A DNA stretch of 64,000 bases, from the NCBI GenBank assembly GCA_002696035.1, contig NZQV01000016.1:124001-188000 (forward strand), read 5' to 3'. A program made the position numbers and the translations under genes. Every line of letters begins with the position of its first letter. The first letter of the stretch is position 1. Positions 1-64,000 of this stretch are shown piece after piece. A model generated the notes under the pieces. It was not told where the DNA came from. It made no database searches and saw nothing but the letters and a program-made list of their open reading frames with translations. Origin of the DNA: Balneola sp. (lineage in GTDB: Bacteria > Bacteroidota > Rhodothermia > Balneolales > Balneolaceae).

Positions 1-153
1 CCTTCGCAACGAGGTCGAAAAGTGATTGTGGGAGATCATTAAATATGGGATACTACCTTCAAATAACTTTATATTTCAATTCCCGAACTACTCTTTTTAA
101 ATTCCTGTTAAAGAGACTGAAAAGCGCTTCCAAAAAACCGTATATTCATCACC

Positions 154-1098
154 ATGGAAAACCAAGAAAAGCTAGACGAATTTCAAGCTCGCATTGATGC
201 GGGAGAAAAGATCGAACCCAAAGACTGGATGCCCGAACGGTATCGGCAGCAACTCATTCGGATGATGAGTCAGCATGCCCATTCCGAGATCGTGGGAATG
301 CTACCAGAAGGCAACTGGATCGAACGGGCTCCATCCCTGAAAAGAAAATTAGTGCTCCTGGCCAAAGTTCAGGATGAAGCCGGACACGGACTTTATTTAT
401 ACAGCGCCACCGAAACGCTGGGCATTGACCGTAGCGAACTGGTAGACCAATATCTGTACGGAAGCGCCAAGTATTCCAGCATTTTCAATTATCCAACTAT
501 GACCTATGCTGATATTTGTGCAATTGGCTGGCTGGTGGATGGAGCCGCTATTGTAAATCAAACCATGCTGGCCCGTTCTTCCTATGGACCATATTCACGA
601 GCAAATGTCCGAATCTGTAAAGAAGAAAGCTTCCACAAAAAACAGGGATATGAGATGCTCGCTAAGATGGCTGACGGAACACCCGAGCAGCAAAAGATGG
701 CGCAGGATTCTGTCAATCGATGGTGGTGGCCAAGCCTGATGATGTTCGGTCCGCACGATTCCGATTCTCCAAACAGCGCCGAGCTCATCAAATGGCAAGT
801 GAAATTGAAAACCAACGACGAACTTCGTCAGCATTTTGTGGATCGTATGGTGATGGAAGCCGAAGCAATTGGCATGGAACTCCCAGATCCTGATCTGGAA
901 TATAATGAGGAAACAGGTCATTGGGACTTCGGTGATATTCCATGGGACGAATTCTGGAACGTAGTAAAAGGCAATGGAGTGATGAACCGCAAACGGATAA
1001 AAGACCGACGTGCTGCTCATGAAAATGGCGAGTGGGTTCGCGAAGCGGCAAACGCTTATGCCCGGAAGAAGAAATTACAGCAGGAAAAAGCATCGTAG
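154..1098 (+). CDS. paaA: Phenylacetyl-CoA 1,2-epoxidase, catalytic subunit A
   Basis: Catalytic diiron subunit of the multicomponent oxygenase that epoxidises the ring of phenylacetyl-CoA in the cytoplasm. The 314 residues match the family's usual length (about 310). Two ferritin-like iron-binding motifs are visible: EAGH at residues 75-78 and EESFH at 157-161. The downstream genes are paaB, paaC and paaD in the usual order, which supports the call strongly. The ATG at 154 is the natural start, shortly after an A+T-rich leader. The gene is followed by 218 non-coding bases that hold a large inverted repeat before paaB. That gap is unusual, because paaA and paaB are normally tightly linked. 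The reductase gene paaE is not seen and may lie left of the window. Confidence 0.97.
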
Positions 1099-1103
1099 TG
1101 CTG

Positions 1104-1276
1104 ACTGTCCTCCCCGAAAGTAACGACAAGCCGTTCTTTCTGTCCCTCCAGAGGGACACAGGTTCTTGCCAATTTTTAAATTTTTTCCTGGTCAAAGACC
1201 TTAACATGAGCAAGAACCTATCACTCTTTGGAGAGAGACAGGATTCAGTTCCACTGAAATCCAGAGAGAGGACAGT
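1104..1276. repeat. Long imperfect inverted repeat between paaA and paaB
   Basis: Nested palindromic arms fill the whole paaA-paaB gap. The outer arms ACTGTCCTC (1104-1112) and GAGGACAGT (1268-1276) are exactly complementary. Inner arms at 1141-1169 and 1210-1240 pair imperfectly and share an exact GGTTCTTGC/GCAAGAACC core. The left inner arm contains its own perfect hairpin, GTCCCTC-CA-GAGGGAC (1142-1157). The centre is A+T-rich. No protein is encoded. This resembles a miniature palindromic element dropped into the operon. It would fold into a large hairpin in the paa transcript and could stabilise or attenuate it, which is inference. Confidence 0.6.
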
Positions 1277-1316
1277 GTTGGACTCGAAATCAAATTCATA
1301 AATCGACAAAACATTC

Positions 1317-1616
1317 ATGACTGACAATAACAACGACAACTGGCCTCTCTGGGAGGTTTTCACACAACCGAAATCAGGAAAACCTCACGAACATGCCGGA
1401 AGCGTCCACGCTGCGGATAAAGAGATGGCGCTCCAAAATGCGAGAGACACTTACGCTCGTAGAAATGAAGGCGTGAGCATTTGGGTGGTAAAATCAAAAC
1501 ACATTACCGCTTCTACTCCCGAAGATATGGGACCATTTTTTGATCCCGCCAACGACAAGCCCTACCGACATCCCCAATTTTACAGCGTTCCACGGGCCGT
1601 TAAGAAGAGGTCTTAG
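1317..1616 (+). CDS. paaB: Phenylacetyl-CoA 1,2-epoxidase subunit B
   Basis: Small structural subunit of the phenylacetyl-CoA epoxidase that bridges PaaAC heterodimers. It has 99 residues, matching the family's usual size (about 95). It begins with the typical WPLWEVFTQPKSGKPHEHAG stretch and contains the DMGPFFDPANDKPYRHP region near the C-terminus, both characteristic of PaaB. It has no catalytic residues of its own. It sits between paaA and paaC on the same strand. The ATG at 1317 follows the inverted-repeat region with no obvious Shine-Dalgarno site. Confidence 0.96.
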   Translation: MTDNNNDNWPLWEVFTQPKSGKPHEHAGSVHAADKEMALQNARDTYARRNEGVSIWVVKSKHITASTPEDMGPFFDPANDKPYRHPQFYSVPRAVKKRS

Positions 1617-1703
1617 TTATTGGTTAATGGTTATTCCTGATTGGGATCAACCCAAATAACCATTTCACAAATAACGATTAACTAAAAGTAATTACTTACA
1701 AGA

Positions 1704-2489
1704 ATGACTACTGAAACCAAAGAATTGACGAAACAAGAAGCCTTCCTGGCCTATCTGCTCAGATTGGCTGATGATCGCCTCATCCTCGGACAGCGAATGT
1801 CAGAATGGTGTGGGCACGGACCTCAGCTTGAAGAAGATCTTGCCATGGCTAATATGGCCTTGGATCTTATCGGTCATGCCACAGCGCTGTATGAATATGC
1901 TGCCGAGATCGAAGATGAAGGCCACGATGAAGACTATTTCGCGTACTTTCGGGATGACCGCGAGTTCACCAACCTTCAGCTTTGCGAACTTCCCAAAGGT
2001 GATTTCGGATTTACCATCGCCCGGCAGTTTTTATTCAGTGCATTCAGTTATTTTCAATACGAACGACTGAAAGATGCCAATGACGAGCAGTTTGCCGGAA
2101 TGATGAATAAGCACCTGAAGGAGATCAAGTATCACCTTCGACATTCCAGAGAATGGGTTTTACGTTTGGGTGATGGAACCGAAGAAAGTCACGAACGCAT
2201 TCAAGAGTCTTTCGATGAGCTTTGGATGTACATTGGCGAGCTCTTTTATATGGATGAAGTGGATGAATTTATGATCAAGGAAGGCTTGGGCGTAGATTCC
2301 TCCGAATTCAAAAAAGAATGGAAGAAATTAGTGGAAGATACGTTAACAGAAGCGACACTCACCGTTCCGGATTGGGATCAATTCATGATGAGTGGAAGTC
2401 GCAAAGGAATTCACACTGAGCACCTGGGACATCTATTGGCGCAGATGCAGTTTTTGCGCAGGTCATATCCTGATGCGGAGTGGAAATAG
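1704..2489 (+). CDS. paaC: Phenylacetyl-CoA 1,2-epoxidase subunit C
   Basis: Structural ferritin-like subunit that pairs with PaaA in the epoxidase. The protein has 261 residues (family usually about 250). Family signatures seen are the N-terminal RLADDRLILGQRMSEWCGHG block, LEEDLAMANMALDLIGHA, and the C-terminal SGSRKGIHTEHLGHLLAQMQ block. PaaC has the four-helix ferritin fold but does not supply the catalytic diiron site. It lies 87 bases after paaB. After it comes a roughly 150-base palindromic repeat and then paaD. The call is firm from sequence and gene order. Confidence 0.96.
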   Translation: MTTETKELTKQEAFLAYLLRLADDRLILGQRMSEWCGHGPQLEEDLAMANMALDLIGHATALYEYAAEIEDEGHDEDYFAYFRDDREFTNLQLCELPKGDFGFTIARQFLFSAFSYFQYERLKDANDEQFAGMMNKHLKEIKYHLRHSREWVLRLGDGTEESHERIQESFDELWMYIGELFYMDEVDEFMIKEGLGVDSSEFKKEWKKLVEDTLTEATLTVPDWDQFMMSGSRKGIHTEHLGHLLAQMQFLRRSYPDAEWK

Positions 2490-2514
2490 ATTTTCATAGT
2501 TTAAACTAAAAAAT

Positions 2515-2664
2515 AGTCCTCCCTTGAGGGAGGTGCCGATCCCGAAGTAATCGAGAGAGGCGGAGGCTGTTGGCACCAAGGAGTATATTGCTTGAATCAA
2601 ACTCAAATTCCCTTGGTTACAACACCCCTCCCGGCTAAAGCCGTACTCCCCTTAAGGGGAGACT
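2515..2664. repeat. Palindromic intergenic repeat between paaC and paaD
   Basis: Two strong short palindromes mark the ends: CCTCCCT-TG-AGGGAGG (2518-2533) and CTCCCCTTAAGGGGAG (2646-2661, a perfect 16-base palindrome). The outermost bases (AGTC at 2515, GACT ending 2664) are also complementary, so the element as a whole is an inverted repeat of about 150 bases with no open reading frame. This looks like a dispersed intergenic repeat (MITE- or REP-like). It stands inside the paa operon, so the paaD transcript must read through it or start after it. Confidence 0.6.
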
Positions 2665-2701
2665 TACTTTGCTAACGATTAATTTCTCAGCCAAACTAAT
2701 A

Positions 2702-3214
2702 ATGACAACCCTTCAATTACATACTGAAGATCAGATCTGGGACTACCTTGATGAGGTGATGGACCCTGAGATTCCTGTCTTGAATATCGTGGAGATGGGA
2801 ATAGCTCGTAAGGTGGAGATCGATGAACAGGGTAAAGTTCTGATCAAGATCACCCCAACCTATTCCGGTTGTCCGGCCATGAATGCTATTGAAAAATCCG
2901 TTCGGGAAAAAATGGTAGAAAAAGCCGTTGGGGAATTTGACGTAAAGCTCGACTTCTCTGAAACCTGGACGACCGATTGGATGACCGATGAAGCCAAAGT
3001 GAAACTCAAGGATTATGGTATCGCTCCACCCGAGAAAACCGAAGATGAAGGTGTTGATTTCCTGAAGAGTCTTTCCAGCACCAAAATCGTCCCCTGCCCC
3101 TATTGTGATTCTTTTGAGACCGAGTTAGTAAGTCAGTTTGGTTCAACAGCCTGTAAATCGCAGTACTATTGTAATGGATGCGATCAACCTTTCGAGCATT
3201 TTAAGTGTATTTGA
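2702..3214 (+). CDS. paaD: Phenylacetyl-CoA epoxidase accessory protein PaaD
   Basis: Probable iron or Fe-S maturation factor for the PaaABC(E) epoxidase. It has a DUF59/MIP18-type fold at the N-terminus (IWDYLDEVMDPEIPVLNIVE and the PTYSGCPAM motif), followed by a Cys-rich C-terminal ribbon with CPYC and YYCNGC pairs. The ATG at 2702 gives 170 residues, close to the usual length (about 165). An in-frame TTG at 2669 would add 11 residues that do not look conserved. It is the last gene of the paaABCD block. The next genes are on the opposite strand. Confidence 0.94.
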   Translation: MTTLQLHTEDQIWDYLDEVMDPEIPVLNIVEMGIARKVEIDEQGKVLIKITPTYSGCPAMNAIEKSVREKMVEKAVGEFDVKLDFSETWTTDWMTDEAKVKLKDYGIAPPEKTEDEGVDFLKSLSSTKIVPCPYCDSFETELVSQFGSTACKSQYYCNGCDQPFEHFKCI

Positions 3215-3248
3215 CTGCAGAGTTAAGGATGACTAAGATTTCACTGAT

Positions 3249-4289
3249 TTAATGAAGTTCCGACAGCTTATACCGCTTAACAACTGGCCCCTCTCCTAAA
3301 GTGTGTAGTAGATATACAAAATCATCCGAAATTTTGGCTTGTTTCGAAGGTATAGGTAGTTCAATCTCTTTCAGAAAGTCTCCGGTAAACCTGTTATAAA
3401 TCAACAGCCTTTTTGCATGGTTTGTTTTCTCAATAAGAGCCTCAAAATTCACCATGTATTTCATTTGTTGAAACTTGGAAATAGTTTCACCATTTAGTAG
3501 AACATATACAAACTTGTCATTGGCGGCAATATCTCTTGCTCCTTCTGGATGTTTCCCCATTACCGGCAGGCTATATCTCCCACTTTTCTCAGATTCAGGA
3601 TCAACAGGAGGTAATGGGATTTTAGCAGGCTCATCATTAATAAAAACTATTCCATCTTCGTTTATTCCAATAATCATTGAAGAAAACTCAAATGTCACAT
3701 ATAGCATCCCATCATAGTTGTCATAAAACAATGTTTGTAGTAGCGTGAAATTAGCAAGTGGTAGAAGTTCTTTTTGCTCATTTCTATTTACCGCCCATAA
3801 CAAAGAACCCTCACTTATTTTGTTATTCTTTATCCTCCAAGCTTTAAAAACTTCTTCCGAAAAATCAACGGTAAGAAGAGTGCTATCATTTATTAATCCA
3901 GCCTGGTAACTACTTCCGATTGTCGCATCTCCTCTTACATCAGTTTTATATTTTAAATCTGAAGAATACCGCATCAGTCTCTTTCGCCCAGCATCCCATA
4001 GTAAAAAATCCCCATTCGAGAATGTAGTACTCCGCTTATAGTAACTTGGACTAACTTCACCCGGCCCACGGCCACTCCTTATCGATCCCTTTAATAATTC
4101 ACTTGAGAATTCGAAAAGTTTTATCGTCCGCTTTTCATCAGCTATATCATTAATTACGATCTCTCCATCTCCAGCCAACCATAGATTGTATGGATTATAA
4201 ATCATCTCCCCAATTTGGGCTGAAGTTTCTCCAATCAGAAACACAGAAATTAAAAATGTGAAAAAAAAAGTTTTTATGCGTGTACCCAT
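3249..4289 (-). CDS. Secreted 6-bladed beta-propeller protein
   Basis: A 346-residue protein with an N-terminal signal peptide (MGTRIKTFFFTFLISVFL..., cleavage probably after SAQ near residue 25), so it is exported. The body shows the repeat pattern and the SGRGPGEV motif of the Bacteroidota '6-bladed beta-propeller' family, which often sits beside small secreted Cys-rich peptide genes. That is the context here: it is the last gene of a three-gene leftward cassette (MauE/DoxX-like protein, Cys-rich peptide, propeller). A stem-loop lies between the peptide gene and this one, so its expression may be lower than that of the peptide. Its ligand and role are unknown. Confidence 0.8.
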   Translation of the reverse strand: MGTRIKTFFFTFLISVFLIGETSAQIGEMIYNPYNLWLAGDGEIVINDIADEKRTIKLFEFSSELLKGSIRSGRGPGEVSPSYYKRSTTFSNGDFLLWDAGRKRLMRYSSDLKYKTDVRGDATIGSSYQAGLINDSTLLTVDFSEEVFKAWRIKNNKISEGSLLWAVNRNEQKELLPLANFTLLQTLFYDNYDGMLYVTFEFSSMIIGINEDGIVFINDEPAKIPLPPVDPESEKSGRYSLPVMGKHPEGARDIAANDKFVYVLLNGETISKFQQMKYMVNFEALIEKTNHAKRLLIYNRFTGDFLKEIELPIPSKQAKISDDFVYLLHTLGEGPVVKRYKLSELH

Positions 4290-4315
4290 TTTTCTAAATA
4301 TTTACATCTATAAAG

Positions 4316-4344
4316 AAAGAGTGATCTTTTTAAGATCACTCTTT
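4316..4344 (-). terminator. Perfect 11-bp stem-loop between the peptide and propeller genes
   Basis: AAAGAGTGATC (4316-4326) and GATCACTCTTT (4334-4344) are perfectly complementary around a 7-base loop. Read on the minus strand, the hairpin follows the small peptide gene and is followed by a short T-rich run before the propeller start codon. It could be a leaky terminator or attenuator that makes the upstream peptide message more abundant, or an mRNA-stabilising 3' end. The structure is plainly visible. Its function is inferred. Confidence 0.65.
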
Positions 4345-4358
4345 AACTTTATTATAGT

Positions 4359-4628
4359 TTAATCACCACACGTTTCATCGCAGCCAAGATCACCTTCACA
4401 TACACGAACTGTCAGCCCTTTACATTTGCCAAATAACCATCCTTTTCTTTCAGCACAAACACAATCAGGCTCTGGATTAACTATTGCTTCACTTGTATTC
4501 AGATTTGTACTTGTAGCATTAGCATTTGTGGATATTCCCGTTACAGTACTAATACTTAAAAAAGTGACTAAAAGTAATGCTCCAAAAAATGTACCCACCT
4601 TTTTTATATATGTTTTTTGAGTTCTCAT
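4359..4628 (-). CDS. Small Cys-rich secreted peptide
   Basis: An 89-residue pre-peptide. It has a basic N-terminus and a hydrophobic segment (FFGALLLVTFLSISTVTG), an Asn/Thr/Ser-rich spacer, then a compact C-terminal domain with six Cys (CVC, C, C, C, C in residues about 55-88) ending GCDETCGD. The layout resembles the NVEALA-type secreted peptides of Bacteroidota (leader, linker, Cys-rich core), but I do not see the defining motif, so I leave the family open. The start codon overlaps the stop of the upstream MauE/DoxX-like gene (ATGA), implying translational coupling. A redox membrane protein and an exported propeller on either side suggest a disulfide-bonded secreted product. Confidence 0.7.
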   Translation of the reverse strand: MRTQKTYIKKVGTFFGALLLVTFLSISTVTGISTNANATSTNLNTSEAIVNPEPDCVCAERKGWLFGKCKGLTVRVCEGDLGCDETCGD

Positions 4629-5053
4629 CTTTCTATAGTTTTGTTATTGTTATTGACCTTATTGGCAAACATTAAATAAAAGGAACTTAGTGTTATACCA
4701 ATATTCTTTACTGCTAATACTTTAAAATTTTGATCTTTGACCATATCTCTCAAACAATCATTAGATACTTCTGCCCCAACTAAGATTGCATATACAGTCC
4801 AAATGCTTAAAGTTGCAAATACAATACATATTAACTTAAAGGCTTTTTCCGATAGTCTCGGTATTAATGCTACTATTACAATGATAATTTGAAAGGCAGA
4901 AAAGAATAGCACAGAAAAGTAAACTGAAAATTCAGATGTAATAGGCATTTCGCTAAAGTATGGTAGGAAAAAAGTAGGATTTACCAGCTTTAGTATTCCC
5001 GAACTAATTAGTGAAAGTAATAAGACCCATTTTACAAAATCTTTGATAATCAT
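4625..5053 (-). CDS. MauE/DoxX-like redox-associated membrane protein
   Basis: A 142-residue integral membrane protein with four predicted transmembrane helices (about residues 7-27, 44-65, 72-93 and 112-130). The order and spacing fit the MauE/DoxX-like family, some members of which help form disulfides in exported proteins. Cys residues lie in helix 3 (ICIVF) and in the loop after it (NDCLRD). The usual paired-Cys motif is not complete, so electron transfer is uncertain. It is the first gene of the leftward cassette and overlaps the Cys-rich peptide gene by four bases, which argues for a direct functional link with that peptide. Confidence 0.65.
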   Translation of the reverse strand: MIIKDFVKWVLLLSLISSGILKLVNPTFFLPYFSEMPITSEFSVYFSVLFFSAFQIIIVIVALIPRLSEKAFKLICIVFATLSIWTVYAILVGAEVSNDCLRDMVKDQNFKVLAVKNIGITLSSFYLMFANKVNNNNKTIER

Positions 5054-5218
5054 ATTCCCCGATTTTTTAATTACTTAGCCAGTAAATAGCAAAAAAAAAA
5101 ATAGCTTTTCCAAATTTATTAGTAAAATATTTAATAACAGCTTTTTACTTGAAAAAACTGTTGTAATAAGTTTTATACAATAGTAGAATCAAGCTTTTTG
5201 TATTTTCATTGACAATCT

Positions 5219-6034
5219 TTGATCCTTCTAAAATTGATAAAAAACCTCAAATCTGTGATTAATACTGACCTAACTAATGGCGTTTTTACCATCACCCTAA
5301 ACCGCCCCGATAAGCTCAACAGCTTTAACTTTGAGATGGGCAGCCAAATGAAAGAAGCGCTGATGGAGGCTGAATCGAATGATGATATTCGTTGTGTTTT
5401 GCTTACCGGAAACGGTCGTGCTTTTTGCGCCGGACAGGATCTTGCCGAAGCCACCGAAGTTTCCAATGATCCGGATCGGGACCTCAGTGAAATTGTTCAT
5501 CATACCTACATTCCTATCATTAAAGGAATTCGGGAATTAGAGAAACCGGTGATTTGTGCGGTAAACGGAACTGCAGCAGGAGCCGGAGCCAACATCGCTC
5601 TCGCCTGCGACATCGTAATTGCCAGCGAAGAAGCCAAATTCATTCAATCCTTTTCCCAAATTGGGTTGATCCCGGATAGCGGCGGAACCTACATTTTACC
5701 CCGATTGGTTGGTTTAGCTAAAGCAACTGCCCTCACGTTTCTCGGAGAAAAAGTCTCTGCCCGTGAAGCCGTGGATATGGGGATGATCTGGAAATCTTAT
5801 CCTGCCGATTCTTTTATGCAGGAAGCTGAAGCGATCGCTTCCAAACTTGCCAAGATGCCCACCCGTGGATTTGGCCTCACCAAACGCGGATTCAACGCCG
5901 GATTTTCCAACTCGCTGGAAGAGCAGATGCAGCTGGAAGCCAAACTCCAGGCCGAAGCGGGCGAGACTCACGATTATAATGAAGGGGTTCAAGCCTTTTT
6001 AGAGAAGCGAAAGCCGGAGTTCAAAGGTCAATAG
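5219..6034 (+). CDS. paaG: Ring-1,2-epoxyphenylacetyl-CoA isomerase (crotonase family)
   Basis: Crotonase-fold isomerase that turns the ring epoxide of phenylacetyl-CoA into the oxepin. Very close PaaG signatures are visible: LNRPDKLNSF, GRAFCAGQDL, AVNGTAAGAGANIALACDIV and IGLIPDSGGTYILPRLVG, with the oxyanion-hole Gly residues in the second and third. The C-terminus (YNEGVQAFLEKRKPEFKG) is also PaaG-like. There is no ATG near the beginning. TTG at 5219, TTG at 5234 and GTG at 5255 are all possible, and the last best matches the usual N-terminus. The gene resumes the paa cluster after the reverse-strand peptide cassette. Confidence 0.93.
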   Translation: MILLKLIKNLKSVINTDLTNGVFTITLNRPDKLNSFNFEMGSQMKEALMEAESNDDIRCVLLTGNGRAFCAGQDLAEATEVSNDPDRDLSEIVHHTYIPIIKGIRELEKPVICAVNGTAAGAGANIALACDIVIASEEAKFIQSFSQIGLIPDSGGTYILPRLVGLAKATALTFLGEKVSAREAVDMGMIWKSYPADSFMQEAEAIASKLAKMPTRGFGLTKRGFNAGFSNSLEEQMQLEAKLQAEAGETHDYNEGVQAFLEKRKPEFKGQ

Positions 6035-6035
6035 G

Positions 6036-6122
6036 ATCACAGATTACACTGATTAAAGGTTTTCACTGATTTATCTACTCGATTTTCTCCAACTAATCAG
6101 TGAAGTCTGCGTATTCTGTGAT
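6036..6122. repeat. Imperfect inverted repeat downstream of paaG
   Basis: A left arm at 6036-6054 (ATCACAGATTACACTGATT) pairs imperfectly with a right arm ending at 6122 (AATCAGTG...TTCTGTGAT). The loop contains a second CACTGATTTAT copy. It lies between paaG and the DUF4260 gene. This is a REP-like intergenic palindrome, and a degenerate relative (ACACGGATGACACGGAT) occurs near 24474. No coding content is seen. Confidence 0.5.
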
Positions 6123-6156
6123 CTACCCTTTTTCGCTAACAACAACTCTCTTCATT

Positions 6157-6534
6157 ATGAATATTGAACTTAGTAAACACCTAAAACTCCTTCTCAATCT
6201 TGAAGAACTCGCACTCTTCACCGGTTCCGTAATTCTATTTGGATTAGCCACTTCTTACAGCTGGTGGATCTTTGCCCTACTCTTCTTCCTACCTGATATC
6301 TCATTTGCTGCCTACCTAATTAACACAAATATCGGTTCATGGATCTACAACCTCTTTCATCACAAAGGCTTGATGATCGGACTGATATTAGTTGGTTATT
6401 TTGCGGAAGTTGAATCGGTGATGGCAATAGGAATTATATTTCTCGCCCATACCTCTTTTGACCGTATTTTTGGCTACGGACTCAAATTCCCCGATGACTT
6501 CAAGCATACGCATTTGGGCAGGATTGCGAATTAA
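6157..6534 (+). CDS. DUF4260 family membrane protein
   Basis: A 125-residue polytopic membrane protein. The whole length fits DUF4260: an N-terminal LLNLEELALFTGSVILFGL segment, YSWWIFALLFFLPDISFAAYL, an IYNLFHHKGL loop, then FLAHTSFDRIFGYGLKFPDDF and THLGRI at the C-terminus. Three to four transmembrane segments are likely. The function of the family is unknown. An upstream in-frame start at 6100 lies inside the intergenic repeat, so the ATG at 6157 is preferred. The stop codon overlaps the stop of the convergent vapC-like gene by four bases. Confidence 0.85.
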   Translation: MNIELSKHLKLLLNLEELALFTGSVILFGLATSYSWWIFALLFFLPDISFAAYLINTNIGSWIYNLFHHKGLMIGLILVGYFAEVESVMAIGIIFLAHTSFDRIFGYGLKFPDDFKHTHLGRIAN

Positions 6535-6950
6535 TCTTTTTCCAACGGATTTTCCACATGTTTGGATAAAACAGTGTTTGAAAGCCCTCGTACTAATCGG
6601 TTATCTGCTGTCCACATTATTGTTTGATTATCCATGGCTAATGCAAGATATAAGGCATCATACATTGTAACAGGCAGTGAAACAGATATATCAAAAGCTA
6701 ATTTTGCCAACGTTTGATGATATACTACATCTGCTGCTATACGTTGCACCTGATCTCGTTTACGGTGAGCATCTGAGGCTTCCAACTCTCTTCTTCTCAC
6801 TTTTTTGCCTATGATGGAATCCATCTCCACATAAAAAAGATCAGGTACAAGAAAGCCTGAATGATCTTTCAACAATTGTTCAGCTTTATCCGAATCTTCT
6901 TCTAAGAAAATCCACTTTGCAGCAATAGAAGCATCAAGAACAATGCTCAT
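6531..6950 (-). CDS. PIN-domain ribonuclease toxin, VapC-like
   Basis: A 139-residue PIN-domain protein, the size of VapC toxins, which cleave RNA (often tRNA). The acidic metal-binding residues expected for activity are all visible: Asp in the N-terminal LDASIAAKW, Glu in VPDLFYVEMDS, Asp in MYDALYLALA and Asp in WTADNRLV. Its start codon overlaps the stop of the upstream RHH antitoxin gene (ATGA at 6947-6950), the classic translational coupling of a TA operon. The pair is inserted in reverse orientation between DUF4260 and paaH. The two closely spaced His near residue 78 are not part of the PIN site. Confidence 0.88.
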   Translation of the reverse strand: MSIVLDASIAAKWIFLEEDSDKAEQLLKDHSGFLVPDLFYVEMDSIIGKKVRRRELEASDAHRKRDQVQRIAADVVYHQTLAKLAFDISVSLPVTMYDALYLALAMDNQTIMWTADNRLVRGLSNTVLSKHVENPLEKD

Positions 6951-7183
6951 CGATCCCGGATTTCCCGTATATCATCCACGCTATTGGAAAACATTCGACC
7001 TTCAGCACGATATTTAGTCAGTTCTTCCCGAACCATATTACGGGTTTCCTCTATATCGACTTTTCCCAAAGCCTCAATGGTTTCTTTTAATTCCGCTTGT
7101 AGCGAACGGTTGTTCCTCTTTGCTCTCTTCTTCCAGTTATTAAGCGTTTTTTCATCAATATTTCGAACTAAAACGTCAGGCAT
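6947..7183 (-). CDS. FitA/VapB-like ribbon-helix-helix antitoxin
   Basis: Antitoxin for the PIN-domain toxin. The N-terminus reads PDVLVRNIDEKTLNNWKKRA, followed by NNRSLQAELKETIEALG, the beta-strand and two-helix pattern of FitA-type RHH DNA-binding proteins. The C-terminal part (FSNSVDDIREIRD) would wrap the toxin. The ATG at 7183 is chosen over an in-frame ATG at 7213 because AGGAG stands just upstream of it and because the RHH strand then begins at residue 2. This gives 78 residues. It very likely represses its own operon. Confidence 0.87.
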   Translation of the reverse strand: MPDVLVRNIDEKTLNNWKKRAKRNNRSLQAELKETIEALGKVDIEETRNMVREELTKYRAEGRMFSNSVDDIREIRDR

Positions 7184-7332
7184 ATTTTCTCCTGATTTAT
7201 TATTTGATATCATTATGATATCTTTTTACAGAATGATTATCAAGTCTAAAAATTAAGCTCAATTTACAACGCATTCCGCCTCAGATTCCTTATCTTGGAA
7301 GCGATTTTTCAGACGCTAAATAAAGAAATTCT

Positions 7333-8508
7333 ATGATATCTAATGAAGCTAAGATCGGCGTGATCGGCGCCGGAACCATGGGAACAGGAATTGCTCAGGT
7401 TGCAGCTACCCAAGGTCACCATGTGTATTTGTATGATGCCTACCCGCAACAACTCGAAAAATCCAAAGCAGGCCTGGAGAGCATCCTTGCCCGTCAGGTT
7501 GAAAAAGAGCGAATGACACAAGATGAAATAGACGGAATCCTAAACCGCATCGATTTTGTGGATAACATCACAAGTTTTGGAGAATGCGGGTTTGTGATAG
7601 AAGCTATCGTTGAAGACCTGGATGTCAAAAAAGATACTTTTGCCCGATTGGAAGGCATTGTTTCCAAAGATTGCGTGCTCGCATCCAACACCTCTTCCCT
7701 GTCCATTGCCGCAATCTCATCTGCACTAAAAAAGCCGGGAAGATTTTTAGGCGTCCACTTTTTCAATCCTGCTCCACTGATGAAACTCGTTGAGGTCATT
7801 CCCGGAATTGCCACTGATGATGAGGTTTTCAAATCAACCAGGGAATTCATCAAAAGCTGGGACAAGATCACCGTTTCAGGCAAAGATACACCAGGATTTG
7901 TTGTGAACCGTGTGGCGCGACCTTTTTATGGGGAAGCCCTCCGTATTTATGAAGAAGGAATTGCCGATGCTGCCACCATCGACTGGGCCATGAAAGAGAT
8001 CGGTGGGTTCCGAATGGGACCTTTTGAACTGATGGACCTTATCGGTCATGATGTGAATTATGAAGTCACCAGCACGGTATTTGAAGCTTTTTATTACGAT
8101 CCGCGCTTCAAGCCTTCATTCGCCCAAAAACGAATGGTGGAAGCTGGCTGGCTGGGTCGAAAATCTGGCCGCGGGTTTTATGACTACCGTGAAGGAGCTC
8201 AAAAAAAAGAGCCCACAAAAGACAAAGAATTAGGCACAAAGATCTTCGATCGCATTTTAACCATGCTTATTAATGAAGCTTGTGATGCCGTTTTCATGAA
8301 TATCGCTTCGGTGGAAGATGTAGATCTTGCAATGCAGAATGGCGTGAATTATCCAAAAGGCTTACTGCAATGGGGTGATGAGATCGGTTTGAAAAATATC
8401 CTGGATCGAATGACCGCTCTTCAGGTCACATACCGCGAAGATCGATATCGGCCTAATCCGCTCCTTAAGAAAATGGTAGCCGAAGGAAATAGTTTTTATG
8501 AGGAATAG
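7333..8508 (+). CDS. paaH: 3-hydroxyacyl-CoA dehydrogenase of phenylacetate degradation
   Basis: NAD-dependent dehydrogenase, in this context expected to oxidise 3-hydroxyadipyl-CoA to 3-oxoadipyl-CoA. The Rossmann motif GAGTMG is at residues 12-17, and the catalytic His is H142 in VHFFNPAP. It is followed by a first C-terminal domain (TPGFVVNRVARPFYGEALRI, GPFELMDLIG) and a second (LINEACDAVF, NYPKGLLQWGDEIG). Its 391 residues are shorter than the E. coli PaaH (about 475), mainly in the second C-terminal domain. It is followed 52 bases later by paaI and then paaJ on the same strand. Confidence 0.93.
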   Translation: MISNEAKIGVIGAGTMGTGIAQVAATQGHHVYLYDAYPQQLEKSKAGLESILARQVEKERMTQDEIDGILNRIDFVDNITSFGECGFVIEAIVEDLDVKKDTFARLEGIVSKDCVLASNTSSLSIAAISSALKKPGRFLGVHFFNPAPLMKLVEVIPGIATDDEVFKSTREFIKSWDKITVSGKDTPGFVVNRVARPFYGEALRIYEEGIADAATIDWAMKEIGGFRMGPFELMDLIGHDVNYEVTSTVFEAFYYDPRFKPSFAQKRMVEAGWLGRKSGRGFYDYREGAQKKEPTKDKELGTKIFDRILTMLINEACDAVFMNIASVEDVDLAMQNGVNYPKGLLQWGDEIGLKNILDRMTALQVTYREDRYRPNPLLKKMVAEGNSFYEE

Positions 8509-8560
8509 CTATCAGCTTTCAGTTTTTCTTGATCACTGAAAGCTCTAATTACCAACGACT

Positions 8561-8983
8561 ATGAATAAGAAACCAACAACCATCATCAACCACATGCTCC
8601 AAAACGATGCCTTTTCTCAATGGATGGGCATAGAAGTGATGGAATCTGAACCTGGCTATTGCAAACTTTCTATGAAAATTCGGGAAGAAATGACCAATGG
8701 CTTTGGAGTTTGTCATGGTGGAATTACGTTCTCGCTGGCCGATAGTGCTCTCGCTTTTGCTTCTAATTCCCGTGGTTCAATTTCTCTGGCTCTCGAAAAC
8801 AACATAAACTTTACAAAGAAAGTGAATGTTGGAGATTTACTTATTGCTGAAACCGAAGAACTTCAAAATGGGCGAACCATCGGCGTGTATAAAGTCCATA
8901 TTTCAAACCAAAATGAAGAATTGGTAGCCGAATTCAGAGGCACGGTTTACAGAACCGGAAAGCAGCATAAACAGGATAATTAA
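8561..8983 (+). CDS. paaI: Hydroxyphenylacetyl-CoA thioesterase PaaI
   Basis: Hotdog-fold thioesterase thought to rescue CoA from dead-end hydroxyphenylacetyl-CoA. It has 140 residues, exactly PaaI size. The hallmark GVCHGGITFSLADSALAFA block is present: H52-G53-G54, and D61 as the catalytic acid. The opening MLQNDAFSQWMGIE and the FTKKVNVGDLLIAE strand also fit. It lies between paaH and paaJ, spaced 52 and 28 bases, so the three are probably co-transcribed. Confidence 0.93.
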   Translation: MNKKPTTIINHMLQNDAFSQWMGIEVMESEPGYCKLSMKIREEMTNGFGVCHGGITFSLADSALAFASNSRGSISLALENNINFTKKVNVGDLLIAETEELQNGRTIGVYKVHISNQNEELVAEFRGTVYRTGKQHKQDN

Positions 8984-9011
8984 AAATTTAGAATTCAAAA
9001 TTTAAAATTAC

Positions 9012-10220
9012 ATGTCCGAAGCATACATCATTGACGGCATTCGAACTCCAATCGGAAAACTTAAGGGGGCGCTTTCTCCTATTCGAGCCGATGATTTGGC
9101 AGCTATTCCCATCAAAGAACTCATCAAACGAAATCCAGAAATTGATCTGGAAGCCATTGAAGATGTGATCCTTGGGTGTGCAAATCAGGCCGGCGAAGAC
9201 AATCGGAATGTAGCTCGAATGGCTTCTCTTTTGGCTGGAATTCCGGTTTCTGTTCCCGGTGAAACGGTAAATCGGTTATGTGCTTCCGGGATGAGTGCCA
9301 CGGTGAAAGCTTACCACGCCATCAAAGCCGGCGAAGGTGATCTGTTTATAACAGGCGGAGTGGAACACATGACCCGCGGACCGATGGTTTTAGGTAAAGG
9401 ATCTTCGCCCTATTCCGGAACTACGGAAATGCACGATTCTACTTTCGGATGGCGGTTCATCAACCCAAAAATGGAAGAAATGTACGGCACCGATGGTATG
9501 GGCATGACCGCAGAGAATGTAGTTGAAAAATACGATATCAGTCGCGAGGATCAGGATAAGTTTGCGGCCTGGAGTCAGCAAAAAGCCGGAGCTGCCCGGG
9601 ATTCCGGTCGATTAGCAAAAGAAATTGTCCCGGTTGAAATTCCCCGCAGAAAACAAGATCCGCTGTTGTTTGAGCACGACGAATTTATGCGCCCCGACAC
9701 CACGGCTGAGATCCTGGCCAAACTGCGTCCCGCTTTCCGAAAAGATGGATCTGTGACGGCAGGGAATGCCTCCGGATTGAATGATGGGGCTGGTGCATTG
9801 TTAGTCGCTTCTGATCAAGCCATCAAAAATTTTAGCCTAAAACCTAAGGCGAGAATTGTAGCTCATGCGGTTTCAGGAATTGAGCCGAGAATAATGGGAT
9901 TGGGCCCGGTTGAAGCGGCTCAAAAAGTCTTGAAACGTGCCGGTATGAAGCTAGATGATATGGATGTAATAGAGCTTAATGAAGCTTTTGCCGGACAATC
10001 GCTCGGCGTAACCCGCTTGCTTGAAATGGAAGACGATGACCCCCGGCTCAACCCAAACGGTGGAGCAATTGCTTTGGGACATCCACTAGGCATGACCGGT
10101 CAACGCTTATTGCAAACGGCTACGGTCGAACTTCACGAAAAAGAATCGCACCAATATGCGCTTTGTATGTTGTGTGTGGGGGTTGGTCAGGGAATGGCTG
10201 TGATACTTGAGAAAACATAA
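9012..10220 (+). CDS. paaJ: 3-oxoadipyl-CoA / 3-oxo-5,6-dehydrosuberyl-CoA thiolase
   Basis: Thiolase carrying out the two CoA-dependent cleavages at the end of the phenylacetate pathway. It has 402 residues, the usual length. The nucleophilic Cys is C90 in NRLCASGMSA. NEAFAG, GGAIALGHPLGMTG (active-site His) and CVGVGQGMAVI (second Cys near the C-terminus) are all present. The GGVEHMTRGPMVLGK region is typical of the PaaJ/PcaF branch. About 100 bases downstream a small TA pair interrupts the cluster before paaY. Confidence 0.95.
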   Translation: MSEAYIIDGIRTPIGKLKGALSPIRADDLAAIPIKELIKRNPEIDLEAIEDVILGCANQAGEDNRNVARMASLLAGIPVSVPGETVNRLCASGMSATVKAYHAIKAGEGDLFITGGVEHMTRGPMVLGKGSSPYSGTTEMHDSTFGWRFINPKMEEMYGTDGMGMTAENVVEKYDISREDQDKFAAWSQQKAGAARDSGRLAKEIVPVEIPRRKQDPLLFEHDEFMRPDTTAEILAKLRPAFRKDGSVTAGNASGLNDGAGALLVASDQAIKNFSLKPKARIVAHAVSGIEPRIMGLGPVEAAQKVLKRAGMKLDDMDVIELNEAFAGQSLGVTRLLEMEDDDPRLNPNGGAIALGHPLGMTGQRLLQTATVELHEKESHQYALCMLCVGVGQGMAVILEKT

Positions 10221-10321
10221 AGAAAAACCGCAAAGGTCGCTGAGTTGTTCCAGAGGACGCTAAGGCGTAAAAGTTGAAGATTAGCTGAATTTGGGTAATA
10301 TTGATTCAAAACAGATTCTAA

Positions 10322-10540
10322 ATGAAAGCTCTTAAAGGTACATATGATGGTGAACACATCCAGTTGGATGAGGATGTAGAACTAAAAAAAGATTCCAAAC
10401 TCTTGGTCATATTATTGGAAGATGAAGAGGAGTGGGCGGAGCTTTCTACTAAAAACCTTAATCGTGCCTACGGTGAAAGCGAACCAGAATATGAGCTTTC
10501 TATGGTAAAAGAACCTAATTCTGAGTATGAAAGCCGGTGA
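10322..10540 (+). CDS. Antitoxin-like partner of a MazF-family toxin
   Basis: A 72-residue acidic protein. The N-terminal KGTYDGEHIQLDEDVELKK resembles the short beta-rich head of small antitoxins found upstream of MazF/PemK toxins. The rest (WAELSTKNLNRAYGESEPEY, then EPNSEYE) is the acidic toxin-binding tail typical of that group. It overlaps the start of the downstream mazF-like gene by 14 bases. No classical DNA-binding motif is evident, so autoregulation is uncertain. Confidence 0.75.
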   Translation: MKALKGTYDGEHIQLDEDVELKKDSKLLVILLEDEEEWAELSTKNLNRAYGESEPEYELSMVKEPNSEYESR

Positions 10541-10865
10541 AATTGCTTTGGCAAGTTTACAACAAGCTGATGGTCAACTTAAACTGAGACCGGTTTTACT
10601 GTTAACCACTTTCCCTCCATTTGATGATTGGCTTGTTTGCGGAATCAGTTCTCAAATCAGACATGCTGTCTCCGGATTGGATAGTGTTGTTGAAATGAAG
10701 GATACAGATTTTGAGCAGTCAGGTCTTCAAGTTTCATCCGTCATTAGAACAGGATTTCTTGCTACTCTTCCATCAAAAGACATTCCCGGAACAATTGGAA
10801 GCATTTCATCGCATAGGTATCACACCGTGATTAATCAATTAGTTACTCACCTCAATCAATCATGA
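10527..10865 (+). CDS. MazF/PemK-family endoribonuclease toxin
   Basis: A 112-residue protein with the MazF/PemK pattern: GEIALASLQQADG at the N-terminus (first strand), LRPVLLLTTFPPFDDWLVCGISSQ (RPVLLL motif), and IRTGFLATLPSKDI (the strand carrying the conserved R and T). Members of this fold cleave single-stranded mRNA. It overlaps the antitoxin gene upstream, and its TGA overlaps the ATG of paaY (ATGA at 10862-10865). Translation of paaY may therefore be coupled to that of the toxin, an unusual arrangement. Confidence 0.82.
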   Translation: MKAGEIALASLQQADGQLKLRPVLLLTTFPPFDDWLVCGISSQIRHAVSGLDSVVEMKDTDFEQSGLQVSSVIRTGFLATLPSKDIPGTIGSISSHRYHTVINQLVTHLNQS

Positions 10866-11452
10866 TCTACGAATTCAATGGATACAAACCGGTAGTTCAC
10901 GAGACGGCTTTTGTACATCCCCAAGCAACAGTTACGGGAAATGTGATCATTGGCAAGGATGTATATATCGGTCCAGGAGCAGCCATTCGAGGCGACTGGG
11001 GCAAGATCGTGATCAAGGATGGATGCAACGTACAGGAAAATTGCACGATCCATATGTTTCCGGGTATGACGGTGACTTTAGAGGAATCCGCTCATGTAGG
11101 ACATGGAGCTATTATACATGGTGCACACCTTGGAGAAAATTGCTTGGTTGGCATGAATGCTGTTGTGATGGACAACGTGAAAGTTGGAAGAGAATGTATT
11201 ATTGGAGCCCTGACTTTTGTGCCTGAAGGAATGGATATTCCAGATCGAAAAGTAGTGGTTGGGAATCCGGCCAAGATCGTAAAGGATGTAACGGATGAAA
11301 TGGCTAAGTGGAAAACCAAAGGGACTGGACTGTATCAACAGTTACCGAAAGAGTTGCATGAAACTCTGAATGAATGTGAACCGCTCCGTGAAGTTCCCAA
11401 TGGCCGAGAAGATCAGAAGATGGATTATGAGACGTGGGGTAAAACAAAGTAA
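10862..11452 (+). CDS. paaY: PaaY-like hexapeptide-repeat thioesterase/acyltransferase
   Basis: Left-handed beta-helix protein of the gamma-carbonic-anhydrase/PaaY group. PaaY acts as a thioesterase that detoxifies dead-end CoA thioesters of the pathway. It has 196 residues, equal to E. coli PaaY. Hexapeptide repeats run from about residue 15 to 140 (VHPQATVTGNVIIGKDVYIG, HVGHGAIIHGAHLGENCLVG). Metal-ligand His residues are visible in CTIHMF, HVGHGAIIHG. The start codon overlaps the stop of the mazF-like toxin. Confidence 0.9.
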   Translation: MIYEFNGYKPVVHETAFVHPQATVTGNVIIGKDVYIGPGAAIRGDWGKIVIKDGCNVQENCTIHMFPGMTVTLEESAHVGHGAIIHGAHLGENCLVGMNAVVMDNVKVGRECIIGALTFVPEGMDIPDRKVVVGNPAKIVKDVTDEMAKWKTKGTGLYQQLPKELHETLNECEPLREVPNGREDQKMDYETWGKTK

Positions 11453-11495
11453 TTTTGAATGTTGAATTTTAAATTTTGAATTGCACGGGATTAAA

Positions 11496-13535
11496 ATGAA
11501 AGTAACGAGTTATATAGAAGGTCAGTGGTTTAATAAAGGCACCGAAACTAACCTGTTCAGTGCGGTTACCAACGAACCGATTGCCCAGTTGGTGGAAGCG
11601 GAAATTGATTATAAATCTGCCTTGGAATATGCCCGAAAAACAGGCGGACCAAAGCTTCGTGAGATGACCATCCACGAGCGGGCCTTCAAGATCAAGTTTC
11701 TGGGTCAGTATTTGATGGAGCGAAAGGAGAAATATTATGAGATCTCCACGCATACAGGTGCTACCCGGGCCGACTCCTGGATCGATATTGAAGGTGGGAT
11801 CCTGACCGCATTTGGGATCTCCAGTAAATCACGTCGCGAACTTTCGGATCTGCCCTGGCATGTGGAAGGCGATACGGAACGGCTTTCCCGAAAAGGCTCT
11901 TTTATGGGGCAGCATATTTGCGTTCCAAAACAAGGAGTTGCTGTTCACATCAATGCATTCAACTTTCCGGTGTGGGGAATGCTGGAGAAACTGGCTCCCG
12001 CTATCATTTCCGGGATGCCCGTTATTGTGAAACCAGCGCCAACCGGATCGTACCTGGCGTGGGAAGTTTTTAAGGATATCATTGAATCTGGCATTCTCCC
12101 GGAAGGAACGGTCCAATTTATAGCTGCTGATAAACCCGGCGATCTGCTTGATCATTTAATTAGTCAGGATTCCGTTGCCTTTACCGGCTCAGCGCTGACT
12201 GGAAAGAAACTGAAAGCTCATCCAAATATCATTGCCAATAATGTTCCATTTAACCTGGAAGCGGACTCCCTGAACTGTTCTATCCTTGGAGAAGACGTTA
12301 CTCCGGATATGGAAGAGTTCGATCTTTTTGTAAAAGAAGTGGCTCGTGAAATGACGGTCAAAACCGGACAAAAATGTACGGCCATTCGTCGAACAATAGT
12401 TCCAGAGCATTTAGAAGATGAAGTCATCGAAGCCCTGAAAACCCGATTAGAGAAAACCACCATCGGCGATCCGGGTCAAAAGGAAACGAGAATGGGACCG
12501 CTGGCGAGCTCGCTTCAAGCCGAACGGTTTGAGGAACAACTCCAACAGTTATCCGAGATCACAGACACCGTATATATGTCTGGTGATGAGCTAAATGGAG
12601 CCTTCACAAATTCCCGGCTGCTTGTCTGTCATCAGCCCATGCAGGTAGATGAAGTGCACCAGCTTGAGGCATTCGGACCTATGACGACCATCATGCCTTA
12701 TAAAAATACCCAGGAAGCCATCGATATTGCCAACAAAGCTAACGGGTCGTTAGTAGGCTCGCTTTTTACAGCTGATGATGAGCTCGCTCATACAGTCACC
12801 ATGGGATGCGCTCCCTACCATGGTCGGTTTATGGTGATCAACAGAAACTCAGCTGGGGAATCAACCGGACATGGATCTCCTATTGCTTCGCTGGTACATG
12901 GCGGACCCGGACATGCAGGAGGAGGCGAGGAATTGGGCGGAGCCCGGGCTGTCCTTCACAACATGCAGCGAATTGCTTTACAGGGATCGCCGACCACGCT
13001 ACGAAACATCGTGAAGCAACACATCAAAGGAGCGGAAACGCGGGAATCCGAAAAACATCCATTTCAAAAATATTTTGAGGAACTGGAGATCGGTGAAGCA
13101 ATGACGACTGAAAAACGCACTGTCACTGAAAAAGATGTGGAAGAATTTGCTGAGCTCAGTGGCGACCATTTTTATGCTCACACAGATCCAGATGCGGCTG
13201 CGCGTTCTCTCTTTGGTAAGATCGTAGCCCATGGATATTTTGTACTTTCGGCCACGGCCGGTTTATTTGTGGATCCGGATGAAGGTCCGGTAATGCTGAA
13301 CTATGGATTGGAAAACCTGAGGTTCGTGGCACCGGTCTTTCCGGGGGACACTATTCAGGCAAAATTGATCCTGAAACGGAAGAACGTCCGTCAACAGAAA
13401 AAGGATGATAAGTTCCCCTTTGGAGTTGTTTATTGGGATGTGGAAGTCACTAATCAGGAGGATGTACTTGTTGCCGAATACACCATCCTCACTTTGATGA
13501 AGCGAAAAAACAAATTAGATATAGACGAAATTTAG
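11496..13535 (+). CDS. paaZ: Bifunctional oxepin-CoA hydrolase / aldehyde dehydrogenase
   Basis: Fusion enzyme. Its C-terminal MaoC-like hydratase opens the oxepin ring, and its N-terminal aldehyde dehydrogenase oxidises the resulting semialdehyde. The ATG at 11496 gives 679 residues, almost the same as E. coli PaaZ (681), so it is preferred to the TTG at 11481. Counting from the ATG, the dehydrogenase Glu is E255 and the nucleophile is C294 (KTGQKCTAIRR). The hydratase dyad is D557/H562 in SGDHFYAHTD. All match the characterised positions within a few residues. The linker near residues 510-525 is charged. Confidence 0.96.
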   Translation: MKVTSYIEGQWFNKGTETNLFSAVTNEPIAQLVEAEIDYKSALEYARKTGGPKLREMTIHERAFKIKFLGQYLMERKEKYYEISTHTGATRADSWIDIEGGILTAFGISSKSRRELSDLPWHVEGDTERLSRKGSFMGQHICVPKQGVAVHINAFNFPVWGMLEKLAPAIISGMPVIVKPAPTGSYLAWEVFKDIIESGILPEGTVQFIAADKPGDLLDHLISQDSVAFTGSALTGKKLKAHPNIIANNVPFNLEADSLNCSILGEDVTPDMEEFDLFVKEVAREMTVKTGQKCTAIRRTIVPEHLEDEVIEALKTRLEKTTIGDPGQKETRMGPLASSLQAERFEEQLQQLSEITDTVYMSGDELNGAFTNSRLLVCHQPMQVDEVHQLEAFGPMTTIMPYKNTQEAIDIANKANGSLVGSLFTADDELAHTVTMGCAPYHGRFMVINRNSAGESTGHGSPIASLVHGGPGHAGGGEELGGARAVLHNMQRIALQGSPTTLRNIVKQHIKGAETRESEKHPFQKYFEELEIGEAMTTEKRTVTEKDVEEFAELSGDHFYAHTDPDAAARSLFGKIVAHGYFVLSATAGLFVDPDEGPVMLNYGLENLRFVAPVFPGDTIQAKLILKRKNVRQQKKDDKFPFGVVYWDVEVTNQEDVLVAEYTILTLMKRKNKLDIDEI

Positions 13536-13579
13536 GAAATATTGTAAGGTTTGCTGATTTCATTGCTCTTACTGTTAAA

Positions 13580-13603
13580 GAATTCAGGAGTCTGAATTCA
13601 GAA
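13580..13603. repeat. Left palindromic repeat flanking the S23 gene
   Basis: GAATTCAGGAGTCTGAATTCAGAA contains the near-palindrome TCTGAATTCAGA. The same word, with a longer spacer, recurs in inverted form at 13972-14002 on the far side of the four-helix-bundle gene, so the gene sits inside an inverted repeat. The intervening gene plus the two arms could fold as one stem with the gene as the loop, or the arms may mark an insertion. Confidence 0.6.
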
Positions 13604-13625
13604 ATCAGAATAAAAGATTTGAACA

Positions 13626-13991
13626 ATGAGAAAACCAGCAAAAACTTTTCGTGATTTAATAGTGTGGCAAAAAGCACATCAATTTGTGTTAGAGACCTAT
13701 AAATACACTAAGCAATTTCCAAAATATGAGCTATATGGATTGAGCTCTCAATTTAGAAGAGCAGCGGTGTCTATCCCCGCAAATATTGCTGAGGGATTTA
13801 AAAAACGAGGACCAAAGGATACTATGCGATTCTTAAACATCTCGCATGGTTCTTTGGAGGAATGCAGATATTACATAATTCTTGCAAAAGATTTGAACTA
13901 CGGAAATTCAGATCATCTGAACAATTTATTAGAAGAAGTTAGTCGCCTTCTTGATGGCTATTACAAAGCCATTCTGAATTCAGAATCCTGA
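13626..13991 (+). CDS. Four-helix-bundle protein (S23 / 23S rRNA IVP family)
   Basis: A 121-residue helical protein of the S23 ribosomal intervening-sequence family. Family hallmarks are FRDLIVWQKAHQFVLETYKY, YELYGLSSQFRRAAVSIPAN, IAEGFKKRG and the FLNISHGSLEECRYYIILA helix. These genes occur both inside 23S rRNA intervening sequences and dispersed in Bacteroidota genomes. Their molecular role is not settled. Here the gene lies between paaZ and the terminal crotonase gene, flanked by inverted palindromic repeats that overlap its last codons. It therefore looks like a separately mobile unit dropped into the catabolic operon. Confidence 0.87.
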   Translation: MRKPAKTFRDLIVWQKAHQFVLETYKYTKQFPKYELYGLSSQFRRAAVSIPANIAEGFKKRGPKDTMRFLNISHGSLEECRYYIILAKDLNYGNSDHLNNLLEEVSRLLDGYYKAILNSES

Positions 13992-14002
13992 GTTCTGAAT
14001 TC
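13972..14002. repeat. Right palindromic repeat flanking the S23 gene
   Basis: The right arm reads TTCTGAATTCAGAATCC then TGAGTTCTGAATTC. It contains the perfect 14-base palindrome TTCTGAATTCAGAA plus a second inverted copy of GAATTCAGAA. It is the inverted counterpart of the left repeat at 13580-13603. It overlaps the last seven codons of the S23 gene, so it is part of the gene's own 3' end, and a T-rich run follows. It may also serve as a transcript-end hairpin. Confidence 0.6.
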
Positions 14003-14037
14003 TTTTTTTGAACTTAAATATTAATTACCAAATACAA

Positions 14038-14802
14038 ATGTCAGAGCAAAACGGAGCCGTTAACCTAACCATCACCAACAATATTGGAACCATTGAGTTC
14101 TATCACCCAAAAGGAAATTCTTTACCGGGAGCTATTCTCAGAGAACTGGCGCAAACCATTACAGATGCTGGATTGAATGACGAGATCCGAGTGGTGGTGA
14201 TCAAGAGCCGGGGCGATGGAGCTTTTTGCGCCGGGGCTTCTTTCGATGAACTGATCGCGATTGAAGATTACGACACCGGCAAGGAATTCTTCATGGGATT
14301 TGCCCTTGTTCTGAATGCCATGCGAACCTGCCCGAAGCTGATCATTGTTCGCGTACATGGAAAAACAGTAGGCGGTGGTGTGGGCATTGCAGCAGCCGGA
14401 GATTATACCTTTGCTGAGGAAAAAGCGTCCATTAAATTGAGCGAACTGGCGCTGGGGATTGGCCCTTTTGTAGTAGGTCCGGCGGTAGAACGAAAGGTGG
14501 GCACTAGTGCTTTTTCTGCCCTCTCTATTGATGCCACCAACTGGTACGATGCAGAATGGGCCCTTGAAAAAGGGTTATTTAATAAGACATTCGATTCAAC
14601 CTATGACCTGGATCAAGGCATCAGAGACCTGGCTGGAGAACTCGCCAAAAGTAGCCCTGACGCCATGAAAAACCTTAAAGGCGTATTATGGAAAGGAACG
14701 GAAAACTGGGATCTTCTTTTGGAGCAACGAGCTGAAGTAAGTGGACGATTGGTCTTATCTGATTTCACCAAAAATTTCATCCGAAAGTTTAAAGAGAAGT
14801 AA
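14038..14802 (+). CDS. Enoyl-CoA hydratase/isomerase family protein (paa cluster)
   Basis: Crotonase-fold protein of 254 residues from the ATG at 14038. The oxyanion-hole blocks are visible: DGAFCAGASFDEL and VHGKTVGGGVGIAAAGDYTF. One catalytic Glu position is kept (KLSELALGIGP). The following GAGGTQRL-type segment is replaced by FVVGPAVERKVG, unlike PaaF or PaaG. Its place at the end of the paa cluster suggests it supplies the PaaF-type hydration of 2,3-dehydroadipyl-CoA, but the active-site differences leave the exact reaction open. Its stop directly abuts the stop of the convergent sensor-kinase gene. Confidence 0.82.
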   Translation: MSEQNGAVNLTITNNIGTIEFYHPKGNSLPGAILRELAQTITDAGLNDEIRVVVIKSRGDGAFCAGASFDELIAIEDYDTGKEFFMGFALVLNAMRTCPKLIIVRVHGKTVGGGVGIAAAGDYTFAEEKASIKLSELALGIGPFVVGPAVERKVGTSAFSALSIDATNWYDAEWALEKGLFNKTFDSTYDLDQGIRDLAGELAKSSPDAMKNLKGVLWKGTENWDLLLEQRAEVSGRLVLSDFTKNFIRKFKEK

Positions 14803-17775
14803 TTACTGATCCCTCGGTATTTTGATTATCACGGTTGTCCCCTCATCATTAAGGATCTCAATATCCCCTTTGATCTGACTGGTGAGGGAATGGATCAGTG
14901 TTACGCCAAGTGAGGTCCTTTTCTTCACGATCACTTCTTCTGATATTCCAACGCCATCATCTTTTACTTCCATCAGATAACGATTCCCAACATAAGGTCT
15001 GAAATTTACCCAGATATTTCCTTCTGTCAGCCCATCAAAAGCATGTTCATAGCAATTGCTGATAAGCTCATTCAGGATCAGTCCGCAGGGAATGGCTGTG
15101 TTGACATTCAGTGAACCTGAGCGGACATCTAAGTGTAGCTTGATCTCTTGATCACCGCCCTGCAAAGTTGCTGATATTCGCTCTATGAGGTCTTCAGCAA
15201 AACCTTTGAAATCAATATTCGTCAGTGCTTCATTTTGATATAGTTTTTCGTGGATGGACGACATCGTCTGAATCCGCAATTTACTATTTTCGAGAGCAGA
15301 CTTGGCTTCTTCATCCTTGATCTTATAACCCTGAAGCTCCAACAGGCCCGAAACCACCGCCATATTATTTTTCACCCTGTGGTGAATTTCTTTGATCAAT
15401 ACCTCTTTTTCATCCAGAGCCAGCTGAAGTTCGGCAGTGCGTTCATCCACCATTTTTCCCAGCTTATTCTTCTGATAGTAGATCATCATCATTCTTATGC
15501 TGAGATATATAAGCCCCAAAAAAGAAAGTGTGATCAGTGCATAGAACCAGGCTGTTTGCCAATATGGTTTTTGGATATTGAAAGAAGCCAGGGAAACCGG
15601 TTCACCCCAATCAGATTGAATACTTTTAACTTGCACCTCCAGCTGATATTCGCCGGGCTCAAGATTTGTGTAGTTGATCTGCGAGGTGCCATAATGCGTT
15701 CTCCAGCTTTCATCCAAACCCTGCAGCCTGTATTTATAGAACACCCGTTGTGGATTTTCAAAAAACAGGGCGCCTAACATCAATGTCAGGTTATTCTGAG
15801 AATGCTCAAGGGTCAGCAATTGCTCTCCCTTCATATCCTGTTCTACCCCATTAACCAGGAAAGATCTCAAAATTGGCTTTGGTGCAGATTTCACTTCCGG
15901 CTTATACTTTTCATCATATTTGATCAATCCATGCGTATAAGAACCAAACCAGATATCCCCGGTTTTGTCTTTATAAGACGACAAATAATTCATCTCCACA
16001 CCTTTCCCAAAATCCTCAAGCGGAAAGAAAAGTCCGTTTATGATATTATTCGATGCTTTTTCCGGCAACTCACCTCTTTTGTGGTAATGCAGCCCGCCAC
16101 TGGTGCCCTGCCAGATATTACCTTCATCATCAAATTCCAGGAACTGCGTTTCTTTGAGGAATTCTTCGGGTAAGGTATAATTGAGCACCGCTTCAATGCT
16201 CTCCTGCTCATCAAAAATAATCTTCGCAAAACCTGTGTTTGTTCCAACCCAATAGGTGCTATCCGGAGATTGGGTAATAAAGTGCATACCTGTTCCCTGA
16301 ATGCCGGCATCCAGGGTGTACGAGCTGATAGAATCACCCTCAACTTTACTAAATCCCTGATCGGTGACCGCCCATATTTTCCCGGAAAGATCAAAATATA
16401 CCTGCCACACAAAGTTGTCTACTAATCCCTCATTAATGGTAAATGTATTTTCCAGATCTCCACTTTTATAATGTCTTAACCCGGTTTCGGTAGCCAGCCA
16501 CAAATTATCACCGTCCACTTTTACATCCTGAATTGCAACATTGCCGATGCCAAGTGAAGCTCCGTAATCCACAAAATCTTTGCCATCAAACTCAAGCAGT
16601 CTCGAGTAGCTGCTTTGCACCAAAAGATTTCCGTTGGGAAGTTGATCTATATCCCAAACTTCTTTGTAATCCACCAGGTGTTCAGGGATTCTGAAGTGTT
16701 GAGAATTCCCCTGTTCGTTGAATTTTGTGATACCAAGATCGGTGCCGAGCCAAAGCCCTTCGTCATTTTCAAAGATCACATTCACAGATTCTCCCAACAC
16801 AAATTCTGAGTCATCAAAGATCCTGAAACCTTCACTCCGAATAACATTCACTCCATTTTCATCCGTAGCCACCCACGTCTGTCCCTCATTATCCTCAAAT
16901 AAATAGTAGATATAATTCGAACTCAGCCCATTGCTTTTATTGATGTGCGTAAAATCCTCCCCATCATACCAATAAATACCATCGCCTGCGGTAGCTATCC
17001 AAACCGTTCCGGCATCATCAACCGAAACAAAATAGACATAGCCCAGATCATTTCCATCGACGGATTCTATATGTCTCCATACGCCTTCATCATAAACGGA
17101 AACCCCATTACTGGTAGATGACCACACTTTGCCTTCTTTATCTTCTGCGAAATTATATACAGACTTCCCGCTCAAACCTACTTCCGGTGGAGTTTCTTTA
17201 AGGGAATTTCTATTGAAAACAGCCATCCCCTGCCAGGTTCCGATCCAGGTATCGCCATTTTCTTTGTGATAAATATTCCAGCTATAGTTTGATGGGAGTC
17301 CGTCTTGCTCGGTAAGCCGAATGAGATTCTGGTCATCCCAAATAAAAACTCCCTGTCCATAGGTTGAAAACCAGATCCGTCCATCATTTGATTCAGAAAT
17401 ATGGAGGACAGTAAGCGAATCTAAGGCCGCAAGTTCGGGGAGATATTTAACGCTGTCTCCATCAAAAATTCCAACTCCACCATTCTCAACCGACGTCCAG
17501 AAGCGATCTCGTGAATCAATGAACAGGTCGTATAAAAGATTGTTTCTGAAGCCATTCTCAACGGTATAGTTTTGGGTTTCTATGCCATCAAACCGAACAA
17601 GTCCTTCATAAGTGGAGAACCACATATAGCCACTCGAGTCTTGAATCACATCCCCTATTTGTCCGGCAGGCAAACCTTCGTTGGTCGATATTTTTTTTAT
17701 ATCGAACGTTTGAGCAAACCCGGCGTTTCCCGTAAACGCCATTAGTATCCCTATGAACGGCAGTAATTTATTCAA
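14803..17775 (-). CDS. Propeller-type sensor histidine kinase
   Basis: A 990-residue membrane sensor. A signal peptide (about 1-21) is followed by roughly 600 residues of two-component-regulator propeller repeats (IWFSTYGQGVFIW, TWIGTWQGMAVF, VWIATAGDGIYWYDG). Next come a Y_Y_Y domain (about 665-735, YKYRLQGLDESWRTH) and one transmembrane helix (about 740-760). A cytoplasmic HisKA_2-type kinase follows, with the phospho-His in EIHHRVKNN (798/799), an N-box at NELISN and a G-box at KDDGVGI. There is no receiver or DNA-binding domain, so unlike hybrid versions it needs a separate response regulator, none of which is adjacent. The propeller probably binds an extracellular ligand. Confidence 0.9.
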   Translation of the reverse strand: MNKLLPFIGILMAFTGNAGFAQTFDIKKISTNEGLPAGQIGDVIQDSSGYMWFSTYEGLVRFDGIETQNYTVENGFRNNLLYDLFIDSRDRFWTSVENGGVGIFDGDSVKYLPELAALDSLTVLHISESNDGRIWFSTYGQGVFIWDDQNLIRLTEQDGLPSNYSWNIYHKENGDTWIGTWQGMAVFNRNSLKETPPEVGLSGKSVYNFAEDKEGKVWSSTSNGVSVYDEGVWRHIESVDGNDLGYVYFVSVDDAGTVWIATAGDGIYWYDGEDFTHINKSNGLSSNYIYYLFEDNEGQTWVATDENGVNVIRSEGFRIFDDSEFVLGESVNVIFENDEGLWLGTDLGITKFNEQGNSQHFRIPEHLVDYKEVWDIDQLPNGNLLVQSSYSRLLEFDGKDFVDYGASLGIGNVAIQDVKVDGDNLWLATETGLRHYKSGDLENTFTINEGLVDNFVWQVYFDLSGKIWAVTDQGFSKVEGDSISSYTLDAGIQGTGMHFITQSPDSTYWVGTNTGFAKIIFDEQESIEAVLNYTLPEEFLKETQFLEFDDEGNIWQGTSGGLHYHKRGELPEKASNNIINGLFFPLEDFGKGVEMNYLSSYKDKTGDIWFGSYTHGLIKYDEKYKPEVKSAPKPILRSFLVNGVEQDMKGEQLLTLEHSQNNLTLMLGALFFENPQRVFYKYRLQGLDESWRTHYGTSQINYTNLEPGEYQLEVQVKSIQSDWGEPVSLASFNIQKPYWQTAWFYALITLSFLGLIYLSIRMMMIYYQKNKLGKMVDERTAELQLALDEKEVLIKEIHHRVKNNMAVVSGLLELQGYKIKDEEAKSALENSKLRIQTMSSIHEKLYQNEALTNIDFKGFAEDLIERISATLQGGDQEIKLHLDVRSGSLNVNTAIPCGLILNELISNCYEHAFDGLTEGNIWVNFRPYVGNRYLMEVKDDGVGISEEVIVKKRTSLGVTLIHSLTSQIKGDIEILNDEGTTVIIKIPRDQ

Positions 17776-17930
17776 AATGAAACCTTATTAATTAGCCTTT
17801 GAATATCTAAAATTATAGTCCTATTAAAAAGTTAGGATTTTTTCCTACTTCCCTATTCGTATACACTATTTACCACAATTAATTTTTAGTATCTGTATAC
17901 TCAGGCATCTTTTTAACCAACCTATCTATT

Positions 17931-20900
17931 ATGCGATTTTCTCTGTTATTATTGATGCTGATTTTCGTCAGCTTTTCTTCTTTTGCCCAGGATGAATGGG
18001 ACGTCACCGACCCCGGTGTTATGGGTGAATCTTCTGAAGTCACCATTACCACCGATGAAGGCACCTGGATGAACCTGGATGTAAGTCCCGACGGTTCGCA
18101 AATTGTCTTCGATCTTTTGGGGGATATTTTTATGATGCCCATCGAAGGTGGAGAAGCAGAGCTTTTACGGGGCGGACATGCCTATGAAATTCAGCCCCGG
18201 TTCAGCCCGGATGGCTCCCAAATTCTTTTCACCAGTGATGCCGGAGGAGGCGATAATATTTGGGTGATGGATGCCAATGGCGAAAACGCCAAGCAGATCA
18301 CCGACGAAAGTTTCCGGTTGTTGAACAACGCCGTCTGGACTCCGGATGGTGAATACATCATCGCCAAAAAACATTTTTCTTCGACTCGTTCTTTGGGAGC
18401 CGGCGAGATCTGGATGTATCACAGATCGGGCGGAGCAGGCGTTCAGCTTGTAGAGAAAGCCAACGAGCAGCAAGATATCGGCGAGCCGTGGGTTTCTCCG
18501 GATGGTCGGTATGTATATTACAGTCAGGCCGTATACCCCGGCGGATATTTTCAGTATAACAAAGATCCCAACAGTCAGATCTATGTGATCCGCCGCTACG
18601 ATCGTGAGGAAGGTGATATCGAAACAGTGACCGGAGGAAATGGCGGAGCGATACGACCACAGATCTCTCCCGATGGAGAAACGCTGGCTTTTGTACGACG
18701 GGTAAGAACAAAATCTGTGTTGTTTTTGCGTGATCTGGATACGGGACGCGAATGGCCGGTGTACCAAAACCTCAGTAAAGACATGCAGGAAGCCTGGGCG
18801 ATCTTTGGTCCCAATGCCAACTTCAACTGGATGCCGGATAATCGACATATTGTTATTTGGGCAAATGGAAAGATCAACATGATCGATACGGAGACGCATG
18901 AGTCTCAGATCATTCCTTTTGAAGCAGAAGCCACGCATAACCTGGTAGAGGCCGTACGTTTTCAGCAGGATGTAGCGCCGGATAAATTCCGATCCAAAGC
19001 GGCCCGTCATCTTACCACTTCTCCTGATGGAGATCGCGTGGTCTGGAATGCAGCCGGATATCTTTGGACCAAAGAACTCCCCAATGGAACTCCCGAGCGA
19101 TTGACTACCGCCTCTGATTTCGAATTCGAACCAGCCTTTTCTCCCGATGGGCGCAAGTTAGCTTATGTCACCTGGAGTGATGAGGAAATGGGCGCCATCA
19201 ATGTGATCGAGTTCAATCGCCGTGGAAATGCCGGTTCACCCCAAAAAATTACTTCGGAAAAAGGAATCTACCGAGAACCTTCCTTCTCTTCCGATGGAAA
19301 TACCATTGTGTTCAGAAAAGAAGATGGAAACGGTCAGCAGGGATTTGTGCATACGCTGAATCCTGGCATTTACACTATCCCGACAGCAGGCGGAGAATCA
19401 ACCATGATCACCGATGAAGGTGCCTTTCCGAAGTTCAGTCCTGATGGAGAGCGCATTTACTATCAAACCGGTGGCTACATTTTTGGAAGCATCAATAAAG
19501 CGTACAAAAGCGTGAATCTCCGTGGTGAAGATGAGGTCACCCATTTCACCTCCAGTTATGGACATGAGTTCGCTCCAAGCCCCGATGGCAAGTGGATGGC
19601 GTTTTCAAACTTGCATAAAGTATACCTGGCTCCCATCCCCAAAACAGGGAAAACCATTGAGCTGAATCCAAACACAAAAGCCATTCCGGTAAAACAGATC
19701 TCGGAAGAAGCAGGATATCACATGCACTGGTCGAACGACAGTCAGAAGATCCACTGGACGCTTGGTGAAGAATATTTCACCATAGACCTCAACGAAACTT
19801 TTGAATTTGTTGAGGGAGCGCCGGAAGAACTTCCCGAACCTCCAACTGAAGGAATTGATCTTGGGCTAGAACTGGAGACAGATGTTCCTGAGGGCACCAT
19901 AGCGTTCACCAACGCTCGCATCATCACCGTAAACGATGATAACGAAGTGATCGAAAACGGAACCATTGTAGTGGAAGGAAATCGCATCGTTTCAATTGGA
20001 ACTGATGTGGACGTTCCATCGAATGCCAAAGTGATCGACGCATCCGGCAAAACCATCATGCCCGGAATTGTGGATGTACATGCGCATGTGGGGAATTTCA
20101 GATTAGGCATAAGTCCACAGCAGCAATGGGAATATTTTGCAAATCTGGCGTATGGAGTGACAACCGTTCACGATCCATCTTCCAATTCTGAGATGATCTT
20201 TTCTCATTCCGAAGCCGTGAAAGCCGGACATATGGTTGGTCCACGAATTTACTCTACCGGAGTGATCCTGTACGGGGCAGATGGCTCTATCAAAGCAGAG
20301 ATCAACAGCTATGAAGATGCTTTATTTGCGCTGGAAAGAACCAAAGCCTGGGGTGCTTTTTCTGTGAAGAGTTATAATCAACCTCGCCGAAATCAGCGGC
20401 AGCAGGTCATCAAAGCAGCCAAGGAATTGGAGATGATGGTAATGCCTGAAGGCGGTTCTACCTTCACCCACAACATGAGCATGATCCTGGATGGACATAC
20501 CGGCATCGAGCATAACATTCCTGTAGCGCCACTTTATAAGGATGTCACCGAGCTTTGGGGTGCCAGTGATGTAGGTTATACCCCAACACATGTGGTAAAC
20601 TATGGAAGTATGAGCGGTGAGTATTACTGGTACCAAAAGACCAACGTTTGGGAAAATGAGCGACTGCTGACTTTCACTCCAAGAAGTGTGATCGATCCGC
20701 GGTCCCGCCATCGTACAATGATCCCTGATGAGGAATACGATAACGGACATATTCTCACTGCCGAATCAGACAAAAAACTAGCTGACGCTGGCGTAAAAGT
20801 GAACCTCGGAGCACATGGTCAGCTACAAGGACTTGGCGCCCACTGGGAACTCTGGATGTTTGAACAAGGTGGGATGAGTAACATGGAAGCCTTGCGCGTA

Positions 20901-21209
20901 TCCACAATCAATGGTGCACATTACCTGGGAATGGACCACGAGATTGGATCCATCGAAGAAGGAAAACTGGCTGATCTTGTGATCCTGGATGAGAATCCGC
21001 TGGATAATATCCGAAACACAAATTCGGTAACACACACCATGGTAAATGGCCGATTGTTTGATGCCGCTACTATGAATGAAGTTGGCAATCAGGAAAACGA
21101 GCGACTTCCATTCTGGTGGGAACGTGACAGCTACGGTGAAGAATTCGACTGGCATGCCATCACCATTGCGCCCGCCGGATTGCAGTGTACCTGTTTTGGA
21201 GCACATTAA
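17931..21209 (+). CDS. Exported beta-propeller-amidohydrolase fusion
   Basis: A 1092-residue secreted or periplasmic enzyme. It has a signal peptide (MRFSLLLLMLIFVSFSSFAQ). About 640 residues of PD40/TolB-type propeller repeats follow (VSPDGSQIVFDLLGDIFMMP, RFSPDGSQILFTSD, FSPDGRKLAYVTW). A C-terminal amidohydrolase barrel begins at about residue 660. Metal-binding His are H717/H719 in DVHAHVG, and further ones occur in THNMS, GHTGIEHN and LGAHGQ. The IEEGKLADLVILDENPL block near the end is the standard amidohydrolase C-terminal strand. Members are annotated as peptidase-like or Tol-associated amidohydrolases, and the substrate is unknown. The tail (LQCTCFGAH) ends with a Cys pair. A terminator follows. 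Confidence 0.88.
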   Translation: MRFSLLLLMLIFVSFSSFAQDEWDVTDPGVMGESSEVTITTDEGTWMNLDVSPDGSQIVFDLLGDIFMMPIEGGEAELLRGGHAYEIQPRFSPDGSQILFTSDAGGGDNIWVMDANGENAKQITDESFRLLNNAVWTPDGEYIIAKKHFSSTRSLGAGEIWMYHRSGGAGVQLVEKANEQQDIGEPWVSPDGRYVYYSQAVYPGGYFQYNKDPNSQIYVIRRYDREEGDIETVTGGNGGAIRPQISPDGETLAFVRRVRTKSVLFLRDLDTGREWPVYQNLSKDMQEAWAIFGPNANFNWMPDNRHIVIWANGKINMIDTETHESQIIPFEAEATHNLVEAVRFQQDVAPDKFRSKAARHLTTSPDGDRVVWNAAGYLWTKELPNGTPERLTTASDFEFEPAFSPDGRKLAYVTWSDEEMGAINVIEFNRRGNAGSPQKITSEKGIYREPSFSSDGNTIVFRKEDGNGQQGFVHTLNPGIYTIPTAGGESTMITDEGAFPKFSPDGERIYYQTGGYIFGSINKAYKSVNLRGEDEVTHFTSSYGHEFAPSPDGKWMAFSNLHKVYLAPIPKTGKTIELNPNTKAIPVKQISEEAGYHMHWSNDSQKIHWTLGEEYFTIDLNETFEFVEGAPEELPEPPTEGIDLGLELETDVPEGTIAFTNARIITVNDDNEVIENGTIVVEGNRIVSIGTDVDVPSNAKVIDASGKTIMPGIVDVHAHVGNFRLGISPQQQWEYFANLAYGVTTVHDPSSNSEMIFSHSEAVKAGHMVGPRIYSTGVILYGADGSIKAEINSYEDALFALERTKAWGAFSVKSYNQPRRNQRQQVIKAAKELEMMVMPEGGSTFTHNMSMILDGHTGIEHNIPVAPLYKDVTELWGASDVGYTPTHVVNYGSMSGEYYWYQKTNVWENERLLTFTPRSVIDPRSRHRTMIPDEEYDNGHILTAESDKKLADAGVKVNLGAHGQLQGLGAHWELWMFEQGGMSNMEALRVSTINGAHYLGMDHEIGSIEEGKLADLVILDENPLDNIRNTNSVTHTMVNGRLFDAATMNEVGNQENERLPFWWERDSYGEEFDWHAITIAPAGLQCTCFGAH

Positions 21210-21271
21210 GCCGTTGGCTATCCCATAATTAGCCAATATTGATCGGATAAACCCGAGCGCACTTTGTACCT

Positions 21272-22219
21272 TTGAGCCTCCCATTTTGGGAGGCTTTTTT
21301 AATTTCAGAAGGAACCGTCATCAACAACCAAAAACTTTCTGCCCTACTCATAGCTGGTACCGGTATTATTTTGTTCTCATCCAAAGCGGTGATGGTGAAA
21401 CTGGCTTATGGCTATGAGATCGATGAACTCTCCTTATTGCTCCTTCGGATGGTTTTTGCCCTGCCCTTCTATCTCGGCGTATGGGCCTACAAGCGCTCGG
21501 AATGGAAAGAACGTCCACTTGGCTCTAAAAAATGGGTCGGTGTCATCGCACTGGGATTGGTAGGCTACTACTTCGCCAGCTTTTTCGACTTCAAAGGACT
21601 GACCTACATCAGCGCCAGTTTAGAGAGACTGATTCTCTTCACCTATCCCACTATTGTCTTGATCCTCAGCGCCATCTTCCTAAAAAAGAAGGTTACCGGA
21701 TTCCAGCTCACTGCGATACTGATCACCTACGCCGGACTTGCTATCATTTTCCTGGACAATCAAGGAATTGCTTCCGGAGCAACCGAAGATGTCATAACCG
21801 GCTCTGCGTTCATCCTTCTTAGCGCATTCACTTATGCGATCTATTTAACGGGCACTAACTTCATGATCGGAGGTATCGGCACGTTACGACTCACTACTAT
21901 TGTGATGAGCATGTCGTGTCTTTCGGTGATCATTCACTTCTCCATTGTACAAACCCCGGATATTTTTGGATATCCGTATCAGGTGTATGTGATCGGTTTG
22001 CTGATGGCTGTGTTTGCCACGGTGCTTCCTTCATTTATGATCAATGAAGCCATCAAGCGCATTGGTGCTCCGGATGTTTCTATTTTAGGGAGTCTGGGGC
22101 CGGTCTCAACCATCACACTTTCCATGATCTTTCTGGGTGAACGACTTACGCTCATTCAATTTTTCGGCGCTTTGGTTATCATCTCAGGAGTTGCGATCAT
22201 TAGCCTAAACAAACGCTGA
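21272..22219 (+). CDS. EamA/DMT-superfamily transporter
   Basis: A ten-helix drug/metabolite exporter with two EamA repeats. The first covers about residues 25-150 (LSALLIAGTGIILFSSKAVM, LTYISASLERLILFTYPTIV) and the second about 175-310 (INEAIKRIGAPDVSILGSLG, FLGERLTLIQFFGALVI). The given left end is a TTG inside the preceding terminator hairpin and is doubtful. No ATG, GTG or TTG follows before the first helix. ATT at 21302, or ATC at 21320 after a GAAGGA motif, is a possible rare start. Substrate unknown. The next gene (AlkD-like) begins 10 bases after the stop. Confidence 0.87.
   Translation: MSLPFWEAFLISEGTVINNQKLSALLIAGTGIILFSSKAVMVKLAYGYEIDELSLLLLRMVFALPFYLGVWAYKRSEWKERPLGSKKWVGVIALGLVGYYFASFFDFKGLTYISASLERLILFTYPTIVLILSAIFLKKKVTGFQLTAILITYAGLAIIFLDNQGIASGATEDVITGSAFILLSAFTYAIYLTGTNFMIGGIGTLRLTTIVMSMSCLSVIIHFSIVQTPDIFGYPYQVYVIGLLMAVFATVLPSFMINEAIKRIGAPDVSILGSLGPVSTITLSMIFLGERLTLIQFFGALVIISGVAIISLNKR
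21275..21301 (+). terminator. Intrinsic terminator after the amidohydrolase gene
   Basis: AGCCTCCC-atttt-GGGAGGCT forms an 8-bp G+C-rich stem with a 5-base loop (21275-21295), directly followed by a T tract to 21300. It ends the amidohydrolase transcript. It overlaps the first codons of the longest possible reading of the EamA gene, which is evidence against that upstream start. Confidence 0.88.
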
Positions 22220-22229
22220 TGCTTCCGAT

Positions 22230-22934
22230 ATGACACACGACCAACTTATCAACGAACTCAAGGAACACGCTGATCCTGAAAAAGCAAAACACTCTACACG
22301 TTTCTTTAAATCCGGATCAGGAGAATATGGAGAGGGAGATGAATTTCTGGGGATCAAAGTCCCTCCACAGCGTAAAGTGGCCAAGAAATTCAGGGAAATG
22401 CCGCTGGATGAGGTAGCCAAACTGCTGCATAATAAGTATCACGAAGTGCGGCTTACCGCGGCCTATCTGCTTGTTTACAAGGTTGAAAAAGGGGACGAGC
22501 AAACCCTTGAAGCCGTAACTGAATGCTACCTGAATAACCTTTCCGGAATAAATAACTGGGATCTGGTGGATAGTTCGTGTCATCAGATATTGGGACGATA
22601 TTTTGAAGATAAGGAACGTGACCTGCTGTATGACTTTGCCCGCTCTGATGATCTCTGGAAAAAGCGTATTGCGATGATCACTTGTTACCATTTCATCCGG
22701 AATCAAGATTTTGAAGATGCGCTGTACATTGCTGAAATTTTGCTTGATGATGACCATGACCTCATCCATAAAGCCGTTGGCTGGATGCTTCGGGAAATTG
22801 GAAATCGGGACCTGGCTACTGAAGAATCATTCCTTAAAAAACATTACCAAACCATGCCGCGAACCATGTTGCGGTATGCGATCGAGAAGTTTGAGGAGCC
22901 GCTTCGATTAAAATATTTGCATGGAGATATTTGA
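22230..22934 (+). CDS. AlkD-like DNA alkylation repair protein
   Basis: HEAT-repeat DNA glycosylase of the AlkC/AlkD group, which removes alkylated purines without base flipping. It has 234 residues, typical for AlkD. The GIKVPPQRKVAKKF loop, the NNWDLVDSSCHQILGRYF helix (carrying the conserved WDxxD catalytic Asp), LWKKRIAMITCYHFI and KAVGWMLREIG are all characteristic. It lies 10 bases downstream of the EamA gene and is probably co-transcribed with it. The call is confident at family level. Confidence 0.92.
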   Translation: MTHDQLINELKEHADPEKAKHSTRFFKSGSGEYGEGDEFLGIKVPPQRKVAKKFREMPLDEVAKLLHNKYHEVRLTAAYLLVYKVEKGDEQTLEAVTECYLNNLSGINNWDLVDSSCHQILGRYFEDKERDLLYDFARSDDLWKKRIAMITCYHFIRNQDFEDALYIAEILLDDDHDLIHKAVGWMLREIGNRDLATEESFLKKHYQTMPRTMLRYAIEKFEEPLRLKYLHGDI

Positions 22935-23199
22935 TTCATTCTGTCTTTTTGGTCATTCCTAAGGCTCTGATCAATGATTTTTAAAAAAATTAAACCTCTT
23001 TTGTAACAAATGGGCTTCAGATAACTCTTGTCCAAGCGTTGGCTTAAACAAATGAGCTGTGGTATGCTGTCATTTCACTTCAAAATGGGGAATTAGTTTG
23101 CTACTGGTTTTAAATATATTGAAGGCAAAGAATAGCAACTCTTTTGTTGAAGCTGAATAGACAGGAAACAGTAAAAACAGCAGTTAGGATTTTACCCAC

Positions 23200-24456
23200 A
23201 TGGGAATGGATCGAAAAATTGAGAAGAAAACATGGACGCTTAAGCGCATACTCTCCCTTGTTGCGATTGTGGCTTTTTCAGGGATAAGTATTTACGCGTT
23301 CTGGTTTATGGATGTGCGTTCCACACTGAATGTAGACCCTGATAAAATAGCCGTTTCTGAAGTTCGGGAAGACACCTTTCAGGAATTCATTCAGGTAACG
23401 GGAGCGGTTCAACCCATACAAACCATTTACCTGGATGCCATTGAGGGTGGTGTGGTTCAACAAGTTTTTTTGGAATCCGGAACTCAGGTTCAGCAGGGAG
23501 ATACTATTCTCACACTCGCTAACTCCGGATTGCAATTGCAGGTGATGCAACAGACTTCCGGCCTCTATGATCAGATCAACAACGTGCGGAATTCCCGGCT
23601 CAACCTGGAGCAAAACACCCTGCGGCTTCAGGAGCAACTAGCCAATGCCAAAGCACAAATGGAGATCCTGAAAGCAAAATATGAGCGGCAACAAAAATTA
23701 ATGGAACGGGACCTGATATCTGAAGAGGAATTTCAAACCACGAAAGAAAATTATGCCTATCAGAAGCGCCGGCACGAGTTGACCTATGAGTCTTTCAAAA
23801 AGGATTCGATACAAACCATTACACAGATGCGACAGCTCGATCAGTCGGAAGATCGGATGTATGAAAACCTGGAAGCAGTGCAACAGATCCTCGATAATTT
23901 AGCTGTTACTGCTCCTATTTCCGGTCAGTTGAGTACCATTGAATTAAATCAGGGCCAGTCTATTTCTTCCGGAGAGCGCATTGGGCAGGTCGATATTTTG
24001 GACAGCTATAAAGTTCGTGTTGCCATCGATGAATATCACCTTTCCCGGATCATCCCGGGGCTGAAAGGCTCTTTCAATTTCGATGGCAAAACCCATCAAC
24101 TAGAGATCACCAAGATTTACCCGGTCATTAACAACGGACAGTTTGAGGTGGATATGGAGTTTTTAGAAGAAGCTCCCGGAAACTTGCGGCGTGGACAGAC
24201 ATTAAGAATTCGGCTGGAACTGGGTGAATCCGCAAGTGCGGTTCAAATACCCCGTGGAGGATTTTATCAAACCACCGGCGGAAACTGGATATTTGTGATC
24301 AATGAGGATGAAGGAAGAGCCTTCCGCCGGGAGATCCAGCTTGGCCGCCAGAATCCTGATTACTTTGAAGTGCAATTTGGACTGGAACCGGGTGAGAAAG
24401 TCATCACTTCAAGCTATGATACTTTTGGGGATAACGAAGTGCTCGTTCTCGAATAA
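23200..24456 (+). CDS. MacA/HlyD-type periplasmic adaptor of an ABC efflux system
   Basis: A 418-residue membrane-fusion protein. It has one N-terminal transmembrane helix (about 18-36) and a biotinyl-lipoyl-like half domain beginning LDAIEGGVVQQVFLESGTQV. A long coiled-coil hairpin follows (about residues 115-230, rich in Gln/Glu/Arg), then a second lipoyl half (LAVTAPISGQLSTIELNQGQ) and beta-barrel and membrane-proximal domains. It bridges an inner-membrane ABC permease to the outer membrane or periplasm. The ATPase gene follows after 194 bases. A matching MacB-type permease is 3 kb downstream, not adjacent. The first Met residues at 23200 and 23206 are both plausible starts. Confidence 0.87.
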   Translation: MGMDRKIEKKTWTLKRILSLVAIVAFSGISIYAFWFMDVRSTLNVDPDKIAVSEVREDTFQEFIQVTGAVQPIQTIYLDAIEGGVVQQVFLESGTQVQQGDTILTLANSGLQLQVMQQTSGLYDQINNVRNSRLNLEQNTLRLQEQLANAKAQMEILKAKYERQQKLMERDLISEEEFQTTKENYAYQKRRHELTYESFKKDSIQTITQMRQLDQSEDRMYENLEAVQQILDNLAVTAPISGQLSTIELNQGQSISSGERIGQVDILDSYKVRVAIDEYHLSRIIPGLKGSFNFDGKTHQLEITKIYPVINNGQFEVDMEFLEEAPGNLRRGQTLRIRLELGESASAVQIPRGGFYQTTGGNWIFVINEDEGRAFRREIQLGRQNPDYFEVQFGLEPGEKVITSSYDTFGDNEVLVLE

Positions 24457-24520
24457 AACATTTTAATTGAACACGGATGACACGGATAGAGTAGATAATC
24501 ACGGACTAATTAATTAAAGG

Positions 24521-24550
24521 CACTAGCGCAAGCGTCGCGCTTGTGCGGTG
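24521..24550. repeat. G+C-rich palindrome between adaptor and ATPase genes
   Basis: CACTAGCGCAAGCG, a short spacer, then CGCTTGTGCGGTG form an imperfect hairpin of about 12 pairs that stands out against A+T-rich surroundings. It looks like a REP-type intergenic repeat rather than a terminator, because no T tract follows. It may reduce or stabilise read-through from the adaptor to the ATPase gene. Confidence 0.5.
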
Positions 24551-24650
24551 TTGATTTAAATAAGATTGGTCAATTAGTAAAGCTTGAACCAGTTTGTCCG
24601 CAACCTCCTTCTCATTCGCATTCCATAACATTATCAAAAAACCATACACC

Positions 24651-25340
24651 ATGATTAAAACCAAGAATCTAAAAAAAGTCTACACCACCGAGGAAGTGGA
24701 AACTACCGCTTTAAGTAACGTAGACCTCGAGGTCAACGAAGGGGAATTTGTGGCTATCATGGGCCCATCGGGTTGCGGAAAATCTACTTTGCTGAATATC
24801 ATGGGGCTGCTCGACAATCCTACTGAGGGCAATTACCACTTCCTGGGGCATGAGATCTCAACGCATTCCGAGAAAGAACGAGCTCAGCTCCGCAAAGGGA
24901 ATATTGGCTTTATTTTCCAGAGCTTTAACCTGATCGATGAGCTCACTGTTTTTGAAAATGTAGAACTTCCGTTGCTTTACCTTGGAGTTGATTCTGCTGA
25001 ACGTAAAGAGAAAGCAGAAACGGCTTTAGAGCGAATGGGCATGATGCACCGTCGCAATCACTTCCCACAGCAACTTTCCGGTGGGCAGCAACAGCGTGTA
25101 GCCATCGCCCGGGCCGTAGTGGCCAACGCAAAACTCATTCTTGCCGATGAGCCTACCGGTAACCTGGATTCTGATCGGGGTGATGAGGTTATGAAACTGC
25201 TGGCTGAACTCAACAAAGCCGGAACCACCATCGTGATGGTAACACACTCTCCCCACGACGCCGAATACGCCCACCGCGTGATCCACTTATTTGATGGCCA
25301 CGTTGTGCCCGAGAATATGCAGGAAGGGTTTCATGTGTAG
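24651..25340 (+). CDS. MacB/LolD-type ABC transporter ATP-binding protein
   Basis: A 229-residue ATPase. The Walker A motif is GPSGCGKST (residues 38-46), the signature is LSGGQQQRVAIARA and Walker B is LILADEPTGNLDS, followed by the switch His in MVTHSPHDAEYA. The sequence belongs to the MacB/LolD subgroup. It pairs with the adaptor just upstream. The ATG at 24651 fits the family start (MIKTKNLKKVY). An upstream in-frame start at 24594 would add 19 residues that do not belong to the fold. It probably energises the FtsX/MacB-type permease at 27806 or a similar one elsewhere. Confidence 0.92.
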   Translation: MIKTKNLKKVYTTEEVETTALSNVDLEVNEGEFVAIMGPSGCGKSTLLNIMGLLDNPTEGNYHFLGHEISTHSEKERAQLRKGNIGFIFQSFNLIDELTVFENVELPLLYLGVDSAERKEKAETALERMGMMHRRNHFPQQLSGGQQQRVAIARAVVANAKLILADEPTGNLDSDRGDEVMKLLAELNKAGTTIVMVTHSPHDAEYAHRVIHLFDGHVVPENMQEGFHV

Positions 25341-25346
25341 TTGCCG

Positions 25347-25805
25347 CTAAAAGCTTAAAATATACATGGCAGCTACTCGTGCATTTTCCTTGATGTTACA
25401 GCCTGCTTCCGAGACGGTCACATTTATGGCAAGTTCTTCTTCATTTGCGCCGGATGAGATCACGTTGGTGTTTGTAACAAGGCCGGCTTCACGAGCATGG
25501 GCGTGCGGACTGATTATTGCCTTTGCGTTTTCATCGAGCTCCAGCGTTTCGTTAAATATGATCTTATATGGCCCGCGGCCTAATTTCCACCAACCATAAT
25601 CATCTTCCGGTTTTCGCTGTTTAGGTTCCAGTTTTTCCGTGGTGGCAGGCTTGAATTCACTCCCTCCAAAATCCAGCGATCCGGCTCCGGTTATTCGATG
25701 GATCTCAGCAACCGTCAGGTCTATATGGTCGGTATGAAGCTGGGTATCTTCATGGATGATTCCTGAAATTAGTTCCGATATATTTTCTGTTGTTAAAAAT
25801 TGCAT
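25347..25805 (-). CDS. dUTPase/dCTP-deaminase-fold protein
   Basis: A 152-residue protein with the layout of trimeric dUTPase/dCTP deaminase-like proteins. It has HIDLTVAEIHRITGAGSLDFGG near the N-terminus, a YKIIFNETLELDENAKAIISP strand pair in the middle, and a conserved turn (HAREAGLVTNTNVISSG) where dUTPases have their substrate motifs. The canonical Ser-rich PRSS motif is replaced by PHAHARE and the catalytic Asp region is not clear. A nucleotide-binding or regulatory role is possible instead of dUTP hydrolysis. It converges on the ATPase gene with a 6-base gap. Confidence 0.55.
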   Translation of the reverse strand: MQFLTTENISELISGIIHEDTQLHTDHIDLTVAEIHRITGAGSLDFGGSEFKPATTEKLEPKQRKPEDDYGWWKLGRGPYKIIFNETLELDENAKAIISPHAHAREAGLVTNTNVISSGANEEELAINVTVSEAGCNIKENARVAAMYILSF

Positions 25806-25994
25806 AGTTTCTCCCTGTTTTCTGCATTTTTTAATGGATGTTCATAACATATTTATCTGAAGATATGATTCATCAAACCAAGTCCTCCAGTCCCTGCCAT
25901 CTTATTAGCACCTGAGAGTTCATAGAGGAACTTTATTACATCTGCAGTCCGTTTGATGATAAAATTTCGGTTACTTTCACCTACAAAAAAATAC

Positions 25995-27023
25995 ATGAAT
26001 TCTTTGCGAGTCTACTTTTTTACTTTTTGCGCCCTCGTGTTCTTCGTCTTTCCTCCATTGATGGCTCAGCCATCCACACAATCAGAACTTCAGGCGCTCT
26101 ATGATGAAGCAGAATCCATCACCACGCTACGAAGTCTGCTCATCCAGCAAATCGAGGAATTGCTGGGCGAGGAGTATTTTCGGAGTGCCTCTGCCGATTA
26201 TCCCTATAACATCAAATCAGCTTCCAAAAGCATTATTTCTCTGTTGGTGGGTATTGCGGTAGATGAGGGACATCTTTCATTAGAAGAGACTCTCGGGGAT
26301 TACTTTCCCGATTATTTTGAAACGAATCCAAGTCCCAAAAAAGAAAGCATCACCATTAAACATCTGCTTTCCATGCAATCGGGACTGGAGACCACCAGTT
26401 TCTATAACTATGGTGCATGGGTTATCAGTGATGACTGGGTTGAATTTCAGCTGGATCAACCTTTTGAAGAAGAACCCGGAGGGAAAATGGTATATAGCAC
26501 TGGAACATCGCATCTGCTTTCTGTGATCATCACCAAAGCCACCGGAATGAGCACCAAAGCCTTTGCTGAAGAAAATTTATTTAACCCGCTGGGTATTCGC
26601 GTTGGCGGCTGGGACCGAGATCCGCAGGGATATTATATGGGTGGAAACAATTTGGCACTAACGCCCCGCAGTCTTCTTAAGATAGGTCAGTTGATGCTGA
26701 ACGGCGGAGAATATAACGGACAACAGATCGTGTCAAGTGAATGGATTCGGGATTCCTTCAAAACATATACTCGCAGCAATTTCAATCCCTATGATTATGG
26801 CTACATGTGGTGGAATCGCCCCTTAGGCGGACATGATGTGTTCTTTGCCTGGGGATTTGGCGGACAGTATATATTTATGATCCCGGAACTGGATGCTGTA
26901 GTTGTGATGACTTCCTTCCTTCAGAATGCAAACCAGCGCCGAGCTTACAAGGAGCCCATTTTCGACCTGTTGGAAGAAGGTGTTATCCCGTATCTGGAAC
27001 AACAAAAACAGGATTCATTCTAA
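25995..27023 (+). CDS. Exported serine hydrolase (class C beta-lactamase family)
   Basis: A secreted penicillin-binding-protein-like hydrolase of 342 residues. The ATG at 25995 starts a good signal peptide (MNSLRVYFFTFCALVFFVF, ending MAQ). The active-site SxxK is SASK in YNIKSASKSIISLLVG. The second motif is YSTG (Tyr followed by Ser, with Thr in place of the usual Asn). The third region is WGFGGQYIF, the HxG/KTG counterpart. KHLLSMQSGL is also a family hallmark. Family members act as esterases, D-amino peptidases or transpeptidase-like enzymes, and the substrate cannot be told. Its end overlaps the convergent lipoprotein gene by four bases. Confidence 0.88.
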   Translation: MNSLRVYFFTFCALVFFVFPPLMAQPSTQSELQALYDEAESITTLRSLLIQQIEELLGEEYFRSASADYPYNIKSASKSIISLLVGIAVDEGHLSLEETLGDYFPDYFETNPSPKKESITIKHLLSMQSGLETTSFYNYGAWVISDDWVEFQLDQPFEEEPGGKMVYSTGTSHLLSVIITKATGMSTKAFAEENLFNPLGIRVGGWDRDPQGYYMGGNNLALTPRSLLKIGQLMLNGGEYNGQQIVSSEWIRDSFKTYTRSNFNPYDYGYMWWNRPLGGHDVFFAWGFGGQYIFMIPELDAVVVMTSFLQNANQRRAYKEPIFDLLEEGVIPYLEQQKQDSF

Positions 27024-27583
27024 AGCTCAGATCTTAGTTTCTCATAATCTGAAGAGGTGATCCAGCGCTCATGCAGTGTTTCATCCATTTCCTTTAAATT
27101 TGTGGAGGCTACTTCCAACAGATTCTCCTTCGGCATCTTAACCAGCATGTAGCAGGTGGTTCCGCTATCTGTAATTTCACATTGTTCGCCAAGCGTTTCA
27201 ACTCCCTTTAACTGAATCTCAAAATTCATTTCAATTCCTTCAGTTGTAACTGTTTCACCTTCAGCATTTTGCTCAAACAGCTTGAAGATAGACCCTTTGA
27301 TCCTGTCCGTTACACCCGCGGCTTTCCGTCCCAGATCTGATATAGCATTTGCCTGAGCTATTCGTTTCACCATTTCATCGTCACCACCTCTCATTTCTCC
27401 TTCCCCGAAGCCATAGAGTATGTCATCATTTGCATACACCTGACCACAATGGACATTTTCTGAAGTGTTATAGTGATATACAATATACTCGCTCATAGAA
27501 CAGGTGGCCTGATTGCTCGCACTACAAGCCATCGCAATTATAGAAACCACCATAAATACCAAGATCAACTTAAGACTATTCAC
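27020..27583 (-). CDS. LPP20-like lipoprotein
   Basis: A 187-residue lipoprotein with a signal peptide and lipobox (IIAMAC, modified Cys at residue 20). The central region (GFGEGEMRGGDDEMVKRIAQ, then ANAISDLGRKAAGVTDRIKG) matches the LPP20/amyloid-fold pattern in which an Ala-rich helix packs on a small sheet. Several Cys in the N-terminal third and CEITDSGTTC could pair in the periplasm. The function of the family is poorly known. The gene converges on the serine hydrolase gene with a four-base overlap of stops. Confidence 0.75.
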   Translation of the reverse strand: MNSLKLILVFMVVSIIAMACSASNQATCSMSEYIVYHYNTSENVHCGQVYANDDILYGFGEGEMRGGDDEMVKRIAQANAISDLGRKAAGVTDRIKGSIFKLFEQNAEGETVTTEGIEMNFEIQLKGVETLGEQCEITDSGTTCYMLVKMPKENLLEVASTNLKEMDETLHERWITSSDYEKLRSEL

Positions 27584-27805
27584 TTATTCCCCTTATTCTC
27601 TATTTATTATGAATTTATGATCTTTAAATAAGTTCTTTAAATTCTAAGTGCAAGAAATATTAGAAGTTTATCATCTTTCTTTTTGTTTGTAACAAAATGT
27701 AATTCAATTTCTCTTGTATGAAGACCAAGAAGCTGAAAACACGCTCTCATCTTTTTGAAATGTGGGTATTAAAAAAAGTTGGCACACAGAAATTTTTAAG
27801 AAACA

Positions 27806-30268
27806 ATGATCAAAAATTATTTTAAGATCGCTTTTCGGAATCTCCTCAAAAATAAGGTGTATTCGGGCATCAATATTTTCGGGTTAGCAATTGGATTAGC
27901 TACAAGTTTGCTCATTATCATTTTCGTATTACATGAATCTGCGTATGACAAATTCCAGACAAATTCTGACCGGATCTACCGAATTGCTCAAACTACTTCT
28001 TCCTCAGACAAGACCGAAGAACAAGCCACCACGCCTTTTCTTCTCGGCCCCGTGGTTCAGGAAGAATTCCCGGATATGGTTGAAAAGACCGTCCGGTTCT
28101 ACGATCTGCAGGAAGAGAATCACACTTTCCTAAATCGGGAAGACAACCTTTCATTTCGGGAGCACAACTTTTATTTCGTGGATTCTACTTTTTTCGATGT
28201 TTTTTCTGCAGAATTGATACAGGGAAACCCAGATGAAGTTTTAAAGAACCCGCTTTCACTGGTGATCTCTGAAGAGCTGGCTGAGAAATATTTTGGGAAT
28301 GATAATCCCGTAGGACAAAGCCTTAGCTATCGTGGTATCAACGATATGACGGTGACCGGCGTGATGAAAGCGTGGCCGGCACAGTCGCACATGAAGATCG
28401 ATCTGATCGCCTCTTTCAGCAGCCTCACCAGCATCTACGCCAGCAGTCCGGATTATGACCAAAGCTGGCTTTGGAATCCCGTTTGGACGTACGCACTGAT
28501 CAACAAAAACGCAGATCCGCAACGCTTCGAAGATCAACTATCTGACTTGGTTGAAAAATATTACTACGCCTACTCCGGCTGGCCTTCCGATGAAGAACTT
28601 ACTATTCAACTTCAACCCCTTACCGATATTTACCTGCATTCCAATCGTGACCAGGAAATGGAGGTAAACAGTTCGGCCACCTACATTTACATTTTACTGA
28701 TCGTCGCAGCTTTTACCCTTCTCATCGCATGCATTAATTTCATGAATTTATCGACGGCCCGTTCGCTGGAACGCAGCCGGGAAGTGGGCATCCGAAAAGT
28801 GCTGGGCGGCTACAAAGGACAGCTTTTCGGACAGTTTATTGGAGAGTCTTTTTTAGTGAGCCTCTTTGCGATCGTGATTGGCATTCTTTCGGTATGGACC
28901 ATCCTTCCCATATTCAATAGCATGATCGATAAAGATCTGAGTTTTAGCCTGTTTCAAAGTGTCTATACCATTCCGGGACTGCTGATACTCACTCTGCTGG
29001 TAGGATTCATATCCGGTTCCTATCCCGCCCTTTTTCTATCCTCTTTCAAACCCGTTGATGTTCTTAAAGGAAGCGCTGTAAAAAGTAAAGGCAGCACACT
29101 CTTCCGGCGGGGCTTGGTAGTTTTTCAGTTTGCCCTTTCTGTGATGCTGATCATTGGAACAGCTATCATCTACCTGCAGCTGCAATACATTCAGGAGAAG
29201 GATCTCGGGTTCGATGAAAGCAATATCGTTCTCCTGCCCACCAAACAGAATTTGATTGCCTGGGAATTTGAAAACTTCAGGGAACGGGTACTCAACCATG
29301 CCCAAATAGAATCTATTACTGGCTTGGGTAAGATCCCCGGAACCGAAACTCAGGAATATTATCGGTATGTGCCGGCAGGTGTCGGTCAAAATCAGGATGT
29401 CACTAACCTGGCTTTGTATGTGACCCATGACTTTGAAGAAACTTTTGACGTAAACATGTTAGCCGGTCGTGCATTCTCCCGCGATTTCCCCTCCGATCCG
29501 GATAATGCCGTTGTCATTAACGAAGCCATGCTATCTCAGCTGGAAGCAGGGTCTCCCGAAGAAGCCATTGGCGAAACCATCTATTTTTATCCGTTAAATG
29601 CTGAACGACAGTCTTTTTCCATCATCGGGGTGACCCGGGATTTTAACTACTCTTCCCTGAAAAAAGAGATCGAGCCCGTCGTTATTCGTCTGGCCGCAGG
29701 CACCAATCCTATTCTGCGAAGCATAGAACACACCGCGGTTGAAATTGTGCCCGGAGATCCATCCGCAGCTCTTGCTCACCTCAAATCAGTTTGGGACGAT
29801 GTCAATCATGTAGACCCTTTCGAATATCGTTTTCTGGATGAACGCTTGACTGAGATCTACCGCAGTGAGAACACCATGAGTGCACTGGCTACAGCATTTT
29901 CAATTCTCTGTATCGTTATTGCCTGTCTGGGTCTGCTGGGTTTGGCTTCTTATTCTGCTCAACTCCGGCAGAAAGAGATCGGGATCCGAAAAAGTCTGGG
30001 CGCTTCTGTCACAAGCATTGTGGGATTGCTTTCCAAAGATTTTCTTATCCTTGTGGTGATCGGAAACATCATAGCCTGGCCGTTTATTTATTATCTCGGT
30101 TCACGCTGGCTGGAGAATTTCCCCTACCGGTTTGATCTGCTGGCTTCCCTTCCTTTTATTTTCCTGGGAACCGCTGCCATCATCATTATGCTGGCATTGG
30201 CAACAGTAAGCTATCATTCCATCAAAGCAGCCATCATCAATCCGGTAGAAGCCATTCGGAATGAATAA
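27806..30268 (+). CDS. MacB/FtsX-type ABC transporter permease
   Basis: An 820-residue permease of the double-FtsX type common in Bacteroidota. It has an N-terminal helix (about 21-41, after the characteristic FKIAFRNLLKNKVYSGINIF opener) and a large periplasmic MacB domain. A first block of three helices follows (about 285-410, containing ARSLERSREVGIRKVLGG). A second periplasmic domain and a C-terminal FtsX block (about 685-815, QKEIGIRKSLGASV) complete it. Such permeases usually do mechanotransmission rather than true transport. No ATPase is fused or adjacent. The nearest candidates for its ATPase and adaptor are at 24651 and 23200. Confidence 0.93.
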   Translation: MIKNYFKIAFRNLLKNKVYSGINIFGLAIGLATSLLIIIFVLHESAYDKFQTNSDRIYRIAQTTSSSDKTEEQATTPFLLGPVVQEEFPDMVEKTVRFYDLQEENHTFLNREDNLSFREHNFYFVDSTFFDVFSAELIQGNPDEVLKNPLSLVISEELAEKYFGNDNPVGQSLSYRGINDMTVTGVMKAWPAQSHMKIDLIASFSSLTSIYASSPDYDQSWLWNPVWTYALINKNADPQRFEDQLSDLVEKYYYAYSGWPSDEELTIQLQPLTDIYLHSNRDQEMEVNSSATYIYILLIVAAFTLLIACINFMNLSTARSLERSREVGIRKVLGGYKGQLFGQFIGESFLVSLFAIVIGILSVWTILPIFNSMIDKDLSFSLFQSVYTIPGLLILTLLVGFISGSYPALFLSSFKPVDVLKGSAVKSKGSTLFRRGLVVFQFALSVMLIIGTAIIYLQLQYIQEKDLGFDESNIVLLPTKQNLIAWEFENFRERVLNHAQIESITGLGKIPGTETQEYYRYVPAGVGQNQDVTNLALYVTHDFEETFDVNMLAGRAFSRDFPSDPDNAVVINEAMLSQLEAGSPEEAIGETIYFYPLNAERQSFSIIGVTRDFNYSSLKKEIEPVVIRLAAGTNPILRSIEHTAVEIVPGDPSAALAHLKSVWDDVNHVDPFEYRFLDERLTEIYRSENTMSALATAFSILCIVIACLGLLGLASYSAQLRQKEIGIRKSLGASVTSIVGLLSKDFLILVVIGNIIAWPFIYYLGSRWLENFPYRFDLLASLPFIFLGTAAIIIMLALATVSYHSIKAAIINPVEAIRNE

Positions 30269-30397
30269 TGCACATCTTTCATCCTTTTCAGATTGATACT
30301 AAAACCAGCTTTAAGATCAATGGTTATCTTCTTTAAAAATTCACCTTGATTGTGTACCATACCGGAACGGTTTAACTCCAGCTTTCATTGGGATAGT

Positions 30398-31732
30398 ATG
30401 AAACAGATTAGGTATATATCGCTGATTTTTTTGGGAGTGATTCTGGGTTTTAGCACTACTCTTGCAGAATCATTTCAGGCAGATACAACCGCGGAAACTT
30501 CGGTTACCGTGATTACTATTCAGGGATCAATAGGTCCTACCACCACCAATTATATCAACCGGGGACTTGAAACGGCCCGCGAACGAAATGCCCAAGCCCT
30601 GATCATTGAACTCGATACACCCGGCGGGTTACTCACTTCTACCCAGGATATCGTTCAAAACATGCTTGCCTCCGAAATGCCTATTGTGGTGTATGTGACT
30701 CCCTCCGGAGGGAATGCAGGAAGTGCCGGAACCTTTATCACGCTGGCAGCTCATATCGCAGCGATGGCTCCCACTACAACTATCGGGGCGGCATCACCGG
30801 TTTCCATGGGCGGCGGACAACAAGATACTGTGATGCAAAAAAAGATCTTCAACTTCTCCGAGAGCTTCATTGAAAATATTGCCAAAGAACGCGACCGAAA
30901 CGCGGAATGGGCTCGATCTGCGGTACGTGACGGAGCAGCCATCACCGAAACCGAAGCACTGGAATTGAACGTGATCGACATGATCGCTACCGACCTAAAC
31001 GAATTACTGATCAAAATGGATGGCATGGAAGTGGAAGGCAAAACACTTCAAACGGCTCAAGCCACTATTGAACAACTGGAAGAAAGCTTTGCAGAGAAAT
31101 TCTTCAGCTTCATTATGCGGCCGGAAATTATGCTGATCCTGACGATGGTGGCTATTTATGGAATTGTGGGCGAAGTTACGAATCCCGGAGCCATTGTACC
31201 CGGAGTGGCCGGTGTGATCGCCTTGATCTTATTACTTTACGGATCGGCCGCAATGCCTATTAATGTTGCTGGATTTGTACTTATTGGTCTGGCTATTGTA
31301 CTTTTTGTGATAGAAGCATTCACCCCAACCTTTGGAATATTGCTAACAGGAGGAGCCGTTTCATTCTTCCTTGGTGCGCTGATGTTATTCCAGGAATTTC
31401 CCAAAGACATGCAATTAGAATGGTATTGGCTGGTTCCGGCTACGATCTTGATGGTCATCTTTTTCGGATGGATCGCCACTTCCGGGATCAAAGCACAATT
31501 TACCGGACACCGAACCGGACTGGAATCACTGATCGGCAAAAAAGCCAAAGTGATAGATGATGTAGATGAAAACTCGGGACGCGTGCTTATTTCCGGCGAA
31601 TACTGGAATGCCGTAACCGAAGGCGAAGAAATTAAATCAAACGAATGGTGCGAGATCGTCCGCTTCGAAGGACTGACCGTCACCGTAAAACCGTACACTC
31701 AAAAAAAGGAGATTGACCATGGAGTCAACTGA
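30398..31732 (+). CDS. NfeD-family membrane serine protease
   Basis: A long-form NfeD/STOPP protein of 444 residues from the ATG at 30398, where a signal peptide begins. The N-terminal half is a ClpP-class protease (LIIELDTPGGLLTSTQDIV, then SGGNAGSAGTFITLA with the nucleophile Ser, and a later Lys region). The middle has four to five transmembrane helices (about 250-375). The C-terminus is the OB-fold NfeD domain (LIGKKAKVIDDVDENSGRVL). It overlaps the stomatin-like gene by 14 bases, the classical protease-stomatin pair. Such proteases are reported to cleave stomatin-like partners in the membrane. Confidence 0.94.
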   Translation: MKQIRYISLIFLGVILGFSTTLAESFQADTTAETSVTVITIQGSIGPTTTNYINRGLETARERNAQALIIELDTPGGLLTSTQDIVQNMLASEMPIVVYVTPSGGNAGSAGTFITLAAHIAAMAPTTTIGAASPVSMGGGQQDTVMQKKIFNFSESFIENIAKERDRNAEWARSAVRDGAAITETEALELNVIDMIATDLNELLIKMDGMEVEGKTLQTAQATIEQLEESFAEKFFSFIMRPEIMLILTMVAIYGIVGEVTNPGAIVPGVAGVIALILLLYGSAAMPINVAGFVLIGLAIVLFVIEAFTPTFGILLTGGAVSFFLGALMLFQEFPKDMQLEWYWLVPATILMVIFFGWIATSGIKAQFTGHRTGLESLIGKKAKVIDDVDENSGRVLISGEYWNAVTEGEEIKSNEWCEIVRFEGLTVTVKPYTQKKEIDHGVN

Positions 31733-32549
31733 GATCTTTTCCGGCTATATAACCTGGCTGATAACACTGGTGGTATTTATCGTGTTGTTAGCTCCACAAA
31801 TTTTCAAGATTCTGCGTGAATATGAACGAGCTGTGGTCTTCCGACTTGGTAAGTTCCAAAGTGTGAAAGGACCCGGCCTTATCGTGCTGATCCCCTTCAT
31901 TGATAAAATCGAGCGGGTTGATCTTCGTGTGTTAACCATCAACGTGGACCGACAGGAGGTTATCACCAAGGATAACGTTACGGTGAATGTGGATGCTATC
32001 ACCTTCTTCCGTGTGGTTGACGCCGAAGCTGCCGTAATCCAGGTTGAACGTTACATTCATGCAACCTCCATGCTGGCTCAAACTACCTTAAGAAGTATAA
32101 TTGGTCAGGTAGAACTGGATGAGCTGCTGGCCAATCGTGAGAAGATCAACAAGCAAATTCAGCAAAATATTGATACGCAAACCGACCCGTGGGGAATCAA
32201 GGTGGTTTCTGTGGAAGTTCGTGATGTTGTACTTCCTGAGAACATGAAACGCGCTATGGCCCGTCAGGCTGAGACCGAGCGTGATCGTCGTGCGAAAGTC
32301 ATTAACGCCGAAGGTGAATTCCAGGCTGCCGAGCGACTCGTGGATGCCGCCAAGATGATCGAAACGGCACCGGCTGCCTTGCAACTGCGCTTCCTGCAAA
32401 CTATGAACGAGATCAGTGAAGAGAATGCCACGTTCGCCTTCTTGCCGCTGCCTATGGATTTCCTGGAAGCTTTCAAGAAAAAAGATCCCTCTGATCTGAT
32501 CAGAAAGAAAGATAAAGATGAGAAAAACGATAACAATGATGACGAATAA
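31719..32549 (+). CDS. SPFH/stomatin-like protein (slipin)
   Basis: Membrane-anchored stomatin homologue of 276 residues. It has one N-terminal hydrophobic hairpin (about 9-30), the EYERAVVFRLGKFQSVKGPG entry to the SPFH domain, VDLRVLTINVDRQEVITKDN, and a coiled-coil with ALA-rich ERDRRAKVINAEGEFQAAER. The C-terminal 25 residues are highly charged (KKDPSDLIRKKDKDEKNDNN). The ATG at 31719, following AAGGAGA, is chosen over a TTG at 31713. It overlaps the NfeD gene and is expected to form a membrane microdomain scaffold with it. Confidence 0.94.
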   Translation: MESTEIFSGYITWLITLVVFIVLLAPQIFKILREYERAVVFRLGKFQSVKGPGLIVLIPFIDKIERVDLRVLTINVDRQEVITKDNVTVNVDAITFFRVVDAEAAVIQVERYIHATSMLAQTTLRSIIGQVELDELLANREKINKQIQQNIDTQTDPWGIKVVSVEVRDVVLPENMKRAMARQAETERDRRAKVINAEGEFQAAERLVDAAKMIETAPAALQLRFLQTMNEISEENATFAFLPLPMDFLEAFKKKDPSDLIRKKDKDEKNDNNDDE

Positions 32550-32612
32550 TTTAAGCCACAGAGTTCTCTGATTTTCACTGAGAGAACTTTTGGTAAAATC
32601 AAATAACAGACT

Positions 32613-32645
32613 GGCTCCGATGCTCCGCGTCGGAGCCTTTTTTTA
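32613..32645 (+). terminator. Intrinsic terminator after the stomatin gene
   Basis: GGCTCCGA (32613-32620) pairs with TCGGAGCC (32630-32637) around a 9-base loop, followed by a run of eight T. It ends the nfeD-stomatin transcript. Its sequence resembles the CGCTCC...GGAGCG palindromes at 38858, so it may have been recruited from a dispersed repeat. Confidence 0.88.
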
Positions 32646-32693
32646 TCTGAGATTTAGGTCTTAATAAAACAATGCCAATTATTCCATTTTCAT

Positions 32694-32749
32694 GATCGAC
32701 TCTGGAGAGTCGACCTACATCGTAACGCGCCTCTCCTGAGTCGCGTATG
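32694..32749. repeat. REP-like repeat, copy A (upstream of the RAYT gene)
   Basis: Begins GATCGACTCTGGAGAGTCGA, continues CCTACATCGTAACGCGCC and ends TCTCCTGAGTCGCG. The first part is itself a palindrome (CGACTCT-GG-AGAGTCG). The outer arms CGACTC.GGAG and CTCC.GAGTCG pair across the unit. The same unit recurs at 33482 and 33631, and in decayed form at 35537. Copy A lacks the 3' extension that the other copies share. Confidence 0.8.
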
Positions 32750-32814
32750 AATCGCAGGTTTGCCTTTGATGTTTGATTTAGATTATTTCGGAAAGTAATA
32801 AACAACTTCCCAAG

Positions 32815-33462
32815 ATGACCTTCTACAAACGAAACCTCCCGCATTGGCAGCCACCCGGGGCGTCATATTTTATTACTTTTCGTCTTGCAGGAACTTTACC
32901 AAAAATTGCACTTGATGAGCTGAGATTAGAAAAGCAAAAGCTTCAAGCACTTCACAAACACTCCTTCCCATCTGATAAAGCTTTACAAGAATTCATCTAC
33001 AAGAAACTGTTTATGAAGATTGAGGATTATCTTGATAAGGGACACCACGGTCCTACCTGGCTAAAAGATCCAAAGATGGCACAAATCATTAAAGACTCTC
33101 TTCATTTCAAAGATGGTACAGATTATTTTCTTTTTGCCTATTGCATTATGTCTAATCACGTTCATCTTGTTTTTCAACATATAGCGGGAGGTATGGAGCC
33201 AAATAAGGTCAATGAATATCCAATCACTAAAATTCTGGCGTCTCTCAAAAAATATACAGGCCGAAGGTGCAATTCGTATTTAGGGCGAACAGGTCATCAG
33301 TTTTGGCAAAATGAAAGTTATGACCATGTTATTCGGGATTCTGATGAGTTACATCGAATTGTACATTACACACTCAGTAACCCTGTTAAGGCTAACCTTG
33401 TTGAACATTGGCGTGAATGGCCTTATAGTTATTGCATATCTGAGTTTCAGGATTTGTTTTAA
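32815..33462 (+). CDS. REP-associated tyrosine transposase (RAYT)
   Basis: HUH-superfamily (Y1, TnpA/IS200-like) protein of 215 residues. The N-terminal PHWQPPGASYFITFRLAGTL is the family opener. The HUH motif is HVHLVF with H115 and H117. A catalytic-Tyr candidate lies near residue 169 in WQNESYDHVIRD, and HRIVHYTLSNPVKANLV is the conserved C-terminal helix. RAYTs are single-copy, domesticated transposases that maintain REP palindromes nearby. Here REP-like repeats flank it on both sides at 32694 and 33482, with more copies downstream, fitting the expectation well. Confidence 0.9.
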   Translation: MTFYKRNLPHWQPPGASYFITFRLAGTLPKIALDELRLEKQKLQALHKHSFPSDKALQEFIYKKLFMKIEDYLDKGHHGPTWLKDPKMAQIIKDSLHFKDGTDYFLFAYCIMSNHVHLVFQHIAGGMEPNKVNEYPITKILASLKKYTGRRCNSYLGRTGHQFWQNESYDHVIRDSDELHRIVHYTLSNPVKANLVEHWREWPYSYCISEFQDLF

Positions 33463-33481
33463 ATCTAATTCAAAATTTCAC

Positions 33482-33588
33482 GATCGACTCTGGAGAGTCG
33501 ACCTACATCGTAACTCGCCTCTCCTGAGTCGCGTATCAACAGTGTTATTTCTCAATTCCCTTTTTTGAATGAGACCAAGTTCTAATCC
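33482..33588. repeat. REP-like repeat, copy B (downstream of the RAYT gene)
   Basis: Almost identical to copy A for the first 53 bases (GATCGACTCTGGAGAGTCGA onward, ending TCGCGTATCAA). It continues with a less conserved tail that ends in GTTCTAATCC, a word also ending copies C and D. The repeat unit is therefore about 105 bases: a palindromic head and a shared tail. It starts 20 bases after the RAYT stop codon. The 326-base interval 33463-33788 holds only this copy and copy C. Confidence 0.8.
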
Positions 33589-33630
33589 AAGCAAAATTCA
33601 AACTGACTTTTCTTTATTATTCCTTTTCCC

Positions 33631-33732
33631 GATCGACTCAGGAGAGTCGACCTACATCGTAACTCGCCCCTCCTGAGTCGCGGGTGGCCAATCTCATCTG
33701 CCATTTTTTAAATGTAAAATGATTCTAATCCC
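33631..33732. repeat. REP-like repeat, copy C
   Basis: Head GATCGACTCAGGAGAGTCGA, then CCTACATCGTAACTCGCCCC and TCCTGAGTCGCG. The A in CGACTCAGG replaces the T of copies A and B and restores perfect pairing with CCTGAGTCG in the right arm. This is a compensatory change, showing that the long-range stem matters. The tail ends TTCTAATCCC at 33732. It lies just upstream of the mscS-type gene. Confidence 0.8.
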
Positions 33733-33788
33733 ACCCACAGTTTTCTTAATTTCGGGCAACTTCAATCTTGAAAAGAAAACTGACTCAC

Positions 33789-35489
33789 ATGGGGCACACT
33801 CGATCATTCTTACTCATATTTTCCATTTTACTGATCTCTTCCGGAATCGCATTTGGATTTCAGAATACTGATCAGCCACAGCCAAGGGAGCAGAACCTGC
33901 TGACGAACCCCCAGCGAGCAGTACACACTTTTCTGCACTGGCAGCAATCCGGACATAAGAACATGGATCTTGTTATCACCACCATGAAGCAAGCTGATGG
34001 TGACAAAGAACAAAAGGCTGAACTGGCCGCCCAGCTCCTGAAAGTATTGGACGCGCGCGGATTGTTGATAGATTACGACAAGATTCCTTCCAACCCCAAT
34101 TACACGGATAGTCTTTCAGGATTACAGCAGTACATTTTATTCCAGAGCTTGCCCGAAGTTTATCTTTCTAAGACCAACGAAAATGAATGGGTTTTTTCTG
34201 AGGCCACGGTAGAAAGTATCCCCGATCTATACGCCAATACCTTCTCAAGCTGGTTTACTTTTTTGGTTGATAATCTCCCGGACTGGGCTTATAACGAATG
34301 GATGGGAATCATGATCTGGCAATATTTAGCGGTTTTCATTTGGTTGCTTGTCGGCCTCATTTTGATGAAGATTTTCCAGTTCTTTTTGGATAACTACGTC
34401 CGAAGGCTTGCCGAAAAAACCAAGATAAGCTGGGATGATGACCTGATCGATGGAGTTGAAAAACCTTCCGGCTACATTTTCCTGCTCACTTTTTACTTTC
34501 TGACTTACTCCAATCTTCAATTTTCGGTGAGCATAAGTCATTTCCTGTCGGTCACCTTGGAAATTGCATTGTCCGTAACTGTAGTTTGGCTGTTTTATAA
34601 CCTCTCTGATGTCTTTTCGAAATATCTAAGCGTTCTGACATCCAAAACCGATACCGAACTGGATGACCAACTCATTCCGCTCATTCGCAAAACCCTGCGC
34701 TTTTTTGTGGTGCTGATGGGAGTGATCGCTATCCTGCAGAACAATGGTTATAACGTAGCATCGCTTATTGCCGGACTTGGAATTGGTGGTTTGGCTGTGG
34801 CTTTGGCCGCGCGCGAAACACTGTCCAATTTCTTTGGATCGCTTACCATTTTCATGGACCGTCCCTTTAAGATCGGGGACTGGATCAAAACCGGTAATGT
34901 TGAGGGAACTGTGGAAGAAGTCGGTTTTCGATCTACTCGTGTTCGTACTTTTTACAATTCGCTGGTGAGTGTTCCAAATTCAAATATCGCTAACACAGAT
35001 ATTGACAACCTTGGGTTACGAAAATATCGCCGATTAAAAACCGTACTCAATCTCACCTACTCAACAAAACCGGAACAGATGGAAGCTTTTGTAGAGGGTA
35101 TCAAAGCCATCGTAAAAGCCAACAACCACATGCGCCAGGATTATTATGAAGTACACTTCAACTCCTTTGGTGCACACTCACTGGACGTTTTAGTGTATGT
35201 ATTTTTTGATGTACCCGACTGGAGTACCGAACTTCAGCAGCGCCACAATTTCCTGCTGGAGATCTTGCGACTTGCAAAAGAAGTAGGTGTTGAGTTTGCC
35301 TTTCCAACCCAAACACTGCACATGGATAGTTTTCACCAGGATGAACCACGAAAAGCAGGTGAAGAACGAACCGAAGAAGAATTGGCCTCTGCTGTTTATG
35401 ACTTTGGTCCGGATGGCAAGAAAGGTAAACCGGACGGTATTCGCATTTTTAAGAGTGGTGAAGAAGTCGATTTTGGGGCGAATAAATAG
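33789..35489 (+). CDS. Mechanosensitive channel, MscS family (large form)
   Basis: A 566-residue membrane channel with a signal peptide (from ATG 33789), a periplasmic N-terminal region of about 160 residues, then five transmembrane helices (about 180-330). The pore-lining helix is LIAGLGIGGLAVALAARETL, and the beta domain follows (FMDRPFKIGDWIKTGNVEG, RTFYNSLVSVPNSNIANTDI). This is the full MscS signature. The extended C-terminus is charged (EEVDFGANK). Such channels release osmolytes on hypo-osmotic shock. An upstream TTG at 33768 is less likely, as the signal peptide begins at the ATG. Confidence 0.93.
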   Translation: MGHTRSFLLIFSILLISSGIAFGFQNTDQPQPREQNLLTNPQRAVHTFLHWQQSGHKNMDLVITTMKQADGDKEQKAELAAQLLKVLDARGLLIDYDKIPSNPNYTDSLSGLQQYILFQSLPEVYLSKTNENEWVFSEATVESIPDLYANTFSSWFTFLVDNLPDWAYNEWMGIMIWQYLAVFIWLLVGLILMKIFQFFLDNYVRRLAEKTKISWDDDLIDGVEKPSGYIFLLTFYFLTYSNLQFSVSISHFLSVTLEIALSVTVVWLFYNLSDVFSKYLSVLTSKTDTELDDQLIPLIRKTLRFFVVLMGVIAILQNNGYNVASLIAGLGIGGLAVALAARETLSNFFGSLTIFMDRPFKIGDWIKTGNVEGTVEEVGFRSTRVRTFYNSLVSVPNSNIANTDIDNLGLRKYRRLKTVLNLTYSTKPEQMEAFVEGIKAIVKANNHMRQDYYEVHFNSFGAHSLDVLVYVFFDVPDWSTELQQRHNFLLEILRLAKEVGVEFAFPTQTLHMDSFHQDEPRKAGEERTEEELASAVYDFGPDGKKGKPDGIRIFKSGEEVDFGANK

Positions 35490-35536
35490 GCCTAAACAAG
35501 GAAAACACAGCATAGATTAGATCACATTAGCTTATG

Positions 35537-35637
35537 ATCTTAGAATCGATGTACATCGTAGCGCGTCTCTCCAGAGTTGCGTGTGGCATGCTTTACACCT
35601 CAATTTCCTGCTTTCGAAAGCGACCCGGTTCTAATCT
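35537..35637. repeat. REP-like repeat, degenerate copy D
   Basis: Decayed relative of copies A-C. The left arm is eroded (GATCTTAGAATCGATGTACA). The middle (TACATCGTAGCGCG) and right arm (TCTCTCCAGAGTTGCG) remain, and the tail ends GGTTCTAATCT like copies B and C. It is alone in the roughly 395-base gap 35490-35884 after the MscS gene. That gap otherwise holds nothing recognisable apart from the terminator at its right end. Confidence 0.6.
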
Positions 35638-35820
35638 CAGCCAGATCAAGAAAACACAGCGAAAAATTTTCAATAAATAATCTTAAGTCACCGCTCGATG
35701 AACATCTTGAATCAATTTAAGCTTTTTTTCCTCGCTGAAGACTTAAGATATCCTTTGATAGCTCCACTGAAAAATTATCATAAAAAATCTCAGTGAAACT
35801 CTGTGACCTTTAAGGTTAAC

Positions 35821-35851
35821 AAAAAAAAGCCGACCCAATTGAGCCGGCTTT
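35821..35851 (-). terminator. Intrinsic terminator of the bacilliredoxin gene
   Basis: On the minus strand AAAGCCG pairs with CGGCTTT around a 12-base loop, and the hairpin is followed by a run of eight T (the A run starting at 35821). It lies 34 bases beyond the stop of the bacilliredoxin-like gene, the right place to end that transcript. Confidence 0.88.
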
Positions 35852-35884
35852 GAAATTCAAAATGTATAATATTTAGGCTTCAGC

Positions 35885-36343
35885 TTATTTCGCCGCCTTT
35901 TCTTCTTCCTTTTCTCCGGAAAAAGCTTCGAATACCATTTTCAGATCTTCGGCCACCTGTTCTTTGGTCCGGCCTTCGATGCGGTGCCGCGGAATCATAG
36001 CTTTGATCTCGCCATCCACAAAATAGGCAAATGCCGGTGATGATGGCGGATACTCAGAAAAATAGTCGCGCGCATGGGCCGTCGCTTCTTTATCCTGTCC
36101 GGCAAACACGGTTACCAGATGATCAGGTCTCACTTCGGCTTTTTCCAGCGCAATGCCTAAACCGGGACGTGCATTCCCTGCTGCACAACCACAAACGGAA
36201 TTGATAGCCAAAAGCATAGTGCCTTTATATTCCTTCATAGCACGATCTACATCATCTGTAGTTTTCAATTCTTCTACGCCGAACTTAGTCAGCTCTTCTC
36301 TCATCCAGGACGTATCAGGTCCCATTCCAAATCCAAATTGCAT
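35885..36343 (-). CDS. Bacilliredoxin (BrxA/BrxB, YphP/YqiW family)
   Basis: Cytosolic thioredoxin-fold protein that removes bacillithiol or similar low-molecular-weight thiols from S-thiolated proteins. The CGC active-site motif is in NSVCGCAAGNARPGL. Other family marks are MLLAINSV, HLVTVFAGQDKEAT and YPPSSPAFAYF. It has 152 residues from the ATG at 36343, preceded by an AAAGAGA site on the minus strand. An in-frame upstream start at 36391 would add 16 unconserved residues. It is adjacent to superoxide dismutase, forming a small oxidative-stress neighbourhood. Confidence 0.93.
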   Translation of the reverse strand: MQFGFGMGPDTSWMREELTKFGVEELKTTDDVDRAMKEYKGTMLLAINSVCGCAAGNARPGLGIALEKAEVRPDHLVTVFAGQDKEATAHARDYFSEYPPSSPAFAYFVDGEIKAMIPRHRIEGRTKEQVAEDLKMVFEAFSGEKEEEKAAK

Positions 36344-36412
36344 AATAGTCTCTTTGTGTTTTTTGATTGCTTTAACAGCTGAAAAATACAAAATATTTCA
36401 GCCAAAATAAGA

Positions 36413-36440
36413 CGAGGCCTCCCATAGTAGGGAAGCCTCG
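36413..36440 (-). terminator. Hairpin after the superoxide dismutase gene
   Basis: CGAGGCCTCCC and GGGAAGCCTCG (36413-36423 and 36430-36440) pair with one mismatch around a 6-base loop. On the minus strand this follows the sod stop codon by about 50 bases and is followed by GTCTTATTTT, a weak T-rich tail. It probably terminates the sod transcript before the bacilliredoxin promoter. Confidence 0.75.
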
Positions 36441-36490
36441 AAATAATCAATTTCCCGCGATTGCGAGAATGACCTTATCTTAAGTCGTTG

Positions 36491-37099
36491 TTACTTAGCT
36501 GCTTTATAATTTTCAGCTACTTGGTCCCAATTCACTACATTCCAGAAAGCTGAAATGTAATCAGGACGACGATTTTGATAGTTCAGGTAATACGCATGTT
36601 CCCAAACGTCGATTCCCATAATTGGAGTGTATCCTTCCATCAGCGGGCTATCCTGATTTGGAGTAGAATGCACAACCAGGTTTCCGCTTCCATCAACTGA
36701 AAGCCATGCCCAGCCAGAACCAAAACGTCCGCCTGCGGCAGCGTTGAATTCTTCTTTAAACTCATCGAGGCTGCCAAAAGTATCGTTAATAGCATCAGCT
36801 AATTCACCTTCAGGGCTTCCGCCTCCATTTGGGGAAAGAATGCTCCAAAAGAGATTGTGATTTGCATATCCGCCGCCACTGTTAATTACAGCTTGTTTTT
36901 TCTCTGCAGGAACTTCGTCAATACGTCGCAGCACTTCTTCAATATCAAGGTCGGCAAAATCGTGACCTTCCAGGGCTGCATTTACTTTGTTGGTATATCC
37001 CTGATGGTGTTTGGTGTGATGGATCTCCATCGTACGCGCATCGATGTGGGGTTCAAGTGCGTCATAGTCGTATGGTAATTCAGGAAGTGAGTAAGCCAT
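36491..37099 (-). CDS. Superoxide dismutase, Fe/Mn family
   Basis: Cytosolic dismutase of 202 residues converting superoxide to hydrogen peroxide and oxygen. Metal ligands are visible: His in [13 protein letters not shown], His in [11 protein letters not shown], and the DVWEHAYY motif supplying Asp and His. The GGGYANH form and the [10 protein letters not shown] region are closer to Mn or cambialistic enzymes than to strict Fe enzymes, but the metal cannot be told from sequence. Its start is preceded by AAAGGAG-like bases on the minus strand (AAAAAGGAGTTAAACA). Confidence 0.96.
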
Positions 37100-37327
37100 T
37101 GTTTAACTCCTTTTTAAATTCAAATTGATCGGCGCTTATAAGTTGTGCGCCTTTAATTTATCGTTCCTAAACATAAGCAAAACGGGGTTAAAATTCGTTC
37201 CGGCTCCCCATCAATACAATCTATCTTTTAGATTTGTTAACACTATCGGAAAAGGTTACTCTGAAATCCTCTCGAAATTGAAGTATCTTATGGGTCTCAT
37301 ACAACATTTTCTCACTCACATTTATTT

Positions 37328-38788
37328 ATGAAGTACGATTACGACGTTATTATTATTGGAAGCGGGCCTGCCGGATTTTCCTGTGCCATGCAAAGCTCAA
37401 AATTCGATAAGAAAGTTTTGGTTATTGAAGCCAACAAAGATTCTTTTGGGGGAACATGGATCAATTCCGGGACCATCCCCAGTAAAGCCCTACGCGAAAC
37501 AGCCCGTATCATTCAGCGGTTCCAAAGCCAGTTTGAAGATCTCACTCATGAAAAAGCGTACCAGCATCACAAAATGGAAGAACTGCTGAAGTACAAAAAT
37601 GAGACACTTCAGAGTAAAAATTCCAAAGTAGAAAACGATTTCAACAAAAATGAGATCGATACGGTGCGTGGTTATGGAGTCCTTAAAGATGCCAATACCA
37701 TAGAAGTTCAAAAACATGACGGGGAGATCGAAGAGTTCACTGCTGAGTTTATCTTTGCATCTCCGGGCAGCAAACCCATCAACCCAGAGAGTTTTGATGT
37801 AGACCACGATAAAGTTCTGGATTACACTTCTGTGTTGAACCTGACACATATTCCCCGCAAGATCTTAGTGATCGGAAGCGGAGTACAGGCCCTGGAGTAT
37901 GCAACTACCTTTTCCAATCTTGGCAGTCGCGTTTCCATCTTAAATGAGGCCGACTCCTTTCTTCCCTTTTTGGATAACGAGATCACAGATCAGCTTATAC
38001 AGGTCCTTAAAAAGCAACAGATCGAAGTATTTTCAAACGCCAATAATATAACGATCGCATCTAACAGCTTACGCAACACAACTGAGGTACGATACCAACT
38101 CAGAAACGACAATGAAAAGGATCGCACCCATGTTATAGAAACGGAACATGTTCTTTATTTAGGGGGCAAAACTCCAAATACAAGCGGCATGGGTTTAGAA
38201 AATGCCGGTGTTGAGCTGGATGAAGACGGTTACATCAACGTAGATAACGATTACCAAACGAACGTTGATAATATTTTTGCCGGTGGCGATGTGATCGGCT
38301 ATCCTGCTTTAGCTTCTGCTTCATTTTCTGAAGGGCGCTTGGCCTCCTGCCGTATGTTCGGTATTGAGGCATTGGACGTGCCTCCCGAAATTCCCTTTGC
38401 CATCTACTCCATCCCCGAAATCTCCAGCATTGGAATCACCGAAAAAGAAGCCAAATCACGGGGCTATGATGTAACGGTTGGACGTGCTTACTACAAAAAT
38501 ATTACTCAGGGAGATATCAGTAACCAGCAGGAGGGTTTGCTGAAACTAGTATTTGAGACAGAAAATCTGAATTTAGTGGGCGTTCACATTATCGGGGAAC
38601 GAGCCAGTGACCTTATTCACCTTGGACAAGCCGTGATGTCGCTAGGAGGAGATGTGCGTTACTTTATAAACCACGTGCTTAACTATCCTACCTACAGCGA
38701 GGCCTACCGTATTGCGGCTTTTAACGGCATGAACCGGGTGTATAAAGCAGGCGTGAAGTACAAGAAGATCCTGAAAAACAAAAACTAA
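37328..38788 (+). CDS. SthA-like flavoprotein (NAD(P) transhydrogenase family)
   Basis: FAD-dependent pyridine-nucleotide oxidoreductase of 486 residues. It has GSGPAG for FAD (residues 11-16), a second GSGVQALEYAT for NAD(P), FAGGDV near 318, and a dimerisation domain. In place of the redox disulfide motif CxxxxC it has FGGTWINSGTIPSK, with W44 and T49 where lipoamide dehydrogenases have Cys. SthA (soluble transhydrogenase) likewise lacks the second Cys (GTIPSKALR), so a disulfide-independent transhydrogenase role is most likely. The absence of even the first Cys is unusual. The gene diverges from sod across a 228-base intergenic region. Confidence 0.82.
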   Translation: MKYDYDVIIIGSGPAGFSCAMQSSKFDKKVLVIEANKDSFGGTWINSGTIPSKALRETARIIQRFQSQFEDLTHEKAYQHHKMEELLKYKNETLQSKNSKVENDFNKNEIDTVRGYGVLKDANTIEVQKHDGEIEEFTAEFIFASPGSKPINPESFDVDHDKVLDYTSVLNLTHIPRKILVIGSGVQALEYATTFSNLGSRVSILNEADSFLPFLDNEITDQLIQVLKKQQIEVFSNANNITIASNSLRNTTEVRYQLRNDNEKDRTHVIETEHVLYLGGKTPNTSGMGLENAGVELDEDGYINVDNDYQTNVDNIFAGGDVIGYPALASASFSEGRLASCRMFGIEALDVPPEIPFAIYSIPEISSIGITEKEAKSRGYDVTVGRAYYKNITQGDISNQQEGLLKLVFETENLNLVGVHIIGERASDLIHLGQAVMSLGGDVRYFINHVLNYPTYSEAYRIAAFNGMNRVYKAGVKYKKILKNKN

Positions 38789-38812
38789 AAACACCGAACA
38801 CTGTACAGGATT

Positions 38813-38883
38813 GTTCCCACGCAGAGCGTAGGAACAAGTACGCTACTCACTTACTCTCGCTCCTGACGCTCTGCGTCGGAGCG
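38813..38883. repeat. Two adjacent G+C-rich palindromes after the SthA-like gene
   Basis: GTTCCCACGC-aga-GCGTAGGAAC (38813-38835) and CGCTCCTGACGC-tct-GCGTCGGAGCG (38858-38883) are two hairpins 22 bases apart that share an AGAGCGT/ACGCTCT core in opposite orientation. They therefore look like the two halves of one larger inverted element. No T tract follows. The second resembles the terminator stem at 32613. These are dispersed REP-like palindromes lying between convergent genes. Confidence 0.65.
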
Positions 38884-38925
38884 AATATCTTCTCCCTTCA
38901 ATGTTCCTTGCTGGATGTGCGATGT

Positions 38926-39633
38926 TCAAACGTAATGAATAGCTTTGCGCATGCCTTCGGAGTCGAGCTCAAATTCTTCAGGCAATGTTTTAATTCCTTT
39001 CTCTTCTGAGATCTTTGCCGAATAAGCCAGCACCATTGCATCCACGATATCATCTTCTTCCACCTCATTACGACGGAAGTCCTCTTTAATATCACGGAAG
39101 AAATCGTCTGCAATAGGTTCCCGGTCTTCGATAAGCTTCAACCGGTGTTTGATGCCCTTCTTCAGGTTTTTCTTTTGGTAGATCATCCCGCCATTCAGCG
39201 TTTGGAACAGCAATTCGGGATGAGATTCCAGCACTTTATCTCTCAGTGATTCATCCGCACGCAAAAGCTCATCTACCATTTGTATTTTTGGAGTGATATT
39301 CCACGATTGCAGCGTCAGTTTTTTATCGGTGTATTCGTGACTGATCATGTTGGCTTCCACATAGGAAGGAGCTGTCAGCGCCGGACGAATGGGCGGACTG
39401 AATACGCTGGAAGCATATTCCCCACCTAATTTCTTGCGCAAAAGGGCATCAGCTTCCCGGGTATACTCCTCATCTTCCAACCCGATCGGCATGTCAATGA
39501 ATACACGGTCAAATGTTTCAAAAGCTTCTTTCAAGGCTTCCCTATCCCGAAGGATCTCGTATTTCTCTTCGCCCTCATCAAAAGTGATGAGGATCCATCC
39601 TGCCTGACAACCGTCTATTCCTGCTGTTTTCAC
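38926..39633 (-). CDS. DUF429 family protein (RNase H-like fold, predicted nuclease)
   Basis: A 235-residue protein. Start GIDGCQAGWI (first conserved Asp), RVFIDMPIGLEDEE (second Asp) and EEDDIVDAMVLAY (C-terminal acidic strand) are the signature DUF429 blocks expected to build an RNase H-like catalytic site. No experimental function is established for the family. The start codon is GTG, and it overlaps the stop of aspS by four bases (GTGA at 39630-39633), so its translation is probably coupled to aspS. Its C-terminus faces two G+C-rich palindromes. Confidence 0.87.
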   Translation of the reverse strand: MKTAGIDGCQAGWILITFDEGEEKYEILRDREALKEAFETFDRVFIDMPIGLEDEEYTREADALLRKKLGGEYASSVFSPPIRPALTAPSYVEANMISHEYTDKKLTLQSWNITPKIQMVDELLRADESLRDKVLESHPELLFQTLNGGMIYQKKNLKKGIKHRLKLIEDREPIADDFFRDIKEDFRRNEVEEDDIVDAMVLAYSAKISEEKGIKTLPEEFELDSEGMRKAIHYV

Positions 39634-41414
39634 TGTAACTGATCTTTGATGTTTTTCTTGAGTTGGATATGCAGCTCATCCAGCTGATGTTTGTCTACCG
39701 TATCCGGAGAGTTATCCATCATGCTTTGTGCTTTCTGGTTTTTTGGGAAGGCGATAACGTCGCGAAGACTTTTGGCCCCGGTCAGTAACATAATGGCCCT
39801 GTCTACCCCAAAAGCAATTCCACCATGTGGAGGAGCTCCATATTTGAACGCATCCAGCAAGAAGCCAAATTTCTCTTCGGCTTCCTTATCAGAAATGCCT
39901 AACAATTCAAATACTCTGCGCTGCATTTTCTGATTATGGATACGGATAGAACCACCACCCAGCTCATTTCCGTTCAGTACCAGGTCATAAGCACGCGCTT
40001 TTACTTTACCGGGCTCTGAATCCATCAGTTCTACATCTTCTGCCCTTGGTGAGGTAAATGGATGGTGCATTGCATGGTAACGGCGAGATTCTTCATCCCA
40101 CTCCAACAGAGGAAATTCCGTAACCCAAAGGAAATTATATTTTGACTCATCGATCAACTCAAACTCTTTCCCCATCATAAGGCGAAGCTGTCCGAGTTGT
40201 TTGAGGACATCCGGTTTTGGTCCTGCAAGAATGAGCACTAGGTCTCCCTCCTTCGCTTCGGATTTCTCCACCATCTGATCTACAATATCATCGGTCAGGA
40301 ACTTAGCCACGCTGCACAGCGGACCATCTTCCTGCATCTTGATGTAGATCAATCCTCCGGCACCGGTTTCTTCTTTCACGCGATCGGTCAATCTATCGAT
40401 AGCGCCACGGCCCATATCTCCTTGACCGGGCACGGTGATTCCAACCACACCACCACCGTCTTTCACTGTATTTGAGAACACTTTGAATTCGGCATCTCTT
40501 ACGATCTTAGAAAAATCTTTGAACTCCAGTCCAAAGCGAATGTCTGGTTTATCGGAACCATAAGTATTCATAGCCTCTTCGTAGGTCATGCGCGGAAATG
40601 GTGTTTCCACTTCATAGCCAATGGTATCTTTGAACACTTTCTTCCAGAGAGATTCGTGCGTTTCATAGATCACTTCTTCATCCACAAAGCTCATCTCCAC
40701 ATCAATTTGGGTGAACTCCGGCTGGCGATCGGTACGCAGATCTTCATCCCGAAAACACTTCACGATCTGAAAATATCGGTCGTAACCGGAAACCATCAGC
40801 AACTGCTTATAGGTCTGTGGACTTTGAGGAAGAGCAAAAAACTTCCCTGCATTCACACGACTCGGCACCAAATAATCACGGGCCCCTTCTGGCGTACTGC
40901 GCATCAATACCGGAGTCTCAACTTCGGCAAATTTCAGGTTGTGATAGAATTCTCGCACCGACTGATAAAATTTGGATCGCAACATCAAACGATCCTGTAC
41001 TTCAGGGCGTCGAAGGTCGAGATAGCGATACTTCAACCGAACATCTTCATTGGTAGAAATGCCATCTTTGATCTCAAATGGAGGCGTCTCAGCTTCCGAG
41101 TAGATCACCAAGTCGGTGGCTTCGATCTCGATCTCACCCGTAGGCAAATTTGGATTTCTATTTTCCTCGCCCCGCGTGATCACTTTTCCTTTTACGCCGA
41201 TCACATATTCGGCACGCAACTGCTCAGCTTTTTCGTGAAGGGCATCATCTTCTTCGGTAAAAACAACCTGAGTTACGCCATAGCGATCTCTCAGATCAAT
41301 AAAAATAACGCCGCCCAGGTCGCGCCGGGGACCAACCCATCCATTTAAAATTACTTCGTCGCCAATATCGGTTGCGGTTAACTCTCCGCAGGTATGTGTT
41401 CTTTTGAGGGTCAT
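39630..41414 (-). CDS. aspS: Aspartyl-tRNA synthetase (bacterial type)
   Basis: Class II synthetase that charges tRNA(Asp). The ATG at 41414 gives 594 residues, the usual bacterial length. It has an anticodon-binding OB-fold at the N-terminus (LNGWVGPRRDLGGVIFIDLR), motif 2 (KCFRDEDLRTDRQPEFTQID), an inserted GAD domain in the middle, and motif 3 (GGIAFGVDRAIMLLTG) near the end, followed by the expected QSMMDNSP tail. An upstream in-frame start at 41471 adds 19 residues with no family support. Essential gene. The downstream DUF429 gene overlaps its stop. Confidence 0.97.
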   Translation of the reverse strand: MTLKRTHTCGELTATDIGDEVILNGWVGPRRDLGGVIFIDLRDRYGVTQVVFTEEDDALHEKAEQLRAEYVIGVKGKVITRGEENRNPNLPTGEIEIEATDLVIYSEAETPPFEIKDGISTNEDVRLKYRYLDLRRPEVQDRLMLRSKFYQSVREFYHNLKFAEVETPVLMRSTPEGARDYLVPSRVNAGKFFALPQSPQTYKQLLMVSGYDRYFQIVKCFRDEDLRTDRQPEFTQIDVEMSFVDEEVIYETHESLWKKVFKDTIGYEVETPFPRMTYEEAMNTYGSDKPDIRFGLEFKDFSKIVRDAEFKVFSNTVKDGGGVVGITVPGQGDMGRGAIDRLTDRVKEETGAGGLIYIKMQEDGPLCSVAKFLTDDIVDQMVEKSEAKEGDLVLILAGPKPDVLKQLGQLRLMMGKEFELIDESKYNFLWVTEFPLLEWDEESRRYHAMHHPFTSPRAEDVELMDSEPGKVKARAYDLVLNGNELGGGSIRIHNQKMQRRVFELLGISDKEAEEKFGFLLDAFKYGAPPHGGIAFGVDRAIMLLTGAKSLRDVIAFPKNQKAQSMMDNSPDTVDKHQLDELHIQLKKNIKDQLQ

Positions 41415-41496
41415 TCTTTTCGATGAATCGTAGAGTGAAAACTTTTGGTTATTAAGGCGCTGAAAATACACATAATGTTAACGAATCGCTTAATCA

Positions 41497-41928
41497 ATGT
41501 GGCAGGAACTTATTTTTCTGACAAATACCTTCACTTCATTTTTTATGATGGGACTCATCTGGCTTGTACAGCTGGTACATTATCCCTCTTTCAGATTTGT
41601 GTCTGAACAAAACTACCTCGATTTTCAAAACCATCACGTCCACAGTATCGATAAGATCGTGATCCCCATCATGATTATAGAGATCACTACTTCATTCGCC
41701 CTTTCCTGGTATGAAGGATTTCTTTCCCTGAATGCTCTCGGCTTCCTTATTGTATTGATGATCTGGATCTCAACAGGATTGTTCTCGGTGCCGGCTCATT
41801 CCAAACTGGAATCCGGGAAAGATCTGGAAGCCATCAACAAACTCGTTTCCACCAACTGGATCCGGACCATCTTGTGGACCCTGAAATCCGGATTGAGTTT
41901 TTATTTGTTGATGAAGATGCTTGGTTGA
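41497..41928 (+). CDS. Four-helix membrane protein of unknown function
   Basis: A 143-residue integral membrane protein with four predicted transmembrane segments (about 8-27, 53-73, 77-98 and 122-141). The loop between helices 1 and 2 holds a conserved-looking WLVQLVHYPSFRFV motif and HHVHSIDKIVIP with three His, and the FSVPAHSKLESGKD loop follows helix 3. This pattern resembles DUF1772-type small membrane proteins and some cytochrome-associated proteins, but I do not recognise a specific family. It begins 82 bases from the divergent aspS gene. Confidence 0.7.
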   Translation: MWQELIFLTNTFTSFFMMGLIWLVQLVHYPSFRFVSEQNYLDFQNHHVHSIDKIVIPIMIIEITTSFALSWYEGFLSLNALGFLIVLMIWISTGLFSVPAHSKLESGKDLEAINKLVSTNWIRTILWTLKSGLSFYLLMKMLG

Positions 41929-42054
41929 GATCCCCAAGCCTTACCAAAAACACCCAAAAAAATTAATATTGGCAAACTTCCCCCAATTTTAGCTACATTA
42001 TTCGTCCTTTCTCCGAGTGGGTCGGAGAAAAACCATTCTACCTGGGGAGGTACA

Positions 42055-42708
42055 ATGAATATCATCGATACTATAGTTGCTGACGGCAACGAGATTTTCA
42101 GATATGGACTAAGTTCCATTTTGCGCGACCACGGTGCTTTTAATATTTGCAGCGAGGTGGACAACGGTGCACTCGTACTTACCGCTTATGAAAGCGTGAA
42201 ACCTCAACTTTGCATCCTCTCCTTTTCTATGCCCGAGATGGAAGGCATCATCATCGCTAAGAAGATCATTGACAAAAATCCCGGTGCCAACATTCTGTTG
42301 ATGGCTGATAAAACCGATCGTGCCACCCTCAACGAATTTTTGGATTCCGGTGCATTTGGATTGATCCACAAATCTGCGCACCAACTTGAGCTCATTGATG
42401 CAGCCGAAAAAGTGGCAGCGGGAGAACGTTTTCTCGGAAGACAATTTTCCCGAATGATGACAGAAGAATACAAGCGCCTTGCCCGAAAGAAAAAACACCC
42501 CGATCCTATCAAATCCATCACCAAAAGAGAAAGAGAGATCCTGGGATTACTCACCGAAGGACTCACCAGTACCGAGATCGCCAATAAACTCTATATCAGT
42601 CCCCGAACGGTAGAAAAGCACCGAACCAATTTATTGAAGAAACTGGATCTGAAGAATACTGCTTCTTTGGTTCGATTCGCCATGGAAAACCAGCAAACCC
42701 TGTTGTAA
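42055..42708 (+). CDS. NarL/LuxR-type regulator with a degenerate receiver domain
   Basis: A 217-residue DNA-binding regulator. The receiver domain spans residues 5-125, and a GerE/LuxR helix-turn-helix lies at about 150-212 (KSITKREREILGLLTEGL, STEIANKLYISPRTVEKHRT). The receiver has lost key phosphorylation residues. The phospho-acceptor position is Ser56 (ILSFSMPEMEG, normally D..MP). The second acidic residue is Gly11 (VADGNE). The conserved Thr is Met in ILLMADK. Only the Lys (HKSA) is kept. It is thus probably phosphorylation-independent. A small hairpin lies in its 5' leader at 42009-42029, ahead of a GGGGAGGT ribosome-binding site. Confidence 0.9.
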   Translation: MNIIDTIVADGNEIFRYGLSSILRDHGAFNICSEVDNGALVLTAYESVKPQLCILSFSMPEMEGIIIAKKIIDKNPGANILLMADKTDRATLNEFLDSGAFGLIHKSAHQLELIDAAEKVAAGERFLGRQFSRMMTEEYKRLARKKKHPDPIKSITKREREILGLLTEGLTSTEIANKLYISPRTVEKHRTNLLKKLDLKNTASLVRFAMENQQTLL

Positions 42709-42711
42709 CTA

Positions 42712-42744
42712 CCAAGTATCAAACCGTTGGAATTTGATACTTGG
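42712..42744 (+). terminator. 12-bp perfect hairpin after the LuxR-type regulator
   Basis: CCAAGTATCAAA (42712-42723) and TTTGATACTTGG (42733-42744) are exactly complementary around a 9-base loop, 4 bases beyond the stop codon. No proper T tract follows (only GGAATTT), so it is either a Rho-independent terminator of weak type or an mRNA 3'-end stabiliser. The main terminator is further on, at 42872. Confidence 0.6.
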
Positions 42745-42871
42745 CTCTTGGAATTTAAAGACTACGTATTTTCACGTACTAAAATTACGTACTTCCCTCC
42801 ATTGACGAACACCCCACATAAAGCTATGTTTTACGTGCAAATGGGGTAATAGCCGTCTGTAGATGATATCT

Positions 42872-42906
42872 GCCACCGCTCATTGATTTGAGGGTGGCTT
42901 TTTTTT
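42872..42906 (+). terminator. Intrinsic terminator of the regulator transcript
   Basis: GCCACC (42872-42877) pairs with GGTGGC (42893-42898) around a 15-base loop that includes further partial pairing (CTCA/TGAG), and is directly followed by eight T. It lies between the regulator and the convergent TM2-domain gene. Between the regulator stop and this hairpin, three ACGTA words (42765-42796) are seen with no clear meaning. Confidence 0.85.
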
Positions 42907-42939
42907 GGTCGTCACTAAAATCCCGGCACATAGATCTAG

Positions 42940-43572
42940 TTATGATCTCCCCTGTGAAAGCTGTTTCAGCTTAGCGGCCTTTAATTCGTTGTAGGTATTT
43001 TGCTCATCCACCATTTGAGACAGCGCGAAAAGATCATACAAGGCTCCGAGCCCCAAAACCCCGCCACTCAAAAGCCAGCCTATACCGGTACCGATCCTCC
43101 CTAAATAAAACCGATGCAGCCCCAGGATCCCGAATATCCCTACAAACCAAAACAGATACGCCTTCCCCTTCGACTTGGCATCCACATCCGGAAAATCCCG
43201 GTTCACAATAAGCGAACGCTTCTTTTTGCCACCAACTTTCGTGATAAAATCGTCATAGCTTGAAAGTAGTTTTCGGGTAAACTTTTTAGTTCTGACTGAC
43301 TCCGCACCAGCAGACTCCAGCTCATCTTCCAATACCTGGTACTCAAACACAAATTCATCCACTACTCGCTCCATTGAGATCTGTTCCTGAAGATATGCCT
43401 CAATTTTTCTGCTAAGATTGCGGATGGAATCGTGGATAGTGATGATCAGGTCGGTCTTGGTTTCTTCGCCACCTTCCGTCAACTCTGAGATTAAATTATT
43501 ATAGGTATTAGATGCCTTTTGGAGTGAGTTTTCTGCCGCCAGCGCCATCTGATACTGTTCTGTTTTCTTCAT
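42940..43572 (-). CDS. TM2-domain protein with an N-terminal coiled-coil
   Basis: A 210-residue protein. The first 130 residues are charged and helical, predicted to form coiled-coil (NNLISELTEGGEETKTDLII, then LRDSLSRKIEAYLQEQ-like heptads). The C-terminal part is a TM2 domain with two helices joined by the conserved LGLHRFYLGR turn (FWFVGIFGILGLHRFYLGRI, then GWLLSGGVLGLGALYDLFAL). TM2 proteins are widespread, and their roles are largely unknown. It is convergent to the LuxR-type regulator. No partner gene is adjacent. Confidence 0.85.
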   Translation of the reverse strand: MKKTEQYQMALAAENSLQKASNTYNNLISELTEGGEETKTDLIITIHDSIRNLSRKIEAYLQEQISMERVVDEFVFEYQVLEDELESAGAESVRTKKFTRKLLSSYDDFITKVGGKKKRSLIVNRDFPDVDAKSKGKAYLFWFVGIFGILGLHRFYLGRIGTGIGWLLSGGVLGLGALYDLFALSQMVDEQNTYNELKAAKLKQLSQGRS

Positions 43573-43705
43573 TGATCACATCTGTTTTATTACAAGAAGT
43601 AACGAAATAATATACTGCTAATCGAGAACCAAGGTTTCTTATGATTTTGCAGGTTCACAATTTATCTTCTTTCAGATCTCTGAACCTTTTATTTTTTTGA
43701 ATATT

Positions 43706-44167
43706 ATGAGAAACAAACTTCTGATCTCTGCTCTCTCTGTTTTAGTATTGATGATATGTTCCCATTCCAGTCTTCAGGCTCAATCCGGCACTTCTTCTCT
43801 TGGAGTAGGATTAATAATTGGCGAACCGAGCGGGGTTTCCATCAAAAAATGGTTTAATAACAGAATTGCTGTGGATGTTGGCGCCGCTTGGTCGCTGGCT
43901 CAAAATGAAGCCTTACACCTTCACAGTAATCTGCTTCTTCACGATGCTTTGGACAATACACCTAAACTTTCATTCTACTATGGGATTGGCGGCCGTATCA
44001 TCTTTTCGGATACCCCAAAAGTTGGTGCCCGTATTCCACTGGGACTCACCTACCTTTTTGAAAACATCCCCTTCGACCTGTTTGTAGAAGCCGCCCCCAT
44101 CTTAGACCTCACCCCAGATATCAGTCTGTCCGGAAACGGCGGTTTTGGCTTTCGGTATTATTTTTAG
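43706..44167 (+). CDS. Small exported beta-rich protein, probable outer-membrane barrel
   Basis: A 153-residue precursor. The signal peptide begins at the ATG at 43706 (MRNKLLISALSVLVLMICSH, cleavage probably after LQAQ). The mature part alternates hydrophobic and polar residues with many Gly and aromatic residues (SLGVGLIIGEPSGVSIKKWF, LSFYYGIGGRIIF, GGFGFRYYF) and ends in an aromatic Phe, the usual outer-membrane barrel ending. It is only about 130 residues long, so it would form an 8-strand barrel. The family is not recognised with certainty. An upstream TTG at 43697 is possible but unnecessary. Confidence 0.75.
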   Translation: MRNKLLISALSVLVLMICSHSSLQAQSGTSSLGVGLIIGEPSGVSIKKWFNNRIAVDVGAAWSLAQNEALHLHSNLLLHDALDNTPKLSFYYGIGGRIIFSDTPKVGARIPLGLTYLFENIPFDLFVEAAPILDLTPDISLSGNGGFGFRYYF

Positions 44168-44227
44168 GGAAGATCAAATGCCCATTTTACAATGAATCCT
44201 TTCGGGATAAAAGGAGGTTAACTTCAC

Positions 44228-44370
44228 ATGCCCGAAATATACATGATCTGGAAAAGGATGAAATCTTTGAAAAAATGACTCAGAAAGAGCAGGAAAAGAA
44301 AGAATTGAAAATTTTAGGGGGAATTGGGGCTATATTCCTTACCCTGATCACATTAGGGAAATTTAGATAG
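44228..44370 (+). other. Possible pair of coupled micro-ORFs
   Basis: A strong AAAGGAGG site at about 44210 precedes ATG at 44228, which opens a 16-codon frame. Its TGA (44276-44278) overlaps the ATG (44275) of a 31-codon frame ending 44370. The second peptide has a Lys/Glu-rich head (TQKEQEKKELK) and one hydrophobic segment (ILGGIGAIFLTLITLG), so it could be a single-pass membrane micropeptide. Its frame stays open upstream with a charged, protein-like sequence but lacks a start codon, so this could instead be the remnant of a frameshifted small gene. Support is the ribosome-binding site, overlap and hydrophobicity only. Confidence 0.35.
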
Positions 44371-44428
44371 TGTATTTTTAATAATGGAAATTGTTTTATT
44401 TAGGCAAATAACTTAATTGACTAGTTTT

Positions 44429-45280
44429 ATGTCAGAAAAAAACCAAAACTTCTATTTTGAGTTATCAGAGCCAAAAAAAATTGATACCCTTGAGACTCTG
44501 GTCTCTCTAAATATTCAGAAAGAATACTTTAAACCAGGTTTTTTAGAGCGCCCTCCTGATCGTGATTCTAAAGTAATTTCCTCAACCTCTTTTGAATTTC
44601 CGACTGCTTATCCATTATTGGGTCATAATACATCTGGTCTATTTCGTGGTCAGATTCGGAATTGGTCACTTATTCCAAAATGTTATAGGACTTTAACTCG
44701 AGATAAAGACCTAGAAGAAGAAAAAGATTCTATCAGAAGATATTTATTCCACAAATCTTTAAGAGGTTTTAGAGAATTTTGCAGGAGAGCAGAAAGTCAG
44801 AATCCTGACTTCCCTGAATTATTACCTGATCGAATGTCATTAGCTCAACATTTCGGTGTAAACACACCTCTTCTAGATTGGTCTAAAAACATTTTTACCG
44901 CAATTTTTTTTGCAATAAGAAATGTCTTTGGTGATAAGAATTTCAGTAATGAATTAAAGGTTTTCATTTATCATATCATTGATGAAAGATTACTTCATGA
45001 TAAATTTCCAGAAGAAAAACAGATAATGACTTTTGAACACTCATCTTATTTAAAGCCGTATGCAATAGATAGAAGAATAGAAAGACAAAAGGCCGTTTTT
45101 ACATTTCATCCATTTCCAACAAATGTTGAGAATAGAGTTCCTGTAAATGTTTATATAATAGATTGGGAGTTAATAGAAAACTTAATCGACCTAATGAAAG
45201 GATTTGGATATACGGAGGATCATTTTTTCCCTGATTATGCAGGTATTGCTGATGCAGTAAATTCGGAAACCGTCCTTTAA
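44429..45280 (+). CDS. FRG-domain protein
   Basis: A 283-residue soluble protein with the FRG fold: SGLFRGQIRNWSLIPKCYR (the naming Phe-Arg-Gly), a helical REFCRRAESQN region, RMSLAQHFGVNTPLLDWSKN and IFTAIFFAI. The biochemical role of FRG domains is not established. They recur near mobile elements and defence genes. This is the first gene of the A+T-rich island. The ATG at 44429 is preferred to an in-frame TTG at 44417. A 190-base gap separates it from the DUF262 operon, so it is probably transcribed separately. Confidence 0.83.
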   Translation: MSEKNQNFYFELSEPKKIDTLETLVSLNIQKEYFKPGFLERPPDRDSKVISSTSFEFPTAYPLLGHNTSGLFRGQIRNWSLIPKCYRTLTRDKDLEEEKDSIRRYLFHKSLRGFREFCRRAESQNPDFPELLPDRMSLAQHFGVNTPLLDWSKNIFTAIFFAIRNVFGDKNFSNELKVFIYHIIDERLLHDKFPEEKQIMTFEHSSYLKPYAIDRRIERQKAVFTFHPFPTNVENRVPVNVYIIDWELIENLIDLMKGFGYTEDHFFPDYAGIADAVNSETVL

Positions 45281-45470
45281 ATTCAATAGAAATTCTTTAA
45301 TCCCAATTTTATTTTAATAACATACTGTCTCCATGTTATCAATAACATCGAAATTTAAATGTGGATTCATGACAATAAAAGCATATATGACTAATTTCTT
45401 TTGTAGATGCATATAAGGATATATATTTACCAAAATTTCAGTTCATACAATTTGCCCTTGAATTATAATT

Positions 45471-46592
45471 ATGTCTAAAAGCGAAGAAAACAATACTGAC
45501 TCAATTGAGGCCGAAAATCTTGGGCCTTCAAATTTAATGGATAGGCCTTTCAACCCTAAAGACATTGATATTACATCAAAGACGATGTCCTTAGACACAA
45601 TAATTAAAAGGTTGGATTTCGGTGAAATTGATTTAGATACAGAATTTCAAAGGCATAAAGATTTATGGGATTTTGAAAAGCAAAGTAAATTGATCGAGTC
45701 AATTTTGATAAAATTTCCTTTACCTGCTTTTTATTTCGATGGCTCAAATAATAACGATTGGTTAATAGTAGATGGCTTGCAAAGAATGAGTTCTTTGAAA
45801 AGGTTCGTAATTGATGACGACCTTGAGCTAACTGGATTGGAGTTCTTATATAAGTTAGAAGGGAAAAAGTTTTCGGAACTTTCTAGAAGTCTCCAAAGGC
45901 AAATTGAAGAAACTCAAATTACTGCATACATAATTAACCCAGGCACACCTATAGACGTCAAATTTAATATATTTAGAAGAATTAATACTGGTGGGTTGAT
46001 ATTGACCGGGCAAGAGATTAGACATGCTTTAAATCAGGGAAGACCGGCGAACTTTGTTAAAGAACTAGCTGATTTAAATAGTTTTAAAAAAGCCACTCAG
46101 CATTCTATCAAAGCCGAACGAATGTTAGATCGAGAATTTACAAATAGATTTCTGGCCTTTTATTTAACCTCTCATCAAAAATACCGGCCAGACATTGACA
46201 GCTTTTTGAATGAAAGCCTCGTGAAGCTGTCTGAGCTAGATGAGAAAAAAATCCAAAAGTGTAAAAATGATTTTGATTCTTCAATGAATCTAGCATATAA
46301 AGTATTTGGTAGATACGCATTTAGAAAAGTACCTAGTCTAAATGAACGCAGAAGACCTATCAATAAAGCACTTTTTGAGGTTTGGAGTGTTTTATTTGCA
46401 AAACTTACTGATTCACAAAGAGAAAAAATCGAAAATAAGCAAACTGGAAAGAGGTTATTTCAGGAATTCATTGAATTACAAAATAAAAATTCTGAATTTT
46501 TTGATTCTATAAGTAATGCAACAGGCACTAAGTCAAGAGTAATATATCGACATGAATGTTTAATAAATCTGTTAGAAAAATATGTTAACTAA
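45471..46592 (+). CDS. DUF262-domain protein (candidate defence gene 1)
   Basis: A 373-residue protein with a DUF262/GmrS-type N-terminal domain: LDTEFQRHKDLWDFEKQSKL, FPLPAFYFDG and the conserved DGLQR loop (residues 101-105), where the DUF262 (ParB/Srx-like) fold binds nucleotide. INTGGLILTGQEIRHAL follows. In GmrSD the DUF262 part acts with a DUF1524 HNH nuclease. That nuclease domain is not obvious here, and the C-terminal 150 residues are helical and unassigned. Its stop overlaps the start of the ATPase gene by 11 bases. It is the first gene of a three-gene overlapping operon. Confidence 0.8.
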   Translation: MSKSEENNTDSIEAENLGPSNLMDRPFNPKDIDITSKTMSLDTIIKRLDFGEIDLDTEFQRHKDLWDFEKQSKLIESILIKFPLPAFYFDGSNNNDWLIVDGLQRMSSLKRFVIDDDLELTGLEFLYKLEGKKFSELSRSLQRQIEETQITAYIINPGTPIDVKFNIFRRINTGGLILTGQEIRHALNQGRPANFVKELADLNSFKKATQHSIKAERMLDREFTNRFLAFYLTSHQKYRPDIDSFLNESLVKLSELDEKKIQKCKNDFDSSMNLAYKVFGRYAFRKVPSLNERRRPINKALFEVWSVLFAKLTDSQREKIENKQTGKRLFQEFIELQNKNSEFFDSISNATGTKSRVIYRHECLINLLEKYVN

Positions 46593-47682
46593 CCTGAGAA
46601 TAGAAAATTTCAAACCTATTAAACAGATGGAAGTTGAGTTAACAAACTTAAATCTGTTGCTAGGATTAAATGGGATGGGAAAATCTTCTTTAATTCAATC
46701 TTTATTACTCTTAAGACAAAGTAGTGATTTAAGTGATGGTGTATTTGAATTAAATGGTGATTTAGCAAAAATTGGTGTTGGTAGAGATGCTATGTATCAA
46801 TTTAATGATACTTCTGAGTCTATTAATATTTCCCTGAAAGAGCACTCAGTTGATCAGGAATTTTCTTGGAAATTCAAATATGCTTCAGACGCTGAAATAT
46901 TAGAAACAGAGGACATATATACTAGAGATACTCTAGATGAACTATCTCTATTTAATGATAATTTTAATTATCTATCAGCCGAAAGAATCCCACCTACAGA
47001 CGGACACATAATTTCTACAAGAGAAGTAATAAATAGTCATCAAGTTGGTGTTAGAGGTGAATACACGATTCACTTTTTAAATGTATTTGGCGACATAGAT
47101 GTTGATTCAGACTTAGTTCATAAAGATGCAAAAAGCAGTTCCTTACTGCATCAGGTTGATGCTTGGCTAAGTGAGATCTCACCAGGTACTCGCCTGAAAA
47201 CTTTTAATGTCCCCTCACTAGAATTAATTAGAATGGGAATGGAGTTTGAGACAGACTCTGACGTTACAAATGTGTTTAAACCAAAAAATGTTGGTTTTGG
47301 TCTTTCATATGCCTTACCTGTCATTACTGCATTACTTTCGGCCAAAAAAGGAGCCTTAGTTGTCATTGAGAACCCGGAGTCACATATTCATCCAAAAGGA
47401 CAAGCCCAACTAGGTATGCTGATTGCCAAAGTAGCAAGTTTGGGAGTACAACTACTAATTGAAACTCATAGTGACCATGTGGTCAATGGAATAAGAGTAG
47501 CTACAAAAAATGAATACATTGATTATTCTAAAGTAAGACTAAATTTCTTTGATAAGGTTAATAAAGATTTTGAGCAATACTCTGTTAATAATGTTATAAA
47601 ACTTGACAGTAATGGAGAACTAAGTGACTATCCTGAGCACCTTTTAGATGAGTGGAATAATCAATTGCTAAAATTAGTTTAA
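46582..47682 (+). CDS. DUF3696/OLD-like AAA ATPase (candidate defence gene 2)
   Basis: A 366-residue SMC/ABC-type ATPase with RIENFKPIKQMEVELTNLN, Walker A GLNGMGKS (28-35) and Walker B in ALVVIENPESHIHP (Glu263, the residue normally activating water). The ETHSD motif at residue 294 onward is the H-loop. The IENPESHIHPKGQAQLG block is characteristic of the DUF3696 group, related to the ATPases of OLD, Septu and retron systems. It has no fused nuclease domain. Both its ends overlap neighbours (11 bases upstream, 1 base downstream), so the three proteins are made in step and probably work as one complex. Confidence 0.85.
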   Translation: MLTNLRIENFKPIKQMEVELTNLNLLLGLNGMGKSSLIQSLLLLRQSSDLSDGVFELNGDLAKIGVGRDAMYQFNDTSESINISLKEHSVDQEFSWKFKYASDAEILETEDIYTRDTLDELSLFNDNFNYLSAERIPPTDGHIISTREVINSHQVGVRGEYTIHFLNVFGDIDVDSDLVHKDAKSSSLLHQVDAWLSEISPGTRLKTFNVPSLELIRMGMEFETDSDVTNVFKPKNVGFGLSYALPVITALLSAKKGALVVIENPESHIHPKGQAQLGMLIAKVASLGVQLLIETHSDHVVNGIRVATKNEYIDYSKVRLNFFDKVNKDFEQYSVNNVIKLDSNGELSDYPEHLLDEWNNQLLKLV

Positions 47683-48515
47683 TGGATCTTTTCTTCAACG
47701 AAATAAGTAAAGCTGAGTCTGAAGATCGCATTCATGAAATTCTGCAAAATCTTTATATATGTTTTCGAAATGCGAAAAAAATAGGTTTTAAGCATATTAG
47801 AATAGATAGGAACTTCAAAGAAACGATGTTAGCTAATGATTACTCTCTTTTAGACTTTGCTTCTGATCCTAACGCTAATAAGACTTACCAAAGCATTCTC
47901 CTATCCTCGTTCAAAAGACCTTACCTTATAGATGATTGGGAAGAAGAAGTTGAAGAATTTCTTTCCTATGGATTTTATTTCGAGAACAGACAATATTCAA
48001 TTGATAGAACAGAATGTGCCGGATTAGCTTCCGCATATATTAAAAGTTCTATTTCAATTAGCTTGCATTCAATTAATTTATGGCTTAATTCAACTCAAGA
48101 AATAATTGTTTCGGAAAGTGGCGATGAACGAACTGAAAACGTTTTGAACATTTGTAATTCTGATTCAATTGAAAATGATGAAATTCGGGAATTTATATAC
48201 AAAATAGGTAGATACCATATTACTGAATCAAAGATTAACAGTGAAGATAAACCCATTACAATTTCTGGTGATCATCATGGTAAGAAAGAAATGAAAAATT
48301 TTGCTTCAAAATTAGTACAATCAAAATATGTTACGGGGGTACGTAGTATTGAAATGGGTGGTAAAAGATTTATCCATTCAATTGAAGAAAATGGAAGTAT
48401 CAAAATTGTTATTCCTAAAACTGATTTAGAGCTAAAGTTATTGGTGGAAACAACAGGAACTGATGTTTTTGAAACAAAGAAAATTGCAGACATCCTTGAG
48501 CAAGAATTTTCTTAA
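47682..48515 (+). CDS. Unknown protein in the DUF262-ATPase operon (candidate gene 3)
   Basis: A 277-residue soluble protein I cannot assign. The N-terminal half is helical and acidic (LDFASDPNANKTYQSILLSS, DDWEEEVEEFLSYGFYFE). The C-terminal half contains ISGDHHGKKEMKNFASKLV followed by beta-rich RSIEMGGKRFIHSIEENGSI. The GDHHGKKE segment could bind metal, but no nuclease family is recognised. Its ATG shares one base with the ATPase stop (TAATG). It is the obvious place to look for the effector or substrate-recognition part of this three-gene unit. Confidence 0.6.
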   Translation: MDLFFNEISKAESEDRIHEILQNLYICFRNAKKIGFKHIRIDRNFKETMLANDYSLLDFASDPNANKTYQSILLSSFKRPYLIDDWEEEVEEFLSYGFYFENRQYSIDRTECAGLASAYIKSSISISLHSINLWLNSTQEIIVSESGDERTENVLNICNSDSIENDEIREFIYKIGRYHITESKINSEDKPITISGDHHGKKEMKNFASKLVQSKYVTGVRSIEMGGKRFIHSIEENGSIKIVIPKTDLELKLLVETTGTDVFETKKIADILEQEFS

Positions 48516-48550
48516 ATGTTTTACCATTGTTGTACATCTCCAAAATAAAA

Positions 48551-48587
48551 AAGCCTTAAGAAACTACTTATCAGTTACTTAAGGCTT
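48551..48587. terminator. Bidirectional terminator between the operon and the tRNA
   Basis: AAGCCTTAAG (48551-48560) and CTTAAGGCTT (48578-48587) form a perfect 10-bp stem around a 17-base loop. A runs lie on its left (a T tract on the minus strand, after the tRNA) and a TTTATTTA on its right. It can end both the convergent tRNA transcript and the three-gene operon. Confidence 0.85.
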
Positions 48588-48595
48588 TATTTATG

Positions 48596-48669
48596 TACCG
48601 TGGGACGGAATTGAACCGTCGACCTCACGATTATGAGTCGTGCGCTCTAACCATCTGAGCTACCACGGC
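48596..48669 (-). tRNA. tRNA with CAU anticodon (elongator Met or Ile2)
   Basis: A 74-base cloverleaf on the minus strand. It has acceptor GCCGTGG/CCACGGT, D stem GCTC/GAGC, anticodon stem CACGA/TCGTG with loop CTCATAA (anticodon CAU), T stem GACGG/CCGTC with loop TTCAATT, and discriminator A. The anticodon stem lacks the three G-C pairs of an initiator. The choice is therefore tRNA(Met) elongator or the lysidine-modified tRNA(Ile)(CAU), and its anticodon arm (GACTCATAATCG) is nearer the latter. Oddities: the first acceptor pair is G-U and CCA is not encoded. No duplicate of its 3' end is visible in the window. Confidence 0.93.
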
Positions 48670-48768
48670 ATAAGTTTAAATCACGTTATTTCAGTGACTT
48701 ACAGCAGATTTCAATTTTCGCAATTAGAACGTAAATCGTACTAATTCACCCCTTTTTGACCAAGTTTT

Positions 48769-48992
48769 GGTAACTGTTTGGTAACTACCTGGTAACTCCG
48801 AGGTAACGAATTGCACTGCTCATTATGTTAAAGAACGGTTTCGTTCTGCTGTTTTTAAAAACAGACTTAAATATAAGGTTTTACTTACTACTTCGTCAAA
48901 GTTCTTTTCCACTTTTCTTGGGTTTTGCCTATCATCCCCAACTTTTTTTCAACCCCAGTAAATTCAGGGTTTTTGGTAACTATCTGGTAACT
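48769..48992. repeat. GGTAACT direct repeats phased at 11 bp beside the tRNA
   Basis: GGTAACT occurs at 48769, 48780, 48791 and (as GGTAACG) 48802, each exactly 11 bases apart. It recurs twice more, again 11 bases apart, at 48975 and 48986. Such helical-phase heptamers are typical binding sites of excisionase- or iteron-binding proteins, here between a tRNA gene and an element carrying an excisionase-like HTH gene (50451). The rest of the gap 48670-49024 holds no clear gene. The function is inferred from spacing and context. Confidence 0.75.
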
Positions 48993-49024
48993 ATTCGCCC
49001 TTTTTTACCCAATAATTTTAATGA

Positions 49025-50317
49025 ATGAGCAAAAAACAGTCTAAAAAACCTGAGCAGGCCGGACTGCATGAGAAAAGACTCGCTGATCTTCTCAAATTTC
49101 TGAGCAATAACGAGACCACAATTAAATCTGAGGGCATAACCTACACCTCCAAACGAGGTGACGGCTACAACCACATAAAGGACGTTATACAACAAGTCAC
49201 TCGAATGAGTGAGAAGGCTTACTATGCCTATTTCGAGGAAATGGAGCTTGGTAACAAATTCTCAGAGATGCGAAAAGTGTATGATACCGTGGGCAAAGTT
49301 ATACATACTATTCGACCTTATATGACTCTCGACGGTTCAGTTGACTCCCAAAAAAATTGTCTATTACAATCAAGATACGACATGTACAATCCTGAGAAGG
49401 ATAATGATACACTTCACTACCTAAACGAATTCTATGACCCTTTTTATAATTCTGTTCTGACGAGCATATCAATGTTTGAAAACAACCCAATTAAGTTTCT
49501 TAGTTCTATACAGGAGAGTGAAACACCTTTCTATCCATATATTCAACTTTTGATTGATGAGCTAAAGGATAATGTCTCTGATGAAACTTTGAAAAGTTAC
49601 AAGACTATCATTAAGAAATTTATTATAAAGTACAATGCTTGCATATCCTCTGAAATAAAGAATGGTTTTTTTAGTGATTATAAATGGTTATCAATACCGA
49701 CCAATCCGGAAATTGCTAAGAAATTCTTCTTTTTAAAAGTTTCTTCAGAAAACCATCAAGCCACTGATTTATTTATAAATCCTTCAAAATATATTGATGT
49801 CCTCGATAATAGATATGAATACTTGTGGATGTTATACTTGCAAAAAATTGACTTCAAATTATGGCCAGAAATAGCTAAAGGACTTCTTCCAATTATAGCC
49901 ATTGAACAGGGTCTTATGTCTTTATATATCGAAATAATGATATTTCAATGTATTGAAAATACTCGATTTCAGATAACATCAGCTAGCGATGACACAAGAC
50001 CTAAACATGTACATACTGAATTTACACTTAATCAACTTTGTAAGTTATTAGCCGAATATCAATTCTTCGATATCGAACAAGATTTTATCTCAAATGAGTT
50101 TAATTTACTTCGCAGACCATTAAACATTCACCCAGTTTATGATGTTGCCAAGTTAGGGGAAAGCGAACATATACTAAGTACTGCTCTTCTAAAATATATG
50201 TGGGAAATCTACTACAGGAAAATCACCTACGACCTATACATCAAAGAGAACCCTGTATATAATACACCAGTCCCTAGAGTTCGTACAGAAAACCTCATCA
50301 ACCTTAATTCTAAGTAA
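49025..50317 (+). CDS. Unknown 430-residue protein of the integrated element
   Basis: I do not recognise this protein. It starts with a Lys-rich tail (MSKKQSKKPEQAG), followed by helical stretches. The remainder is rich in Tyr, Ile and Lys (IKFLSSIQESETPFYPYIQL, YKTIIKKFIIKYNACISS). No transmembrane segment, nuclease or recombinase motif is seen. It is the first rightward gene after the GGTAACT repeats and is followed by a structured 130-base gap and an HTH gene. Position suggests an element-specific gene, perhaps a regulator or mobilisation protein, but sequence alone does not show it. An alternative ATG lies four bases upstream in another frame. Confidence 0.6.
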   Translation: MSKKQSKKPEQAGLHEKRLADLLKFLSNNETTIKSEGITYTSKRGDGYNHIKDVIQQVTRMSEKAYYAYFEEMELGNKFSEMRKVYDTVGKVIHTIRPYMTLDGSVDSQKNCLLQSRYDMYNPEKDNDTLHYLNEFYDPFYNSVLTSISMFENNPIKFLSSIQESETPFYPYIQLLIDELKDNVSDETLKSYKTIIKKFIIKYNACISSEIKNGFFSDYKWLSIPTNPEIAKKFFFLKVSSENHQATDLFINPSKYIDVLDNRYEYLWMLYLQKIDFKLWPEIAKGLLPIIAIEQGLMSLYIEIMIFQCIENTRFQITSASDDTRPKHVHTEFTLNQLCKLLAEYQFFDIEQDFISNEFNLLRRPLNIHPVYDVAKLGESEHILSTALLKYMWEIYYRKITYDLYIKENPVYNTPVPRVRTENLINLNSK

Positions 50318-50377
50318 AGTTCCGACTCCGCTAATGAAATAATCTCTCCAGCGGAAAATTCATTTCGGTTTCTCCTG

Positions 50378-50429
50378 AAGTTTGGTACAGCGATCAACGT
50401 GATTCTATTCACTTGGTCGCCCCAAACTT
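50378..50429 (+). other. Nested stem-loop in the leader of the HTH gene
   Basis: AAGTTTGG (50378-50385) pairs exactly with CCAAACTT (50422-50429). Inside them GCGATCAACGTGA pairs imperfectly with TCACTTGGTCGC, giving a well-ordered hairpin of about 50 bases. A second smaller stem (CCGCT/AGCGG, 50329-50354) precedes it. Only AATTAAAC follows, so it is not a typical terminator. It may be a structured leader, a transcript-end hairpin of the 430-residue gene, or a protein-binding site, 22 bases before the HTH start codon. Confidence 0.5.
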
Positions 50430-50450
50430 TAATTAAACAAAAGAAACAAA

Positions 50451-50705
50451 ATGAAGATCCAAGATTATTTGACATCCGGTGAAGCAGCCGAATACTTATC
50501 CCAACAACTCAAACAGGAAGTAAACTACTACGACCTGGATAACCTGCTTCGGGCAAAATCTATACCCGTTCCGGAAAAGATTGGAGGACGAAGACTCTGG
50601 TCTCATCAAGATCTACAAAACGCGGCTAAAGCATTGCGTATTCGTCGGGCTAAAAGACCTCAATTGACTCAGGAACGTTCACTCATCAACTTGGGAGAGT
50701 ATTAA
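50451..50705 (+). CDS. Excisionase/MerR-like helix-turn-helix protein
   Basis: An 84-residue DNA-binding protein. DYLTSGEAAEYLSQQLKQEV followed by LRAKSIPVPEKIGGRRLWSH and the helix QDLQNAAKAL is the winged-HTH layout of excisionases and MerR-type N-termini (ending in a conserved RRLWS wing). It is too small for a sensor domain. It lies close to the GGTAACT repeats at 48769-48992, which have the 11-base phasing such proteins bind cooperatively. A directionality-factor role is therefore reasonable, though no integrase gene lies in the window. Confidence 0.72.
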   Translation: MKIQDYLTSGEAAEYLSQQLKQEVNYYDLDNLLRAKSIPVPEKIGGRRLWSHQDLQNAAKALRIRRAKRPQLTQERSLINLGEY

Positions 50706-50706
50706 G

Positions 50707-51159
50707 ATGAAAAATAATACCATGAGTGATGACGAGATTTGTAAAAAAATACTAAGCTCATATGTTTTTGTATGGCCTTTCCACGCCTCTTTAGTTGATC
50801 AAAGGTATGTTTCTCTTGATGCAACTTTATTGGTAAAAAGAACCGAGGATATAAAAATTTTAAAGAATGAATCAGATGCACAACTACTAGTTCGGCACAT
50901 TGAAAGATTCATAACCGATAATCCTCCCGATTTAGCTTCTTTTACCCGTCTTCAGGTAGCAAGCCAAATTAACAACGATATTACCGTTCTAATTGGCGAA
51001 GAAGAAGCAAAAAGAATCTTTGAAATAAGCGATTCAAATCTTGCTCTACTTAGAAAACTACATGGCATTGCGTATATCAAAACAAAGCGTGGCTTTCAAT
51101 ATAGCTGGAGAGACCTAAAAGAAATCAGCCAGAAAATAAAAGCCTCACCTGAACTCTAA
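50707..51159 (+). CDS. Unknown 150-residue protein of the element
   Basis: I do not recognise a family. The start at 50707 is one base after the HTH gene's stop, so the two are co-translated; an internal ATG at 50722 is also possible. The C-terminal half (SNLALLRKLHGIAYIKTKRG then SWRDLKEISQKIKASP) looks like a small basic helix-turn-helix unit. No membrane or secretion signals are present. The terminator at 51166 follows, so the HTH gene and this gene form one short transcript. Confidence 0.55.
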   Translation: MKNNTMSDDEICKKILSSYVFVWPFHASLVDQRYVSLDATLLVKRTEDIKILKNESDAQLLVRHIERFITDNPPDLASFTRLQVASQINNDITVLIGEEEAKRIFEISDSNLALLRKLHGIAYIKTKRGFQYSWRDLKEISQKIKASPEL

Positions 51160-51165
51160 TCTCAA

Positions 51166-51197
51166 GGGAGCTTTCTCCTATGGCTCCCATTTTTTTA
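51166..51197 (+). terminator. Intrinsic terminator before the primase/helicase-like gene
   Basis: GGGAGC (51166-51171) pairs with GCTCCC (51183-51188) around an 11-base loop and is followed by ATTTTTTT. It closes the HTH/150-residue operon and separates it from the primase/helicase-like gene that begins 18 bases later. Confidence 0.85.
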
Positions 51198-51214
51198 AAC
51201 ATTTTCAAAAAACT

Positions 51215-52084
51215 ATGGAAAAAGAATATCCAGTAACCACTGAATCCCATCACTCCACTGACTTAAAAGATGCCATTTACTACCTCCCGGCTCAATTTGA
51301 TCAAACCATTCTTTGCAAAGCACTCAAGGCTGTGTATGACGAAGAAGGAAAAGATCTGGCCAGGGAGTGGCTTTTTAAAACAAAGAATAATCTTCCAAAA
51401 AACTTCGATGAATTTTGGGAGGAGTCAAATCTAACACCCTACCAACTCCAGTTTCCCGATAAATATTTAAATGATTCGATCTACAGTACCGCTAAAGAAA
51501 CCGGCTGGATTCCCAAAGCGCTACGGAAAGGTAAACAGAGCAAGAAACCACCTTCAAAACGTAAGCTGCAAGCCGTTGGAGATAATTTACAGGCTTCGGA
51601 AAAGCTGCATGAACAACTTACTCAGATCAAAGAGGACCAGTTAGAAGAGAAGGAAAAGTCCTACATCTCTCCCTGCATCAGGAACATGGATGGAGCCTGC
51701 TATATGCATCCGTTCATGTACAAAAAAGACATTCCCGATGACCGGGAGGAATACCTGAAGCTCCTGATCAAGATTGTAGATTGTGAGGTGATTGTGCAGG
51801 AAGCCATCGAACACATTATCGATCAACCCGGCCAAACTGAGGACGATAAGGAAGTGCGCTACCGACTCCGGCTTACCAATCGGTTAGATAAGGACGTCAT
51901 CACCATTGCCACTTTTGAAGAGCTCACAACCAAAACACGGTTCTCCAGTTTTCTGGTTTCCAAGGGGTTTGTGAAGTTTATTGGAAATAACGAAGTGTTT
52001 GATCGTTTCCATGAGTTTTTGATCAATGATCAGGAGTATCCAACGGTGAAGATGATCACCAGCTGGGGCGAGTACAAACCGTGA
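51215..52084 (+). pseudogene. Primase/helicase-like gene, N-terminal part, cut by TGA
   Basis: A 289-residue open frame that ends at an in-frame TGA (52082-52084, SWGEYKP then stop). The same frame continues without break to 53542, so the intact gene would be about 775 residues. The N-terminal part has helical regions and a Lys-rich stretch (ALRKGKQSKKPPSKRKLQAV), then a DUF927-like region (YRLRLTNRLDKDVITIATFE) leading up to the stop. A single base change could restore sense here (CGA Arg or TGG Trp). It is a broken gene, or one rescued by read-through, or a sequencing error. Confidence 0.65.
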
Positions 52085-52225
52085 GAATTTCTCTTTGAAA
52101 ATGGACTCTTTGATGTAAATAAGCAACGGTTCTATCCAGCCAATGAGGAAAATCGGATCCAGAAAGGCAGGCAGCTCCTTGTTTGTCCAACCGGAAGTGA
52201 GCTTGTACAACCGCCCATCATTTCT

Positions 52226-53542
52226 ATGCCAACGGATGATGTGGCTTCGGCCCGATTCCTTGCAGAAAAATTCATGATGTGGGAATCTTTTAACGGAAAA
52301 CTTAACGTGAGAGCTACATTGGGTTATGCCGTAGCTTGTTTGTTTAGTCGTGATATCAAAGAACAGGATGGAGCCTTCCCCCTGATGTTCAAGTTTGGTG
52401 AGCGAGGTACCGGGAAAAGCTCCAGTATGGATTGGTTCATGTCGCTATTTGGCTATCGCAATGGAAACCGGCAGTCTGTGTCCAAGCAAAATACCATCAA
52501 AGGACTGATCCGAAACATGACGCTTCCTACTTCATTTCCTTTCTTCTTGGATGATTACCGTAATCACGAGACCAACAGTCAGGTTCCGGATCTAACAAGT
52601 CCGATCTTGAACTGGTATCACCGCATTGGTACCTCCATGGCCAAGAAAAGCACAGACAATCAAACCATTGATACCCGGATGAAAGCTTGTGTAGTAATGA
52701 CCGGAAACGATAAACCCACCGATCCGGCGGTATTATCCCGACTCATTGTGCTCAATTATTCAAAATTTTTGAAACGAAATGAGTTGGATATGATACCAAA
52801 TGTCGTGCGCTCAACCCCCAGATTCTCTGAATTCACCGCTTTGGTGCTTAAAGATTACGAAAATGTGCGTGGTTTCTTCATGGACTTCCTCGATAGCAAC
52901 AAAAAATGCTTGGCCGATCAGGGATTCCAGGGGCGAACCGTAAACAACTGGAGCTATGTTATGGCCGGGATTCAATGTGTACCCTACATTCTCCCCGATC
53001 TAAACCATTGGTCGAATGAATTTGGAGCCCTTAAAACTGAAATTTATGAAGCCATTCATAAGGAAGAAGCGCTCCAAAAAGAATCCAATCCCCTGCATGA
53101 GTTTTTTGATACGCTGGAGCATTACGCTACCCAAAAAGTTGATCCTAACTCTGAGTTTAACCGGAGATTCTTTGTCCTTGATCACCGGCACTTTCGCTAC
53201 AAACCCTTTGAAGCTTTTACCGATGCCAATGGGAAAGTGTATCAGGGAGAAGTTCTGTATCTGCATCCAAAACGAATTTGGTATGCGCTTCAGGATGCGA
53301 AGTCAGATGTTACCCGCCAAACAAATCTCAACACCTTAGAAGCCAAACTGCAAAACAGCAGCTACTTTTTGAATAACAGCGTGCAGGTCTTCCTAACCAA
53401 ATCCATTGATGAGCCGAAGGAAAGTAATCTGCGCTGTTATGTGCTTCGAGTGGACCAGCTCAACGAGAAAGGAATGCTTCAGGAACTCATCGCCAAGGCC
53501 AAGGAATACGAACAACAGAGAGCCGGAAGATTAAGCGCTTAA
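52226..53542 (+). CDS. Primase/helicase-like ATPase, C-terminal part
   Basis: The 438-residue reading frame begins at an internal ATG, 47 codons after the in-frame TGA. The joined sequence before it is also protein-like (EFLFENGLFDVNKQRFYPAN, LLVCPTGSELVQPPIISMPT). It contains an AAA-type ATPase: Walker A GERGTGKSSS, a DDY acidic motif in FFLDDYRNHET for Walker B, and a VMTGNDKPTDP sensor region. These match DUF927/phage replicative-helicase proteins of integrated elements. With the upstream frame it forms the element's replication gene. Whether this half is translated alone is unknown. Confidence 0.7.
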   Translation: MPTDDVASARFLAEKFMMWESFNGKLNVRATLGYAVACLFSRDIKEQDGAFPLMFKFGERGTGKSSSMDWFMSLFGYRNGNRQSVSKQNTIKGLIRNMTLPTSFPFFLDDYRNHETNSQVPDLTSPILNWYHRIGTSMAKKSTDNQTIDTRMKACVVMTGNDKPTDPAVLSRLIVLNYSKFLKRNELDMIPNVVRSTPRFSEFTALVLKDYENVRGFFMDFLDSNKKCLADQGFQGRTVNNWSYVMAGIQCVPYILPDLNHWSNEFGALKTEIYEAIHKEEALQKESNPLHEFFDTLEHYATQKVDPNSEFNRRFFVLDHRHFRYKPFEAFTDANGKVYQGEVLYLHPKRIWYALQDAKSDVTRQTNLNTLEAKLQNSSYFLNNSVQVFLTKSIDEPKESNLRCYVLRVDQLNEKGMLQELIAKAKEYEQQRAGRLSA

Positions 53543-53570
53543 AAATTTTAATAAATTCATGGCTTTTTCT

Positions 53571-53802
53571 GCTAAACTGCTAAGAATTACCCAAAATCTA
53601 TTCATACACTCATTAAATCATCATTTCTTTACAAATAACTAACTGCTAAGGTCTGCTAACAGGTGCTAAGAGACGCTAAAATTTCTAGCACAGGTTAGCA
53701 GTTCTTAGCATTTTCTTTAAATCTTTGCTAAAGCTTATATCTCTTCTTTTATACAAACGAGCCTATCTTTTAAAAAACTTAGCAGTGTTTAGCAGCTTAG
53801 CA
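53571..53802. repeat. TGCTAA/TTAGCA iteron clusters (origin-like)
   Basis: TGCTAAG-type words stand at 53644, 53654, 53664 and 53674 (the last CGCTAAA), exactly 10 bases apart. Two more lie at 53571 and 53579. They are followed by reverse-orientation TTAGCA words at 53695, 53705, 53779, 53789 and 53797, again mostly 10 apart. About a dozen copies occur within 230 bases immediately after the replication-type gene. Such phased direct and inverted short repeats are iteron-like, suggesting a replication origin or initiator binding region. The rest of the gap 53543-54230 holds no gene that I can support. Confidence 0.75.
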
Positions 53803-54230
53803 GGGGTTTTTCTTTCTTTTTTTGAAGGAACTAGACAATCGATTTCCTGCATCCAGTAGTTATTTACTGATTCCTTATAACAATTCACCCTAATTAGGCC
53901 ATAGTTAGGCTAATACCCTTCGTTAATTACTGATTTATTGAAGATTATATGCATTAATTGGCTAGGTAAGCAGGTACAGAGCATAATCAATTTCGTTAAT
54001 TAACTATTTCAGCCGGTTTCATTGAAAGAATAGGAGAATTGTTGAAATAATTCGTGACTCGCGAATTACAAATCACTGTTTAATACATCTAATGAGTCCT
54101 TTTTGGGATTCGTTTAAAAGAATTGGGCTATTTTGTTTGTGAGCAGACTTATTTTGGAATAAATGGGCTGTCAGGAATGCTGTTTTATTCCGGTTTACTC
54201 ATATAACTCCACAGAATTCCAGCCCGAAAC

Positions 54231-54677
54231 CTACTCAACTTCAAACGTAGTGGATACTGTGTCGCTATCATCGGTTAATAGAAAAGCTTCTAAGGTATAA
54301 GTCCCGGACTCTAGGTATTCATAATCCCCACCGTTGCTCAGATCAATTTTTAACGTTTTGCTCTCTCCTGGGGCTAATTCAAAACTTGTCACTACAGTCA
54401 AACATGCATATGCATGCTGACTGTTAAAGAGCACTTCATCTCCTTTCTTTACTTTAAATCCATGTTGACAGCTTGATGGGAACCCATACTCTGCTTTTTT
54501 ATTAGTCACATTCGTGAACACGAAATCTGCTTCGATATGCTGCATAACTTCTATGTTGTCAGCAGTCACTTTAAGCTTCATGGCCTCATTAGTTCCGCTT
54601 CCTGCACTAAGAAATGGCAAATCATCACAGGATGAAAAGAAAAACAAAACCGAAAATAATAGCATTAATGATCGCAT
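54231..54677 (-). CDS. Lipoprotein with a BsuPI-like domain
   Basis: A 148-residue lipoprotein: signal peptide with lipobox (FFFSSC, modified Cys at about residue 17), then a single immunoglobulin-like beta domain. MKLKVTADNIEVMQHIEADF, VTNKKAEYGFPSSCQHGFKV and LAPGESKTLKIDLS follow the BsuPI (intracellular proteinase inhibitor-like) pattern, with two Cys (SSCQHG, YACLTV) that may pair. A role in protease inhibition is only implied by the family name. It lies isolated in the middle of the repeat-rich origin-like region, on the opposite strand to the replication gene. Confidence 0.75.
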   Translation of the reverse strand: MRSLMLLFSVLFFFSSCDDLPFLSAGSGTNEAMKLKVTADNIEVMQHIEADFVFTNVTNKKAEYGFPSSCQHGFKVKKGDEVLFNSQHAYACLTVVTSFELAPGESKTLKIDLSNGGDYEYLESGTYTLEAFLLTDDSDTVSTTFEVE

Positions 54678-54963
54678 GACGTATTCCTCTAAGATTTTAT
54701 CTGATCTCTCTTAAGAAAACTACATAAAAGTTAAATAACAACCGCCCTTATTAAACCTTTCTGCGTTTTTCTTAAATAAATGGGAGTTAATAACGAAAAT
54801 GATAAGCCATTATTTAATTTTCGGGGTTTAGTGAGTGTTTTTATTTAATAATCGGGTTTTAAGAGGGTCATAGTTTAAAAAAGTGCATATTAATTGGCTT
54901 ATAGTCTATTTATTGAAACTATTTTAAACCTTGATAGATTACAAACTCAGAGATCCAATATCT

Positions 54964-55049
54964 GCTTTTCATAAAATCGATCATATATATACGTTTTTCA
55001 TAAAAATGGTTTTTTATATGCGTTTTTCAGAACTCATATGTGTTTTTCA
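54964..55049. repeat. GTTTTTCAT repeat cluster
   Basis: The word (G/C)(G)TTTTTCAT occurs four times within about 85 bases: GCTTTTCATA at 54964, CGTTTTTCATA at 54992, GCGTTTTTCAG at 55020 and GTGTTTTTCATA at 55040. The copies are separated by A+T-rich spacers (TATATATAC, TTTTTTATAT). This is a second iteron-like family in the region between the lipoprotein and AbiE genes. The gap 54678-55281 contains no supported gene, only these repeats, the TTGCCGGTTA set and a palindrome. Confidence 0.65.
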
Positions 55050-55104
55050 TAGGAATTCACTTCTTGATAACTTTCTCAAATGAACATTTAAACTTGGCTA
55101 TATT

Positions 55105-55194
55105 TTGCCGGTTAAATTCTGGCACCTAAGAACAGCATAATCTTTATTCTAACGAATATAAAAGAGACTTTTTTGCCGGTTACATTGCCGGTTA
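55105..55194. repeat. TTGCCGGTTA triple repeat
   Basis: Exact copies of TTGCCGGTTA lie at 55105, 55173 and 55185. The last two are in tandem at a 12-base period (TTGCCGGTTACA, TTGCCGGTTAGA). It is the third short-repeat family in this region and is G+C-richer than its surroundings. It could be a binding site of a replication or partition protein. Confidence 0.65.
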
Positions 55195-55234
55195 GATAGC
55201 TTAGTAAGCCTCACTATGTTCATTTAATCCCTCT

Positions 55235-55251
55235 GTTCACGATTCGTGAAC
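55235..55251. promoter_or_regulatory. Palindromic operator-like site GTTCACG-N3-CGTGAAC
   Basis: A perfect 7-3-7 palindrome of the kind bound by dimeric regulators, with further GTTCA/TGAAC words nearby (55218 and 55263). It lies 31 bases beyond the 3' end of the abiEii-like gene, so it does not control that operon in the usual way. It probably belongs to the origin-like region. Confidence 0.5.
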
Positions 55252-55281
55252 ATGGTAAAAAAGTGAACAAAGCTGTTTTTA

Positions 55282-56280
55282 CTACTTAAAAGCCAATTGA
55301 TTTATTCTCTCCATTAATTCTTTCATTCTGTCAATTAGCTTATCAAATGATACAGAATCACCGTGAATCATACTTTCCTGCATCTCACGATAATCGTCCT
55401 TCCATTGCTTTATAGAAGCGTCGGGCGGTACAAGGTTTATGGTTCCCGGCAAATGTTTTTTGTAATCAATCCCACTGATTTTTGTCAAATGCTTTCGGTG
55501 GTGAATGATATCCATATAAAGATCTTCATCATCCAGTGCCTCTTTCCCGTGGTCTGTATCCATGATTGCTTCAACGTCATACAAATGTCGGCTTAATCGT
55601 TCTGCTCTCATTTCATCCGGGTTCTTCTGAAATTCCTCATGTAACAAAAACACCTTCTCTAAGAATGTGCGTCTGGGTAGCACACAAGGAATTTTAACCG
55701 GTAACAAATCAATTTCTAACTGTGGAAATACGGAACCAACCAAGGGAGTAAGTTCTTTTTCTTCGTTCGGTTCGATTAAGGAACGAGCATTTATTTCAAT
55801 CAATACTCTTGGTGGGAGGTATTTTACAGACTCTGTAACAGCAGGAAATCTAACCTCAATGGTTGAAGGATCTTCGTCTGAGTTATCTGATTCCCAAACC
55901 TCTACTTTAACATCAGCTCCTTTTTCTTGAAGGTTATTAACCAATTCCGGTGTTAACTTTTCCAGAACAAATTCCCGAATCGCTTTACGAAGTCTTGTCC
56001 TTTTGCTGCTTCCAAGTTTTCCATCAAAACCAAATGCTTTACGGTCTACAGCTAGGTCTACATCTTCAGAAAACCGCTGGATCAGATTCCAACCTTTACT
56101 TAGAGAGGTCCCTCCTTTAAAAACCATATTTTCGGCCTGCTCAAGTTCAAAAACAGATTCTAATACCAGTGTTACCCAAAAGTCTTTCTCAATAGCTACG
56201 GGCGGTAAGCCTTCATTGGCAGCTACCTGTTCATATACCTGTTTCTTTCTCCCGTCTTCTACCTTTAGCCAGTCAATCAT
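55282..56280 (-). CDS. AbiEii-type nucleotidyltransferase toxin
   Basis: Toxin of a type IV AbiE pair: a nucleotidyltransferase (MenA-like) that can halt growth on phage infection by modifying nucleic acid (tRNA for MenA). Motifs: VFKGGTSLSKGWNLIQRFSE with K55-GGTS, and the catalytic Asp pair D73/D75 in SEDVDLAV. A RHLYDVEAIMDT helix is the family's later conserved block. The ATG at 56280 gives 332 residues and overlaps the antitoxin stop (ATGA). An in-frame start at 56316 would add 12 residues. This strand order, antitoxin then toxin, is standard. Confidence 0.9.
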   Translation of the reverse strand: MIDWLKVEDGRKKQVYEQVAANEGLPPVAIEKDFWVTLVLESVFELEQAENMVFKGGTSLSKGWNLIQRFSEDVDLAVDRKAFGFDGKLGSSKRTRLRKAIREFVLEKLTPELVNNLQEKGADVKVEVWESDNSDEDPSTIEVRFPAVTESVKYLPPRVLIEINARSLIEPNEEKELTPLVGSVFPQLEIDLLPVKIPCVLPRRTFLEKVFLLHEEFQKNPDEMRAERLSRHLYDVEAIMDTDHGKEALDDEDLYMDIIHHRKHLTKISGIDYKKHLPGTINLVPPDASIKQWKDDYREMQESMIHGDSVSFDKLIDRMKELMERINQLAFK

Positions 56281-56876
56281 TGTTCTATACTTTGTTCCAT
56301 TATTTTCCGAATCCATACCGGAGCAAGTTTGATATCATGTTTTAAGTGCTCCGGTTTTTCTTTTTTCAGTATTTCGGTGATTTTATCTTTTTGTTGTTCA
56401 GATACATTCCCTTTTCCAATTTCTTTTAAAGCCTGAATAACCAACGAACTGATTTCTCCCTTCGCTTTAAGATTTTTGGGAACCGTTCTCTTGAACTTAA
56501 TCTTACGGTTTCCAACCTGAATACTTCTTTGTGAACCATCAGTGAGATATACAGCATTTAAAGGAACCTGGGTTGAAAGGCCCAATTTATTCATTGCCAG
56601 TGTGCCGGTTGGTATGATCTTCGCCTTATCTCTTTTTGCTATCGCTTCAGCAATTTTTTCTATGGATGGTTTTAATACCCCAAGCTGTGGGTCTGTTTTA
56701 GGATATAAGTAAATACCATGGGCAAGCCTTACCAGCTCTCCATCATCCTCAAGGCGAACTAAAGCTTGCCTAACTGCTTCACTGGAGCCAATTTCCAGAA
56801 AATCTTCCGGGAAAAATATTTTCCCACGATTGTAGTTTTTAATCTTATTAAGTATTTGTTCTTCTGTGCTTTGCAT
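56277..56876 (-). CDS. AbiEi/DUF6088-type antitoxin
   Basis: Antitoxin of the AbiE pair. A winged HTH at the N-terminus (FFPEDFLEIGSSEAVRQALV, RLEDDGELVRLAHGIYLYPK) is followed by an AbiEi-type C-terminal domain (PTGTLAMNKLGLSTQVPLNA, YLTDGSQRSIQVG and IKFKRTVPKN). Family members repress their own operon by binding inverted repeats. A fitting 10-base inverted repeat lies 20 bases upstream at 56896-56924. Its stop overlaps the toxin start. It has 199 residues, typical for DUF6088. Confidence 0.9.
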   Translation of the reverse strand: MQSTEEQILNKIKNYNRGKIFFPEDFLEIGSSEAVRQALVRLEDDGELVRLAHGIYLYPKTDPQLGVLKPSIEKIAEAIAKRDKAKIIPTGTLAMNKLGLSTQVPLNAVYLTDGSQRSIQVGNRKIKFKRTVPKNLKAKGEISSLVIQALKEIGKGNVSEQQKDKITEILKKEKPEHLKHDIKLAPVWIRKIMEQSIEQ

Positions 56877-56895
56877 GAATTTTATCTTATTTTTC

Positions 56896-56924
56896 TGTCA
56901 CAAATTTAGTAAATATTTGTGACA
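56896..56924 (-). promoter_or_regulatory. Operator-like inverted repeat upstream of the abiE operon
   Basis: TGTCACAAAT (56896-56905) and ATTTGTGACA (56915-56924) are exactly complementary across a 9-base spacer, 20 bases upstream of the abiEi-like start codon on the minus strand. The location and symmetry fit an autorepression operator for the winged-HTH antitoxin. No independent promoter motif is clear. Confidence 0.75.
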
Positions 56925-57064
56925 AGAAGAACACTCTTTTTTCTGTAGCATAGACCAGAGCTTGGCCCTTAGCACTACTCAGGTTCCCCAGTAGCTTCCC
57001 CACTTACTTCCACGCCAGCTTGTCCGGTAGGTTGTTCGGTTATTCTCAAATACCCACTGACAGA

Positions 57065-57799
57065 CTATCTTGATACTGTTTCAAATGCCCTATTGGTTTT
57101 TATGACCAAGTCAATTTTATCTTCTAATTCTTTTTGTGAATAAATAATCTTCCCAAAATGCTTTATTTGAACTTCAGGATAATTGGAATCTATTTGGGTT
57201 GATTGTTTTCTTAAAAAACTCTTCAATTTTTTGCCAACAGTTAACTTGTACTTTTCTGAATAATATAATGTGTTAATGAGGCATAGCTGATGATTTGGAT
57301 TTGGATAAAATGAAATTTCCAACTCTTTTTTTCTTAGAAAATTTAAGAAGTCCTCATTATAGATAAATTCTTTCCTATTTAAATGATATATAACTGAGGA
57401 AAAATTGAAAAACGATGTATTTGGAATGACCTTAAAAAGCTTATAGTCGATTTCGTTTTGGTATTTAAAAGCCCATGTATTTTTGGTTTCCCAAAGATCC
57501 ACGTCCATTTCTCCAATCTTTATTTTGAATCCACCAAAACTATTCTCTCTATATTCATAATTCTCGATAACCTCCCTAATCCTAGAAATATCTTCAACTA
57601 CAAAATCTATATCTCGTAGTTCATGGCTATTTAAAAAATAATTCCTTATAACCCCACTAAAAACATATATGTCTACTCTCTCTATAGTCTTATTTATGAA
57701 TGTAGTTAATTCAAAAGGAGTTATTGAAGTTAAATAATGATAGAATGATAACTCCTGATCCTTTATAACTTGTTTTATTTCAGATAATTTTTTGGCCAC
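57065..57799 (-). CDS. Nucleotidyltransferase-fold protein paired with the HD gene
   Basis: A 244-residue protein. DIYVFSGVIRNYFLNSHELR followed by DIDFVVED (residues 44-70) is the polyA-polymerase-head pattern: G-VIRN in place of GGxxRD, then D63/D65. A third acidic pair lies in EMDVDLWE (D99/D101). All three catalytic positions are therefore plausible. It ends in a basic helical region. The start codon lies 20 bases inside the end of the upstream HD-domain gene, so the two proteins are translationally coupled. No substrate is known. By the company it keeps, a nucleic-acid- or nucleotide-modifying toxin is possible. Confidence 0.6.
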   Translation of the reverse strand: MAKKLSEIKQVIKDQELSFYHYLTSITPFELTTFINKTIERVDIYVFSGVIRNYFLNSHELRDIDFVVEDISRIREVIENYEYRENSFGGFKIKIGEMDVDLWETKNTWAFKYQNEIDYKLFKVIPNTSFFNFSSVIYHLNRKEFIYNEDFLNFLRKKELEISFYPNPNHQLCLINTLYYSEKYKLTVGKKLKSFLRKQSTQIDSNYPEVQIKHFGKIIYSQKELEDKIDLVIKTNRAFETVSR

Positions 57800-59168
57800 T
57801 TAATTTTTGGTAATGTTTTAACGCAAATTGATCCGTCATTCCTGTTATAAAATCGACTATAATTCTCAATTTATAATAGTCACTAAGTTCTTCAAAATTC
57901 TCTAACTCATCATCCCCCTCAATTCCATTTTCTAAAAAAGCAGATAGTTTTATACTCTTTGAAATTAGATTTAGAGCCCTTCGCTTATAGTGTTTTGATC
58001 CTCTAAATAGAAATTGAATGTAGTATTCAAGCAATCCAGTAAGAACGGCATGTCCAGTTAATTCTAAAAACTCTATTTCCCTTCTTTTAAAGATATTTTC
58101 AAAACAAAATAAGTCTAATGTACCAGCAACATTATTTGAATCATCGTCTAAAAGTTCTGATTTATAAGTTCCTTTTTCGATTGATTCAATATGCTTTATA
58201 AAGTTTTCAACAGTTAAATTAACCAAATAGTCAATCAAACTGATTCTAAGCTTAATAATCTTAGTATTTCTTTTATTTATCCCTTTTACCTTGTCAGCAT
58301 TTCTAAAAAGTTTTTTAAAAAGTGACTGATCTTTTATTTTTTCTTCAAAATATTTTCTAATAAAATTATAGTCATAAAGTCTTTTATTATACCCGTCCTC
58401 AATATCCATTACATAATAACAGATAGAATCCGCAGCCTCCATAAGAAAAGCTAATGGGTGACGTAAATATTTACCAGAGATTTCTAGACCACATTCTGAA
58501 ACAACTTTTTTAAATACTTCTTTTTCAGATTGGAATACTCCAATTTTTTCTGTGTAAAATTTCTCATTAGTTGGCTTGCCAAAATTTGGGTACTTCAAAA
58601 AGGAAGCTAGTGTGTTGCAAGTTAGATTAAGCCCATATGTATCCTGAAGTATTTGAAGTTTCGTAAGGACTCTAAATCCCTGAGCATTACCATCAAAGGA
58701 AGTGAAGTCTCTCATCTGATCCTCATTTAACTCAAAATCATAAACCTTTTTGCCCTCCTCTTCTCTAAAAAGATTTGAAAAATATTGACTTATAACTGTT
58801 TCTCCAAAGTGTCCAAATGGAGGGTTTCCTATGTCATGTACTAAACATACATTTTTCAATGTAGTTGGAATACTCCTTATTAAATAATCTTTATCCTGAT
58901 TAGTTCTTCTTAAAAACTCCTCATTCTCTACAATTCGTATCCCAAGAGAGTACCCTATTGCTAGAACCTCAAGCGAGTGAGTTAAGCGAGAATGAATGTT
59001 ATCGTCTGAGGTAAGTGGAAAAACTTGTGTTTTGTCATGCATCCGGCGAGTCGCAGGACTAAAAATCAATCTTCCAAAATCACTTTCAAATGGATTTCTT
59101 GCATCACCAGAATAATCTTTTGATGATGGTCTAAGTCGTTTACTACTTAATAGTTTATTCCAGTCCAT
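57780..59168 (-). CDS. dGTPase-like HD-domain nucleotide triphosphohydrolase
   Basis: A 462-residue HD-superfamily protein of the dGTP triphosphohydrolase group. The N-terminal RNPFESDFGRLIFSPATRRM is the typical Dgt opener. Metal ligands are H64 (SRLTHSLEV), H111/D112 (CLVHDIGNPPFGHFGE) and a later Asp in the helix ADSICYYVMDIEDGYNKRL. Such enzymes deplete dNTPs, and some block phage. The downstream nucleotidyltransferase-fold gene overlaps its end by 20 bases, making a two-gene unit. It is 241 bases downstream of hsdR, a gap with nothing recognisable. Confidence 0.87.
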   Translation of the reverse strand: MDWNKLLSSKRLRPSSKDYSGDARNPFESDFGRLIFSPATRRMHDKTQVFPLTSDDNIHSRLTHSLEVLAIGYSLGIRIVENEEFLRRTNQDKDYLIRSIPTTLKNVCLVHDIGNPPFGHFGETVISQYFSNLFREEEGKKVYDFELNEDQMRDFTSFDGNAQGFRVLTKLQILQDTYGLNLTCNTLASFLKYPNFGKPTNEKFYTEKIGVFQSEKEVFKKVVSECGLEISGKYLRHPLAFLMEAADSICYYVMDIEDGYNKRLYDYNFIRKYFEEKIKDQSLFKKLFRNADKVKGINKRNTKIIKLRISLIDYLVNLTVENFIKHIESIEKGTYKSELLDDDSNNVAGTLDLFCFENIFKRREIEFLELTGHAVLTGLLEYYIQFLFRGSKHYKRRALNLISKSIKLSAFLENGIEGDDELENFEELSDYYKLRIIVDFITGMTDQFALKHYQKLSGQKII

Positions 59169-59409
59169 AATTTATTGTTTTTCTTATCTCAAATACTTCT
59201 TTTAAATACCCTAATAAAAATCTTTGTGAAGCAATAGAATAAGAAAAAGATTTTATCACTAAAGGCTACAAATACTTCAACAAATTTCACATAACCAAAT
59301 TAAATTACTAGACAATTCATGAGTGTCTATATCAAAACCTGTTTAGTAGATTCATAGCCTAAACTGTTAAAAGTCATTTAGACTTCTTAAAGTAGTGAGT
59401 CCAAAATTA

Positions 59410-62400
59410 TTATGCTTCTACAAGTTCTTTCGCAATCATTTCAGCCTGCTTCAATACCGTTTCAGTTGCTAATTTTTGCATATCAGGTGGATAACCAAAC
59501 TGTCTAAGTGTTCTTTTAACAATGACCTTCAACTTTGCTCTGACACTTTCTCTAATAGTCCAATCAATTGAAGCATTTTCTTTGACCCTCTCATAGAGCA
59601 CAACTGCTAATTCTCTTAGTTTATCTTGCTTCATTACTTCTCGAGCACTTTCATTGTTTGCTACAGCAGTGTAAAAAGCATATTCAAAATCAGATAACCC
59701 CATTTCTTTTGGTTCATTATCCATCTTGATAACTTCTCGAGCATGATTGACTAATTCATCGATAAACTCAGCTGCCGTTAGAACCTTATTCTGATATCTT
59801 TTAATTGAGTCCTCAAGCATCTCCATTAAAGATTTACTCTGAACAAGGTTTTTCTTCATTCTAGCTTTCACCTCATCATTAAGTAGTTTTTTTAATACTT
59901 CAATGGCAATGTTTTTATGTTCCATTTCCTTTACTTCGAGAAGAAAGTCTTCTGATAACACTGATATTTCAGGCTTCTTAATACCTGCAGCATCAAAAAC
60001 ATCTACAACTTGGTCGGAAACTAATGCTTGGTCAATTACCTGACGAATAACAGATTCAATTTCTTTATCAGTATTGCCTCCACCTGTGCTATCGAACTTG
60101 ACTAAACGAGCTTTTACAGCTTGGAAGAATGCAATTTCATCTTTTGCATCTAATGCCTCTTCATGAGGTAGGGCAATTGAGAATGCTTGTGATAATGCTG
60201 TTACTTGGTTTACAAATCGTTTTTTCCCGTCTTCTAATCCAAGTATGTGATCTTCAGCCGAAAGAATTAGTGTCAATTTTTTAGAAGTTTCTGCATCGAA
60301 ATAATTTTCGTATGGAAAGCCATGAAACATTTGAGATACTATTTCCAATTTCTCAAGCATCAATTGAACAGCTTCTTCTTGTGTATGTGCCGGATCACCT
60401 TTGCCACCTGCTTCTGAATAAAAGGAAAGAGCCTTCTTTAAGTCTGAAGCAATACCTAAATAGTCAACGACCAGACCAGCAGGCTTATCTTTATAAACCC
60501 TATTAACTCGAGCTATAGCCTGCATTAAATTATGACCCTTCATAGGCTTATCTATGTACAGCGTATGCATGCTAGGGGCGTCAAATCCAGTGAGCCACAT
60601 ATCACGAACAATAACCAACCTTAGCTCATCATTTGGATCTTTCATTCTTTCGGCTAACATCTTGCGTTGATCCTTGGTTGTATGATGCTTAGCCATTTTA
60701 GGGCCATCTGAAGAGCTAGCTGTCATAACAACTTTAATCACACCTTTATGTAATTCATCGGAATGCCAGTCAGGTCGTAATTGAATGATAGCCTCATAAA
60801 GCTCTGTTGCTATTCGACGAGACATACTAACAATCATGCCCTTTCCGCCTTCTACGACGTCTCGTTGCTCCCAATGCTCTACAATATCTTTCGCTACAGT
60901 CTCAGTCCTCTGCTCACTGCCAATAAGGGCTTCTAACTGTGTCCACTTAGCTTTTGCTTTTTGTGATTCAGAAAGATCATTGTTGTCAAGTTCTTCATCT
61001 ACTTCTTCTACAAGCTTTCTTCCCTCATCACTAAGGCGGATTTTTGCCAACCGGCTTTCATAAAATATTTTTACAGTTGCTCCATCCTCTACTGCTTGCG
61101 CTATATCGTAAACATCGATATAATTCCCGAATACTGCTGGTGTATTGACATCAGTTTTTTCAATAGGAGTCCCGGTAAACCCAAGATAGGTTGCATTTGG
61201 TAAAGCATCCCGCATGTATTTTGCAAAGCCATACACTGTTTTTTTACCAATAATGTTTCCTTCTTCATCCTTATCATCAATTGTTTTTGCCTTAAAACCA
61301 TACTGAGTTCTATGTGCTTCATCAGCTATGACAACAATGTTAGAACGATCAGAAAGTTCTTCATAAACATTACCTTGGTCCGGCTGAAATTTATGGATGG
61401 TTGTAAAAACAATCCCGCCAGAAGCTACTTTAAGCAATCCCTTAAGATTTTTCCTAGATTCAGCTTGTTTTGGTTCTTGTCTTAACAATTGCTTTGAAGA
61501 AGCAAAAGTATCAAAAAGCTGATCATCAAGATCATTTCTGTCTGTAATAACAACAATGGTAGGGTTGTCCATTTTTAAGACAATTTTTCCAGCAAAAAAC
61601 ACCATTGATAATGATTTCCCACTACCCTGAGTATGCCACATAACCCCACCTTTTCGGTCACCGACTGGTTGTTCCTCGACACCTGCAACACCGTATTCTT
61701 GTGGATCTACTTCTACCCTATCATTTGAATTAGATATCAACTCTTGTTTTGATACAAATCCAGAAGCTCTTAAAGTGGATTTAACAGCTTTATTAACTGC
61801 ATAGTATTGATGATAGGCAGCAATTTTCTTGACTGTTTCAACCGTAGTTACACCCGTTCCTGGATCTTCTCTTTTAGACTTCTCAAAAACAGTAAAATAT
61901 CGAATAAGATCGAGTAAAGTTTCTTTGTTCAGCATTCCTTTAATCAGTGTTTCTAATTGACCTGTTAAAGGTGATGCTTCATTTTCTCCGTCAGACGTTT
62001 TCCAAGCCATAAACCTAGAAAACCCAGCTGATAAAGAGCCCATTTGAGCTTCTAACCCATCTGATATAACTAATAGTCCATTATAGGTGAATAGGTTGGG
62101 AATAACCGATTTGTAAGTTTGTAATTGTCGGTATGCAGATTTTATAGAAGCCGTATCGCTCACTGCATTTTTTAGTTCCATTACTACTAAAGGAATACCA
62201 TTTACGAATATTATGACATCAGGTCGTTTATTCTGATTATCCTCTACAACCGTAAACTGATTTGAAACTATAAACTCATTATTCTCAGGATTATCAAAGT
62301 CTACAAGCCATACAAGATCACCCCTATCATTTCCATTAATTTGATAACTGACATTAACACCTTCTGTTAAAAAGCGGTGAAAATGTTCATTGTTTGTAAT

Positions 62401-62646
62401 TAGTTCAGGAGAGTTACTACGCTTAATCTGTTTAATAGCCTCTTCAATAGCCAGGATTGGAATATCCGGATTCAATTTTCGAAGAGCAGAAGACAAACGA
62501 TCTTCTAAAAGAACATCCTCAAACGACTTCCTTTCAGGGTTTTCACTTTCAGGAGCTACTTCGGGCCCGTATATATATTTAAACCCTTGCTCCTCAAGCA
62601 AGTTTATAGCCATTAACTCTATATCATTTTCAGTTATTTTACTCAT
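59410..62646 (-). CDS. hsdR: Type I restriction enzyme R subunit
   Basis: A 1078-residue translocating restriction subunit. The N-terminal nuclease has RPDVIIFVNGIPLVVMELKN at about residues 144-160 (the PD-ExK acidic and Lys positions). The motor has Walker A in WHTQGSGKSLSM (about 340), DEAH in VIADEAHRTQYG (about 440), FTGTPIEKTD (about 490) and VDYLGIASDL. The helical C-terminal part is 250 residues. It needs HsdM and HsdS to act, and neither is in the window. The start is 4 bases after the kwaB-like stop. Hence it belongs to the same transcript as the Kiwa genes. Confidence 0.95.
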   Translation of the reverse strand: MSKITENDIELMAINLLEEQGFKYIYGPEVAPESENPERKSFEDVLLEDRLSSALRKLNPDIPILAIEEAIKQIKRSNSPELITNNEHFHRFLTEGVNVSYQINGNDRGDLVWLVDFDNPENNEFIVSNQFTVVEDNQNKRPDVIIFVNGIPLVVMELKNAVSDTASIKSAYRQLQTYKSVIPNLFTYNGLLVISDGLEAQMGSLSAGFSRFMAWKTSDGENEASPLTGQLETLIKGMLNKETLLDLIRYFTVFEKSKREDPGTGVTTVETVKKIAAYHQYYAVNKAVKSTLRASGFVSKQELISNSNDRVEVDPQEYGVAGVEEQPVGDRKGGVMWHTQGSGKSLSMVFFAGKIVLKMDNPTIVVITDRNDLDDQLFDTFASSKQLLRQEPKQAESRKNLKGLLKVASGGIVFTTIHKFQPDQGNVYEELSDRSNIVVIADEAHRTQYGFKAKTIDDKDEEGNIIGKKTVYGFAKYMRDALPNATYLGFTGTPIEKTDVNTPAVFGNYIDVYDIAQAVEDGATVKIFYESRLAKIRLSDEGRKLVEEVDEELDNNDLSESQKAKAKWTQLEALIGSEQRTETVAKDIVEHWEQRDVVEGGKGMIVSMSRRIATELYEAIIQLRPDWHSDELHKGVIKVVMTASSSDGPKMAKHHTTKDQRKMLAERMKDPNDELRLVIVRDMWLTGFDAPSMHTLYIDKPMKGHNLMQAIARVNRVYKDKPAGLVVDYLGIASDLKKALSFYSEAGGKGDPAHTQEEAVQLMLEKLEIVSQMFHGFPYENYFDAETSKKLTLILSAEDHILGLEDGKKRFVNQVTALSQAFSIALPHEEALDAKDEIAFFQAVKARLVKFDSTGGGNTDKEIESVIRQVIDQALVSDQVVDVFDAAGIKKPEISVLSEDFLLEVKEMEHKNIAIEVLKKLLNDEVKARMKKNLVQSKSLMEMLEDSIKRYQNKVLTAAEFIDELVNHAREVIKMDNEPKEMGLSDFEYAFYTAVANNESAREVMKQDKLRELAVVLYERVKENASIDWTIRESVRAKLKVIVKRTLRQFGYPPDMQKLATETVLKQAEMIAKELVEA

Positions 62647-62650
62647 ATCA

Positions 62651-63670
62651 TCATTCTGCTGCTGCTGACATTTCAGTTACAACAGCATTTTCATCACTTG
62701 TTGCTTCCTCTGACTCTTCTTCATTTTCGACTCCATCTTTAGCCAGACTTTCATAGTGGAGCTTTGTTAATTCAGAGGTTAAAAAATCATCATTAAGTAG
62801 TTTGACAAATAAATTCTTGGATACATTTGTATCAAGTGAAAACTGACTATCATCATCTGTATACCTCATCTTTCCTTTTATTTTGGGGTGCGTTTTAGAA
62901 AATGAGATAATCTGGTCATTTGGTATACCTCTTTGAATAACTGGTGAGCCTTTAGCCACTTTTGTTAATTTCCTAGCAAATGTTACATCGTCAATAAGTT
63001 CAGATAAGGCATCAATATTACTTACAATACTTAGTTCTTCTATGGCTTCCAATCCAGCTAATGCCTCTCTCTTAATAACGTCATGAAAACCTAAACTTCT
63101 CTCAATAGAGGTTAGATCAGTCACAATGATGTCCTCGCCGATTTTTAAAACTTGAAACCTTGGGCTAATCCTGAGAAGCTGTTCTTTAAACCTTTCAAAT
63201 CTAGTTTGAGATTTCCAGATTATATACCCTCCTCTACCTAAAACTTCTACTGGCGATAGCTTTTTATACAACGATAATTCTTTCTCATCTTTTGCCAGCA
63301 CAACTATCAAAGAATCAATTTCATCCAGTTGGTATTGATTAAAGGCAAATTCATCTAAGTCATCATTTCCAATTACCGAATTGAGATATGCCAATTCATC
63401 TGGGAGTTCGAGGTCATATTCGTAAAAACATTTCCCCCTTTCGTCAGCTGTAGATAGAGGAATTACTGAATGATCATCTAGATTTATAACACTGTTATGG
63501 ATTGAATTTGCAAACAATTCGGTAATTTCAGATAAGTTATCTGCTTTAATATTAAGCTTTTTGGGCTCACCCTCCTCCTTTAAAACTGCATAAATAGCAA
63601 TTTCCAAGCCATCTAAGTCATCTAAGTCGATTAGTTCTGTTAAAGCTTCATCAAGTTCGTTTTTATTCAT
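62651..63670 (-). CDS. kwaB: Kiwa defence protein KwaB (DUF4868)
   Basis: DUF4868-family protein of 339 residues (E. coli KwaB about 315), with ELDEALTELIDLDDLDGLEI at the N-terminus, a beta-rich centre (KLSPVEVLGRGGYIIWKSQT, RFQVLKIGEDIIVTDL), and VAKGSPVIQRGIPNDQIISF near the C-terminal third. The final 25 residues are acidic. KwaB binds DNA and acts with the membrane sensor KwaA against phage. The start is 3 bases after the kwaA stop, and hsdR begins 4 bases after its own stop: a compact three-gene operon. Confidence 0.85.
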   Translation of the reverse strand: MNKNELDEALTELIDLDDLDGLEIAIYAVLKEEGEPKKLNIKADNLSEITELFANSIHNSVINLDDHSVIPLSTADERGKCFYEYDLELPDELAYLNSVIGNDDLDEFAFNQYQLDEIDSLIVVLAKDEKELSLYKKLSPVEVLGRGGYIIWKSQTRFERFKEQLLRISPRFQVLKIGEDIIVTDLTSIERSLGFHDVIKREALAGLEAIEELSIVSNIDALSELIDDVTFARKLTKVAKGSPVIQRGIPNDQIISFSKTHPKIKGKMRYTDDDSQFSLDTNVSKNLFVKLLNDDFLTSELTKLHYESLAKDGVENEEESEEATSDENAVVTEMSAAAE

Positions 63671-63673
63671 TTT

Positions 63674-64000
63674 CTAGACCTTATATGCGTAATATATTCT
63701 ATCATCTAATTTCAGATACTTCACCCTATCATCTAAGTTTAATTGATCTCTTGTTATTAAGATTATTTCACTTCGAGATTCACCTGATCTGAAATCCCCC
63801 GATACTTTAAAAAGCTTGAACCTCAGAATGGCCAGAGTTGGATTTGCGTAGAACAAATCTGTACGTACATAAATTATACCAATAACAGTAAGTATAATAA
63901 TAAATACAGCTTGATACCTAACATCATCAAATTGAAAACAAACAAGTGGAATGATATACGTTGTTAAAAAAGTGAGGTGTTCATAATCAATATTCTTGAT
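63674..64000 (-). CDS. kwaA: Kiwa defence protein KwaA, C-terminal part (runs off window)
   Basis: The reading frame is open to the right edge and continues beyond it. The visible 108 residues are IKNIDYEHLTFLTTYIIPLV, a VFIIILTVIGIIYV helix, then TDLFYANPTLAILRFKLFKV and a C-terminal cytosolic tail (LNLDDRVKYLKLDDRIYYAY). Two transmembrane segments and the FYANPTLA motif are as in KwaA, the four-helix membrane sensor of Kiwa. It is immediately upstream of kwaB. The N-terminal half is not in the window. Confidence 0.8.
   Translation of the reverse strand: MKNIDYEHLTFLTTYIIPLVCFQFDDVRYQAVFIIILTVIGIIYVRTDLFYANPTLAILRFKLFKVSGDFRSGESRSEIILITRDQLNLDDRVKYLKLDDRIYYAYKV

What the first reader, a model, noticed from the sequence alone, without database searches (positions are those of the whole stretch)
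59410..64000. Kiwa genes fused in one operon with hsdR (kwaA-kwaB-hsdR)
Spacings of 3 bases (kwaA/kwaB) and 4 bases (kwaB/hsdR) show a single operon. In the window there is no hsdM or hsdS. Either Kiwa is nested in a type I restriction locus whose methylase and specificity genes lie beyond the right edge, or this is a Kiwa variant using an HsdR-like motor/nuclease. Both are worth knowing, since Kiwa and type I restriction cooperate against phage in other settings.
Basis: partly seen in the sequence, partly recalled or inferred. Interest (0 to 1): 0.65.

Follow-up and report, generated by a model that had tools for sequence, protein, structure and literature searches.

The report
Kiwa nested inside restriction-modification operon
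Two genes of the known anti-phage system Kiwa sit between the modification and cutting genes of a type I restriction-modification operon, a slot that related bacteria fill with other defence genes, so this is one more case of stacked defences rather than a new kind of Kiwa.

Summary
In detail: on the minus strand kwaA, kwaB and hsdR follow each other with gaps of 3 and 4 bases, and all three pass curated cut-offs. The puzzle is an edge effect. Just past base 64000 lie a 283-aa abortive-infection-like gene and a 704-aa HsdM whose C-terminus most likely carries one HsdS-like target-recognition domain. The operon is hsdM(half-S) - abi-like - kwaA - kwaB - hsdR. The HsdR is ordinary: its 81% identical relative sits with hsdM and hsdS and no Kiwa. 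In this HsdR family 25 of 27 evaluable operons carry other genes between hsdS and hsdR (among them Hachiman, Shedu, GmrSD-like and Abi_C genes); here, and in one MAG contig, Kiwa is such cargo. The two embedded Kiwas are not sisters in a tree. Defence systems embedded between hsdS and hsdR, and Kiwa co-transcribed with type I RM, are in print. Less ordinary leftovers: the HsdM/half-S fusion, and Kiwa within 5 kb of large methyltransferase genes in 5 of 10 evaluable genomes.

The parts
59410..62646 (-). hsdR, 1078 aa, type I restriction subunit: PD...ExK, Walker A, DEAH and QAIAR motifs present
   Evidence: TIGR00348 600 bits; HSDR_N, SWI2_SNF2, T1R_D3-like and T1RH-like_C; motifs
62651..63670 (-). 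kwaB, 339 aa
   Evidence: NF041623 E 1.1e-109; PF16162; PDLC00233; solved KwaB 9o0i_H E 2.8e-31
63674..64000 (-). kwaA, 190 aa, part inside the window; the gene runs on to L002:5246, 246 bases past the edge. Further upstream, outside the window: the 283-aa abi-like gene (L002:5288-6139, -) and hsdM of 704 aa with a fused single TRD (L002:6164-8278, -); window position = L002 position + 59000
   Evidence: kwaA: NF041622 E 1.6e-69, PDLC00219, solved KwaA 9mrg_A E 1.3e-41. 283-aa gene. hsdM: HsdM_N and N6_Mtase; residues 491-704 against a profile of 32 HsdS hhalign 87.8%, E 3.3e-6, and against HsdS halves 73.3%, where the best of 150 null segments gets 19.6%; Pfam does not see that domain; relatives end near 514 aa

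Best explanation
A type I restriction-modification operon, hsdM(half-S) - abi-like - kwaA - kwaB - hsdR, that carries a canonical Kiwa pair as embedded cargo in the slot before hsdR. Shown: gene order, spacing, family identity, and that this slot carries different defence genes in relatives. Likely from profile evidence: the fused single TRD. Inferred: the five genes are one transcript, so that the layers are expressed together; KwaA senses phage at the membrane and KwaB binds the injected DNA and blocks its replication and late transcription (published mechanism of Kiwa, from review passages), while HsdM(S)+HsdR cut unmethylated DNA, each layer working on its own; the abi-like protein may be a third, suicide layer.
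For: Gaps 24, 41, 3 and 4 bases on one strand and no terminator-like site on the operon strand inside kwaA-kwaB-hsdR. HsdR 81% and HsdM 72% identical to those of one operon of G203, hsdM-x-hsdS-four genes-hsdR without Kiwa. Slot of 300 bases or more with other genes in 25 of 27 evaluable operons from the HsdR search (40 of 77 listed places fetched, 13 of the 40 without an hsdM in the stretch). G295 has hsdM-hsdS-abi-like-hsdR without kwaAB, and G117 the same with one more ORF between hsdM and hsdS. Ten cargo proteins scanned, chosen by eye among 24: best PADLOC matches SduA, PD-T4-2, NsnA, NsnB, HamB, PDC-S06; one Abi_C; three weak or none. A second embedded Kiwa in L029, not sister to this one in the tree. 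Precedents: DarTG2 between hsdS and hsdR (PMC12255303, passages), TgvAB (PMC11411939, passages), Kiwa co-transcribed with type I RM and DarTG in Shewanella (PMC12016545, sections 8 and 9).
Against: No transcript or phage data for this locus. The specificity part is not a standard separate HsdS, so activity of the RM part is unproven. Kiwa lies near methyltransferase genes of several kinds more often than random placement gives (5 of 10), which leaves room for a functional link.
Confidence: 0.84

Rival explanations
1. Kiwa is coupled to the restriction system: it is a back-up that fires when the RM part is blocked by phage antirestriction, as PrrC does for EcoprrI.
For: PrrC precedent of a gene embedded in a type I locus and triggered by its inhibition (PMC12707154, passages). 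Kiwa within 5 kb of large methyltransferase genes in 5 of 10 evaluable genomes, 0.09 expected under random placement. Methylase, HsdS, kwaA and kwaB overlapping by 1-4 bases in L023, methylase 7 bases before kwaA in L022.
Against: In 17 of 24 non-redundant Kiwa loci no RM gene was found nearby (small reference set, some contigs short). AbiEii in the same 10 genomes lies within 5 kb in 1 of 9 matches (distances read by eye), so the excess over another defence gene rests on small numbers. A Kiwa pair cloned without RM genes protects against lactococcal phages (PMC11514479, passages).
Confidence: 0.1
2. A Kiwa variant in which HsdR is the third component, a motor or nuclease acting on DNA held by KwaB, independent of HsdM.
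For: 4-base gap between kwaB and hsdR.
Against: hsdM is in the same operon. HsdR and HsdM have the same closest relative, in one operon without Kiwa. Of 24 non-redundant Kiwa loci only this one and L029 have kwaAB directly before hsdR (one ORF between in L029), and both have methylase genes.
Confidence: 0.03
3. The RM part is a decayed remnant: a deletion fused hsdM to the back half of hsdS, and only Kiwa still works.
For: Of 81 listed HsdM matches only this one and an 887-aa frame with a stop codon inside the match exceed 620 aa; relatives have a separate hsdS, mostly 360-460 aa.
Against: All five frames are open, the HsdM and HsdR motifs looked for are present, and single-TRD S subunits that act as homodimers are known (PMC3874165, passages).
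Confidence: 0.12

Closest known systems
Kiwa (KwaA-KwaB)
   Same: Both proteins over the curated cut-offs, near full-length match to solved Kiwa chains, order kwaA-kwaB
   Different: Sits inside a type I RM operon instead of alone
DarTG2 embedded between hsdS and hsdR of enteropathogenic E. coli (RRDM island, PMC12255303)
   Same: A whole defence system between the specificity and restriction genes of a type I operon
   Different: Cargo is Kiwa plus an abi-like gene; the S part is one TRD fused to HsdM; no RptR-type repressor was looked for
Shewanella putrefaciens CN32 GItrmA: RM_Type_I, Kiwa and DarTG co-transcribed (PMC12016545)
   Same: Kiwa and type I RM in one operon (there shown co-transcribed, here inferred)
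   Different: There Kiwa follows the three RM genes by locus tag (3523-3525, then 3526-3527); here it lies between hsdM and hsdR
TgvAB in the VPI-2 type I RM cluster (PMC11411939); PrrC in EcoprrI (PMC12707154)
   Same: Embedded accessory defence genes
   Different: Other cargo; PrrC is triggered by RM inhibition, which is untested here
Type 1 1/2 methyltransferases with single-TRD S subunits (PMC3874165)
   Same: One TRD per chain, expected to pair as a dimer
   Different: Here the TRD is fused to HsdM and a type I HsdR is present

Membership tests
Kiwa | KwaB family protein (DUF4868) | tested here: met
   NF041623 366 bits, cut-off 200; 9o0i_H E 2.8e-31
Kiwa | KwaA family membrane protein | tested here: met
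   NF041622 233 bits, cut-off 100; 3 hydrophobic stretches pass a simple window test
Kiwa | kwaA and kwaB adjacent, same strand | tested here: met
   3-base gap
Kiwa | membrane supercomplex and phage protection | not testable with these tools
   needs experiments; known from review passages
Type I restriction-modification | HsdR with nuclease and SF2 translocase | tested here: met
Type I restriction-modification | HsdM with AdoMet and NPPF motifs | tested here: met
   PF12161 and PF02384, motifs; but TIGR00497 218 bits is under its cut-off of 243
Type I restriction-modification | HsdS with two TRDs | tested here: not met
   no separate hsdS in the operon, no PF01420 match on the contig; one TRD-like domain fused to HsdM
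Type I restriction-modification | methylation and cleavage of DNA | not testable with these tools
   needs methylome and restriction assays
Defence system embedded in a type I RM operon | complete other system between methylase/specificity and restriction genes; related operons with other or no cargo | tested here: met
   the host operon is filed as type I by its HsdR and HsdM, its S part departs from the type
HEPN ribonucleases (283-aa gene) | HEPN fold with R-x4-6-H motif (motif recalled) | tested here: inconclusive
   DUF4145 below cut-off in homologs only; R245 and H249 invariant but spaced R-x3-H, R242 is K in 2 of 11

The most novel reading that the evidence does not exclude
Kiwa is recurrently and functionally joined to DNA-modification systems: restriction operons of unlike classes (type I; methylase with an HSDR_N_2 domain plus HsdS; methylase with a PLD-helicase) recruit kwaAB as a membrane-side effector or sentinel, and the operon here is one such composite with an abi-like third layer and a dimeric M-half-S methylase.
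Probability: 0.1. Interest if true: 0.6.

Novelty: new member of a known kind. Interest (0 to 1): 0.3.

Why it matters
It adds Kiwa to the systems found inside type I RM operons and shows that, in one HsdR family of this phylum, the gap before hsdR is nearly always filled with other genes, several of them known defence genes, which makes the gap a place to look for unknown ones. If Kiwa really depends on the restriction genes, the operon would be a ready test of how two layers are coupled.

Tried and rejected
Rejected: Kiwa-HsdR motor variant (hsdM upstream, closest HsdR in an operon without Kiwa). Doubtful: hsdS supplied by the second type I system of the genome; G000:C11 carries its own hsdR-, hsdM- and hsdS-like genes, action in trans cannot be excluded. 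Led nowhere: KwaB in viral contigs (no relative confirmed), in phages (no match); in plasmids two Emticicia records only, without RM genes by annotation or by the reference set. The 283-aa protein has no solved relative (one match at E 0.82, chance level). Not run: structure prediction of the 283-aa protein and of HsdM, which lie outside the window and come from a tool not on that tool's list of allowed sources; KwaB was not folded because the sequence match was enough. Outside this phylum Kiwa was sought by the genome-contig scan and in plasmids, phages and viral contigs only. The Cell 2025 Kiwa paper is not held and was not read; its content is taken from passages of other papers. Literature searches for Kiwa with type I RM; the Payne 2024 preprint on embedded defences was seen only as a citation.

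Full report
Observation. The window is G000:C20:124001-188000. On the minus strand hsdR (59410-62646), kwaB (62651-63670) and kwaA (from 63674, running 246 bases past the edge) follow each other with gaps of 4 and 3 bases. KwaA and KwaB pass the NCBIfam cut-offs, HsdR passes TIGR00348, PADLOC agrees for all three, Pfam for KwaB and HsdR (no Pfam hit for KwaA), and both Kiwa proteins match solved Kiwa chains along nearly their whole length.

What lies beyond the edge. The 20-kb stretch L002 (window position = L002 position + 59000) shows the rest of the operon: a 283-aa gene (L002:5288-6139) and hsdM (L002:6164-8278), all on the minus strand, with 24 bases from hsdM to the 283-aa gene and 41 from there to kwaA. 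The scan found 4 terminator-like sites, as many as in shuffles (mean 4.4); the one on the operon strand lies inside hsdM. Co-transcription is inferred, not shown.

HsdM and the missing hsdS. HsdM has HsdM_N and N6_Mtase domains and AdoMet and NPPF motifs; its NCBIfam score is a little under the hsdM cut-off. Relatives end near residue 514, this one runs to 704. Pfam's HsdS model does not see the tail, phmmer finds nothing and blastp gives only E 0.029 and 0.040 against two HsdS, but hhalign of residues 491-704 against a profile of 32 HsdS gives 87.8%, E 3.3e-6, over columns 180-364, the back half of HsdS. Against a profile of HsdS halves the tail gets 73.3%, while the best of 150 random segments of other proteins gets 19.6%; the null was run on that second profile only. 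So the tail is most likely a single TRD. Of 81 listed HsdM matches in 72 of 394 genomes only this one and an 887-aa frame with a stop codon inside the match exceed 620 aa. The one hsdS that Pfam finds in the genome belongs to another system on contig C11 with its own hsdR- and hsdM-like genes. Single-TRD S subunits are known to act as homodimers (PMC3874165, passages).

The slot before hsdR. HsdR relatives at E <= 1e-200 are in 71 of 394 genomes. I fetched 40 of the 77 listed places; in 27 of the 40 an upstream hsdM lies in the stretch, and in 25 of these 27 at least 300 bases with other genes lie between hsdS and hsdR; two, L131 and L139, have none. Five more operons reached through the 283-aa gene bring it to 30 of 32, but those were chosen for having cargo. 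ORFs were called mechanically and HsdS by blastp, so slot sizes are approximate. None of the loci has a KwaA or KwaB match. The closest HsdR (81%) is in hsdM-x-hsdS-four genes-hsdR (L106). Ten cargo proteins, chosen by eye from the 24 coordinates, gave as best PADLOC matches SduA (Shedu), HamB (Hachiman), PD-T4-2, NsnA, NsnB and PDC-S06 (RloC-like by recall); one is Abi_C/AbiJ-like; a PIN-domain, a SatD-like and a Schlafen-like protein have weak or no PADLOC match. Thus the slot is a cargo bay in which known defence genes are common. G295 shows hsdM-hsdS-283-aa homolog-hsdR without kwaAB, and G117 the same with one more ORF between hsdM and hsdS: the state expected before Kiwa was inserted, although the order of events is inference.

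Kiwa elsewhere. KwaB over the cut-off is in 3 of 394 genomes of the phylum sample (12 of 394 at E <= 0.001) and in 1 of 244 of the class, the window's own. One, L029, a 4.7-kb contig binned as Methanosarcina (binning not checked; it has Ns near the hsdS/kwaA junction), reads hsdM end - hsdS - kwaA - kwaB - 116-aa ORF - hsdR start, the HsdR part 58% identical over 198 residues. Its 116-aa ORF matches residues 100-217 of a 230-aa protein that alone fills the slot in L111, L116 and L117; the L111 copy is Abi_C. In L025 (Marinoscillum pacificum) kwaA-kwaB-SduA_C-213 aa-hsdM-hsdS-FRG-hsdR are on one strand. A KwaA+KwaB tree puts L029 with L033 (96%), not with the window's Kiwa; other supports go down to 28-60. 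The tree left out L038 as incomplete, L016 and L017 as duplicates, and the divergent pairs L018-L024. Two separate entries into this kind of slot are likely.

Kiwa and methyltransferase genes. Of the 12 genomes, two were dropped (G290, a 3.4-kb contig, and G192, a weak match in a 1379-aa frame). In the other 10 a large methyltransferase gene lies within 5 kb of kwaB in 5 (G000, G054, G176, G137, G055); 0.09 would be expected from their number per genome, chance of 5 or more 1e-8 if genes lay at random. I left out frames of 250-305 aa (taken as PrmC-like from memory) and one 388-aa match under the cut-off. Defence genes cluster, so that null is too easy: AbiEii in the same genomes is within 5 kb in 1 of 9 matches, read by eye, and 5 of 10 against 1 of 9 is too few to prove a special link. 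In L023 methylase, HsdS, kwaA and kwaB overlap by 1-4 bases; in L022 a methylase is 7 bases before kwaA; in L024 a PLD-helicase and a methylase precede kwaAB; in L020 kwaAB is divergent from hsdM-hsdS-hsdR. Over 24 non-redundant Kiwa loci (the 10 above, 12 more, 2 plasmids) 7 have RM-type genes: the window's, L020, L022, L023, L024, L025 and L029. The reference set was small and some contigs are short, so this is a lower bound.

The 283-aa gene. Homologs are in 20 of 394 genomes, the own one included; 17 of the 19 others were fetched. Six of the 17 lie in an hsd slot (L061-L066). Some homologs share its N-terminal part but end in Abi_C (PF14355, both of the two scanned); others, like this one, end in a domain with invariant DFRN-x-IHP, which scores below cut-off as DUF4145 in 4 of 10 proteins scanned, not in this one. 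An RNase role is a guess; the motif spacing is not the canonical one.

Comparison with print. Defence genes between hsdS and hsdR are documented: DarTG2 in enteropathogenic E. coli, and a gene pair at the same site in four other genomes, where the authors call the site a potential recombination hotspot (PMC12255303, passages); TgvAB in V. cholerae and RloF (PMC11411939, passages); PrrC in a type IC locus (PMC12707154, passages). Kiwa co-transcribed with a type I RM and DarTG, the cloned block being active against T1, T4, T7 and EEP but not T5, is in PMC12016545 (sections 8 and 9). I did not find Kiwa between hsdM/hsdS and hsdR described in searches, which cover open-licence papers only and of which I read few hits.

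Verdict. A nested locus of a known kind: interest 0.3. The coordinates and spacing were right; the mystery came from the window edge.

Noticed in passing
L002:6164-8278 (beyond the window edge): HsdM fused to a single HsdS-like TRD, with no separate hsdS; rare among 81 listed HsdM matches.
   Followed up: partly
L023:5107-10302, L022:9569-14264, L024:1966-10355: Divergent Kiwa pairs at the end of methyltransferase operons of different kinds (methylase with HSDR_N_2 domain + HsdS; N6/Eco57I methylase; PLD-helicase + methylase).
   Followed up: partly
L002:10214-12917: Cassette with a 400-aa protein (kinase-like plus deoxyribosyltransferase-like by eye), QueC (PDLC00911) and OGG (PDLC00910), names known from type IV CBASS (recalled); no cyclase among the proteins scanned.
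   Followed up: no
window 57065-59168: dGTPase of a PADLOC family (PDLC02374) and a 244-aa gene overlapping it, downstream of hsdR on the same strand.
   Followed up: no
window 55282-56876 and L002:13914-15541: Two AbiEi/AbiEii pairs lie on either side of the operon, so it lies in a defence island.
   Followed up: no
L002:8377-9910: CoiA_N-domain protein and a Mug-like uracil DNA glycosylase directly upstream of hsdM on the same strand.
   Followed up: no
L159:982-11743: Second restriction system of the genome (hsdR-, hsdM-, hsdS-like) near a 391-aa gene that looks like an integrase by eye.
   Followed up: partly
L029:3736-4086: 116-aa ORF equal to the back half of a 230-aa cargo protein of other operons, perhaps a remnant left where kwaAB came in.
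   Followed up: partly
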